Shown here: positions 1 to 37,498 of the stretch, piece by piece | How the letters are laid out: each line of letters opens with the position of its first letter | Numbering within the stretch: position 1 is the stretch's first letter | Source: Candidatus Termititenax sp. | GTDB lineage: Bacteria; Margulisbacteria; Riflemargulisbacteria; GWF2-35-9; DYQY01 | Assembly (NCBI GenBank): GCA_020719045.1 | Contig: DYQY01000003.1 | Span: 126,149-163,646 of the forward strand | Direction: 5' to 3' | DNA length: 37,498 nucleotides | The notes under the pieces: generated by a model | Told to the model about the DNA's origin: nothing | The model's database searches: none | Seen by the model: only the letters and a program-made list of their open reading frames with translations | Program-made: the position numbers and the translations under genes

Positions 1-464
1 CCATTTAGCGCACTTAAAATGTTATATTGGTGAAATAGTTTGGCAATTAAAGGACCAATGAACACAATGCCAAAGAACCCAATTACTACTGATGGGATTC
101 CAGCCAATAGTTCAATTAATGGTTTTAGAATAGTTTTCAGTAGTGGAGGTGAAAGTTCAGAGATGAAAATAGCAGCGAAAATTCCAATAGGAATAGATAT
201 TAGCATTGTAAGCGCTGATACATATAGTGTGCTGTAAAGTATATTCAAAATACCATAGAACTCACCATTCCATCCATCGGGATTCCAGTTCCTTGATAAG
301 AAGAAATCACTAAAAGGAACTTCACTTATCATTGGTGCACTTTCTTTAAGTAAGAAGACTAGCAGTGACAGTAAAATTATAATAGAGGTTAAGCTACTAA
401 TTTTGAAAAGATTTTTAAAGAGGATATTCTTTAGATAAGCAGATGTAATTTTTTTACGGAGCAT
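1..464 (-). CDS. pstC: Phosphate ABC transporter permease PstC (partial, 3' end outside window)
   Basis: Inner-membrane permease subunit of the high-affinity phosphate importer PstSCAB. The visible 154 codons read on the minus strand from an ATG at 464. They give a basic N-terminus (MLRKKITSAYLKN), a first membrane helix, a periplasmic loop with an NWNPDG motif, then the start of the permease core with the family pattern SIPIGIFAAIFISEL and GIPSVVIGFFG. The gene runs off the left edge, so length and C-terminus are unknown. It lies just downstream of pstS, as usual in pst operons, but is separated from it by a hairpin (541-570) and has its own Pho-box-like repeat at 509-526. No strong Shine-Dalgarno is visible before the ATG. 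The identification is firm from the motif pattern and the neighbour. Confidence 0.9.
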   Translation of the reverse strand, partial: MLRKKITSAYLKNILFKNLFKISSLTSIIILLSLLVFLLKESAPMISEVPFSDFFLSRNWNPDGWNGEFYGILNILYSTLYVSALTMLISIPIGIFAAIFISELSPPLLKTILKPLIELLAGIPSVVIGFFGIVFIGPLIAKLFHQYNILSALN

Positions 465-508
465 GCTTATATATTACATTTAATATGTAGAGATATATTT
501 AAGCCTTT

Positions 509-526
509 ATTACGTTTGTGTTACGA
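509..526 (-). promoter_or_regulatory. Pho-box-like direct repeat upstream of pstC
   Basis: Read on the minus strand, two 7-mers TCGTAAC and ACGTAAT are separated by 4 bp, giving an 11-bp period. That spacing is the known architecture of PhoB/PhoP boxes. The same 7-mers occur upstream of pstS, which supports a shared phosphate-starvation regulator. No regulator gene is in the window, so this is inferred from the repeats and the gene context. Confidence 0.5.
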
Positions 527-540
527 AAGCAAGAATATAC

Positions 541-570
541 AAAAAGAGTGAGAATATCCCACTCTTTTTT
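541..570 (-). terminator. Hairpin between pstS and pstC, terminator or attenuator
   Basis: A 10-bp stem AAAAAGAGTG / CACTCTTTTT with a short loop ends in a T-run when read on the minus strand, 12 bp after the pstS stop. It is symmetrical and could act in both directions. In this position it would make most transcripts stop after pstS. That is the usual way to get more binding protein than permease. Confidence 0.7.
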
Positions 571-581
571 ATGAAGAATAA

Positions 582-1460
582 TTATTTTAGGTTTTGTAAG
601 TTACTCTTTTTGTAGTCACCATCAATAGGATAGAATCCTTCATCTTTAACAATGCTTTGTCCTGCGCTAGAAAGTTCAAACTCGATGAATTCTTTTATTT
701 GTCCAGTTGGCTTATTGTTTGTGTACTGCTGAAGACCTCTTGCGATTGGATATTTGCCAGAGTAAATATTTTTTGCATCAACAGGGCTATAAGCGGTTTC
801 TCCTGTTTTTTGTGCTACGTTGATAATCTTTACTGAGTTGATTGGTTTCCCATTATCAACAACATATCCAACTCCAACATAACCAATACCAGAGATGTCT
901 TTTTTGACGCTTTCTACAATTTGAGAGTTGCCGTTCATGCTATTCATTTTGTCTGAGTATTCACCTTGAAGAACATGTTCTCTAAAGAAAGCAAATGTTC
1001 CAGAATTACTTTGTCTGCCATAAAGGTTTATTGGCATATCAGCCCCACCGACTTCTTTCCAGTTTACAATTTCTCCTTTAAATATTTTCCCTATTTGTTC
1101 GATAGTAAGTGAGGTTATCTTATTTTTTGGGTTAAGGATAATTGAAAGAGCATCTATTCCAATAGTAAACTCTTTTATGTCGTTTCCATTTTTTTTGCCT
1201 TTTTGTATTTCACTGTCTTTTATTGTTCGAGATGAGTTCGCAATATCTGCTTTATTGTCAATCAGAGCAGATATGCCAGTACCAGAGCCTCCGCCAGTTA
1301 CTGAAATTTCAACACTTTTATTTGTTTTGCCGTATTCTTCCGCTAGTCTTTGAGAGAGATTAACAATTGTATCTGATCCTTTAATTTGGATTGTACCAGC
1401 AAAGCATGTACCTATAACCATTAACCCAACTAATCCTTTTACTATTACTTTTTTGTTCAT
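582..1460 (-). CDS. pstS: Phosphate-binding protein PstS
   Basis: Periplasmic substrate-binding subunit of the Pst phosphate importer, 292 aa. Residues 1-21 form a signal peptide (basic start, hydrophobic core, cleavage probably after CFA). The mature protein begins with GTIQIKGSDTI, a pattern typical of PstS. Phosphate-contact motifs of the family are visible: GGGSGTG near residue 57, SSRTIKDSE near 76, and GRQSNSGT near 149. The length is normal. The ATG at 1460 is preceded by an AAAGGGG ribosome site and, further up, by a TATACT -10 box with Pho-box-like repeats. It is the first gene of a pstS-pstC unit. Identity is secure. Confidence 0.95.
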   Translation of the reverse strand: MNKKVIVKGLVGLMVIGTCFAGTIQIKGSDTIVNLSQRLAEEYGKTNKSVEISVTGGGSGTGISALIDNKADIANSSRTIKDSEIQKGKKNGNDIKEFTIGIDALSIILNPKNKITSLTIEQIGKIFKGEIVNWKEVGGADMPINLYGRQSNSGTFAFFREHVLQGEYSDKMNSMNGNSQIVESVKKDISGIGYVGVGYVVDNGKPINSVKIINVAQKTGETAYSPVDAKNIYSGKYPIARGLQQYTNNKPTGQIKEFIEFELSSAGQSIVKDEGFYPIDGDYKKSNLQNLK

Positions 1461-1489
1461 GTTGACCCCTTTGTTTAAGAATATAGATA

Positions 1490-1555
1490 AGTATAACAGT
1501 TTCAGTTTTCTGTTACGATAATATTACAATAATATTTGATTACGAATTGTTACGA
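1490..1555 (-). promoter_or_regulatory. pstS promoter with two Pho-box-like repeat pairs
   Basis: On the minus strand a TATACT -10 box (1490-1495) lies 30 bp before the pstS start. Upstream are TTGTAAT-4 bp-TCGTAAC (1512-1529, 11-bp period) and a second pair TCGTAAC-3 bp-TCGTAAT (1539-1555). The proximal half-site sits where a -35 box would be, about 16-17 bp from the -10. That arrangement is expected for an activator-dependent PhoB-type promoter. Confidence 0.55.
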
Positions 1556-1609
1556 AAATGTTGCAGTGTTCTCTTCTACTCTAAAACGTACGATATTAGC
1601 AATGATTTT

Positions 1610-1798
1610 TTATTTATTTTTTCGGAAAAAACTTAGGTATATGATTGGCAAAATACCTACGGTGTTTAAAATTAATATAGCAAGGAACCACTTGAGTTGG
1701 TTGTTTCTTCCTGCTTTCCATAAGGCAATACCTTTCCATGTTATTTCCCAAAAGATTAATGTTATCAATAGAAGTATATTATAGGCATTACATTGCAT
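1610..1798 (-). CDS. Small DUF5652-like membrane protein
   Basis: A 62-aa protein with two hydrophobic helices (about residues 7-22 and 36-55) joined by a conserved polar stretch, WKGIALWKAGRNNQLKWF. Its basic tail is FFRKNK. This pattern matches the DUF5652 family of tiny two-helix membrane proteins common in candidate-phylum genomes; the family function is unknown. It starts 3 bp after the stop of the MscS gene and is probably co-transcribed with it. The longer reading frame on the opposite strand has no recognisable features and is taken as a shadow. Confidence 0.65.
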   Translation of the reverse strand: MQCNAYNILLLITLIFWEITWKGIALWKAGRNNQLKWFLAILILNTVGILPIIYLSFFRKNK

Positions 1799-1801
1799 TA
1801 T

Positions 1802-2695
1802 TTACTCCTTATTGTTTAGTATTTGAAACGGTTCACTTGTTGAACCCCAGTATAAGCTCATATGCGGAAACGGAATTTCTATTCTGTTTGCATCAAAAGC
1901 TTCTTTTAGATTTTTGCGGTATTCTCTTCCAATATCCCACTGAATGGAAGGTTTTGTTTTTATCCTAGCTTTAATAATTATTGAGCTATCTTCAAATTTT
2001 TCTACTCCCATTATTTCTATTGGCTCAATGATATCGTTTTTGAATTTTTTGTCTTTAGCAAGTTCGTCGCCAACAGCTTTCATAACGTCCATTACTTTAT
2101 TAAGGTTTTCTTTGTAGGCAACTCCAATTTCAAATACAATAGCTGACCAATCCTTTGTCATATTTGAGAGTGAGTTAATTTTACCGTGTTGGAAAATATG
2201 AACAACTCCAGAGACATCTCTAAGCGTAATAGTTCTAAGCCCTATGTTTTCAACTTGACCAGTCGTGCCATTTATTATTGCTATATCACGTTTCCTGATT
2301 TGGTTTTCGAAAATCATAAACATACCAGAAATAATATCTCTTACAAGCTCTTGTGCACCAAACCCAACAGCAAGCCCAACAATTCCAGCACCAGCCAATA
2401 GTGGTCGTACATCAATTCCCGCTTTTTCAAGAACAAAGAAGATGATAACTGCCCAGATAAATGTATCAAAGATTGCAATCAAGATACCCTTAATGGTTGA
2501 TACGCGTTTTTCAAATTCTGTTCTTTCTTCGTGGCTAATTTTGTCTGCATTTTTGAGAACTATTTTTTGGATGAATTTTGCAAGAATTCTAACAGCCTTG
2601 AAGGCCACAAAGGCAAAAATGCTTATCGTTATTACCTGTGGTAAGAGATCAAAAAATAATAACTTATATTCCTCGAGGTTTGCAATCATATCCAT
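1802..2695 (-). CDS. mscS: MscS-family small-conductance mechanosensitive channel
   Basis: Inner-membrane channel that opens under membrane tension to release solutes on hypo-osmotic shock. The 297 residues show the MscS plan: N-terminal transmembrane helices (about 17-40 and 75-92), then a pore helix rich in Gly/Ala (AGAGIVGLAVGFGAQELV, about 96-113). The MscS beta domain follows (IINGTTGQVENIGLRT, VHIFQHGKI), then a C-terminal alpha/beta domain ending in PFPHMSLYWG. The length matches the E. coli MscS class. It lies between exoD and a DUF5652 gene on the same strand with short gaps, suggesting one envelope-related transcript. No Shine-Dalgarno stronger than background is seen. Confidence 0.9.
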   Translation of the reverse strand: MDMIANLEEYKLLFFDLLPQVITISIFAFVAFKAVRILAKFIQKIVLKNADKISHEERTEFEKRVSTIKGILIAIFDTFIWAVIIFFVLEKAGIDVRPLLAGAGIVGLAVGFGAQELVRDIISGMFMIFENQIRKRDIAIINGTTGQVENIGLRTITLRDVSGVVHIFQHGKINSLSNMTKDWSAIVFEIGVAYKENLNKVMDVMKAVGDELAKDKKFKNDIIEPIEIMGVEKFEDSSIIIKARIKTKPSIQWDIGREYRKNLKEAFDANRIEIPFPHMSLYWGSTSEPFQILNNKE

Positions 2696-2752
2696 AATAT
2701 AAGACTACTAGTTTCTTACAAAATCTTCAAGCATAAAAGTAATGGAAGTTGA

Positions 2753-3397
2753 TTATTTTGTAAAAAATTTGAGGATTTCATAGATGGCATATCCACCACC
2801 AGAAATTAATATTGAAAAATAGATAACGGTGGCGACATTAAAAAAGTGACCTAGTAATATGCAGATTCCGTCTTTTTGAAGTATCCCAATAGAATAAAAC
2901 AGTATCGCGATTGCTGGTAAAGTATTACTAAAAGGGATTAATCCAAACGGCATCATGAGTAAAACAGCACCAAAAATAATAGAAAGACTATTAGTGATGG
3001 AGGTAAGTTTATTTTCTGTGAGTAACGTTAATCTATGTGGCTTGCTAATTTTTTCTAGACGAGAAAACCATTTAAGTCCAAGAGTGAAACCATTACGCAA
3101 ATTACTTGCAGGAAGTTCTTTTTTTAGGAATTTAGCTGGCAGCCAAAGGTTCCAGTTGAATAGTAGGCTAATAGCTATTAGAAGTATTGTTCCACCAAAG
3201 ATGGTGCTAACACCAGGGATAGAGACAGGGATTAAGAAAACAACAGTTAGTAGGGCAATAAATAATAACATTCCATCACGTCCAAGTAGGTTTCTTATTT
3301 CTAAAAGAGTAAGATTATCTTCAGGAAGATTTTTAACAATAATTTCTAGCTTTTCACAAAGCGAGTTGTTTTCATTATTAGTTTTGGAAGTATTCAT
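2753..3397 (-). CDS. ExoD family exopolysaccharide-synthesis membrane protein
   Basis: A membrane protein of the ExoD family, named after a rhizobial gene needed for exopolysaccharide production and alkali tolerance; its biochemical role is unknown. Family features are an N-terminal amphipathic segment (LTLLEIRNLLGRDGMLLF), then hydrophobic helices with the conserved SIPGVSTIFGG turn. A central soluble stretch (WFSRLEKISKPH) and the LLMMPFGLIPFSNTLPA block precede the last helices. The ATG at 3397 gives 214 aa. An in-frame TTG at 3433 would add 12 polar residues, and neither has a convincing ribosome site. It is divergent from acr3 and upstream of mscS. Confidence 0.85.
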   Translation of the reverse strand: MNTSKTNNENNSLCEKLEIIVKNLPEDNLTLLEIRNLLGRDGMLLFIALLTVVFLIPVSIPGVSTIFGGTILLIAISLLFNWNLWLPAKFLKKELPASNLRNGFTLGLKWFSRLEKISKPHRLTLLTENKLTSITNSLSIIFGAVLLMMPFGLIPFSNTLPAIAILFYSIGILQKDGICILLGHFFNVATVIYFSILISGGGYAIYEILKFFTK

Positions 3398-3484
3398 TGT
3401 GTATAAAGTAGCATTATTTGAGTTAGATGGCAATTATGCTTATGTTAAGTCTTATTATTATTTTGGTGAGATTAAAACATTAAA

Positions 3485-3514
3485 TTGATATTAATAATAA
3501 TAATACGATAAAAT
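3485..3514 (+). promoter_or_regulatory. Sigma-70-like promoter of the acr3-arsC unit
   Basis: TTGATA at 3485-3490 and TAAAAT at 3509-3514 with an 18-bp spacer, 34 bp before the acr3 start, in the exoD/acr3 divergent gap. The spacer is an ATA-rich run. No arsR gene and no clear ArsR operator palindrome are visible. Confidence 0.5.
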
Positions 3515-3547
3515 GCAACTATGAACACACATATAGAGGGAGAAGCG

Positions 3548-4594
3548 ATGAAAGAAAAATTGGTTGGTATAAGTTTTTTTGAAAGGTATCTGACAGTATG
3601 GGTAATCGCTTGTATGGTTGCTGGTGTATTAATTGGTAAGTTTTTGCCTATTGTTCCACATTTTTTGGCAAGATTTGAATATGCACAGGTGTCAATTCCG
3701 ATTGCTGTTTTAATATGGTTAATGATTTATCCAATGATGTTAAAGGTGGACTTTACTAGTATAAAGAATGTTAGAAAAAATCCAAAAGGATTGTACGTAA
3801 CTTGGATTGTAAATTGGCTTATTAAACCATTTACCATGTATGTGATAGCAGGATTCTTTTTCTATGTTGTTTTTAAGTCACTTATTTCTGCTGAACTTGC
3901 TAGAGATTATTTGGCAGGAGCGATTCTGCTAGGCGCTGCACCCTGTACTGCAATGGTTTTTGTTTGGAGCCATTTAACCAAAGGTAATCCTGCTTATACT
4001 GTTGTGCAGGTCGCAACTAATGATTTGATAATCCTTGTTGCTTTTACTCCGATAGTTGCTTTTTTGCTTGGTATTGGTGGTATAACAATTCCATGGGCAA
4101 CATTGTTTTTATCGGTATTTCTTTTTGTTGTTATTCCTCTGTCAGCAGGAATAATCACTAGGGTTAATGTTATAAGGAATAAAGGAGAAGATTACTTAAA
4201 TAATAAGTTTTTGCCAAAGTTTAATAACATTACCATTGCAGGTTTACTGTTAACTTTGATTATTATTTTTTCATTCCAAGGTGATGTTATTCTTAATAAT
4301 CCTTTGCATATTATATTGATTGCCATTCCACTTACAATTCAAACGTTTTTTATATTTTTCTTGGCATATGGAATTAGTGCAAGGTTAAAGTTAAGACATG
4401 ATATTGCAGCTCCAGCTGGCATGATAGGAGCTTCTAATTTCTTTGAACTGTCTGTCGCAGTTGCTATTTCCTTGTTTGGAGCGTCTTCACCAGTTGTTTT
4501 AGCAACGATTGTAGGAGTTTTGGTAGAAGTACCAGTAATGCTTATTTTGGTTAATATAGCAAATAAAACGAAAGGACTATTTAGTTATGAATAA
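3548..4594 (+). CDS. acr3: Arsenite efflux permease Acr3
   Basis: Inner-membrane arsenite exporter of the bile/arsenite/riboflavin transporter superfamily, with about ten transmembrane helices. The conserved Acr3 block GAAPCTAMVFVWS carries the cysteine essential in characterised Acr3 proteins. PMMLKVDF and the last-helix block GASNFFELSVAVA are also typical. I chose the ATG at 3548 (348 aa) because a GAGGGAGAAG ribosome site sits just before it. An ATG at 3521 would add nine polar residues and has no such site. The 3' end overlaps arsC by 8 bp, so the two are translationally coupled. Together they reduce arsenate and pump out arsenite. Confidence 0.92.
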   Translation: MKEKLVGISFFERYLTVWVIACMVAGVLIGKFLPIVPHFLARFEYAQVSIPIAVLIWLMIYPMMLKVDFTSIKNVRKNPKGLYVTWIVNWLIKPFTMYVIAGFFFYVVFKSLISAELARDYLAGAILLGAAPCTAMVFVWSHLTKGNPAYTVVQVATNDLIILVAFTPIVAFLLGIGGITIPWATLFLSVFLFVVIPLSAGIITRVNVIRNKGEDYLNNKFLPKFNNITIAGLLLTLIIIFSFQGDVILNNPLHIILIAIPLTIQTFFIFFLAYGISARLKLRHDIAAPAGMIGASNFFELSVAVAISLFGASSPVVLATIVGVLVEVPVMLILVNIANKTKGLFSYE

Positions 4595-5066
4595 AAAATC
4601 AATTGTGTTAGGGTTATGTACCGCAAATCGTTGTCGTTCTCAGATGTTTGAGGCAATTTTGAGGAATTTGGCAGGGGCTAAAGTAATCGCAGTTAGTGCG
4701 GGCACAAAGGCAACATTTGTTCATCCTTTGGCTGTAAAGGTGTTAAAGGAAATAGGAGTGTCAGTTGAAAATCAAGTGTCGAAAAGCATACACAAGCTTG
4801 ATTTTGAAAAAGATGAACTATTTTTAAAGGATCAAAATGGCAATTTGCATTCATATCAGTTGTCCGATATTACACATGTGATAACACTTTGCGGTGGTGC
4901 AAATGAAACTTGTCCTGTGTTTCCTGGGAAAGTGGTGCGAGAACATTGGGACATAGATGACCCTGATCAGCACTCAGGAACAGAAGAAGAAGTATTGCCA
5001 TACTTTAGGGCATCGAGAGATGATATTTTGAGCAGATTAAGAAAGTTCGTTTCTAGTTATGAGTAG
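4587..5066 (+). CDS. arsC: Arsenate reductase, low-molecular-weight phosphatase type
   Basis: Cytoplasmic arsenate reductase with an LMW tyrosine-phosphatase fold, 159 aa. The phosphate-binding loop CTANRCRS (residues 11-18) fits CX5RS. A further cysteine pair, C102 and C109 in LCGGANETCPVFPG, matches the relay cysteines of thioredoxin-coupled ArsC enzymes. The catalytic-acid loop is DIDDPDQHSGTEEE. A segment around residues 70-95 is longer than in the staphylococcal enzyme. The overlap with acr3 (ATG inside its end) indicates a coupled arsenic-resistance operon. The proteins ArsR, ArsA and ArsD are not encoded nearby. It could be confused with a plain LMW phosphatase, but the cysteine relay and neighbour argue for ArsC. 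Confidence 0.9.
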   Translation: MNKKSIVLGLCTANRCRSQMFEAILRNLAGAKVIAVSAGTKATFVHPLAVKVLKEIGVSVENQVSKSIHKLDFEKDELFLKDQNGNLHSYQLSDITHVITLCGGANETCPVFPGKVVREHWDIDDPDQHSGTEEEVLPYFRASRDDILSRLRKFVSSYE

Positions 5067-5090
5067 TTTGATTTGAAATAGGAATTATAA

Positions 5091-6458
5091 TTATATTCCA
5101 AGAATAATTCTGGCAGCATTAAAGTAAAGAAGTAATCCTGTTATATCTACAACAGTTGTTAAGACAGGATTTGCAATAATCGCAGGGTCAAGCTTAAGTT
5201 TGCTAGCGATTAATGGCAACATGGAACCAATAAGAGTTGCTGTAACTACTTGTAAGCTTAGACCTAGAGAAATAGCAAAGGCTATCTTTGTAAGAGAAAG
5301 AGATTCTGGTATTGTTGCAACGGACGTAAAGAATAGAATCTTAGCTCCGATTAGTAAAGCTAAAACCCCTGCAAGCATTAGGGATATACGTAGTTCTTTA
5401 TACAAAACATTGAAGAAGTCTTTATGTGAAACCTCTTTTAGTGAGAGGGCTCTAACGATAACAGTGGCTGCTTGGTTTCCTGAGTTTCCACCAGTGTTTG
5501 CCATCATTGGCATATAGAGAGCAAGTAACATAAGGGTTACTAGTGTATTTTCAAAGTGATGGATTATCATACCTGGAATAAGCCCAACAATTGCTAAGAC
5601 AACAATCCAAATAGACCTATCTTTAAAGTGTGTCCATGCAGATTTTTTTAGATATGACATAGCTTCGTGACTTCCAGCAATAGCCATAAGTTTTTCAATA
5701 TCTTCTGTTTGTTCTTGGGTAATAACGTCTATAGCGTCATCGTGGGTAATAATTCCAAGAAGTGTATTATTGTCATCAATAACAGGAATGGCAAGAAGAT
5801 CGTATTTTTGTAGTTTTCTTGCCGCATCTTCTTGGTCTTCAGTTACCAAACAGCTAACTAAATCTTGATGCATTACTTCATTTAGTTTGAGTGTTGGTTT
5901 GGATAATATTAAATCCTTTAGAGATACAAAACCTATTAATTTCCGATCCTGGTCAATTATATAAGCATAATAAATGGTTTCTTTGTCAGGCGCTTCTTTT
6001 CTAATAGTTTCGATTGCATCTGAAACCGTGTAATGTGAAAACAAGGCAACGTACTCAGAGGTCATAACAGACCCAGCAGTTTTTTCTGGGTAAGAAGAAA
6101 GCTTAAGGATGTCTTCTCTTTCTGCTTGTGCTAACCCTGGGATAAGTTGGTCCTGTATTTCTTTAGGTAGCTTTTTAAATAAGTCTACCCTGTCATCTGG
6201 GGACATATCAGTAAAAATCTGAGATAGAGCTCTTCTGGATAGCGTTTCGGTAATTAGTAACTGGCTTTCTAGTGGTATGTGCCCAAATATTTCTGATCGG
6301 ATAGCCGTATCTATTTTTAAAAGTATTTTCCATATTTGTTTTGGGGTTAATCCAGAAATGAGGTCAGCTATTTCTGCAGGATGTTTTTCTTCACAAATCT
6401 TGATAATTTCTTCGTAGTCTTTTTGTTCAAGGAGTTCTTCAAAATTGATGTTTTCCAT
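5091..6458 (-). CDS. mgtE: Magnesium transporter MgtE
   Basis: Magnesium channel of the MgtE family, 455 aa. The N-terminal helical superfamily domain (about residues 10-130) contains repeats such as TDMSPDDRVDLFKKLP. Two CBS domains follow (about 135-250, with SAV-type YAYIIDQDRKLIGFVSLKDL and LLAIPVIDDNNTLLGIITHDDA), then five membrane helices with the pore motif PMMANTGGNSGNQAATVIVR. In homologues the cytoplasmic domains bind Mg and close the channel. I used the ATG at 6458. A start at 6548 would extend the protein through the tRNA-Ser gene. No M-box-like leader is evident. It converges on arsC with a 24-bp gap. Confidence 0.93.
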   Translation of the reverse strand: MENINFEELLEQKDYEEIIKICEEKHPAEIADLISGLTPKQIWKILLKIDTAIRSEIFGHIPLESQLLITETLSRRALSQIFTDMSPDDRVDLFKKLPKEIQDQLIPGLAQAEREDILKLSSYPEKTAGSVMTSEYVALFSHYTVSDAIETIRKEAPDKETIYYAYIIDQDRKLIGFVSLKDLILSKPTLKLNEVMHQDLVSCLVTEDQEDAARKLQKYDLLAIPVIDDNNTLLGIITHDDAIDVITQEQTEDIEKLMAIAGSHEAMSYLKKSAWTHFKDRSIWIVVLAIVGLIPGMIIHHFENTLVTLMLLALYMPMMANTGGNSGNQAATVIVRALSLKEVSHKDFFNVLYKELRISLMLAGVLALLIGAKILFFTSVATIPESLSLTKIAFAISLGLSLQVVTATLIGSMLPLIASKLKLDPAIIANPVLTTVVDITGLLLYFNAARIILGI

Positions 6459-6503
6459 AATGCATAGTCCCTTATGATTAATTTTGTGACATTCAAATTT
6501 GTG

Positions 6504-6596
6504 TGGCGGAGAGTGAGGGATTTGAACCCTCGCGGCAATAGTAATCACCCTACAGGTTTAGCAAACCCGCCCCTTCAGCCTCTTGGGTAACTCTCC
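6504..6596 (-). tRNA. tRNA-Ser (GCU)
   Basis: Read on the minus strand, the acceptor GGAGAGT pairs with ACTCTCC, followed by discriminator G and an encoded CCA. The anticodon loop TTGCTAA gives GCU. A long variable arm is typical of class II serine tRNA, and the T-arm is GAGGG-TTCAAAT-CCCTC. Length is 93 nt. A TATAAT-like -10 lies about 30 bp upstream. Confidence 0.93.
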
Positions 6597-6825
6597 GTAC
6601 CTAACTAAAAACGTATGAATATTATATATGCTAAACAAGTTAGCGTCTACCAACTATAAATTTGTTGAAATTATTTAGAGTAGTAACCGATAATTTAATA
6701 TGATGATACAAAAGATAAGAAATATATTTAATCAATTTATAAATTATTTAGTAGAAGCTTATTGCTAATTTAAAATATATTATTTATTTTAAAAAGCAGG
6801 AACTAAATACACTAGGATGGTTTGT

Positions 6826-8055
6826 ATGAATATGAAGATAGTTGCCTTTGGTGGCATAAGCAAGAATAGCTTAATTATACCAATTCCTGAAAAAATAACC
6901 GTTGGAAAGCCTGGATATTCTATGTGGAATAGGTTTAATGATGAGCAAATAGCAAAGATACCAGACCTTTTAAGATTAAAAGATGTAATGAGAAATGGTG
7001 AGCCATACAGATGGATGCATACAGAGCATATGATACAAAGTTTGTATTTGCTGTATGGTGCAGGCATGAGCGAAAAAGAAAGTTATCATAAATTTATTGA
7101 TGGCAGAGGAAGCGAGGGCGAGCATTATCTTTCCATCTCGCAGTTTAATGAGATAAAATCGTTTTTATTGAAAACAATATCAGATCAAGATGATTTTAGG
7201 TTCTTAGAATATATTATTGCTACTCATGACATAGGTTGTATTTATGGTGAGGCAAAGCATTTTATTAGAAGTGGAGAAATGAGCACTAAGATTTTTAAGG
7301 AGCTTGGCTTTTCTGATGATATGGCAGAAATAGCCAGAACAGTTAATGGGAATCATTCTTTGTTAGGTGATATTATTTTGGGAGAAGGTGCTCCTGCTTA
7401 TGCTGTTCAGGTGTATAGAGATTTAGCTGCTTTATCTGTAAAGGCTGGGAAGTCTGCTGATTATGGTTGGAAGATGTTGTTCATTCTTAATGCAATAGAT
7501 GTTCATTCGGCGTATAGAGGATTTTTAACGAGGCAGAAAGTTCAAGATCTACAATATTTAAAGGACATTGATGCGCTTATTACAATTGATAGTGACTGGA
7601 TAGCAAATAGGATGGTTATGCTTGGTATTGGTTCTGGTGAATTTGTTCCAGAGGTTAAGAATGTTTATTTACAGTACTGCTATGATCGGCTTCAAGATAT
7701 GGGTAGTGAGCAGGTCGTAGTTTTACTAAACAGACTATCTTTATTGGATAAGGAATTGAAAACAGAGATGCCAGGCAAGTTTTTTTGTATTACTTTTAAG
7801 TCTGGCAAGAATCATGATGAGTCAATAATGGAACGTTTTGTGAGCGGGAAATATGAGGTTTCATATAATCGTAATTTTATCCCTTACAAGGCAGCAGATG
7901 GCAATATGGTGTTGCTTGAGGGAAAGGTATGTGGTTTACCTTTTGCAATAACAAGTGATGGTTATTTAGAGATAGACGATACGCCGAAGGCTAATTTACC
8001 AATTAGTACTTGGCTAGCAAGTACTCCAGCATTACGTCTTGACCGAATATTTTAG
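6826..8055 (+). CDS. HD-domain-like protein of unknown function
   Basis: A soluble protein of about 410 aa that I cannot place in a named family. Counted from an in-frame ATG at 6817, it shows an HD-phosphohydrolase-like metal pattern: H68 and H71 (RWMHTEHM), H137-D138 (IATHDIG), H148, H180 (NGNHSLLG) and D228 (ILNAIDVHS). This suggests a helical metal-dependent phosphohydrolase core at residues about 60-235. The last 150 residues are a separate, partly beta-rich domain without a recognised match. The ATG at 6826 has an AGGA site at 6814-6817 with suitable spacing; 6832 is also possible. Its 3' end overlaps the convergent ribD by 53 bp, both frames being coding. The substrate is unknown. Confidence 0.65.
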   Translation: MNMKIVAFGGISKNSLIIPIPEKITVGKPGYSMWNRFNDEQIAKIPDLLRLKDVMRNGEPYRWMHTEHMIQSLYLLYGAGMSEKESYHKFIDGRGSEGEHYLSISQFNEIKSFLLKTISDQDDFRFLEYIIATHDIGCIYGEAKHFIRSGEMSTKIFKELGFSDDMAEIARTVNGNHSLLGDIILGEGAPAYAVQVYRDLAALSVKAGKSADYGWKMLFILNAIDVHSAYRGFLTRQKVQDLQYLKDIDALITIDSDWIANRMVMLGIGSGEFVPEVKNVYLQYCYDRLQDMGSEQVVVLLNRLSLLDKELKTEMPGKFFCITFKSGKNHDESIMERFVSGKYEVSYNRNFIPYKAADGNMVLLEGKVCGLPFAITSDGYLEIDDTPKANLPISTWLASTPALRLDRIF

Positions 8056-9136
8056 TATTTATCAGTTCTGGCGATAACGGGAATTCAATTTGAGTTTTAT
8101 CTAGTTTGAACATTGGTATAGCATTTTCATCGCAGGCGAGCTTTGGGGCAATAAAGCGAATGAACCTATCAACTGAGTTGCTTTGCATGAAAGAAGAAGC
8201 TATCTGGCTCCCTCCTTCAATGAATATAGAGTAGATGTTGAGTGTATATAATTCTTTAAGGACTTTTTTAATATTAAACCCAGTATCTTGAAGCTCTAAG
8301 AAAACAAAGTCTGCCCCTTTGTCGGAAATAGTTTTTAGTTTCTTTTTAAAGGCTTCTTTTTCTTCATTTTTTATTGATGATGGTGCTTGAGTAACAAATA
8401 TTACTCTATCGTTTGATTCAAATATTTTGGCATCTGCCGGAACTTGCAGAAAAGGGTCAACAATAATTTTCGTCCAACTTAGCTTTTTTTTTGTATGACG
8501 AGCAGTGAGCGTAGGATTGTCACTGCAAACGGTTCCTGCCCCAACGAGGATGGCGTCGTGTTCATATCTTAATTGGTGTACATATTCTCTGCTGTTATGA
8601 TTAGTAATCCATTTGCTGTTATAGAATCTGTCAGCTATTTTGCCATCAAGTGTTGTTGCAAGCTTAAGAGTAACATAAGGTCTCTGATATTTAATGTATT
8701 TAATAAACGCTTGGTTAATTGCTTTGGCCTCTTTTTCCATTGATCCATATTCAACCTTAATGTTATTTGTTTTAAGAATGTTTTCTGATTCAGAAACGAG
8801 AGGATTTGGATCTTTCATAGCTACGACAACTCTGTTAATACCAGTTTCAATTATTGCGTCTGTGCATGGTGGTGTTTTTCCGAAGTGGCAACATGGCTCA
8901 AGTGTTACATAAAGAGTGGCATCTTTTGCTAGTTCTCCAGCTTTTTCGAGTGCGATTCTTTCAGCATGAGCTTCTCCATATTTTTGATGGTAACCAGTTG
9001 AAATGATTTTGTTATCTTTTACAACAACTGCACCAACTAGTGGGTTTGGTGAAACGCTTCCAGCGCCTTTGATAGCCAAAGAAAGAGCTTTTTTCATAAA
9101 CTTTATATCAATATTTTTATCAGTGTTGTTAGGCAT
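8003..9136 (-). CDS. ribD: Riboflavin biosynthesis deaminase/reductase RibD
   Basis: Bifunctional enzyme for the second and third steps of riboflavin synthesis: deamination of the pyrimidine made by GTP cyclohydrolase II, then NADPH-dependent reduction of the ribosyl chain. The 377 residues hold an N-terminal cytidine-deaminase-like zinc domain with HAE (in GEAHAERIALEKAG) and the PCC...PPC motif (TLEPCCHFGKTPPCTDAI). A C-terminal RibD reductase domain runs from about residue 145, with TLKLATTLDGKIAD and FIEGGSQIASSF. It overlaps rpe by 8 bp, so coupled translation is likely. No other rib genes are present here, so the pathway is split in this genome. The 3' end overlaps the HD-protein gene tail to tail. 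Confidence 0.95.
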   Translation of the reverse strand: MPNNTDKNIDIKFMKKALSLAIKGAGSVSPNPLVGAVVVKDNKIISTGYHQKYGEAHAERIALEKAGELAKDATLYVTLEPCCHFGKTPPCTDAIIETGINRVVVAMKDPNPLVSESENILKTNNIKVEYGSMEKEAKAINQAFIKYIKYQRPYVTLKLATTLDGKIADRFYNSKWITNHNSREYVHQLRYEHDAILVGAGTVCSDNPTLTARHTKKKLSWTKIIVDPFLQVPADAKIFESNDRVIFVTQAPSSIKNEEKEAFKKKLKTISDKGADFVFLELQDTGFNIKKVLKELYTLNIYSIFIEGGSQIASSFMQSNSVDRFIRFIAPKLACDENAIPMFKLDKTQIEFPLSPELINTKIFGQDVMLEYLLAKY

Positions 9137-9770
9137 TCTTTAAAGCTTGAATAGTTGCTGGAATATTGTTGCTGTTGAAAACCGTAGAGCCTGCAACGAG
9201 TATGTCGACGCCTGCATTTGTTATTTCTTTTGCGTTGTCAGTAGTTACTCCACCATCAATTTCAATTAAGGTACTTAGGCCTAGTTCTGTTATTTTACTT
9301 TTTAGGGTTTTTACTTTTTCAAGAGTGTAAGGAATGAACTTTTGACCACCAAAGCCTGGGTTTACAGACATTATTAGAACAAGGTCTATGAGTTCAAGAA
9401 TAGGAAAAAGTACTTCAACAGGAGTCGCAGGATTAATCGAAACCCCAGCTTTTGCATCTGTAGCTTTTATTTGATGAATTAACCTATCTAAGTGGTGACT
9501 TGCTTCATAATGGACTGTGATGATATCTGCTCCAGCTTTTCTGAAGTCATCAATAAGGTTTTCAGGCTTAACTATCATTAAATGAACATCTAATGGCAGA
9601 GAGGTTATTTTCTTTAGATTCTTTATCACAACAGGTCCTATTGTGATATTTGGAACAAATTGACCGTCCATAACATCAATGTGTACATAATCTGCTGAGC
9701 TGATAGCCTTAATGTCTTTTTCAAGATTATTAAAATCAGCTGAAAGAATGGAAGGTGCTATTAGTGCCAT
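9129..9770 (-). CDS. rpe: Ribulose-phosphate 3-epimerase
   Basis: TIM-barrel metalloenzyme interconverting ribulose 5-phosphate and xylulose 5-phosphate in the pentose phosphate pathway, 213 aa (normal length). Conserved blocks are all present: APSILSADFNNL, the metal and catalytic motif VHIDVMDGQFVPN, DVHLMIVKPE, VNPGFGGQKFIP and EIDGGVTTDNA. It overlaps the start of ribD by 8 bp and follows rsgA by 63 bp on the same strand. The order PASTA protein, rsgA, rpe resembles the prkC-rsgA-rpe order of Firmicutes. The reaction supplies ribulose 5-phosphate, a riboflavin precursor, so the coupling with ribD makes metabolic sense. Confidence 0.96.
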   Translation of the reverse strand: MALIAPSILSADFNNLEKDIKAISSADYVHIDVMDGQFVPNITIGPVVIKNLKKITSLPLDVHLMIVKPENLIDDFRKAGADIITVHYEASHHLDRLIHQIKATDAKAGVSINPATPVEVLFPILELIDLVLIMSVNPGFGGQKFIPYTLEKVKTLKSKITELGLSTLIEIDGGVTTDNAKEITNAGVDILVAGSTVFNSNNIPATIQALKNA

Positions 9771-9833
9771 ACGATTATTATATAGCCTAAAGTTAAAAGC
9801 TGAAAGTCTAAAGCTCTTTTTGGATAAACGAGG

Positions 9834-10706
9834 CTAGTATTTAGGTTTAAGTTTTTTAAGCTCATCAATTAGTTTTAAGTAAGAATCATACCGAGATGGA
9901 CTTATTTCACCGTTTTGAGTTGCTTGTTTTATTGCACACTGTGGTTCTGTAAGGTGTTTGCAGTTATCAAATTTACATTGATCATTTAAGTTTAGGAACT
10001 CAGGGAATAGTTTATCAATAGGGGCATCTTTAAGTGTTTCTATGTCTATCATGGAGTATCCTGGGGTGTCTACAAGAAAGCAATTATGTTCTAGATTGTA
10101 GTAGAGTATTGTTTGCGTTGTTGTTTGTTTTCCTTTTTTAGTTTTTTCAGATATTGCACCTGTTCTAATAAAGTTTTCACCAAATAGTTGATTAATGATG
10201 GTTGATTTTCCAACGCCAGAGTTGCCAGCAAAAGCGATTGTTTTATTATTTATTAGCTTGAAAATCGATGCTTTTTCTTCCTTTGAAAGTGAAAGCGCAC
10301 TAAGAAAGAAGCAGGTGAATCCAAGCTTGTCATATAGTTTCAGTTTTTGTTTTTGAGCGTCGTTAGACAAATCGTTTTTGTTAAAAATAATAACTGGTGT
10401 GACCTTAAGGTGACTGTAGTAACTTAGGAAACTATCAATTATATAAAAGGAATAATCTGGGTCAGCGATTGCAACTACTAGAAATACAAAATCAATATTT
10501 GCGAGTAGAGGTTTTTTGATTAAGTTTTTTCTTGGAAGTATTTTTGTTATTAAGTTTTCTTGCGAGCTTGACTCATATTCAACCTGGTCGCCAACAGTAG
10601 GGTTTTTAATGGTTTTTCTTTTGTATGCTAGTAGTTCTTTTTTATTTGTATCAATAAGAGTAAAGATATTGTTATGGATCTTACAGATAGTACCAATCAG
10701 AGCCAT
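9834..10706 (-). CDS. rsgA: Ribosome small-subunit-dependent GTPase A
   Basis: Circularly permuted GTPase acting in late maturation of the 30S subunit, 290 aa. An N-terminal OB-fold covers about residues 1-65. The GTPase motifs are permuted as the family requires: G4 NKND (109-112), then G1 GNSGVGKS (161-168), then G3 DTPG (213-216). A C-terminal zinc knuckle uses C244, C249, H251 and C257. All key residues are present. It begins 3 bp after the PASTA-protein gene ends, so the two are probably co-transcribed. Confidence 0.95.
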   Translation of the reverse strand: MALIGTICKIHNNIFTLIDTNKKELLAYKRKTIKNPTVGDQVEYESSSQENLITKILPRKNLIKKPLLANIDFVFLVVAIADPDYSFYIIDSFLSYYSHLKVTPVIIFNKNDLSNDAQKQKLKLYDKLGFTCFFLSALSLSKEEKASIFKLINNKTIAFAGNSGVGKSTIINQLFGENFIRTGAISEKTKKGKQTTTQTILYYNLEHNCFLVDTPGYSMIDIETLKDAPIDKLFPEFLNLNDQCKFDNCKHLTEPQCAIKQATQNGEISPSRYDSYLKLIDELKKLKPKY

Positions 10707-10709
10707 ATA

Positions 10710-11549
10710 TTAAAAGATAACTTTAAATGTTTTTACTTGGATATCGTTTAAGAAGACATCAACTCTGTTCCCAAGGGTTTCTTCAAACTCAAAAGAAAAG
10801 TCTTTGCCAGAGTCAACTTTTTCGTTATAAAGCGGTTTTGCGCGATTGTTGGCAACTGTAACAATTTTAATGTTGTTCTTTTTTGTAGCTTCTTCAGCCG
10901 GCATTTGTAATGCTATCTTAACTAGGGCTTTATTTTCTCCTTCTGCTATTTTATGCACAGATACAGATACAGGAAAGCCTTTTGAGATAGTAGCTTCAAT
11001 AACAGTGTTTCTTTGGATATATTCTCCAATGTTTGGACTTGTTGAAATGATAGTTCCTTCTTTGTATTCTGAGGAAAACACTTCGTCAAAGGTAGTAACC
11101 ATAACATTGTAGTCCATTAGTAACTCAGTAGCCTGTTCGATGTAGAGTCCTTTTATATCATGTAGGCTGACTTTTTCTTGACCGCTATTTACGATGTAAA
11201 GAATTTTTCTGCCACTTTTTACTATGCTACCTGCTTCTGGGTCTGTAGCGAGAATAATGTTTGGTTGTGCTTCTTCAGAAAAGCGACTTCCTCCAAGGAA
11301 TGGTTCAAGTTTGTATTTTTTTAGAACATACTCTGCATCATACACATCTAGCCCAACAACATTTGGGACCCTTACATCAGGGATAGCTTTTATATAGTTA
11401 ACAAGAAAAGAATATAGTAGTGCGCACCCAAGACCAATAATTGCAATAATAACAGCATAGGTAATCAGAAGTTTCTTTTTTTTGCTAGCCTTTTCAGCAG
11501 CAATATCTTCATTTTTTTTAGTTTTATTGTCTTTAACCTTATCAGCCAT
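10710..11549 (-). CDS. Membrane-anchored PASTA-domain protein (no kinase)
   Basis: A 279-aa protein with a lysine-rich cytoplasmic N-terminus (about 1-27), one membrane helix (about 28-50) and two extracytoplasmic PASTA repeats. The first begins VRVPNVVGLDVYDAEYVLKK (about 60-122) and the second LHDIKGLYIEQATELLMD (about 124-190). A beta-rich tail of about 85 residues follows. PASTA domains bind peptidoglycan fragments or muropeptides in PrkC/PknB kinases and in PBPs. Here there is no kinase or penicillin-binding domain, although the gene occupies the place of prkC upstream of rsgA-rpe. Likely a cell-wall-binding protein; its exact role is unknown. Confidence 0.8.
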   Translation of the reverse strand: MADKVKDNKTKKNEDIAAEKASKKKKLLITYAVIIAIIGLGCALLYSFLVNYIKAIPDVRVPNVVGLDVYDAEYVLKKYKLEPFLGGSRFSEEAQPNIILATDPEAGSIVKSGRKILYIVNSGQEKVSLHDIKGLYIEQATELLMDYNVMVTTFDEVFSSEYKEGTIISTSPNIGEYIQRNTVIEATISKGFPVSVSVHKIAEGENKALVKIALQMPAEEATKKNNIKIVTVANNRAKPLYNEKVDSGKDFSFEFEETLGNRVDVFLNDIQVKTFKVIF

Positions 11550-11627
11550 GTTTAAGATAACCTTTCTTTGATTAAGAGCAAGTATACCGTGAAGCAGTAA
11601 TCGTTATCAAGTTTTATAAATACTAAC

Positions 11628-11656
11628 TTGCCTAATGTGAGCATCTTTCATATAAT
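11628..11656 (+). promoter_or_regulatory. Promoter of tRNA-Tyr
   Basis: TTGCCT (11628-11633), a 17-bp spacer and TATAAT (11651-11656) lie 17 bp before the mature tRNA-Tyr 5' end. The boxes and spacing are close to sigma-70 consensus. Confidence 0.7.
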
Positions 11657-11672
11657 TACCTTTACGTTTTGT

Positions 11673-11758
11673 GGACAGATGGCCGAGTGGCTAAAGGCGG
11701 CAGACTGTAAATCTGCTCGGGCAACCGTACGTTGGTTCGAATCCAGCTCTGTCCACCA
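11673..11758 (+). tRNA. tRNA-Tyr (GUA)
   Basis: Acceptor GGACAGA pairs with TCTGTCC, followed by discriminator A and encoded CCA. The anticodon stem-loop CAGA-CTGTAAA-TCTG gives GUA. The variable arm is long, as in bacterial tyrosine tRNA, and the T-loop is TTCGAAT. It marks the left edge of the accessory island. Confidence 0.95.
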
Positions 11759-11823
11759 TTACGTCGCATAACACTAACTCAAATCCAAATGTTTAAAAGG
11801 TCTAGAGGCTAAAAGTGTGTTTT

Positions 11824-11852
11824 GTTTTCAGTGTAAATTTAATGCTGAAAAC
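11824..11852 (+). terminator. Possible terminator hairpin after tRNA-Tyr
   Basis: GTTTTCAG and CTGAAAAC form an 8-bp stem with a 13-nt loop, followed within 6 nt by a run of five T. It could end the tRNA-Tyr transcript or be part of an element end. The stem is AT-rich, so the call is weak. The rest of 11760-11930 holds no reading frame that I can support. Confidence 0.35.
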
Positions 11853-11930
11853 GCAACTTTTTGTTAAATATTCAAACTGTTAGGTTTGTGTTTCGGGATA
11901 GCAAAATTATGGTGACAATTCGAACCTTGG

Positions 11931-12701
11931 TCACTGAGTCATATCGAAGTGCATTTCCCATGGCAGAAACACAAAGCTAATTAGCAAGGTATCGCTGGAG
12001 ACTATGATTTTATCTATAAGTTTAGACAGTCGTAACTTGTGCTGATAAGTACCGTTGTAGGGTGAACCTGAACGGTACTTTATTAGCAGTTGCTTGATTT
12101 CACTGATGTTGATTAGTTCTTCCTTAGTTTTTGTGATGCAAAACAGCTGTTTATTGATAGTTGTTTTGAGCTGTTTTTCTTCTTCCTCAAGTTCAGTTAG
12201 TTTGGTGTTTATGATTTCGCGTTCTTGGCTTAAAAACTGGCTGGATAATAAGGTGTCTAAATATTTATCACGTTTTGTCTTTAGTTGGTAAAGATTATTT
12301 TCTGAATTCTGTTGGGATTTCTCCTGTTCATTAATTTGGTCATAATAGCTTCATTGTGCTTTAGGAGCTTGTTTTCAAATTTATTAAATTCTGTATCTAT
12401 TGATAGACTTATTAAGATTTCAACCACTCTATTATCCAACTGTTCGCAGGCAAAATGTTGTTGGCATGTTTTGCTTTTAACTCTAACAAAAGTACTCTCC
12501 TTAAAGATGGTTTCCACCTTCTGGAAGGTCGGTATTCCCGCCAGATTTGCCACGCTCGATGTAGAGGTTATGGATGTCAAAATTACGGAAATCGCAAAAC
12601 TTCCTTAGTTCCTTTTCTTGTTCTTCTAAAGAATCTCCTTCATTGGCTTGGCGTTCTGTAGATACTCGAAGATATAACGCTACTTTAAAATTGTTTTTCA
12701 T
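11931..12701 (-). pseudogene. Large serine recombinase, degraded copy A
   Basis: Remnant of a site-specific large serine recombinase. The N-terminus keeps the resolvase start with catalytic Ser (VALYLRVSTERQANEGDS) up to ERGKSGGNT near residue 57. An internal deletion then removes most of the catalytic and recombinase domains and shifts the frame. The next piece, PTFQKVETIFKESTF (about 12520-12560), matches TFEKVQQIF of the other copy at 23,3xx. The zinc-ribbon region is also shortened (KTCQQHFACEQLDNRV). A further frameshift near 12345 leads into the C-terminal coiled coil (LTELEEEEKQLKTTI) and tail ending at 11931. It cannot make an active recombinase. It faces outward, towards tRNA-Tyr. 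Confidence 0.85.
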
Positions 12702-13121
12702 TCATTTCTTTTCACCTTTCACTGTTCACTTTTCACTCAAAGCTGGCTACTTTAGGTAGACAGCTTTGTAAGCACCTTCCCAGCAACCACCACAAAGAAG
12801 AGGCTTCCATTTGATATTAGGAAACTCCGGAAGAGCACAATCCAAACAAAATATAACCACCTGCAACTGTCCAGCAAGTGCCTTGCGGATAGTGAACAAA
12901 CTTCCCTTGCTATCGCCATGCAAGAAAGCAACTATGCCAGATACAGCTTCGATTAACCGCATGTTACGTTGTAGGAGCCCAGTGCGAACTATGGGATATT
13001 CTTCCTTGCCTTGTAGACTGCCCCAGATAACGAAACCACCATACTGCTTGAACTGCCTAGTAAGTGAGCGGACTTTGACTGGAAAACCTTCATAGGTACA
13101 CCAAGGACTGTACAGCGTGCC
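12607..13121. repeat. Inverted repeat arm A (SLOG end plus recombinase start)
   Basis: 515 bp that match 22589-23102 in inverted orientation, with scattered, mostly third-position differences. The arm covers the last 125 codons of a SLOG-fold gene, the 45-bp spacer and the first 33 codons of a serine recombinase. Outside the arm the two copies diverge at once. Confidence 0.9.
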
Positions 13122-13931
13122 AGAAGTCTGAATTGCGGTGCTAAATTCCGACACGTCTTTAATAAGCTCCTGAGTGAGTCTGGCCTCGAAGCCATTTCCT
13201 AGCTTCAGGCTCAATTTATCCTTGTCACTCATTTGGAACTCGCTACCGAATACAATGGACTTCACTTCACCATTATCATAAGTAACTTCAAAAGTAAGAC
13301 CAACTCCATCTGAGGCTTTCCACTGCCCGAAGATACTAAGGTCTTTATTCTGTGACCCTATCATGATTTTTGTTTTTATTTGATTCTTTTCCAGTAACGA
13401 TGTGCCGACTTTGAAATCAAATCCAGAAACACTCAAATTACTCAATTCATAGTATAACCGATTGTTTTTGGTGATATCCCAAGTGCCTTTAAAAGTCAGT
13501 TGATGCGTTTCCTTTTTCTTGAAAATAAGACTGGCTGTTTCATACTCATAAATAATTCTATTTTTGTCATCTATAATCCAAGTATTAGTGAAAGTAAGAA
13601 CATCATGTCGACCAGATTCTTTCTTTACCTTAAAGATGAGTTTATTGTTTTTATCTGCTTCCCAAACTCCTTGAAGTGCAAGTAAATCGGTTGCAATCTT
13701 GGAAGTATTTTCATTATGACTCACTTCAAAACTAAGAATATTAGGGAAAACGTCATTGAAGCGACCTGATAAAATAATTTTGTCACCAAACTGGGTGTCT
13801 TGAGTCGCGTCTATCGTGATACAGAGTTCATGGTCAGTCGTAAGAGACCAGGTTCCATCGACAGTAACGTTCTTGTTAATAACAAGCTGATTTTTGGCAT
13901 TAATAGAGCAAGTTTTAATAGCTGTGCTCAT
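12747..13931 (-). CDS. Beta-repeat protein fused to the C-terminal part of a SLOG (DprA-like) domain
   Basis: 394 aa in two unrelated parts. Residues 1-270 are beta-rich and carry a degenerate motif GxWxxxxxNxLxFxV near residues 26, 88, 117, 149, 202 and 229. I do not recognise the family. Residues 271-394 begin GTLYSPWCTYEGF and carry GSLFTIRKALAGQLQVVIF. They correspond to the second half of the SLOG protein at 22465-22963, with few amino-acid differences. The switch point, 13121, is exactly the end of the inverted repeat arm. The fusion therefore looks like a recombination product rather than an evolved domain pairing, and the Rossmann-type nucleotide-binding GSR...GGAxGAD half is missing. 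The start overlaps the preceding gene in ATGA. Confidence 0.6.
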   Translation of the reverse strand: MSTAIKTCSINAKNQLVINKNVTVDGTWSLTTDHELCITIDATQDTQFGDKIILSGRFNDVFPNILSFEVSHNENTSKIATDLLALQGVWEADKNNKLIFKVKKESGRHDVLTFTNTWIIDDKNRIIYEYETASLIFKKKETHQLTFKGTWDITKNNRLYYELSNLSVSGFDFKVGTSLLEKNQIKTKIMIGSQNKDLSIFGQWKASDGVGLTFEVTYDNGEVKSIVFGSEFQMSDKDKLSLKLGNGFEARLTQELIKDVSEFSTAIQTSGTLYSPWCTYEGFPVKVRSLTRQFKQYGGFVIWGSLQGKEEYPIVRTGLLQRNMRLIEAVSGIVAFLHGDSKGSLFTIRKALAGQLQVVIFCLDCALPEFPNIKWKPLLCGGCWEGAYKAVYLK

Positions 13932-14122
13932 GCTTCTTCAGGTGTGTCACTTTCTGGGTCAATCCATTTGATTTTTTGTCCACAATAAGGACAGAATCTG
14001 AATCTTACTCCATCTTCCTCAAAATCACTAAAAGTATCTTTGTCAGAGGCTTTAGCTAGCTTGGCGCTGTCATCTGCACCGTAATACCCTACAAGATGAT
14101 TACATGTAATGATTTTGCTCAT
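13928..14122 (-). CDS. Small CPYCG zinc-ribbon-like protein
   Basis: A 64-aa acidic protein with CPYCG near residues 44-48 and an earlier cysteine (TCNHLVGYYG). It looks like half or all of a small zinc ribbon of the type often found in phages and mobile elements. The function is unknown. Its TGA overlaps the ATG of the beta-repeat gene by 4 bp, so the two form a coupled pair. No clear Shine-Dalgarno precedes the ATG at 14122. It is divergent from the ATPase gene at 14248. Confidence 0.55.
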   Translation of the reverse strand: MSKIITCNHLVGYYGADDSAKLAKASDKDTFSDFEEDGVRFRFCPYCGQKIKWIDPESDTPEEA

Positions 14123-14200
14123 AACTATAATTTAACGCTATAATGGAATCAGAATCAATAGGACTTGTGATATAAGTTATTAACGGTACCCTCCCACCTT

Positions 14201-14227
14201 TTGAGTCCATCCTGTCAATGATATAAT
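14201..14227 (+). promoter_or_regulatory. Candidate promoter of the ATPase-primase unit
   Basis: TTGAGT (14201-14206) and TATAAT (14222-14227) with a short 15-bp spacer end 20 bp before the first ATG. An alternative with better spacing is TTGCTC (14115-14120), 18 bp, TATAAT (14139-14144). The 125-bp divergent gap thus holds two plus-strand candidates and no obvious operator. Confidence 0.4.
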
Positions 14228-14247
14228 GAACTAAAGATATTTAAAAA

Positions 14248-15741
14248 ATGGAGCAAACTAAAAAAATGGAACACAATTTAATCGAAACCATTCTAGCAAT
14301 CCCCGCCGAAACCCAAGGCATCGAATTCAAAAGGCTTGGCGGAGAATCCGTGGTCAAAAAGTTATTGCAGACCATAGTAGCCATGGCAAATACTGAGGGT
14401 GGCTATATTGTTCTTGGTGTTGATGATCCAGAGAAATCGAAATTAAAGGGATTTGATAGAATCTATGGAATTGAGGAAAACTTAACATCCTATGATGAGC
14501 TTGAACGGGAAATCAAGAATATAACACCACCATTGATAGGTATATGGCCAGGTCAAATCATTGAGATTTTAAACATACAAAAGCGGGTCGTCTTATTAAA
14601 TATTCCTAAAGTTGTTAATAGTTTCCGCTCCATTAACAACCAGGTGTTTATCCGGCAGGAAAAAGGTAATCGGCAGATTACTGCACATGAGTTGGTTAAA
14701 TTTGCTTATGCAAAGGGATTTGAAAAGGCTGACAAGCAAGTAGTTGACGTGCAATTTGATCTCTTGGAGACACCATCCTATCAATCTTGGCGAGAGACTA
14801 GACGATTAAGCGGTAAAATTACTACAGTTCTTGAACGAACCGGGCTGGCACGTATTGACAAGGAAGGAAAATTGAAACCGACATTGGCGGCGTTATTATT
14901 ATTTGCTGAGTTCCCTAGCGATTTGACAGAAACCAAATGCGCTATCCGCGTTATGCAATATGAAGGTACGATAGAAACTATCACCGATAAACCAAATCTG
15001 ATTGGTGTGCCTAAAACTATTCAAGGACCACTAGTTCAACAACTGGCTAATGCCCATGAGTATGTATTAACCTTGTTACGCACAGGTATTCAGGTACCTT
15101 CTGGTTTCCGAACACGGTATATTATTCCTGAAAGAGCTATTAAGGAAGCACTAACTAATGCTGTGATCCACAGAGACTATTACATCAAACGCGACATCGA
15201 GGTTAAAATTTATGAAGATCGTGTTGAGGTTGAAAGTCCTGGGCTACTTCCTTACAACATCACCTCACACAATATTGGGCATGTTCGTGCCGAGGGTTAT
15301 CGTAATGACTTATTGGTTAAACATCTTCGAGAATTCCCAGAGCCTCCTAACCTTGATCAAAATGAAGGGGTGCGTGCGATGCGTGCTGAAATGCAGGCAA
15401 AGGATTTATATCCCCCTTTATTCTGGTCGTATCCCCATACACAGGACTCAGTTAGAGTAATCCTTTTGAATGAACATAGGGCGGATGAATGGGAAAAAAT
15501 TTCTTTTTACTTAACAGATCATCCCTATCTTACAAATGAAGAAGCACGCAAGCTAACTGGCGTCATGCATCGCGATAAAATGTCGCGTTTACTCAATAAA
15601 TGGGTAAATCAAGGTGTTTTAGTAAAGACCGTTCCTTCAACAGGTTATGTGAGGGGAACTCGTTACAAATTACCAGACTCGAGGGAGATACAACAGAATT
15701 TTTATGAGGATCCCACTAATACAAGTAAAAATAAAGTCTAA
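14248..15741 (+). CDS. Schlafen/AlbA_2-GHKL ATPase protein (ATP-binding, RecG-related family)
   Basis: A 497-aa cytoplasmic protein. Residues about 15-155 are an AlbA_2 (Schlafen-type) putative nucleic-acid-binding domain: QGIEFKRLGG, MANTEGGYIVLGVDDP and the arm VFIRQEKGNRQITAHEL. Residues about 290-400 are a GHKL-type ATPase domain (HATPase_c_4) with N-box PERAIKEALTNAVIHRDYY and VEVESPG. A winged helix near 435-480 (LTNEEARKLTG...LLNKWVNQG) ends the fold. Such proteins are annotated as ATP-dependent helicase RecG-like or transcriptional regulators, but no helicase domain is present. Many sit in defence islands. An ATG at 14266 is an alternative start; neither has a good ribosome site. The primase-helicase gene follows after 45 bp. 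Base composition is less AT-rich than the flanks, suggesting transfer. Confidence 0.8.
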   Translation: MEQTKKMEHNLIETILAIPAETQGIEFKRLGGESVVKKLLQTIVAMANTEGGYIVLGVDDPEKSKLKGFDRIYGIEENLTSYDELEREIKNITPPLIGIWPGQIIEILNIQKRVVLLNIPKVVNSFRSINNQVFIRQEKGNRQITAHELVKFAYAKGFEKADKQVVDVQFDLLETPSYQSWRETRRLSGKITTVLERTGLARIDKEGKLKPTLAALLLFAEFPSDLTETKCAIRVMQYEGTIETITDKPNLIGVPKTIQGPLVQQLANAHEYVLTLLRTGIQVPSGFRTRYIIPERAIKEALTNAVIHRDYYIKRDIEVKIYEDRVEVESPGLLPYNITSHNIGHVRAEGYRNDLLVKHLREFPEPPNLDQNEGVRAMRAEMQAKDLYPPLFWSYPHTQDSVRVILLNEHRADEWEKISFYLTDHPYLTNEEARKLTGVMHRDKMSRLLNKWVNQGVLVKTVPSTGYVRGTRYKLPDSREIQQNFYEDPTNTSKNKV

Positions 15742-15786
15742 CAACCACAAGGGATTTGCAATTTTTTACATGCAAAATCATCACAA

Positions 15787-18693
15787 ATGAACTACAATCA
15801 ACTTTTTATTAAATATCAAACGCTTCTTGAAGAAAATGCTACCCTCAAGTCGGAAATAGACAAACTAAAACAAAAAGCTACCCTTTTAGCAAGTGATGGG
15901 CAACTTTCTCTAAAAGAAGCACCCCAACTTTTTATTCTTGAAACGCCAAGCCTGTTTGCTATACCAGTTGAAAAATCAACCCAAACAACATCAATATCGA
16001 ATAATCAAAGCAAAATAATGTTGTTCATGTCACTTTTTAAGGGACGAGAGGATGTCTATGCCAAACGTTGGGAAAATAAAGAGGGGAAGTCTGGATATAC
16101 ACCTAATTGCTTGAATGAATGGAAGAAGGGTATTTGTCAGAAACCTCAAATGAAATGTTCCTCTTGCTCTAAGAAAAACTACTCCCAGTTAAGCGAATCT
16201 GTTATCGAACTCCATCTTCGTGGCGATATTACTGTTGGAGTCTACCCTATGCTTGCTGATGAGACATGCTATTTCTTGGTGATTGATTTTGATAAAACGA
16301 CATGGGAAAAAGATGTTTCTACTCTAAGAGCTGTTTGTGCTGAGGTCAATATTCCTATAGCCATTGAACGATCGCGCTCTGGGAATGGCGCCCACATTTG
16401 GATATTTTTTGAAAGCCCCATCTCATCAAGTCTTGCGAGGAAGCTAGGAACGGCAATTCTTACCCACGCCATGAGTCTGCGCCACGAAATTTCTTTCAAC
16501 TCGTATGATAGATTATTTCCTAATCAGGATACGCTACCCAAAGGTGGTTTTGGAAATTTGATAGCGTTACCACTGCAAGCCAATCCAAGAAAATGCGGAA
16601 ATAGTGTATTCGTCGATGAATTATTTCAGCCATATCACGACCAATGGAAATATTTATGTACCATCCAAAAACTCTCTGAAAGTAATGTTGCTACCCTTAT
16701 CAATAGGCTTTGCGGAGGTAATGAGCTTGGTGTTTTGAAAGCGGATACAGAAGAAGATCACAAACCATGGATAAGGTTCAAGCAAACTTTAACAAAAGAA
16801 GACTTTCCTCTTAGAGTTAATCTGGTAAAAGCTAATATGCTTTACATCGAAAAACAAGGGATCTCTCAGCGGGCGCTAAATCAAATAAAGAGACTAGTAG
16901 CCTTTAAAAATCCTGACTTCTATAAGGCACAAGCTATGCGAATGCCTACCTTCAATAAACCACGAATTATTGCTTGCTCGGAAGAAACAGAGCAATATTT
17001 AAGCTTACCTCGAGGATGCGCATCTGATGTGTCAGATTTATTAAATAGATTAAATATTCGAACATCTTGGACAGATGAAACTAATAGCGGAAGAGACATC
17101 AATGTTGAGTTTAATGGAGTTCTACGAGAAGAGCAACAAGAAGCAATTTCAGAACTCATGAAACACAATGAAGGAGTTCTCGCAGCCACAACTGCTTTTG
17201 GAAAAACCGTTATTGCCGCGAATTTGATTGCTAAACAAAAAGTAAATACATTGATTTTAGTTCATCGCCAACAGTTACTCGTTCAATGGGTTGCGAGACT
17301 GTCAGAGTTCCTCATCATTAATGAAGAGGAACCTATCATCGAACAGAAACGTGGTCGGAAAAAGAAGCTCGAACTTATTGGTCGATTAGGTGCAGGAAAA
17401 GATCAGCTGAGCGGTATAATTGATATAGCTATTATGCAATCCCTGAACTATGCTGGTGACGTTAAAGATTGCGTCAAAAACTATGGCATGATCATTGTAG
17501 ATGAGTGTCATCATATTCCTGCATTTAGTTTCGAACAGATTCTCAAGAAAGCCAACGCAAAATACATCTATGGTTTAACCGCTACACCATCCAGACAAGA
17601 TGGGCATCATCCTTTGATTTTCATGTATTGTGGTCCTATTCGATATCGTGTCGATGCCATCAAACAAGCAGAGAAGCGACCCTTTGAACACTATGTTATT
17701 CCACGTTTTACCGGATTTCATGTCACAAAAAACCAAAAGGATAAAGACTTATCAATTCAAGATATCTATTCCGAGCTTGTTCAAGATGAACTTCGGAATC
17801 AACGCATCGTGGAGGATGTTTTTGATTGTTATTCCGAAGGACGACATTGTCTGGTTTTAACTGAACGTATAGCCCATGTCGAGATTCTTAAGAAGATGAT
17901 TTCGTCCCGTATTCCCAGTGTTATTGCTCTTAAAGGTGGTCTTGGCTCCAAAGAGACCACATCCATATTGAATCAACTGACGACAACTCCTAACGATAAG
18001 CAACTTACCCTTGTAGCAACCGGAAAATTTATAGGTGAGGGGTTCGACGAAGCCCGGTTAGATACGCTATTTCTTGCCATGCCGATTTCTTGGAAGGGTA
18101 CTTTGCAGCAATATGCTGGGCGTCTTCACCGTCTATCAGACCATAAGAAAGAAGTTCTGATCTACGACTATGTTGACGTCAGGGTAAGAATGCTCGAAAA
18201 AATGTATAACAAGCGCCTCAACGGATATGCTGCAATTGGGTACCGGGCAAAAGGTAACAAACTTGAAGATGAATCAGTTCATGTTATTTACGATAAAAGT
18301 TCCTTCTTCACTGTCTTTAATCAAGATTTGATCTGGGCAAAAAATTCTATCCTCATTGTAAGCCCGTTTATTACGCACAAGCGGATTGACCAATTGCTAA
18401 AGCTCTTAAAAGAACTACTCAACAGAAAGGTAGAAGTCACGATTATTACAAGACCATCGGAGGATTTTACGGGAAGATTTAAGTTATCATTTGAACAGAT
18501 TCTCGACGCTCTGAAACAATCTGGAATAAAGGTTATATTTAAATCTAAGATTCATCAGAAGTTCGCAATTATTGATCAAAAACTTGTTTGGTATGGAAGC
18601 ATCAACTTGCTATGCGTTGGCACTTCCGAAGAAAGCATGATGCGACTGATAAGCGGGAATATTGCCTTAGAGTTAACAAATAGTCTTACTTGA
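15787..18693 (+). CDS. TOTE-type primase (AEP)-SF2 helicase-phospholipase D protein
   Basis: A 968-aa multidomain protein. A short coiled coil (5-30) is followed by a Cys cluster (C108, C117, C124, C127). An archaeo-eukaryotic primase domain of the TOTE conflict-system type follows, with catalytic DFD (167-169) and the SGNGAHIW histidine motif (198-205). The SF2 helicase core (about 445-800) has AFGKT (Walker A, about 470), DECHH (about 571), LTATPSRQDG (about 597) and QYAGRLHR (about 774). The C-terminus is a single PLD-type nuclease motif, HQKFAIID (about 923) with GSINLL. All catalytic motifs look intact. The arrangement suggests a DNA-targeting defence or mobile-element conflict protein. 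It is probably co-transcribed with the upstream ATPase gene. Composition is less AT-rich than the chromosomal flanks. Confidence 0.85.
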   Translation: MNYNQLFIKYQTLLEENATLKSEIDKLKQKATLLASDGQLSLKEAPQLFILETPSLFAIPVEKSTQTTSISNNQSKIMLFMSLFKGREDVYAKRWENKEGKSGYTPNCLNEWKKGICQKPQMKCSSCSKKNYSQLSESVIELHLRGDITVGVYPMLADETCYFLVIDFDKTTWEKDVSTLRAVCAEVNIPIAIERSRSGNGAHIWIFFESPISSSLARKLGTAILTHAMSLRHEISFNSYDRLFPNQDTLPKGGFGNLIALPLQANPRKCGNSVFVDELFQPYHDQWKYLCTIQKLSESNVATLINRLCGGNELGVLKADTEEDHKPWIRFKQTLTKEDFPLRVNLVKANMLYIEKQGISQRALNQIKRLVAFKNPDFYKAQAMRMPTFNKPRIIACSEETEQYLSLPRGCASDVSDLLNRLNIRTSWTDETNSGRDINVEFNGVLREEQQEAISELMKHNEGVLAATTAFGKTVIAANLIAKQKVNTLILVHRQQLLVQWVARLSEFLIINEEEPIIEQKRGRKKKLELIGRLGAGKDQLSGIIDIAIMQSLNYAGDVKDCVKNYGMIIVDECHHIPAFSFEQILKKANAKYIYGLTATPSRQDGHHPLIFMYCGPIRYRVDAIKQAEKRPFEHYVIPRFTGFHVTKNQKDKDLSIQDIYSELVQDELRNQRIVEDVFDCYSEGRHCLVLTERIAHVEILKKMISSRIPSVIALKGGLGSKETTSILNQLTTTPNDKQLTLVATGKFIGEGFDEARLDTLFLAMPISWKGTLQQYAGRLHRLSDHKKEVLIYDYVDVRVRMLEKMYNKRLNGYAAIGYRAKGNKLEDESVHVIYDKSSFFTVFNQDLIWAKNSILIVSPFITHKRIDQLLKLLKELLNRKVEVTIITRPSEDFTGRFKLSFEQILDALKQSGIKVIFKSKIHQKFAIIDQKLVWYGSINLLCVGTSEESMMRLISGNIALELTNSLT

Positions 18694-18992
18694 TCACAAT
18701 ACCTATCAAGGATTATACCCAAAAAAGGTGACAGGGAAATTTGTAAGAATTATTAGTATAGATGAATATTGTGATTTAAATTTTTCATTAAAACTCACCT
18801 CTAACTCAAGTTTGATTTGTTTTTTGCTGGCACTGAACATAGACAATAATTGCTAGTATTGGAAATATATTTTATAAAAATGAAACGCTCTTCTCTCTGG
18901 TTTAACTCTACTCAACTCAAATGCGGGCACTCAACTCAACTGTAACGCTGGCTGGATGGTGTAGGGTAATTGCTTAGGGTATAATTTTAGCT
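18694..18992. other. Intergenic stretch after the primase-helicase gene
   Basis: No supportable gene. It contains short repeats of ACTCAACTCAA near 18,910-18,945 and, at 18980-18985, a TATAAT box whose expected start point falls on the ATG of the PLD fragment at 18993. No terminator hairpin is evident after the primase-helicase gene. Confidence 0.5.
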
Positions 18993-19154
18993 ATGAGACT
19001 GACAAGGCTTCTACTGTTCAGTATGTTGTTGCTCCCTTTTGGCTTACACGCTCAGATGCTAATGGGTAGAGATTACTATGACGTAGTGAAACAGCATATC
19101 ATCTCGGCAAAAGACTCTATCAATATTGCCATGTACTTTGTGATCAATTGCTGA
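18993..19154 (+). pseudogene. N-terminal fragment of a secreted phospholipase D-like protein
   Basis: 53 codons. They give a signal peptide (MRLTRLLLFSMLLLPFG, cleavage probably after HAQ), then the start of a PLD-family domain, DYYDVVKQHIISAKDSINIAMYFVIN. That pattern is typical of the first strand of PLD nucleases and cardiolipin-synthase-like proteins. The catalytic HKD motifs are absent because the frame ends at TGA where IS3-type transposase sequence begins (about 19146-19155). The gene was therefore cut by the insertion or by a later deletion. A TATAAT box 7 bp before the ATG suggests the parent gene had a very short or absent leader. Confidence 0.65.
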
Positions 19155-19339
19155 ACTTAAGTTAGGTGTTGCTAAATATATGGCTAAATACAATCATTTT
19201 AGAATACATGAATCTTTGGGTTATAAAACCCCAGCTTCAGTTTATGGAATCGATACAAAGGAGGTGTCACTGAGACAACTATTAGACAGTACAAATAGAA
19301 GTCAGTTTATCAAAATTGCTGTCTAGACAAATCAGTACA
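19146..19339 (+). mobile_element. IS3-family transposase 3' end and right terminus (remnant)
   Basis: Reading from about 19152, the frame gives the C-terminal end of an IS3-type integrase-core transposase. It has the family motif NHFRIHESLGYKTPASVYG, a basic tail and a TAG stop at 19324-19326. Thirteen bp later the sequence ends in TCAGTACA. On the other strand this is a TGTACTGA terminus, as in the IS150-like group of IS3. The left terminus, orfA and most of orfB are missing. The right terminus abuts the truncated helicase gene. Confidence 0.75.
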
Positions 19340-20507
19340 CTATAGAAAGAATATCTTTCGGTCTATTATTGTATGGTGTAGCAGTAACTAAGATAACTCT
19401 TTTGCCTCTACAGATTTGAGATAGTTTAGTAAACATATCTGTCTCTTCTGTCCTAAAACGATGTGCTTCGTCCACTATAATATTCTGATAATCTTTATGC
19501 TCATCTTTGTTAAGGATGTCATCTAAAATACCAACAGACCTACAAACATAATCTTTTGCTCTGAATCCAAAATCTTTAAAAGAATTATGCCAACTTCCTG
19601 GATTGTTTTCGTCTATTAGATGTGGAGGAGCAATAACCATGGTTCTACCATCTAATTCCTGAGCTAACATTGTCGCCATATATGTTTTACCTAGTCCAAC
19701 TACGTCAGATAAAAAAACGCCTCCATACTCTTTTAATATCCTTTTAGCATTTACAATAGCGTCTTTCTGATACTCAAATTCTTTAAATCCTTCTGGTCTA
19801 TATCCAGAATATAATGTGTAATCATCATTTATCTCTGATTGAAAATATTCGTACAAAAATTTCAAATATAACTCATATGGTGTAATGTCTTCTCTTAACC
19901 ATGTTGCTTTAATTGACTCAATGTATTTTTCGCTGACATCAACACCAGCTTCCCAGAGCTTTTCAAATTTATTTTTTGCAAATTCGTAATCTGAAACTGT
20001 TTTTAACTCAACATTAAACTCTAGATTGTCGACTAGCCCTCTTTTCGTAAAGTTGCTTGAACCAGTTATAACTCTACCCTTATCTCTATCATCTTCATCA
20101 AATGTCATGATGTAAAGTTTGGAATGAATTGTTTCAGAAGGATATGCCTTAATCTCTAGCTTCCCAGATTTTAACCACTCAAGAAAATATTTAACACCAG
20201 TTTCTACCTCTGATGAGTTTTCGCTTTCTGCCATTTCTTCTATTACTTTTTTACCATAATCATCACTTATCTGTTTATAGGATTCTATTTGTTGAATCAA
20301 ATCATAAGTTTGTCTATTAGTAGAAATCCCTATTAGAATTCTTATTTTTTCAGTTTTTTCGAGTGACTTATAAATGGAATAAAACCCACTAGTATAAAAA
20401 TATCCAACAAGAACATCAAAACACTTGGTGTCTTTGATAAGCACATTGAAACGGTCTTTAAGTGTAGCTCCTGGTTCGTTAGTAATAAATGTTATATCTG
20501 ATGTCAT
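19332..20507 (-). CDS. PLD-SNF2-type helicase, truncated by the IS3 remnant
   Basis: 391 aa remain of a protein family normally near 1000 aa. Residues about 1-190 are a phospholipase D-like nuclease domain with IHSKLYIMTFDEDD (HxKxxxxD motif) and GSSNFTKRGL. Residues about 230-391 are the first half of an SNF2/SF2 helicase: Walker A DVVGLGKTYMA, Walker B NIIVDEAHRF and motif III LVTATPYNNRPKDI. The frame then meets the IS terminus, whose TGTACTGA supplies the last codons and the TGA stop. Helicase lobe 2 is lost, so ATPase-driven activity is unlikely; the nuclease domain could survive. The ATG at 20507 follows directly on the stop of the small upstream gene. It is the last gene of the CARF operon. 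Confidence 0.8.
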   Translation of the reverse strand: MTSDITFITNEPGATLKDRFNVLIKDTKCFDVLVGYFYTSGFYSIYKSLEKTEKIRILIGISTNRQTYDLIQQIESYKQISDDYGKKVIEEMAESENSSEVETGVKYFLEWLKSGKLEIKAYPSETIHSKLYIMTFDEDDRDKGRVITGSSNFTKRGLVDNLEFNVELKTVSDYEFAKNKFEKLWEAGVDVSEKYIESIKATWLREDITPYELYLKFLYEYFQSEINDDYTLYSGYRPEGFKEFEYQKDAIVNAKRILKEYGGVFLSDVVGLGKTYMATMLAQELDGRTMVIAPPHLIDENNPGSWHNSFKDFGFRAKDYVCRSVGILDDILNKDEHKDYQNIIVDEAHRFRTEETDMFTKLSQICRGKRVILVTATPYNNRPKDILSIVY

Positions 20508-20660
20508 TTACCTAAACAACCTTCCCAATAATCTCGCAAAAAAATTACCAACAATCCTTCTTCCGATTCGTTTGCCTACTCGTCCTTTTTGAACAGCATT
20601 AACATCACCTAACATGCGAGCTAATTTGTAGTTAAAGGACCTGAATTTATTTAGGCTCAA
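20508..20660 (-). CDS. 50-aa basic protein, TTG start
   Basis: A short gene between rhuM and the helicase. It is read from TTG at 20660, with a GGAG ribosome site 7 nt upstream, to TAA at 20508-20510. The product is strongly basic and amphipathic, with YKLARMLGDVNAVQKGRVGK in the centre and Arg/Lys-rich C-terminal helices (RIGRRIVGN, ARLLGRLFR). The pattern DVNAV-x-x-GRVGKRIGRR resembles small phage and mobile-element proteins of unknown function. It overlaps rhuM by 14 bp, and its stop is directly followed by the helicase ATG, so it is embedded in the operon. An internal ATG would give only 34 aa. Confidence 0.6.
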   Translation of the reverse strand: MSLNKFRSFNYKLARMLGDVNAVQKGRVGKRIGRRIVGNFFARLLGRLFR

Positions 20661-21678
20661 TGCTATTCTCCGATTTATCTAGTAAGGTCTGAATTTCTTT
20701 ATCAAAATCAGATACAAAAAGTTTATCCTGAATAGGACGATATTTTTCAAACTCTGTTTCTGCTTTAATCTTAGCCTCAAGCATAGTTATCTTCCCAGTA
20801 TCTTTTAATAAAGGATAATCAGCCAATTCAAGAAACTGTACTAGAAAAGCATCCCAGTCATTCATGTTCATTACTTTTCTATTAATAGCCCTATTTTCTG
20901 CCATATCTAAATAAGCTGTTACAATCCTTTCTAATTGTTTAAGGTGTTCTTCCTTAAGATAATTTTTAGCTATGGATACATCACTTTTTAAGATCTTTCC
21001 ATTAGGAGCATGTTTCCAGTTTTTTAGCCCCATATATGTCTTATTTGCGTCAGCTTCATCATAAATTATTTCAGCAGCTGTTCGTCCTGTAATAGCCCAA
21101 TGAAGTTTGTTTTGTACTGTTGCAAAAAACTGTTGTGTAATCTCTGATTGGCTGTCGTAGTCGGCTGATAAAGCGTATATATCAGTAATTTTCTGATATA
21201 TCCTTCTTTCGCTCAAACGAATCTCTCGTATACGCTCCAGCATTTCTTCAAAATAATCTTCTCCAAAATGCTTTATTTGTTTGAGTCTTTCATCGTCCAT
21301 GGAAAACCCTTTAATAATGTATTCATGAAGAATTTGGTTTGCCCATTTTCTAAACTCTATGGCACGATGAGAATTAACCTTAAACCCAACCGCTATTATT
21401 GCCTGTAAATTATAAAATTTAGATGTATAGTCTTTCCCATCTTCAGCAGTGTGTCGGAAATCCCGACATACTGAAGTTTCATCTAACTCGCCATCTTTAA
21501 AAATATTAATCAGATGTTCTGTAATAGTAGAGCGACCTTTTTCAAATAGTTCTGCTATCTTTTTCTGGGTCAGCCAAAGAGTTTCTTCATAAAAGAATAC
21601 ATCAATGTTGACTTTTCCATGTGAGGTTTGAAAAACTACAAAATTATTAAAAGACTGCAACTCTTTATTTGTACTCAT
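20647..21678 (-). CDS. rhuM: RhuM family protein
   Basis: 343 aa, similar over its length to RhuM, a protein first noted in a Salmonella pathogenicity island and now common in mobile and defence contexts. An N-terminal winged-helix-like segment contains LWLTQKKIAELFEKGRSTIT and the family block YNLQAIIAVGFKVNSHRAIE (about 88-107). FRKWANQILHEYIIKGF and SERRIYQKITDIYALSADYD follow. The C-terminal half is helical (TYMGLKNWKHAPNGKIL). The biochemical role is not established. DNA binding by the N-terminus is a reasonable inference. It overlaps the CARF gene by 4 bp (ATGA), so it is translationally coupled to it. Confidence 0.85.
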   Translation of the reverse strand: MSTNKELQSFNNFVVFQTSHGKVNIDVFFYEETLWLTQKKIAELFEKGRSTITEHLINIFKDGELDETSVCRDFRHTAEDGKDYTSKFYNLQAIIAVGFKVNSHRAIEFRKWANQILHEYIIKGFSMDDERLKQIKHFGEDYFEEMLERIREIRLSERRIYQKITDIYALSADYDSQSEITQQFFATVQNKLHWAITGRTAAEIIYDEADANKTYMGLKNWKHAPNGKILKSDVSIAKNYLKEEHLKQLERIVTAYLDMAENRAINRKVMNMNDWDAFLVQFLELADYPLLKDTGKITMLEAKIKAETEFEKYRPIQDKLFVSDFDKEIQTLLDKSENSIEPK

Positions 21679-22271
21679 AACAATACAATCTCCCCAAAAT
21701 CTGTAAGTTTTATTTGTTCATTATCTTTAACAATAACATTTATTTCTGTAAGTTCTTTAATATAACGATACACTAGTCCTCTAGAAAACTTAATTTTCTT
21801 TGCAATAGTAGCTGTGTTTATCTCTTTATTATCTTTTATTATATGTAATATTTGAAGTTGTGACTCATTAATTGGATAAAACATTTTTGGTAAAAGGATT
21901 GGCTGGTTATTTTCCTCTTGTACATAAGTAATCTGTTTAATTCTTTTTGCTCTTGCATAAGAACCATAAAGTAGCCCAAGCGATTTAGGTTTTCGTCCTG
22001 AGGTTATATCAATAAATATTTCTTCCTTTTCAGGGATTTCATCAATAATATTTACAATTTCACTAGCAACAGAAAGAATATTATAAAGGTCAGTTACTTG
22101 AGTTTTAAATTTTAGAACCTTACCTAAAGACTCTTCTATAATGCGGATGCTTTCGGTCATAGTTTTATCTGGGGTTTTATCAATTAAGGCTATTACACTC
22201 TCAATAGCAAATTTATTGCAGATAGTTAAGATGGCATGTGGTTGATATATAGTAGCTATAAGTATTTTCAT
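21675..22271 (-). CDS. CARF-winged-helix regulator, Csa3-like
   Basis: 198 aa. The N-terminal domain (about 1-120) is Rossmann-like and has the CARF pattern: a first strand MKILIATIY, an alternating alpha/beta core, and the ligand-loop strand IFIDITSGRKPKSLGLLYG (about 86-104). In CARF proteins this corresponds to the site binding cyclic oligoadenylate or related nucleotides. The C-terminal domain (about 130-198) is a winged helix, LQILHIIKDNKEINTATIAK then KFSRGLVYRYIKEL. The layout matches Csa3, the CRISPR-linked transcription factor. No cas genes or repeats are in the window, so it is a stand-alone CARF regulator leading a four-gene operon. A promoter should lie in the 22272-22340 AT-rich gap. 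Confidence 0.72.
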   Translation of the reverse strand: MKILIATIYQPHAILTICNKFAIESVIALIDKTPDKTMTESIRIIEESLGKVLKFKTQVTDLYNILSVASEIVNIIDEIPEKEEIFIDITSGRKPKSLGLLYGSYARAKRIKQITYVQEENNQPILLPKMFYPINESQLQILHIIKDNKEINTATIAKKIKFSRGLVYRYIKELTEINVIVKDNEQIKLTDFGEIVLL

Positions 22272-22429
22272 TATATAAATAATAACAGTAAAATTATTTG
22301 TTTACAACAGCATTAACAAAGTCTACTTTTTTGTATACTATTATCCGTTTACCTCCTAAAAAATAAATAAAAATAATTCTTTAACAAGCATTTCTTTTTC
22401 TGGTTTTTCTGTGCCCCATCAAAGCAGTT

Positions 22430-22446
22430 CTCAGCCTTAGGCTGAG
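22430..22446 (+). promoter_or_regulatory. 17-bp palindrome before the SLOG gene copy B
   Basis: CTCAGCC-TTA-GGCTGAG is a perfect 7-bp inverted repeat. It lies six bases before an AAGGAGG ribosome site (22452-22458) and 19 bp before the ATG at 22465. It may be an operator or an mRNA hairpin controlling the SLOG gene. The 190-bp gap 22272-22464 otherwise holds only AT-rich sequence between the divergent CARF and SLOG genes. Confidence 0.4.
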
Positions 22447-22464
22447 GACAAAAGGAGGCACAAA

Positions 22465-22963
22465 ATGTCAGTAGTAAAACATATTGGGGTTATAGGTTCA
22501 AGGTCGTTACCATATAGCTAGTGGTGGGGCTATTGGAGCAGATGAATATTGTCTTAACCAGTTAGTGCATCTTGGTGAGAGCAGCAAAGGCACACTGTAC
22601 AGTCCTTGGTGTACCTATGAAGGGTTTCCAGTCAAAGTCCGCGCACTTACTAGACAGTTCAAGCAGTATGGTGGTTCAGTTATCTGGGGCAGTCTCCAAG
22701 GTAAGGAAGAATATTCCATAGTTCGCACTGGTCTCTTGCAACGTAACATGCGGTTAATCGAGGCTGTATCTGGCATAGTTGCTTTTTTGCATGGTGAGAG
22801 CAAGGGAAGTTTGTTCACTATCCGCAAGGCACTTGCCGGACAGTTGCAGGTGGTTATCTTCTGTTTAGATTGTTCGCTTCCAGAATTCCCTAACATCAAA
22901 TGGAAGCCTCTTCTTTGTGGTGGTTGCTGGGAAGGCGCTTACAAAGCTGTCTACCTGAAGTAG
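22465..22963 (+). pseudogene. SLOG-domain (DprA-like nucleotide-binding) protein with internal deletion
   Basis: The gene starts well, with AAGGAGG then ATG and VVKHIGVIGSRSLPY, a Rossmann strand with the GSR loop of SLOG/DprA proteins. The frame then breaks at TAG (about 22519). Sequence resumes in another frame as IASGGAIGADEYCLNQLVHL, the second SLOG loop, and continues to GSLFTIRKALAGQLQVVIF and the end at 22963. Roughly 20-30 codons between the loops appear deleted, with a shift of frame. The protein should be about 190 aa when intact. It is followed after 41 bp by a serine recombinase. The same pair occurs, inverted, at 12.6-13.1 kb. SLOG proteins bind or process nucleotides or DNA; its role here is unknown. 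Confidence 0.7.
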
Positions 22964-23102
22964 CCAGCTTTGAGTGAAAAGTGAATAGTGAAAGGTGAAA
23001 AGAAATGAATGAAAATAATTTTAAAGTAGCGTTATATCTTAGAGTATCAACAGAACGCCAAGCTAATGAAGGTGATTCTTTAGAAGAACAAGAAAAGGAA
23101 CT
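22589..23102. repeat. Inverted repeat arm B (SLOG end plus recombinase start)
   Basis: 514 bp, the inverted partner of 12607-13121; one base is missing near the recombinase start. The homology covers SLOG codons from GTLYSPWC, the spacer, and the recombinase up to EEQEKEL. The two arms are separated by 9.5 kb of cargo and could recombine to invert it. Confidence 0.9.
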
Positions 23103-23577
23103 CGTGCCATATCCAAAAGAAAAGCAGATTGTGGAATTAATTTTCTCAAAGTTTTTGGAAACTCGCTCCACCACAGCAGTCATGCATTACCTAAATGAAA
23201 ACGGATTCACATACCGCGACAGCAAACTATGGGATAAACGCCAAATCCAACAAATGTTGAAACAGGAAAGCTACCTCGGCAAGGTCACTTGGGGCGGTAA
23301 GGTTTATGAAGGAATTCATCAGCCGATTATTACCCCAACCACTTTTGAAAAGGTTCAGCAGATATTCCAATCTAAAACTTATACTAAAGATAAAAGCACC
23401 ACCAATGCCTTGCTGGCGAAGAAAGTTTTCTGCGCAAAATGTTCTTCCCCTTTAGCACCTAGTCACACCACTAACCAGTATAAACAGAAATATTTCTACT
23501 ACAGATGCACAGGCTCCAAAGACAAATCCCAAAAATGCCAGCGCCCCATCCATTCCCCAAAACCATGTTTGAGTTAA
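23005..23577 (+). CDS. Large serine recombinase, internally deleted copy B
   Basis: A 190-aa frame made of three parts of a large serine recombinase. The first 33 residues are the resolvase start with the catalytic Ser (LYLRVSTERQ). They jump in frame to the recombinase domain (PYPKEKQIVELIFSKFLETR, TYRDSKLWDKRQIQQMLKQE, YLGKVTWGGKVYEGIHQPII). The last part is half a zinc ribbon (CAKCSSPLAP...YYRCTGSKDKSQKC), which ends abruptly. Most of the catalytic domain and the coiled coil are missing, so it should be inactive for strand exchange. It follows the SLOG gene by 41 bp with a weak GGTGAAAAG site. It ends 10 bp from tRNA-Leu and faces outward. Confidence 0.8.
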   Translation: MNENNFKVALYLRVSTERQANEGDSLEEQEKELVPYPKEKQIVELIFSKFLETRSTTAVMHYLNENGFTYRDSKLWDKRQIQQMLKQESYLGKVTWGGKVYEGIHQPIITPTTFEKVQQIFQSKTYTKDKSTTNALLAKKVFCAKCSSPLAPSHTTNQYKQKYFYYRCTGSKDKSQKCQRPIHSPKPCLS

Positions 23578-23586
23578 CAACTCTTT

Positions 23587-23671
23587 TGGTGCTGCGGAAG
23601 AGACTCGAACTCTTACACCGTTAAGCACTAGCCCCTCAAGCTAGCGTGTCTACCAATTCCACCACCGCAGC
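23587..23671 (-). tRNA. tRNA-Leu (GAG)
   Basis: On the minus strand, acceptor GCTGCGG pairs with CCGCAGC, followed by discriminator A and encoded CCA. Anticodon stem CTAGC/GCTAG encloses loop TTGAGGG, giving GAG. The variable arm is long and the T-loop is TTCGAGT. Length is 85 nt. It marks the right edge of the accessory island. Confidence 0.95.
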
Positions 23672-23686
23672 TAATTAATAAAAAGT

Positions 23687-23715
23687 ATTATACCAGATAT
23701 TATTTATTTCCTTAA
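23687..23715 (-). promoter_or_regulatory. Promoter of tRNA-Leu
   Basis: Minus-strand TTAAGG (23710-23715), a 17-bp spacer and TATAAT (23687-23692) lie 15 bp before the tRNA 5' end. Confidence 0.6.
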
Positions 23716-23818
23716 CAGAGCTATTTCTTTATGTGTCTTTGTTTAAAAAATTAGTTTTTTGGGCATTTTAATAAAATGTTTCGATATATTACATAAGTTA
23801 CAAATTAAAGGATAAAAA

Positions 23819-26152
23819 ATGTTTAATAAAATTATAGGACTTGCTTTAAACCATTCAGTTCTATTAAATAATAATCTTAGGATTCTTCCTGCCAAAATAA
23901 GCACTAAATTACAGGAAATTATTAACAACATTAAGTCTTTGGATGACTTAAGAAAACTACTATACCTGCTTTCCACTAAGACAGACGAAGAATTAATGCA
24001 ACTTACACCTGAAAATTTTATGGTCAACGAACCATTCAGCACTGATGAATACATACAAGAATGGAGCTATTCTGACTCTTTAGCCCCCGAAATAAAGGAA
24101 AGTTGGCATATCATAAAAGGAGACATCCCCTTCTCGCTTAAATTAATAAAACTTGCTGGTGACTCTAGACTTCCATTTGAATCGTTTATGTTGGAGGGTT
24201 CCCATTATATTGTTTTGTCTCCAAAATGTTTTACTGAATGTCAGAGACTTTATGCTCTTAATTTTCAAAGTTCTAAAATTAGACATGCATTAATGGCTTT
24301 TCAGCATTTTGAACATATTGACAGAAAATTCTCTTCAGCACTAAACATGACTTTTGGTTACAGTTATAGTCCAACAAAAACTACGATAAGTTTATGGGCT
24401 CCAAAACAAACAATTGTCACCCTAAAACTCTATTCCAAGCCAAACGAGCTAACAGTAGAAACAGAAATGAACTATGACCCTAAAACAGGTAGCTGGTCAT
24501 GCGTCCTGCCTGGAGACTTAAAAGGCATGTTTTATAAATTCTCAATAACAAATGCAGGTGGCGCATCATATGAGATTAGAGACCCTGAAGCAAAAGCCTG
24601 CTCATTAAACGGCGACTTCTCCGCTATACTTGATTTAAATGAGACAAACCCAGTTGGATGGGAAACCATAGGCTTCATTCCAGAAGCAACTCCCACCGGC
24701 TCTATTATCTATGAGACTCACATTAAGGACTTCACCAGTGATGAAGAAACAAACGCCCAAACATACCATAACGTCCAAAAGAAACTTGATTACTTAAAAA
24801 ATCTAGGCGTTACACATCTTGCTTTTCAACCACTATACCAATTTGGTGGTATTAACGAAAATGATAAACATAACTATAACTGGGGCTATAATCCTAAAAA
24901 TTGGAACTGTGTCTCAGGCGCTTACTCCTCCAATCCAAACGATCCAGCAACAGCAATTAGAGAACTTAAGTCTATGATTATGGCTCTTAAAGAAAAAGGT
25001 ATTGGGATTGTGTTTGATGCAGTGTACAATCACGTCTACCAAGAAGACGACATTCTTGCAAAACTGTTTCCAGGATATTATCTCATGACCGACAACGAGG
25101 GAGACTTGCTAAACGGCTCATATTGTGGAAACCAAGTAGCTTCAGACAGAGCATTTATGAGAAAGATGATAATTGAGTCGGCTGAGTATTGGGTAAAAGA
25201 ATTTAAAGCTGACAAACTAAGATTTGATCTTATGGGATTACTAGATGTCGAAACTATGAACATATTACTAGCCAGAACAAAAAAAACTAACCCATATATG
25301 TACATCTATGGTGAACCCTGGCATATGGGTTCCTTGCCTGATAACAAAAGAGCTTCTATCGTAAACAATAGGGAAATGTCCGAAATAGGAATGTTTAATG
25401 GTAAATTCCGCGACTTAATGCTAGGTGATATTCATCATCTTCACACCAGAGGCTTATTAAGTGGTGAATTCAACACTGAATGGATAGCGAAACTCCAACA
25501 CCACGTCAAAGGATATACTGCTCAAAACTTCACGCGTCGCACACCTTTTGCGAATGCAGGACAGAATATTCTTTATGTTGATTGCCATGATAACTATACT
25601 TTTTTTGATAAATTACGAGCGACCTACCCAGGAAAAGTAAGCAAGCAAGAAGAAACTAGAATTACAAAGGAAATTAAAGCCAAATATCTACTTTCTGTCA
25701 GCATACTTGCAACCTCTCAAGGTGTTCCACTTTTATACGGTGGGTCTGAGCTATTAAGAAGCAAGGGCAATGTAAGGGATAGCTATAATTCTGGAGACCT
25801 TATCAATGCTATTCCTTGGGAAAACGAAAACCAATTCCTCGATGTTCAAAGTTATATACAAAAGATACTAGCTATCAAAAAGTCTCATCCTGCCTTTCAA
25901 ATGACTAATCCTTCAATGATAAACGACCACGTTGTCTTTCTTGATTCACCACCTAATACTTTTGCATTTAAAATAATTAACAATGCTAATGGTGATAGGT
26001 GGCGTGAAATACTAATTGTCTACAACTTCTCAGACAAGACAACAAAAACACCAGATCAATCTTTAAACTGGCACGTTGCTGTTAGAAGCAGTAGTGAAAC
26101 AGATTCATCAATAATTAAACCTTTTGAAGCTGTAATTCTTTATCAAGAATAA
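23819..26152 (+). CDS. pulA: Type I pullulanase / glycogen debranching-type GH13 enzyme
   Basis: A 777-aa GH13 enzyme hydrolysing alpha-1,6 branch points of pullulan, starch or glycogen. There is no signal peptide, so it probably acts in the cytoplasm on glycogen or imported dextrins. An N-terminal domain of about 170 residues has no match I recognise. A CBM48-like beta domain (about 180-270, ISLWAPKQTIVTLKLYS) precedes the catalytic barrel. That barrel has the pullulanase signature YNWGYNP (about 351), region I FDAVYNHV (about 398), region II LRFDLMGLLD with the nucleophile Asp (about 469), region III IYGEPW with the acid Glu (about 497) and region IV DCHDNYTFFDK (about 588). All catalytic residues are present. 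The ribosome site is AAAGGA. It is monocistronic and convergent with the spy-like gene. Confidence 0.9.
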   Translation: MFNKIIGLALNHSVLLNNNLRILPAKISTKLQEIINNIKSLDDLRKLLYLLSTKTDEELMQLTPENFMVNEPFSTDEYIQEWSYSDSLAPEIKESWHIIKGDIPFSLKLIKLAGDSRLPFESFMLEGSHYIVLSPKCFTECQRLYALNFQSSKIRHALMAFQHFEHIDRKFSSALNMTFGYSYSPTKTTISLWAPKQTIVTLKLYSKPNELTVETEMNYDPKTGSWSCVLPGDLKGMFYKFSITNAGGASYEIRDPEAKACSLNGDFSAILDLNETNPVGWETIGFIPEATPTGSIIYETHIKDFTSDEETNAQTYHNVQKKLDYLKNLGVTHLAFQPLYQFGGINENDKHNYNWGYNPKNWNCVSGAYSSNPNDPATAIRELKSMIMALKEKGIGIVFDAVYNHVYQEDDILAKLFPGYYLMTDNEGDLLNGSYCGNQVASDRAFMRKMIIESAEYWVKEFKADKLRFDLMGLLDVETMNILLARTKKTNPYMYIYGEPWHMGSLPDNKRASIVNNREMSEIGMFNGKFRDLMLGDIHHLHTRGLLSGEFNTEWIAKLQHHVKGYTAQNFTRRTPFANAGQNILYVDCHDNYTFFDKLRATYPGKVSKQEETRITKEIKAKYLLSVSILATSQGVPLLYGGSELLRSKGNVRDSYNSGDLINAIPWENENQFLDVQSYIQKILAIKKSHPAFQMTNPSMINDHVVFLDSPPNTFAFKIINNANGDRWREILIVYNFSDKTTKTPDQSLNWHVAVRSSSETDSSIIKPFEAVILYQE

Positions 26153-26154
26153 AG

Positions 26155-26685
26155 CTACTTCTTACTACAGCTTCCTCTAACTCCCGCTGGCGCACAACTA
26201 TTACTATCCTCTTCGCAACTCTTATCATGTTTCTTTCTCTTTCCATCATGTTGCTTTCTCTTGACTTCAAGCTTCTTAAGTTTCTCAATTTGCTCCCTTG
26301 TTAATACACTCTTAATCTCTTTTTTCATATTAATCATGTCATCTAGTCTTTTTTCCTGACCAGCAACAATGTTCTTCTTTAGTTCCTTAATCTTTTGTTC
26401 AGACGGATTGCTTGATTCAAGCTCCTCGATGAGTTCTTTTCTGCTATCCATAACATCTGGGCACCCTTGGTCAGATTCCTTGTATTTACCCATTATTTCT
26501 TTTATCTTTACACTTTGTTCCTTAGATAAGCCTAGGTCCTTAGCCATCTTCTCCTGAAACATCCCCTGCTTATTATGCATTCCACCTTTTTCCATACCTG
26601 AACCACCGCAATTTTCACCTGTTGTAGCTGCAAAAAGCATTCCAGCTACACCTAACACCAATAAACTATTTCTTACCATCTTCAT
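26155..26685 (-). CDS. Spy/CpxP-like (CnrX/ZraP-like) periplasmic protein
   Basis: 176 aa with a signal peptide (residues 1-20, cleavage near LFAATTG) and a helical LTxxQ-type core: LGLSKEQSVKIKEIMGKYK and SVLTREQIEKLKKLEVKRKQ. This is the Spy/CpxP/heavy-metal-resistance fold, periplasmic dimers that sense misfolding or metals. Both ends are rich in potential metal ligands: Cys, Met and His after the signal peptide (ENCGGSGMEKGGMHNKQGM), and a C-terminal stretch with several His, then Cys residues (CEEDSNSCAPAG, GSCSKK). The ribosome site TTAGGAGG is strong. It follows sigma and anti-sigma genes on the same strand, so it may feed the signal to them. The C-terminal stop lies 2 bp from the convergent pulA stop. 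Confidence 0.8.
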   Translation of the reverse strand: MKMVRNSLLVLGVAGMLFAATTGENCGGSGMEKGGMHNKQGMFQEKMAKDLGLSKEQSVKIKEIMGKYKESDQGCPDVMDSRKELIEELESSNPSEQKIKELKKNIVAGQEKRLDDMINMKKEIKSVLTREQIEKLKKLEVKRKQHDGKRKKHDKSCEEDSNSCAPAGVRGSCSKK

Positions 26686-26745
26686 TTTTTTCCTCCTAAA
26701 ATTTTTTCTATAACTATATACAATTCTAAAATAACAATAGTTCCA

Positions 26746-27057
26746 TTAAAATACAAAATCATTATTAATTGTTAAGAAAAATCTATCATAATAATCAGAA
26801 TCACTCATGCTTACTAATCTATCTGAGTATTTATTTATCTGACTATTATCAATACCAACCTTTACTCCAACAAAAACCATAAATACAATCAAGCTAGTAA
26901 CTAGTGGGCTAAAAAACCATAACATACGCTTTGAGTCGTTTTCCTGCTTAATTGCTTCCTTATTCTGTATTGAGAAAATAACACTATTAAAAATATTCGG
27001 AGGCACTGATTCTTTAACCTTTAATATATTTATTAAATCATCGTAACTTCTATTCAT
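26746..27057 (-). CDS. Membrane anti-sigma-like protein
   Basis: A 103-aa protein with a cytoplasmic N-terminal half, one membrane helix (FFSPLVTSLIVFMVFVGVKV) and a short periplasmic tail. I chose the ATG at 27057 because AAGGAGG lies at ideal spacing before it; an upstream ATG at 27075 lies inside the sigma gene and has no such site. It overlaps the sigma-factor stop by 8 bp, so translation is coupled. Position and topology fit an anti-sigma factor like CnrY or RsiW. The usual zinc-binding HxxxCxxC motif is absent, so this is inferred from context rather than sequence family. Confidence 0.6.
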   Translation of the reverse strand: MNRSYDDLINILKVKESVPPNIFNSVIFSIQNKEAIKQENDSKRMLWFFSPLVTSLIVFMVFVGVKVGIDNSQINKYSDRLVSMSDSDYYDRFFLTINNDFVF

Positions 27058-27580
27058 TTTTTGCCTCCTTTTCATATATATCTCTCAATATCTTTCTACC
27101 CCTATTAAGTCTAGACCTGATTGTCCCTATTGGCAGTCCCATTATTCTAGCGACTTCCTCATAACTCAGTTCCTGTATATCTTTCAAAACAATTGGCACC
27201 CTATATTTTGGATGTATTCTTCCTAAAATATTAACGGCTATTGCTTCTTGCTCAACATCCTCTTCCTTGCTTTGCTCATTAAAAAATCTTATCTCCTGTA
27301 TCTTACTTAAAAAATTATTCTTTCTCTTTATATGATTAATCGTATGATTTACAGCCAACCTATTTATCCACGTATTAATACTATATTCACTACTATACAT
27401 ACTCCTTTTTTCATAAACCTTAACATACACATCATGTGTAAGGTCCTCTGCCTCCTGCTTATTTAACACCATTTTATATATTGTGTTATAAACAAAAGAC
27501 TTTGTATCTTCATATACCTTTTGTAGTGACTGAATGTCTCCATTAGTAAAATCTAACAAGTTCTGTTTTGTTAATGCCAT
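27050..27580 (-). CDS. ECF-type RNA polymerase sigma factor
   Basis: 176 aa, the two-domain sigma-70 layout of extracytoplasmic-function factors. Region 2 has EAEDLTHDVYVKVYEKR and INTWINRLAVNHTINHIKRK (core binding and -10 recognition). An acidic linker follows. Region 4 is LSYEEVARIMGLPIGTIRSR then LNRGRKILRD, a helix-turn-helix for -35 recognition. No sigma 3 domain is present. It heads a run of sigma, membrane anti-sigma and Spy-like sensor genes, suggesting an envelope- or metal-stress regulon, often autoregulated. The promoter should be in 27581-27634. Confidence 0.9.
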   Translation of the reverse strand: MALTKQNLLDFTNGDIQSLQKVYEDTKSFVYNTIYKMVLNKQEAEDLTHDVYVKVYEKRSMYSSEYSINTWINRLAVNHTINHIKRKNNFLSKIQEIRFFNEQSKEEDVEQEAIAVNILGRIHPKYRVPIVLKDIQELSYEEVARIMGLPIGTIRSRLNRGRKILRDIYEKEAKNE

Positions 27581-27634
27581 TATTTCTCTATTCTATATAC
27601 AAACTAGGAATATAAATAGTTCCATGTAAATTGA

Positions 27635-28318
27635 TTAATGTTTTTTTGCTTGAAGAACAACAGTAAATTCGCCCTTTTGTTCTTTTTTAGACAACTGAGC
27701 AAAAACGTCACTTGCAGAACCTTTCCAGTAATGTTCGTACTTTTTTGTAAGCTCTTTAACCACAAACACTTCTACCTCCTCAGAAATAGTGGCTATGGTC
27801 TCTATTGTTTTTACTATTCTTTTAGGTGATTCATAGAAAGCATAGGGTATCTTTTCTGAAATAAGCTGACTAATAAGATTGCTTTGCTGACCCTTTTTCC
27901 TTGGCCAGAACCCCACAAAGCGAAAGCCATCTAAGGAAAACCCAGATAACGCTAAAGCTGAAATACAGGCAGTTGGACCAGGGATTACTTCTATTGGCAA
28001 ATCCAATTCATGAAAAAGGTTAATTACATGGTATCCTGGATCAGAAACCATTGGCATTCCAGCCTCGCTTATTAAAGCAACGACGATTTCTTCATGCTCA
28101 AGCCGCTTTTTAAGTGCTTCTGTCCTACTACGTTCATTGTGGTCATAATAAGAAACCAAGGTTTTACCTTTTATCTCTAACCGTGAAAGCAGTATTCCGA
28201 TGGTCCGCGTATCTTCGCAAAAAACAACATCAGAACCATTGAGTGCGTTTACTGTACGTTGTGGAATGTCTACAATATTACCAAGGTGATTACCGCAGAT
28301 ATAAAGCTTAGAACTCAA
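27635..28318 (-). CDS. rsmI: 16S rRNA (cytidine-1402 2'-O) methyltransferase RsmI
   Basis: SAM-dependent tetrapyrrole-methylase-fold enzyme that 2'-O-methylates C1402 in the decoding centre of 16S rRNA. Family motifs are GNHLGNIVDIPQRTV near the start, VVFCEDTRT, LISEAGMPMVSDPGYHVI (SAM-site loop), VIPGPTACISALALSG and FYESPKRIVKT. At 227 aa it lacks the C-terminal extension of the 286-aa E. coli enzyme, which is common. The start is TTG at 28318, directly after the bactofilin stop. No in-frame ATG precedes the conserved block, so TTG is accepted. The last gene of the cheA-cheY-cheX-bactofilin run. Confidence 0.92.
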   Translation of the reverse strand: MSSKLYICGNHLGNIVDIPQRTVNALNGSDVVFCEDTRTIGILLSRLEIKGKTLVSYYDHNERSRTEALKKRLEHEEIVVALISEAGMPMVSDPGYHVINLFHELDLPIEVIPGPTACISALALSGFSLDGFRFVGFWPRKKGQQSNLISQLISEKIPYAFYESPKRIVKTIETIATISEEVEVFVVKELTKKYEHYWKGSASDVFAQLSKKEQKGEFTVVLQAKKH

Positions 28319-28319
28319 C

Positions 28320-28697
28320 CTATGCTTCTTTTATTTTACTTGGGGAGATAACATCCATATTAACATTACCTTTAAAGGTTGCCCCTTCATCAATGATAAG
28401 TTTCTTGCCATATATATCACCGATTAATTTGCCAGTTCTCATTATTTCTATACTCTCAACGACATCTACATCGCCGATTATTTCTCCCTGAACAATAAGC
28501 CTTACTGCACTAATTGTACCTTTAACCTTACTCTTATGACCAATGAACACACTTCCCTGAGACCTTATTTCTCCATTAAAGTCTCCCTCTAAACGAATGG
28601 AAGCTTCTGTATTTACCACGCCCTCTAAAACAGAGTCAAAACCAACAATAGTCTGGATTGCGTCATCTAGATGATAATCAGGTTTAATTACTTTCAT
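28320..28697 (-). CDS. Bactofilin (polymer-forming cytoskeletal protein)
   Basis: A 125-aa protein made almost wholly of the bactofilin right-handed beta-helix: repeated hydrophobic strands with Gly turns (FDSVLEGVVNTEASIRLEGD, GEIRSQGSVFIGHKSKVKG, GKLIGDIYGKKLIIDEGATF). Bactofilins polymerise without nucleotide at the membrane and organise cell-wall enzymes, stalks or chemoreceptor placement. Tails are short, as is normal. It lies between cheX and rsmI. A TATAAT box ends 7 bp before the ATG, so transcription may start at the start codon. Confidence 0.9.
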   Translation of the reverse strand: MKVIKPDYHLDDAIQTIVGFDSVLEGVVNTEASIRLEGDFNGEIRSQGSVFIGHKSKVKGTISAVRLIVQGEIIGDVDVVESIEIMRTGKLIGDIYGKKLIIDEGATFKGNVNMDVISPSKIKEA

Positions 28698-28704
28698 GAT
28701 GCAA

Positions 28705-28732
28705 ATTATACACTCTTTTCCTGCATGAGCAA
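28705..28732 (-). promoter_or_regulatory. Promoter just before the bactofilin gene
   Basis: Minus-strand TTGCTC (28727-28732), a 16-bp spacer and TATAAT (28705-28710). The expected start point falls at or next to the ATG at 28697, and there is no Shine-Dalgarno, suggesting a leaderless transcript. Confidence 0.45.
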
Positions 28733-28751
28733 AGTAAAAGGATTTACTTTG
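28730..28751 (-). terminator. Hairpin at the 3' end of cheX
   Basis: CAAAGTAAA-AGGA-TTTACTTTG is a perfect 9-bp stem containing the cheX stop codon. No T-run follows in the minus direction, so it may protect or attenuate the transcript rather than terminate it. Confidence 0.35.
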
Positions 28752-29226
28752 ACGCTATAGATATAGTTATAAAAATGTTTCCATAAGATGTTTCAACTGG
28801 AACCACCAAGATGTCAGATGCTTCTGAAGAATATAGGGCTATTTCTTTACCAAAAATAAAAGAAGGTATGGAAATATCAACATTAATACCAGCATCCACC
28901 AACTTATTAATTGCATTTCCAACTATCATATTAGCTAGCTCATTGATAGTCATACTTACGGTATCATTAAACTCTGTAAGTTCTTCATCATTCATAATAG
29001 ACGAAATCTTCAATGCTGTTTCAAGCGGAAGGTCTACTAAAACTTTCCCTTTCAATTCACCAATAAGAGTAATTAGAGAAGCACAGCCCTTAACAATAAT
29101 TGGTCTTGTTTGGCTTGTTGCAATGGTTACTTCTCCGAAATTAACAGTTATGTTATCAACATATTCCTTAAGAACCATTTTGGTTGACCCATACAAAGCA
29201 ACTGTTATATCTTCTTTTATTCCCAT
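28744..29226 (-). CDS. cheX: CheX-like chemotaxis CheY-P phosphatase
   Basis: A 160-aa protein of the CheX/CheC family, which removes phosphate from CheY-P. The single ExxN active-site motif is seen in TINELANMIVGNAINKL (Glu and Asn about residues 91-94). This is the CheX arrangement, with one motif rather than the two of CheC. The fold ends with beta strands VVPVETSYGNIFITISIA. It lies directly downstream of cheY and cheA on the same strand with short gaps, so it belongs to the chemotaxis signalling operon. It is the only phosphatase seen here; no cheZ is present. Confidence 0.85.
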   Translation of the reverse strand: MGIKEDITVALYGSTKMVLKEYVDNITVNFGEVTIATSQTRPIIVKGCASLITLIGELKGKVLVDLPLETALKISSIMNDEELTEFNDTVSMTINELANMIVGNAINKLVDAGINVDISIPSFIFGKEIALYSSEASDILVVPVETSYGNIFITISIASK

Positions 29227-29242
29227 ACTACCTATTTCCTTA

Positions 29243-29674
29243 TTAAAATTTTGTTATAACAAAGGAAAGTATTCTAAATACATCTTCGGCCTTAAACGGC
29301 TTAACAATAAAGTACTTAGCACCAAGTTGCATTGCAGTTTTAACTTTTTCCTTGCTACCCAATGCACTAATCATAACAACTCTCTGTGTTCTGTCAAACT
29401 GCATTACTTTTTCTAAAACCTGCAAACCGTCCATTTCTGGCATAGTTATATCGCAAGTTATCAAATCTAATCTTCCTTTAAGTGTTTTGTATTTCTCAAC
29501 TGCCTCTACTCCATTGGCTGCGGTTTGTACTACCTCTATACCAAACTTCTCTAATAATTTACTTAAAGTTTTAACCATAAATGGCACATCATCAACAACC
29601 ATACATGTCAACTTCTTGCCATCTCGTTTAGTCCCCATAAATAAATTCTCTGGATCATGCTTAATGAGTTCCAA
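29243..29674 (-). CDS. cheY: CheY-like response regulator
   Basis: A single receiver domain of 143 aa with a 20-residue N-terminal extension. Acidic pair D28-D29 (MVVDDVPFM), phosphoacceptor D75 (LITCDITMPEMDGL), Ser in MISALGS and conserved Lys about 125 (FIVKPFKAED) are all in place. No output domain, so it acts by binding targets such as the flagellar switch or a pilus regulator. It is encoded 16 bp after cheA and before cheX, giving kinase, regulator and phosphatase in order. Confidence 0.92.
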   Translation of the reverse strand: MELIKHDPENLFMGTKRDGKKLTCMVVDDVPFMVKTLSKLLEKFGIEVVQTAANGVEAVEKYKTLKGRLDLITCDITMPEMDGLQVLEKVMQFDRTQRVVMISALGSKEKVKTAMQLGAKYFIVKPFKAEDVFRILSFVITKF

Positions 29675-29690
29675 TTTGCTCTCCTCTTAC

Positions 29691-31820
29691 TTAAATATAT
29701 TCTTCTATCATAGAAGCAATATCTGCTATTAACGCAATCTTTCCATTCCCTAAAATAGTTGCACCAGAAATAGAAATAGAGCCGGTTAAGCCTTTATCTA
29801 AAGATTTTACCACAATATCCTGTTCATCCAACAACCCATCAACCCCTAATGCTAGTTGCTTATCACCAATACCAACGATTACAACCTGAAAGACATCTTT
29901 TTCTCTATTAAACCTTCCAATACCAAAAATCTCATCCATTCTTATTAATCTTATTATTTGGTCTCTAACTCTAATTGTCTCCTCATCAATAACCCTATTT
30001 ATTTGACTCTTCTTAATATCTAGTATTTCAATAATATTTACTAAAGGAACAGCATATAAAGTTTTATGCACAAAAGTTAATAAAGCAGGAATAATAGCTA
30101 AAGTTAATGGAAGTTTTATCGAAAAGACACTTCCTTTTCCCACCTCAGAGTAAATCTCAACGATACCTCTTAGTCCCTCAATGTTCCTTTTAACAACATC
30201 CATTCCAACGCCTCTACCTGATAAGTCTGAAACTGTCTCTGCAGTGGAAAATCCTGGCGCAAGCACTAGCTCAATAATCTCTTTTTCACTCATGCTATTA
30301 CCAGCTGCTTCGGTAATAACACCTTTTTCTATTGCTTTTTTCTTAATAATTTCTGGGTTAATACCTTTCCCATCGTCTTCTACTTCAATAATAATCGAGC
30401 TCCCTCGATGGTATGCTCTTAGATATACCGTTCCTTTGAGTGGCTTACCAGCTTTTTTTCTGTCCTCTGGAGACTCAATCCCATGATCAACTGCATTTCT
30501 AAGTATATGCATCAAAGGATCTGTGATTTGCTCAACAACTGACTTATCAAGCTCTGTTTCTTTTCCCTCTAAAACAAGATCTATCTCTTTATTAACTTTT
30601 CTAGAAAGATCCCTAATAACTCTTGGGTATTTGTTAAAAACACCAGCAATTGGCATCATTCTTAATTGCATAATACCCTCTTGAATCTGAGTTGTTATTC
30701 GCATAAGTTGACCAATTGTATCTTTAAGCTTGGCGACTTCTTTAGTTCTACCAATCGCTTTCTCGATATCTAAAGCGGTCTGAATAACACCTGCTCTACT
30801 GATTACTAACTCACCTGCCATATTTAACATATGATCAAGCTTATAACTATCAACGCGCACTGTTTGAGTTTTATCATTATGATCTTTTATCTTTAGATTA
30901 TTTACCTCTTTAGAGCCAACAACCGTATCCTCTTCTACGAATTCAACTATCTTTGCTTCTTTCACTTCCCCAGTAAATAACACACTATTAAGTGAGGTAA
31001 TCTCTATCTTTTCAATATCTGGAACTATCATTTCTTTTTCTAAAACCTCAATGGAATCTGTAGTTGCAAAAAGTACCTTAAACTCTAAAACTTCCTCATC
31101 ATTTAATATTTTTTCATTAGGTTCAGCGGCAACCAGAATGCCACTTTCTTTAATCTTAGACAGAACCATAAACGAAGCTATAGAGGGCATTGCTGCAACA
31201 TCTTGAACCTTTACATCTGCTATATATAAGGAATAAGCTCCATCAGCAGCAAACTCATACGCCTGTAATTCTTCTGGAGTCATTTGTCTACCAAGTACTC
31301 CAGCTATCTTCTTTTGCTCTCCAGTGCCAACGCTACCCTCATCTTCAACAACATCTGCTTCTTCGGCTACCCCTTTATTGGATGACTTCTTGGCGCTTTT
31401 CTTTTTTGTTTCTTTCGTTGGTGATGCTTTAGCAACTTGCGCTTCACCAGAATTAATCTCAGCTAATAATTGATGAGCTTCTGTTGTATCCGTATTAAAC
31501 TGCCCTGTTGGTACTTCTTCCATCAGCAAATTAAGTGTATCCAAAACGGAAAATAGAGAGTCAACCTGATTAGAAGTAAGAGTCATTTTGCCTTCTCTTA
31601 TTTGATCAAAAATACTTTCCATACTATGAGTAAGCTTCATCATCTTCTCAAAGCCAAACATTCCAGCAGCACCTTTTATAGTGTGCGCGGAACGAAATAT
31701 GTCATTAATTATGTCGGTATCGCCTGTGTTTTTCTCTAGGTCCAAAAGCCCGTCATTTAGATTACGAAGTTGCTCTTCAACCTCTACGATAAAATCATTT
31801 AGGTCTAGCTCTAGATCCAC
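29691..31820 (-). CDS. cheA: Chemotaxis histidine kinase CheA
   Basis: Cytoplasmic kinase coupled to chemoreceptors, 709 aa. The Hpt domain carries H46 in SAHTIKGAAGMFGF. A variable stretch (about 110-330) includes an Ala/Lys/Ser-rich linker and a region that could be the CheY-binding P2 domain, though it is divergent. The dimerisation and ATPase domains follow: DPLMHILRNAVDHGIESPED (N box), VEDDGKGIN and FSTAETVSDLSGRGVGMDVV (G boxes). The C-terminal CheW-like domain (about 575-705, LLTFVHKTLYAVPLVNIIEI) binds receptors. All catalytic boxes are intact. The first gene of cheA-cheY-cheX. Confidence 0.95.
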   Translation of the reverse strand: MDLELDLNDFIVEVEEQLRNLNDGLLDLEKNTGDTDIINDIFRSAHTIKGAAGMFGFEKMMKLTHSMESIFDQIREGKMTLTSNQVDSLFSVLDTLNLLMEEVPTGQFNTDTTEAHQLLAEINSGEAQVAKASPTKETKKKSAKKSSNKGVAEEADVVEDEGSVGTGEQKKIAGVLGRQMTPEELQAYEFAADGAYSLYIADVKVQDVAAMPSIASFMVLSKIKESGILVAAEPNEKILNDEEVLEFKVLFATTDSIEVLEKEMIVPDIEKIEITSLNSVLFTGEVKEAKIVEFVEEDTVVGSKEVNNLKIKDHNDKTQTVRVDSYKLDHMLNMAGELVISRAGVIQTALDIEKAIGRTKEVAKLKDTIGQLMRITTQIQEGIMQLRMMPIAGVFNKYPRVIRDLSRKVNKEIDLVLEGKETELDKSVVEQITDPLMHILRNAVDHGIESPEDRKKAGKPLKGTVYLRAYHRGSSIIIEVEDDGKGINPEIIKKKAIEKGVITEAAGNSMSEKEIIELVLAPGFSTAETVSDLSGRGVGMDVVKRNIEGLRGIVEIYSEVGKGSVFSIKLPLTLAIIPALLTFVHKTLYAVPLVNIIEILDIKKSQINRVIDEETIRVRDQIIRLIRMDEIFGIGRFNREKDVFQVVIVGIGDKQLALGVDGLLDEQDIVVKSLDKGLTGSISISGATILGNGKIALIADIASMIEEYI

Positions 31821-32186
31821 GATTTCCCCCTGTAATTTTCTAACACCCCAACAATATCTATAATATTGTAGTTTATACTCTAAAACAAGATTATCGTTAT
31901 TTCAAGATTTTTAGGAATTAAATATATAGAACAGTAACTATTATAGTTTTAAACAAAGCCCATTTAATAATAGCCAGGTAGTGTAAAATTTTGTAATGCC
32001 TCGCCAATAATAGGCACCTGCATATTTGGGGTTTAATCCTAACGATGCCGTAAGGTCATGTATCTGTTTACTAAGTGTAACATAACTGATTTAGAAAAAA
32101 AACCAATCCAACCTATTATTTAATCTATAACTAATTTATGGTTTTTTATCAGCATCGTTCGGTAGTTTATTCCTGCGTATAACCAG

Positions 32187-32267
32187 TGTCATTCCCGCGC
32201 AGGCGGTAATCCAGGCTTGATAAGCCTTTCATCGATCTGGATCCCCGGATCAAGTCCGAGGATGACA
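32187..32267. repeat. GC-rich REP-like palindromic element
   Basis: An 81-bp imperfect inverted repeat with TGTCAT at both outer ends and ATCCAG / CTGGAT inside. Its left arm reads CATTCCCGCGCAGGCGGTAA, close to the ATTCCC-N-GGGAAT dRS3/REP-type repeats of Proteobacteria. It is far more GC-rich than the surrounding AT-rich spacer. Confidence 0.65.
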
Positions 32268-32335
32268 ATTGCGACACAGGCTACTCCGCGGGAACGACTA
32301 TAAAAATAAATAAAAAAATATATTTTCTAAAAACA

Positions 32336-32365
32336 TTGAAAGTTTTTCATATTTACATATATTAT
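32336..32365 (+). promoter_or_regulatory. Candidate promoter of the MCP1-cheW unit
   Basis: TTGAAA (32336-32341), an 18-bp spacer and TATTAT (32360-32365), about 95 bp before MCP1. A TTGACA at 32387-32392 lacks a good -10. No flagellar sigma-28 consensus is seen. Confidence 0.4.
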
Positions 32366-32397
32366 TATGAAGACTCTTCTTCTGTGTTGACATTTCT

Positions 32398-32421
32398 AAT
32401 CTTGCAATCTTGCAATCTTGC
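32398..32421 (+). repeat. Three tandem AATCTTGC units
   Basis: An 8-bp unit repeated three times without mismatch in the MCP1 leader, 39 bp before the start codon and 20 bp before the ribosome site. Could be a binding site, or a slippage-prone tract affecting expression. Confidence 0.6.
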
Positions 32422-32459
32422 AAACATCTTGAAAATTATTTACAAAAAAGGAGAAAGAA

Positions 32460-34079
32460 ATGTTTAAAAATATGAAGTTAAGTACAAAGCTCATAAGTGG
32501 ATTCGTTGGGGTTGCCTGTATTACGATAATTGTAGGAATTATTAGCGTAATAAGTCTGCGTGAATCAACTCAAGAGATAGATGAAATAGGTAATGTGCGA
32601 TTACCAGGCGTACAAGGTCTTCTTATTATGAGTGCAGGGCAAAGAGCTGCTTTGGCCGGAGAAAGAGGACTAGTAGATAGAAAAATTTCTAATGAAGTTA
32701 GAGAAGCCAATTTTAAATATATTGAAAATGCCTTAGAAAAAGCAAAACAAGGACTGGCCATATATGAACCTCTACCACAAACAGAAGAAGAAGCTATGCT
32801 TTGGAAAGAATTTGTTCCTGCTTGGGAAGAATGGCTAAGAGACAACACCGAAGTCGTTACTTTAATAAAAGAAAAACACAAGCTTCTACAAGAAGGTGCA
32901 AATGCAGATGATGAGAATATTGCTGAACTTGATACAAAAGCATATGAGGCATCCTTTGTTACTGCTAGAGCTAGCTACATTAAGTCCGATGCTCTTCTAA
33001 GCAAACTGGTTGATTTAAATGTGGAAATAGCTGCTGAAACTGTAGAACATGCTCACAAAAAAGCACTCTCGTTCAACGTGCTTATGATAGTCAGCGTTAT
33101 TCTTGGTGGCATATTTGCGGTGCTGTTAGGTTTGTTCTTAAGTAAATCCATCACTACTCCTATCTTTTCCGCAGTAAATAAGCTTAGTGAAGCTAACGAG
33201 CAAGTTAACTCAGCTACAGCTCAACTTGCAGCTACTAGCCAACAACTATCAGAAGCATCTAACGAACAAGCTGCTACAGTGGAAGAAACCACTTCGGCTG
33301 TAGATGAGCTAGGTTCCTTAACTATGAGAAACGCAGATAATTCATCTAAAGCAAATGACTTATCTAGAGAAGTTAAGCATGTTGTTGATCAAGCAAACAC
33401 TCTAATGACCAACATGGTAAGTGCAATGGGTGAAATAAAGTCATCTTCTAATGAAATATCTAAGGTTATCAAAGTCATTGATGATATTGCGTTCCAAACA
33501 AATATTCTGGCACTTAATGCTGCTGTAGAAGCAGCTAGAGCTGGTGAAGCAGGCGCTGGGTTTGCTGTTGTTGCTGACGAAGTAAGAAACCTTGCACAAA
33601 GAAGTGCTGAAGCAGCTAAAGAAACTTCTGCTATGATTGAAAATAGCCTAACAAAAACAGAAATCGGTGTTAAAAATACAGAGGAAGTAGACAAAATTCT
33701 TAAACAAATAAATGAAAGTGTTGAAACTTCTACCTCGTTAATGGAAGAAGTTAGCGTTGCTTCTCAAGAACAAACAAAAGGTCTTGATGAAATATCTAGA
33801 GCAATACAACAAATAAGCACTACGGCTCAAAGTAATGCAAGTGCTGCGGAAGAAACGTCGGCATCTGCTGATGACTTAAGCAACCAAGCAGAAACCCTTA
33901 GAACCATTGTTGGTCAGCTTAACGCTATCCTAACCGGTGGTGACAGTGAAAACATTAGGCAAGTTAACTCAATTAAAGCTACTAAGCATTACTCAAACCC
34001 AAAAAAATCCATGAATGGTTCTTCTGCAATAAAACCAGAAGTGATAATACCTATGGATAATGATGATAATTTTGTATAA
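32460..34079 (+). CDS. Methyl-accepting chemotaxis protein MCP1
   Basis: A 539-aa transmembrane chemoreceptor. TM1 is about residues 10-30; a periplasmic helical-bundle sensor (about 31-200, 4HB-type) has several Glu/Lys-rich helices; TM2 is about 203-226. A short HAMP-like linker ([20 protein letters not shown]) leads to the cytoplasmic coiled coil with the strictly conserved tip [20 protein letters not shown]. The tail ends in [10 protein letters not shown], shared with MCP2. The signalling region (33234-33893) differs from MCP2 by only three residues in about 220, while the sensors are unrelated. The ribosome site is AAAAGGAG. cheW follows after 18 bp, giving a receptor-adaptor pair. Confidence 0.93.
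33234..33893 (+). repeat. MCP signalling-domain repeat, copy 1
   Basis: 660 bp that align without gaps with 36610-37269. The protein differs at three positions while the DNA differs mainly at third codon positions, so this is an old duplication under strong constraint rather than a recent copy. Confidence 0.85.
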
Positions 34080-34097
34080 TTAAGAAGGTAAACAATT

Positions 34098-34619
34098 ATG
34101 GACTTACAAAAAATAAAAACTAACGAAGCCAGTGCCCCAGGTCAAGGCGAAAAATATTTAGCCTTTACTCTTGGTGAGCAAGAGTTCGGTATTAACTTAC
34201 TTAAAGTTAAGGAGATTATTAGCCTTGTGGAAATTACTCATGTCCCACACACTCCACGTTATGTTAAAGGTATTATTAACTTAAGAGGGAACATTGTTCC
34301 AGTCATCGACTTACGCACAAAGCTTGGCATGGAAGAAGTTCCTTACAATGAAAGAACCTGCATTATTGTTATCACTAACCCCTCCAACATTCATGATGCT
34401 CCTCTGAGTATTGCTGTTGATTTTGTTGCCGAAGTTCTACCTATACCTGATGAAAATATTAGTGATGCTCCTAAAATGGGTAGTGGTTTCGATAGTACGT
34501 ATATTCGTGGTATCGCTAAGCTTAATAAATCCATTAAGATTCTTCTTAATATAGATAAGGTTCTTAGAGATGCAGAGTGTTTGGATTTAGCAGAACAATT
34601 TATGGAAGCTATGGCCTAA
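34098..34619 (+). CDS. cheW: Chemotaxis adaptor CheW
   Basis: A 173-aa adaptor linking receptors to CheA. The CheW fold is plain: YLAFTLGEQEFGINLLKVKE, then EITHVPHTPRYVKGIINLRG, then NIVPVIDLRTKLGM, with the receptor-contact Arg/Gly block VKGIINLRGNIVPVIDLR intact. A loop with proline and Ser (NPSNIHDAPL) is slightly longer than usual. The C-terminal helix is [10 protein letters not shown] then AECLDLAEQF. It follows MCP1 with the ribosome site AGAAGG. A 56-bp piece of its 3' end recurs at 35737-35792, and another cheW begins at 37478 after MCP2. Confidence 0.95.
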   Translation: MDLQKIKTNEASAPGQGEKYLAFTLGEQEFGINLLKVKEIISLVEITHVPHTPRYVKGIINLRGNIVPVIDLRTKLGMEEVPYNERTCIIVITNPSNIHDAPLSIAVDFVAEVLPIPDENISDAPKMGSGFDSTYIRGIAKLNKSIKILLNIDKVLRDAECLDLAEQFMEAMA

Positions 34620-34643
34620 ATAGAGGTATCGAAGGTTGGAGGA

Positions 34644-34766
34644 CTAGAGACCTGAGACTAAAAGCGTACTTGTATGCTCTTTAATCTCTCCTACAATTTC
34701 TCTGGCTTTTGCTTCATTTAAACCGATATTTCTGGCTACTTGTAAGATATCATCTAATGTTTGTAA
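34644..34766 (-). pseudogene. C-terminal fragment of a HipA-like toxin
   Basis: 41 codons on the minus strand ending at TAG (34644-34646): LQTLDDILQVARNIGLNEAK then AREIVGEIKEHTSTLLVSGL. The pattern resembles the last helices of HipA-type kinases of toxin-antitoxin pairs. The catalytic part and the antitoxin HipB are absent. The fragment abuts the truncated AAA gene. Short length makes the family call tentative. Confidence 0.4.
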
Positions 34767-34768
34767 AG

Positions 34769-35750
34769 GTAAACTTATTGGAGAAATTGAAAATCCTGAA
34801 CGTTATGATAAATGAGGAAACTCTTTTGTTTTTTGATGAAATTCAGTACTGTCCAGAAGCGATTATGTCTTTAAGATATTTCAAAGAAAAAATGCCAAAC
34901 ATTCCTATTATCGGAGCAGGCTCGTTGCTTGAATTTGCGCTCATGAATGAAAAATTTAAAATGCCAGCGGGAAGAGTCGACTTCATGTATCTTGAACCAT
35001 TGTCTTTTGACGAATATTTAGAAGTAACAGGGAATGGATTATTAAAAGATTACTTAAAAACAGTAACCTTAAATGCTCCGCCAGATAATATAGTCCACGA
35101 AAAACTAACAACCTTATTAAAAGAATATTTTGTCATTGGAGGAATGCCTGCAGTTGTTGACTCCTATCTTAAGAATAAAAACATGAGCACCTGCCAAAGA
35201 TTGCAAAGTGGCTTAATGCAAAGTTTCCGCAGTGATTTTGGCAAATATGCTAAAACCTCTCAACATAAACACTTACAACAAACATTTAATACTATTCCTG
35301 GTCTTGTAGGTAAACAAATTAAATGAAAATATTTTAGACATTGGGTTAATGCAACAAGCTACAGGAACATCTGCAGAAACATTACTAAATAAAGACATAT
35401 TGCAAATTAATTCTGGTTCTGTAGCAGAACAATTTGTTGGACAACAACTCAGAACATTACAGCCGATTTTTGAGCAACACAAATTATTTTATTGGTGCAG
35501 AGAGAATAAAAATAGTTCCGCTGAAATAGATTATGTTATTGCGATGGATGACAAAATTTTACCAATAGAAGTTAAAGCAGGCAGTACAGGTAAGTTAAAA
35601 TCATTACGTATATATTTAGAAGAAAAAACCACTGATTATGGCATTAGAATATCGTTAGATTCATTATCTTTTTACGATCACATTCTAACCGTTCCAATGT
35701 ATATGATTCATGAAATACCCAGACTTATTAAATTAAAAGATTCTTCTTAA
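34769..35750 (+). pseudogene. AAA_14/DUF4143 ATPase, degraded
   Basis: Remnant of an AAA-type ATPase of the AAA_14-DUF4143 family (normally about 400 aa, often with toxin-antitoxin or mobile genes). The N-terminus with Walker A is lost; sequence begins around LLEKLKILNV, with Walker B TLLFFDEIQYCPEA and IIGAGSLLEFAL next. The DUF4143 part begins EYFVIGGMPAVVDSYL. After GLVGKQIK the frame stops at 35326. Coding resumes in another frame as NENILDIGLMQQATGTSAET and continues to 35750 (YVIAMDDKILPIEVKAG). About 40 codons seem deleted there. Both lesions make it non-functional. Its 3' end runs into the cheW remnant. Confidence 0.8.
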
Positions 35751-35792
35751 TATAGATAAAGTTCTTCGAGATGCAGAATGTTTGGATTTAGC
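35737..35792 (+). pseudogene. cheW 3'-end remnant
   Basis: 56 bp matching cheW 34536-34591 at all but a few positions, and encoding [19 protein letters not shown] in one frame. It shows that a third cheW copy once stood here, upstream of MCP2, and was replaced by the inserted HipA/AAA genes. The cheW frame runs on, open, into the MCP2 gene. Confidence 0.8.
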
Positions 35793-35889
35793 CAGTAGCA
35801 TGTCAGAAATAATAGTCGTTTCTATTGATTGTTTGAGCATCCTTGCCTATAATTTATACTACATAAAAATAACTTCTGGAGGGAATCTT

Positions 35890-37458
35890 ATGTCAAAAAA
35901 AATGAACTTATCAAATAAACTATACTTTTCATTCTTTGCCTTTGTAATAGTATCCTTTTTTATAACAATAACTCTACTTTTTATTATTTATAATAATTCT
36001 ATTAATGATAACGGAAAGTTGCTTAAAGATTTAACGAATATGGCGAAAATTATTGCAGAAAGAAACTGGGAAAAAGCAAACAAAGGATTAGTGTCAGAGG
36101 AAGAAGCCAAGGAATCTGCCTATAAAACAATTAGAACACTTAGATATCATGATGGACAAGACTATTTCTGGATACAGGATAAAAATAATATAATGATTAT
36201 GCATGCTACTAAGCCAGAGCTAGACGGTAAAGATGTTACAAATGTAACAGACCCTACTGGTAAAAAAATATTCCCTATGTTTACACAATTAGCTTCTCAA
36301 GGAGGAGGGTTTTTACAATATGTTTGGGACAAACCTGGACACAGCAAACCACAACCAAAAAGAAGTTACGTGCAACCTTTTGAAAAATGGGGATGGATAA
36401 TAGGAACTGGTACGTATATTGATGACTTGACAGGAGGCCTAAAAAAATTATTCTTTATTTCTATCATTAGTTATCTTCTTATTGTTGGCATACTAAGTAT
36501 TTATGTTTTTAAACTGATTAAAAAAACTACAACTGGATTAACCTTAATTTCAAAAGGACTTACCGGTGGTGCAAACCAAGTATCTCAAGCTTCTTCTGAA
36601 CTACTATCTACTAGCCAGCAACTCTCTGAAGCATCTAACGAACAAGCAGCTACTATTGAAGAAACAACATCGGCAGTAGATGAGCTAGGTTCGCTTACTA
36701 TGAGAAACGCAGACAATTCATCCAAAGCTAATGACCTGTCCAGAGAAGTTAAGCATGTTGTTGACCAAGCAAACACTCTAATGACCAACATGGTAAGTGC
36801 AATGGGTGAAATAAAATCCTCTTCTAATGAAATATCTAAAGTAATAAAAGTTATTGATGACATTGCCTTCCAAACCAATATCCTTGCACTTAATGCTGCG
36901 GTTGAAGCAGCAAGGGCTGGTGAAGCTGGAGCTGGCTTTGCGGTTGTTGCTGACGAAGTAAGGAACCTCGCGCAAAGAAGTGCTGAAGCAGCAAAGGAAA
37001 CATCGGCTATGATAGAAAATAGCCTAACTAAAACAGAAATCGGTGTTAGAAATACTGAGGAAGTAGACAAGATTCTTAAACAAATTAATGAAAGTGTTGA
37101 AACATCTACCTCGTTAATGGAAGAAGTAAGTGTTGCCTCACAAGAACAAACAAAAGGGCTTGATGAAATATCTAGAGCTATACAACAAATAAGCACTACC
37201 GCTCAAAGTAATGCTAGCGCTGCCGAAGAAACATCTGCTTCCGCTGATGATTTAACTAATCAAGCTGAACAACTAAAAACAATAGTTACGCAACTTAATA
37301 GTATCCTAAATGGTAGCGAAGCAGAACATACAATTTCTACTTCCTTTAACTCAAAAAACCCAATCAAAAAACATACTGAGACCTATAGCCCAACGCAAAT
37401 AACTAAGATTAAGCCTGAATTAATTATCCCTATGGATAATGATGATAATTTTGTATAA
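35890..37458 (+). CDS. Methyl-accepting chemotaxis protein MCP2 (sCache sensor)
   Basis: A 522-aa chemoreceptor. The ATG at 35890 is chosen because GGAGGG precedes it; an earlier ATG at 35782 lies in the cheW remnant. TM1 is about residues 12-34. A periplasmic single-Cache domain (about 40-185) has the family pattern [20 protein letters not shown] and [13 protein letters not shown], which usually binds small organic acids. TM2 is about 190-212. A short linker without a full HAMP domain leads to the signalling coiled coil with tip [20 protein letters not shown]. The tail is [10 protein letters not shown], as in MCP1. Signalling region 36610-37269 is nearly identical to MCP1 in protein. Confidence 0.93.
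36610..37269 (+). repeat. MCP signalling-domain repeat, copy 2
   Basis: Gap-free partner of 33234-33893. The three protein differences are V to I, K to R and S to T. Confidence 0.85.
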
Positions 37459-37477
37459 TTTAAGGAGGTAAACGATT

Positions 37478-37498
37478 ATGAACTTACAAAAAATTAAA
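37478..37498 (+). CDS. cheW: Start of a further cheW (partial, cut by window edge)
   Basis: Seven codons, MNLQKIK, against MDLQKIK at the start of the first cheW. The preceding 20 bp, including an AAGGAGG ribosome site, closely match the MCP1-cheW junction. The rest lies outside the window. Confidence 0.7.

Follow-up and report, generated by a model that had tools for sequence, protein, structure and literature searches.

TOTE conflict systems consist of TPR, OB, TBP and Effector components (Aravind, Iyer et al. 2022, cited in PMC12458937). Non-CRISPR relatives of the CAPP_A helicase type of CRISPR-associated primase-polymerases (CAPP) have been found in mobile elements (PMC8211822). Proteins with a Schlafen RNase, a minimal histidine kinase and a wHTH occur in at least 1017 BREX/BR taxa and have been read as back-up suicide effectors (PMC12839542, 2026); the same paper refers to a preprint about phage defence by bacterial Schlafens. 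The anticodon nuclease PrrC is kept silent by a type I restriction-modification (R-M) enzyme linked to it, until a phage anti-restriction factor releases it (PMC2610378). Here we analyzed a locus made of a Schlafen ATPase gene (A) and a primase-helicase-PLD gene (B). Both halves are already known in kind, B as an AEP-TOTE or non-CRISPR CAPP-helicase protein (PMC12458937, PMC8211822) and A as a back-up Schlafen (PMC12839542). For their recurrent, optional pairing we found no description in the literature searched, key reviews lying outside that search.

The locus is located in a 37,498-nucleotide stretch of a Candidatus Termititenax genome (the window). Gene A (14248–15741, + strand, ATG start, 497 aa) is followed after a 45-bp gap between the ORF ends (15742–15786, +) by gene B (15787–18693, + strand, ATG start, 968 aa), exactly as the first-pass annotation of the sequence had placed the two ORFs. 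Its remark that both genes are less AT-rich than their flanks also held, the G+C content being 40.3% for A and 39.1% for B versus 34.4% and 35.2% on the two sides. No terminator-like site was found in the A–B gap. A promoter and terminator scan gave no more sites than shuffled sequences did, and an Rfam scan returned three tRNAs and nothing else.

A has the domain order by which bacterial Schlafens are recognized. Pfam identified a Schlafen SLFN_AlbA_2 domain at residues 21–144 (14308–14679, +; 3.2e-15) and a GHKL-like HATPase_c_4 domain at residues 316–406 (15193–15465, +; 3.3e-12), with an intact N-box (E300/N304) directly ahead of the latter; this confirms the earlier assignment of A as an AlbA_2-GHKL ATPase. 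A C-terminal winged-helix region (15487–15672, +) extends that assignment and is evident from the match of the family profile to HTH regulators and from helices and strands in the AlphaFold model (pLDDT 87.7). The best PDB match of the model was 3lmm, an uncharacterised protein whose alignment spanned almost the full length (E 2.9e-23), with Schlafens coming next. The AlbA_2 domain matches the RNase Schlafens SLFN13/14, and E21, E26 and D60 of A align with SLFN14 positions 206, 211 and 249. The latter correspond to SLFN13 E205, E210 and D248, whose mutants had abolished or lowered activity (PMC5862951). Because the Schlafen domain retains all three acids of a metal-dependent RNase, A more likely acts as a second effector than purely as a sensor. 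An imperfect 26-bp palindrome is present about 130 bp 5' of A (14092–14117), outside the stretch common to the closest copy of the locus (L015, see below); it is a possible operator candidate.

B joins three enzymatic domains, in agreement with its first description as a TOTE-type AEP primase, an SF2 helicase and a PLD nuclease with intact motifs. The AEP-TOTE primase-polymerase domain (PF22548; residues 76–303, 16012–16695, +; 5e-105) scored 350.6 bits against a cut-off of 27 and contains an invariant four-Cys cluster (C108/C117/C124/C127), which is an addition to that description. The SF2 helicase core (17119–18177, +) is XPB/RadD-like, with ResIII at residues 445–603 (4e-24) and Helicase_C at residues 678–783. 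It is followed by a single PLD domain (18337–18621, +; PLDc_2 at residues 851–945, 6e-13) carrying the HKD residues H923, K925 and D930. Motifs are intact throughout (D167/D169, H203, D241, GKT 472–474, DECH 572–575, QxxGRxxR and H923xK925x4D930). The AlphaFold model of B (pLDDT 85.2) matched the CAPP Prim-Pol structure 7nqd with a TMt of 0.83 and the XPB helicase structure 6p4f with a TMt of 0.65, and by sequence the PLD domain matched MkoC (1.9e-16), while the helicase matched PbeA (4e-19). Pfam, NCBIfam and PADLOC were concordant on the domains of both A and B.

The three parts of B are not equally conserved. Across 64 B relatives, the AEP catalytic residues, the Cys cluster and the helicase residues were invariant or near-invariant, whereas the HKD was complete in 42 and incomplete in 22 (L015 is counted among the latter only because its contig ends early). 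Moreover, the PLD domain was missing altogether from 72 of the 136 B genes in our first survey (see below). The cutting part of B is thus optional. Degenerate HKD motifs occur in a mostly gut Clostridia group (for example L022, L024, L027, L028, L103 and L200) in which the AEP and helicase residues stay invariant; judging from these residues, the PLD nuclease in this group may now be structural. The first-pass reading of the locus as sensing, priming, unwinding and cutting therefore has to be amended, sensing probably being too narrow a role for A and cutting a dispensable one for B.

B resembles the TOTE systems in carrying a full AEP-TOTE effector domain fused to an SF2 helicase, but no TPR, OB/cold-shock or TBP gene was present among the Pfam-scanned proteins of the island around it. 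The same three families were also absent from the 25 commonest Pfam families of 121 proteins encoded near B genes. Lacking these partners, B appears as a TOTE-kind effector without the components that define TOTE. With CAPP, B has in common the Prim-Pol fold, the catalytic residues D167/D169, H203 and D241 and a helicase that follows; it differs by the additional C-terminal HKD nuclease and by an island in which no cas genes were found among the scanned proteins, just a Csa3-like CARF regulator. An SF2 helicase plus an HKD nuclease is also the arrangement of the PLD-helicase anti-phage protein (NF042964), Mokosh MkoC and PbeA. To our knowledge, none of these carries an AEP primase. A shares its domain order and its retained catalytic acids with the BREX back-up Schlafens, but is linked to an AEP-helicase-PLD gene rather than to BREX. 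For PrrC and its type I R-M enzyme, the likeness would lie in the proposed logic, in which a DNA-targeting enzyme is backed up by a neighbour that cuts tRNA, and the genome of the window itself has an HsdR-HsdM-Schlafen locus (L229). PrrC is an ABC-type ATPase with a different nuclease domain, and serves as a model for the logic, not as a homologue of A.

The pair is situated in an island bounded by tRNA-Tyr (11673–11758) and tRNA-Leu (23587–23671). Its placement among other conflict genes, proposed in the first-pass annotation, is correct: the island holds a RhuM family gene (20647–21678, −), a CARF-HTH Csa3-like regulator (21675–22271, −) and a truncated PLD-SF2 helicase gene (19332–20507, −), all inside inverted repeats of 0.5 kb. 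The last is a 5' part only, NF042964-like and covering 24–298 of 895, and is probably a dead defence gene. The RhuM and CARF-HTH genes overlap by 4 bp, with no cas genes nearby, and no CRISPR array-like repeat was found in 11000–24500. The left repeat arm (12607–13121) consists of the 3' part of a gene at 12747–13931 (−) and the 5' end of a broken serine recombinase; the right arm (22589–23102) is 92–95% complementary to it. Each arm of about 0.5 kb thus comprises the end of one conserved gene (122–132 residues), which by eye resembles the DprA/SLOG type, and a serine recombinase start, the recombinase being broken in both. An internally deleted serine recombinase gene (23005–23577, +) abuts tRNA-Leu, and a longer recombinase ORF is present on contig C26 (L230). 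The gene that runs into the left arm encodes a 394-aa protein without a Pfam match; it has a repeat-like N-terminal part and a conserved C-terminal domain, and that domain stands alone at 22565–22963.

The inverted repeats make it possible that the island inverts or is excised between them. No direct-repeat attachment sites flanking the island were found, only the inverted repeats, and a DNA search for an empty site in genomes of the same order gave no usable alignment spanning the island. The same genome contains the arm a third time (G000:C3:122484-123107, L229), next to HsdR, HsdM and another SLFN_AlbA_2/HATPase gene. In this type I R-M locus (L229:8443-14162) the order is HsdR, HsdM and the second Schlafen of the genome; the next ORF, of 151 aa, is possibly what is left of an HsdS gene.

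To what extent A and B belong together was addressed by surveying AEP-bearing loci. The first survey covered 136 loci including the window, of which 48 came from a sequence search of genome contigs and the rest from Pfam searches across genomes sampled evenly from four phyla; the former (L001–L048) were retrieved with peptides taken from B of the window and are hence biased to its relatives. ORFs were called mechanically, many on MAG contigs, and were scored with profiles built from A and B, that is, from the same data. The A counts exclude two profile matches, namely the CARF-HTH gene of the window (21675–22271) and, in L203, a fragment of 131 aa. A later Clostridia draw added 17 new loci, giving 153 AEP-TOTE loci in total. 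In 12 of the 153, B directly adjoined an A-type gene in the same orientation, which was upstream in ten and downstream in two. Nine of the pairs were from the first survey, with A upstream in the window, L015, L017, L020, L035, L092 and L118 and downstream in L028 and L090; the later sample contributed three upstream pairs out of 17 loci (L240, L242 and L246). In L017 and L020 the A gene is broken into two ORFs and B is open.

Adjacency of A and B is far above chance. Counting ORFs of 100 aa or more in the loci of PLD-bearing B genes, the window excluded, 8 of the 47 that lay next to B in the same orientation were A-type versus 3 of 711 others (Fisher p 1.7e-8, a value that is too small because the loci are related), and two of these three were the other halves of the same broken adjacent A genes. 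The later sample nonetheless repeats the result. Consistent with this, SLFN_AlbA_2 plus HATPase_c_4 was the top Pfam pair among the 121 B-near proteins (8 members). Other common families were AAA_14, AAA_21, DUF4143, Fic and KilA-N, and also SWIM, and PADLOC matches among B neighbours included SoFic, AriA, PtuA, AbiLi and type I methyltransferases. Together with the domains and their intact motifs, these conflict-type neighbours support a likely role in defence for the locus, as had been suggested at first pass. The association is uneven, since no adjacent co-directional pair occurred in the Desulfobacterota or Bacteroidota draws except for the Chlorobiaceae MAG L015. The first nine pairs all belong to the set of 64 loci in which B carries a PLD domain or, going by its subfamily, is expected to carry one (in L015 the contig ends), and none of the 72 PLD-less B genes of the first 136 has a co-directional A beside it. 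A restriction of the pairing to PLD-bearing B was rejected all the same, as B of L240 lacks the PLD domain and is paired with A.

The pairing is optional rather than fixed and has arisen many times. When the pair label of the 12 proteins is mapped onto the A tree, it has to change at least eight times; the first nine pairs on the B tree also require at least eight changes, a value that 170 of 500 shuffles reach as well. Joint inheritance from a single origin is not what these trees indicate. Other genes occupy the slot of A in close B relatives: a YhcG nuclease in L117 where L118, in the same genome, has A; KilA-N in L034 and L036 where L020 has A; and a toxin-antitoxin pair in L005 where L017 has A. 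Thus the fixed pairing that the first-pass annotation had thought might be undescribed has to be given up, with 12 of 153 loci paired, the pairs scattered over lineages of both trees and the partners swapped. The annotation had also named what should undo the association, namely lack of adjacency in other genomes or an ATPase that pairs at random with many neighbours. The two families do recur side by side elsewhere, and the ATPase family has many other genes as partners too. As 141 of the 153 B genes have no adjacent co-directional A, B cannot depend on A. In the related Bacillota loci L020, L034 and L036, a conserved gene of 567–571 aa follows B after 62–76 bp, whatever the upstream partner.

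A is likewise found without B. Its nearest unpaired relative (L145, 59% identity) lies between a glycosyltransferase gene and miaA, and relatives at 37% and 36% identity (L146 and L147) are not beside B. Unpaired relatives at 34–37% identity have a sigma factor as neighbour, and one at 33% (L122) adjoins pyrD. AEP-TOTE was absent from three genomes of the window's phylum that hold A relatives (G067, G058 and G073). Elsewhere in the searched genomes, A-type genes adjoin HsdR, HsdM and McrBC. The closest copy of the whole pair, on the short Chlorobiaceae MAG contig L015 (which is possibly mis-binned), has 90% amino-acid identity in A and 78% in the first 588 residues of B. DNA similarity to the window is continuous from about 42 bp 5' of A, across the gap and into B, which indicates that both genes and the leader are shared as one stretch. 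Identity at 4-fold sites is higher in A (0.58) than in B (0.39), and this difference suggests that the two halves may have separate histories. A phage origin of A and B was rejected, as viral contigs held no relatives of either and phage records matched mainly the helicase part of B.

Several explanations other than a defence cassette were weighed against these data. That A and B are independent defence genes, carried as cargo by the same recombinase-borne islands and with no functional link, is possible but doubtful. It agrees with the occurrence of each gene without the other in most loci, with the partner swaps among close relatives (L117/L118, L020 versus L034/L036 and L017 versus L005) and with the recombinase remnants that bound the island. 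Against cargo status stand the enrichment of A specifically in the adjacent co-directional slot, as opposed to the island at large, which the later sample shows again, and the upstream A–B gaps of −11 to 141 bp in the first-survey pairs. We consider it unlikely that B is no defence enzyme but helps mobile elements with replication or repair, as a plasmid or island primase-helicase with A as a passenger. XPB and RadD are indeed repair helicases, B relatives occur in 279 of 72,556 plasmid records, some adjoining P4-like satellite genes (L231), and non-CRISPR CAPP-helicase proteins do occur in mobile elements (PMC8211822). The neighbours of B, however, are mostly of conflict families and not Rep or partition genes, no replication gene was found in the island of the window, and matches in phage records cover less than 80% of B, those listed all falling in the helicase region.

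Least probable is a regulatory role in which A is not an RNase but an AlbA-type nucleic-acid-binding, ATP-dependent winged-helix sensor that controls the transcription or activity of B. The winged helix, the upstream position of A in 10 of 12 pairs and the palindrome ahead of A would suit such a regulator, and the exact E, E, D triad is present in only 26 of 57 A-family members. All 12 B-paired A proteins nevertheless have the acidic triad as E, E/D, D/E, and the domain matches the RNases SLFN13/14; A is downstream of B in two pairs, and the palindrome lies outside the DNA shared with L015. Somewhat unlikely, too, is a true two-gene system, in which A would directly monitor the substrate, product or state of B and fire its RNase when B engages or is blocked, the pair being assembled repeatedly because the two activities fit.

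Our preferred reading, to which the sequence comparisons lend roughly even confidence, is a modular two-layer defence cassette with B as the primary effector and A as a detachable second one. From its domains, B would engage invading or replicating DNA, unwind it, prime or fill it, and nick it where the HKD is intact. The ATPase and winged-helix part of A might sense DNA damage, a phage factor or the failure of B; once released, the Schlafen RNase would cut tRNA or rRNA and growth would stop. Such a cassette would follow the logic of PrrC and its type I R-M enzyme and that of the Schlafen-HATPase-wHTH proteins at BREX loci. A and B need not bind each other in it, and the two-layer combination may itself be what selection favours. 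In the simplest reading, the RNase effector A forms a portable second layer that joins several DNA-targeting cores, B being one of them.

One locus is insufficient for naming a "system". The new element is the core of AEP primase, XPB helicase and HKD nuclease, which would be added to the systems known to have a Schlafen RNase as neighbour. The family would also offer a countable case of modular two-layer immunity, with the same core found together with an RNase, with another partner or alone, and close-relative pairs such as L117/L118 within one genome would provide a natural test of the added layer.
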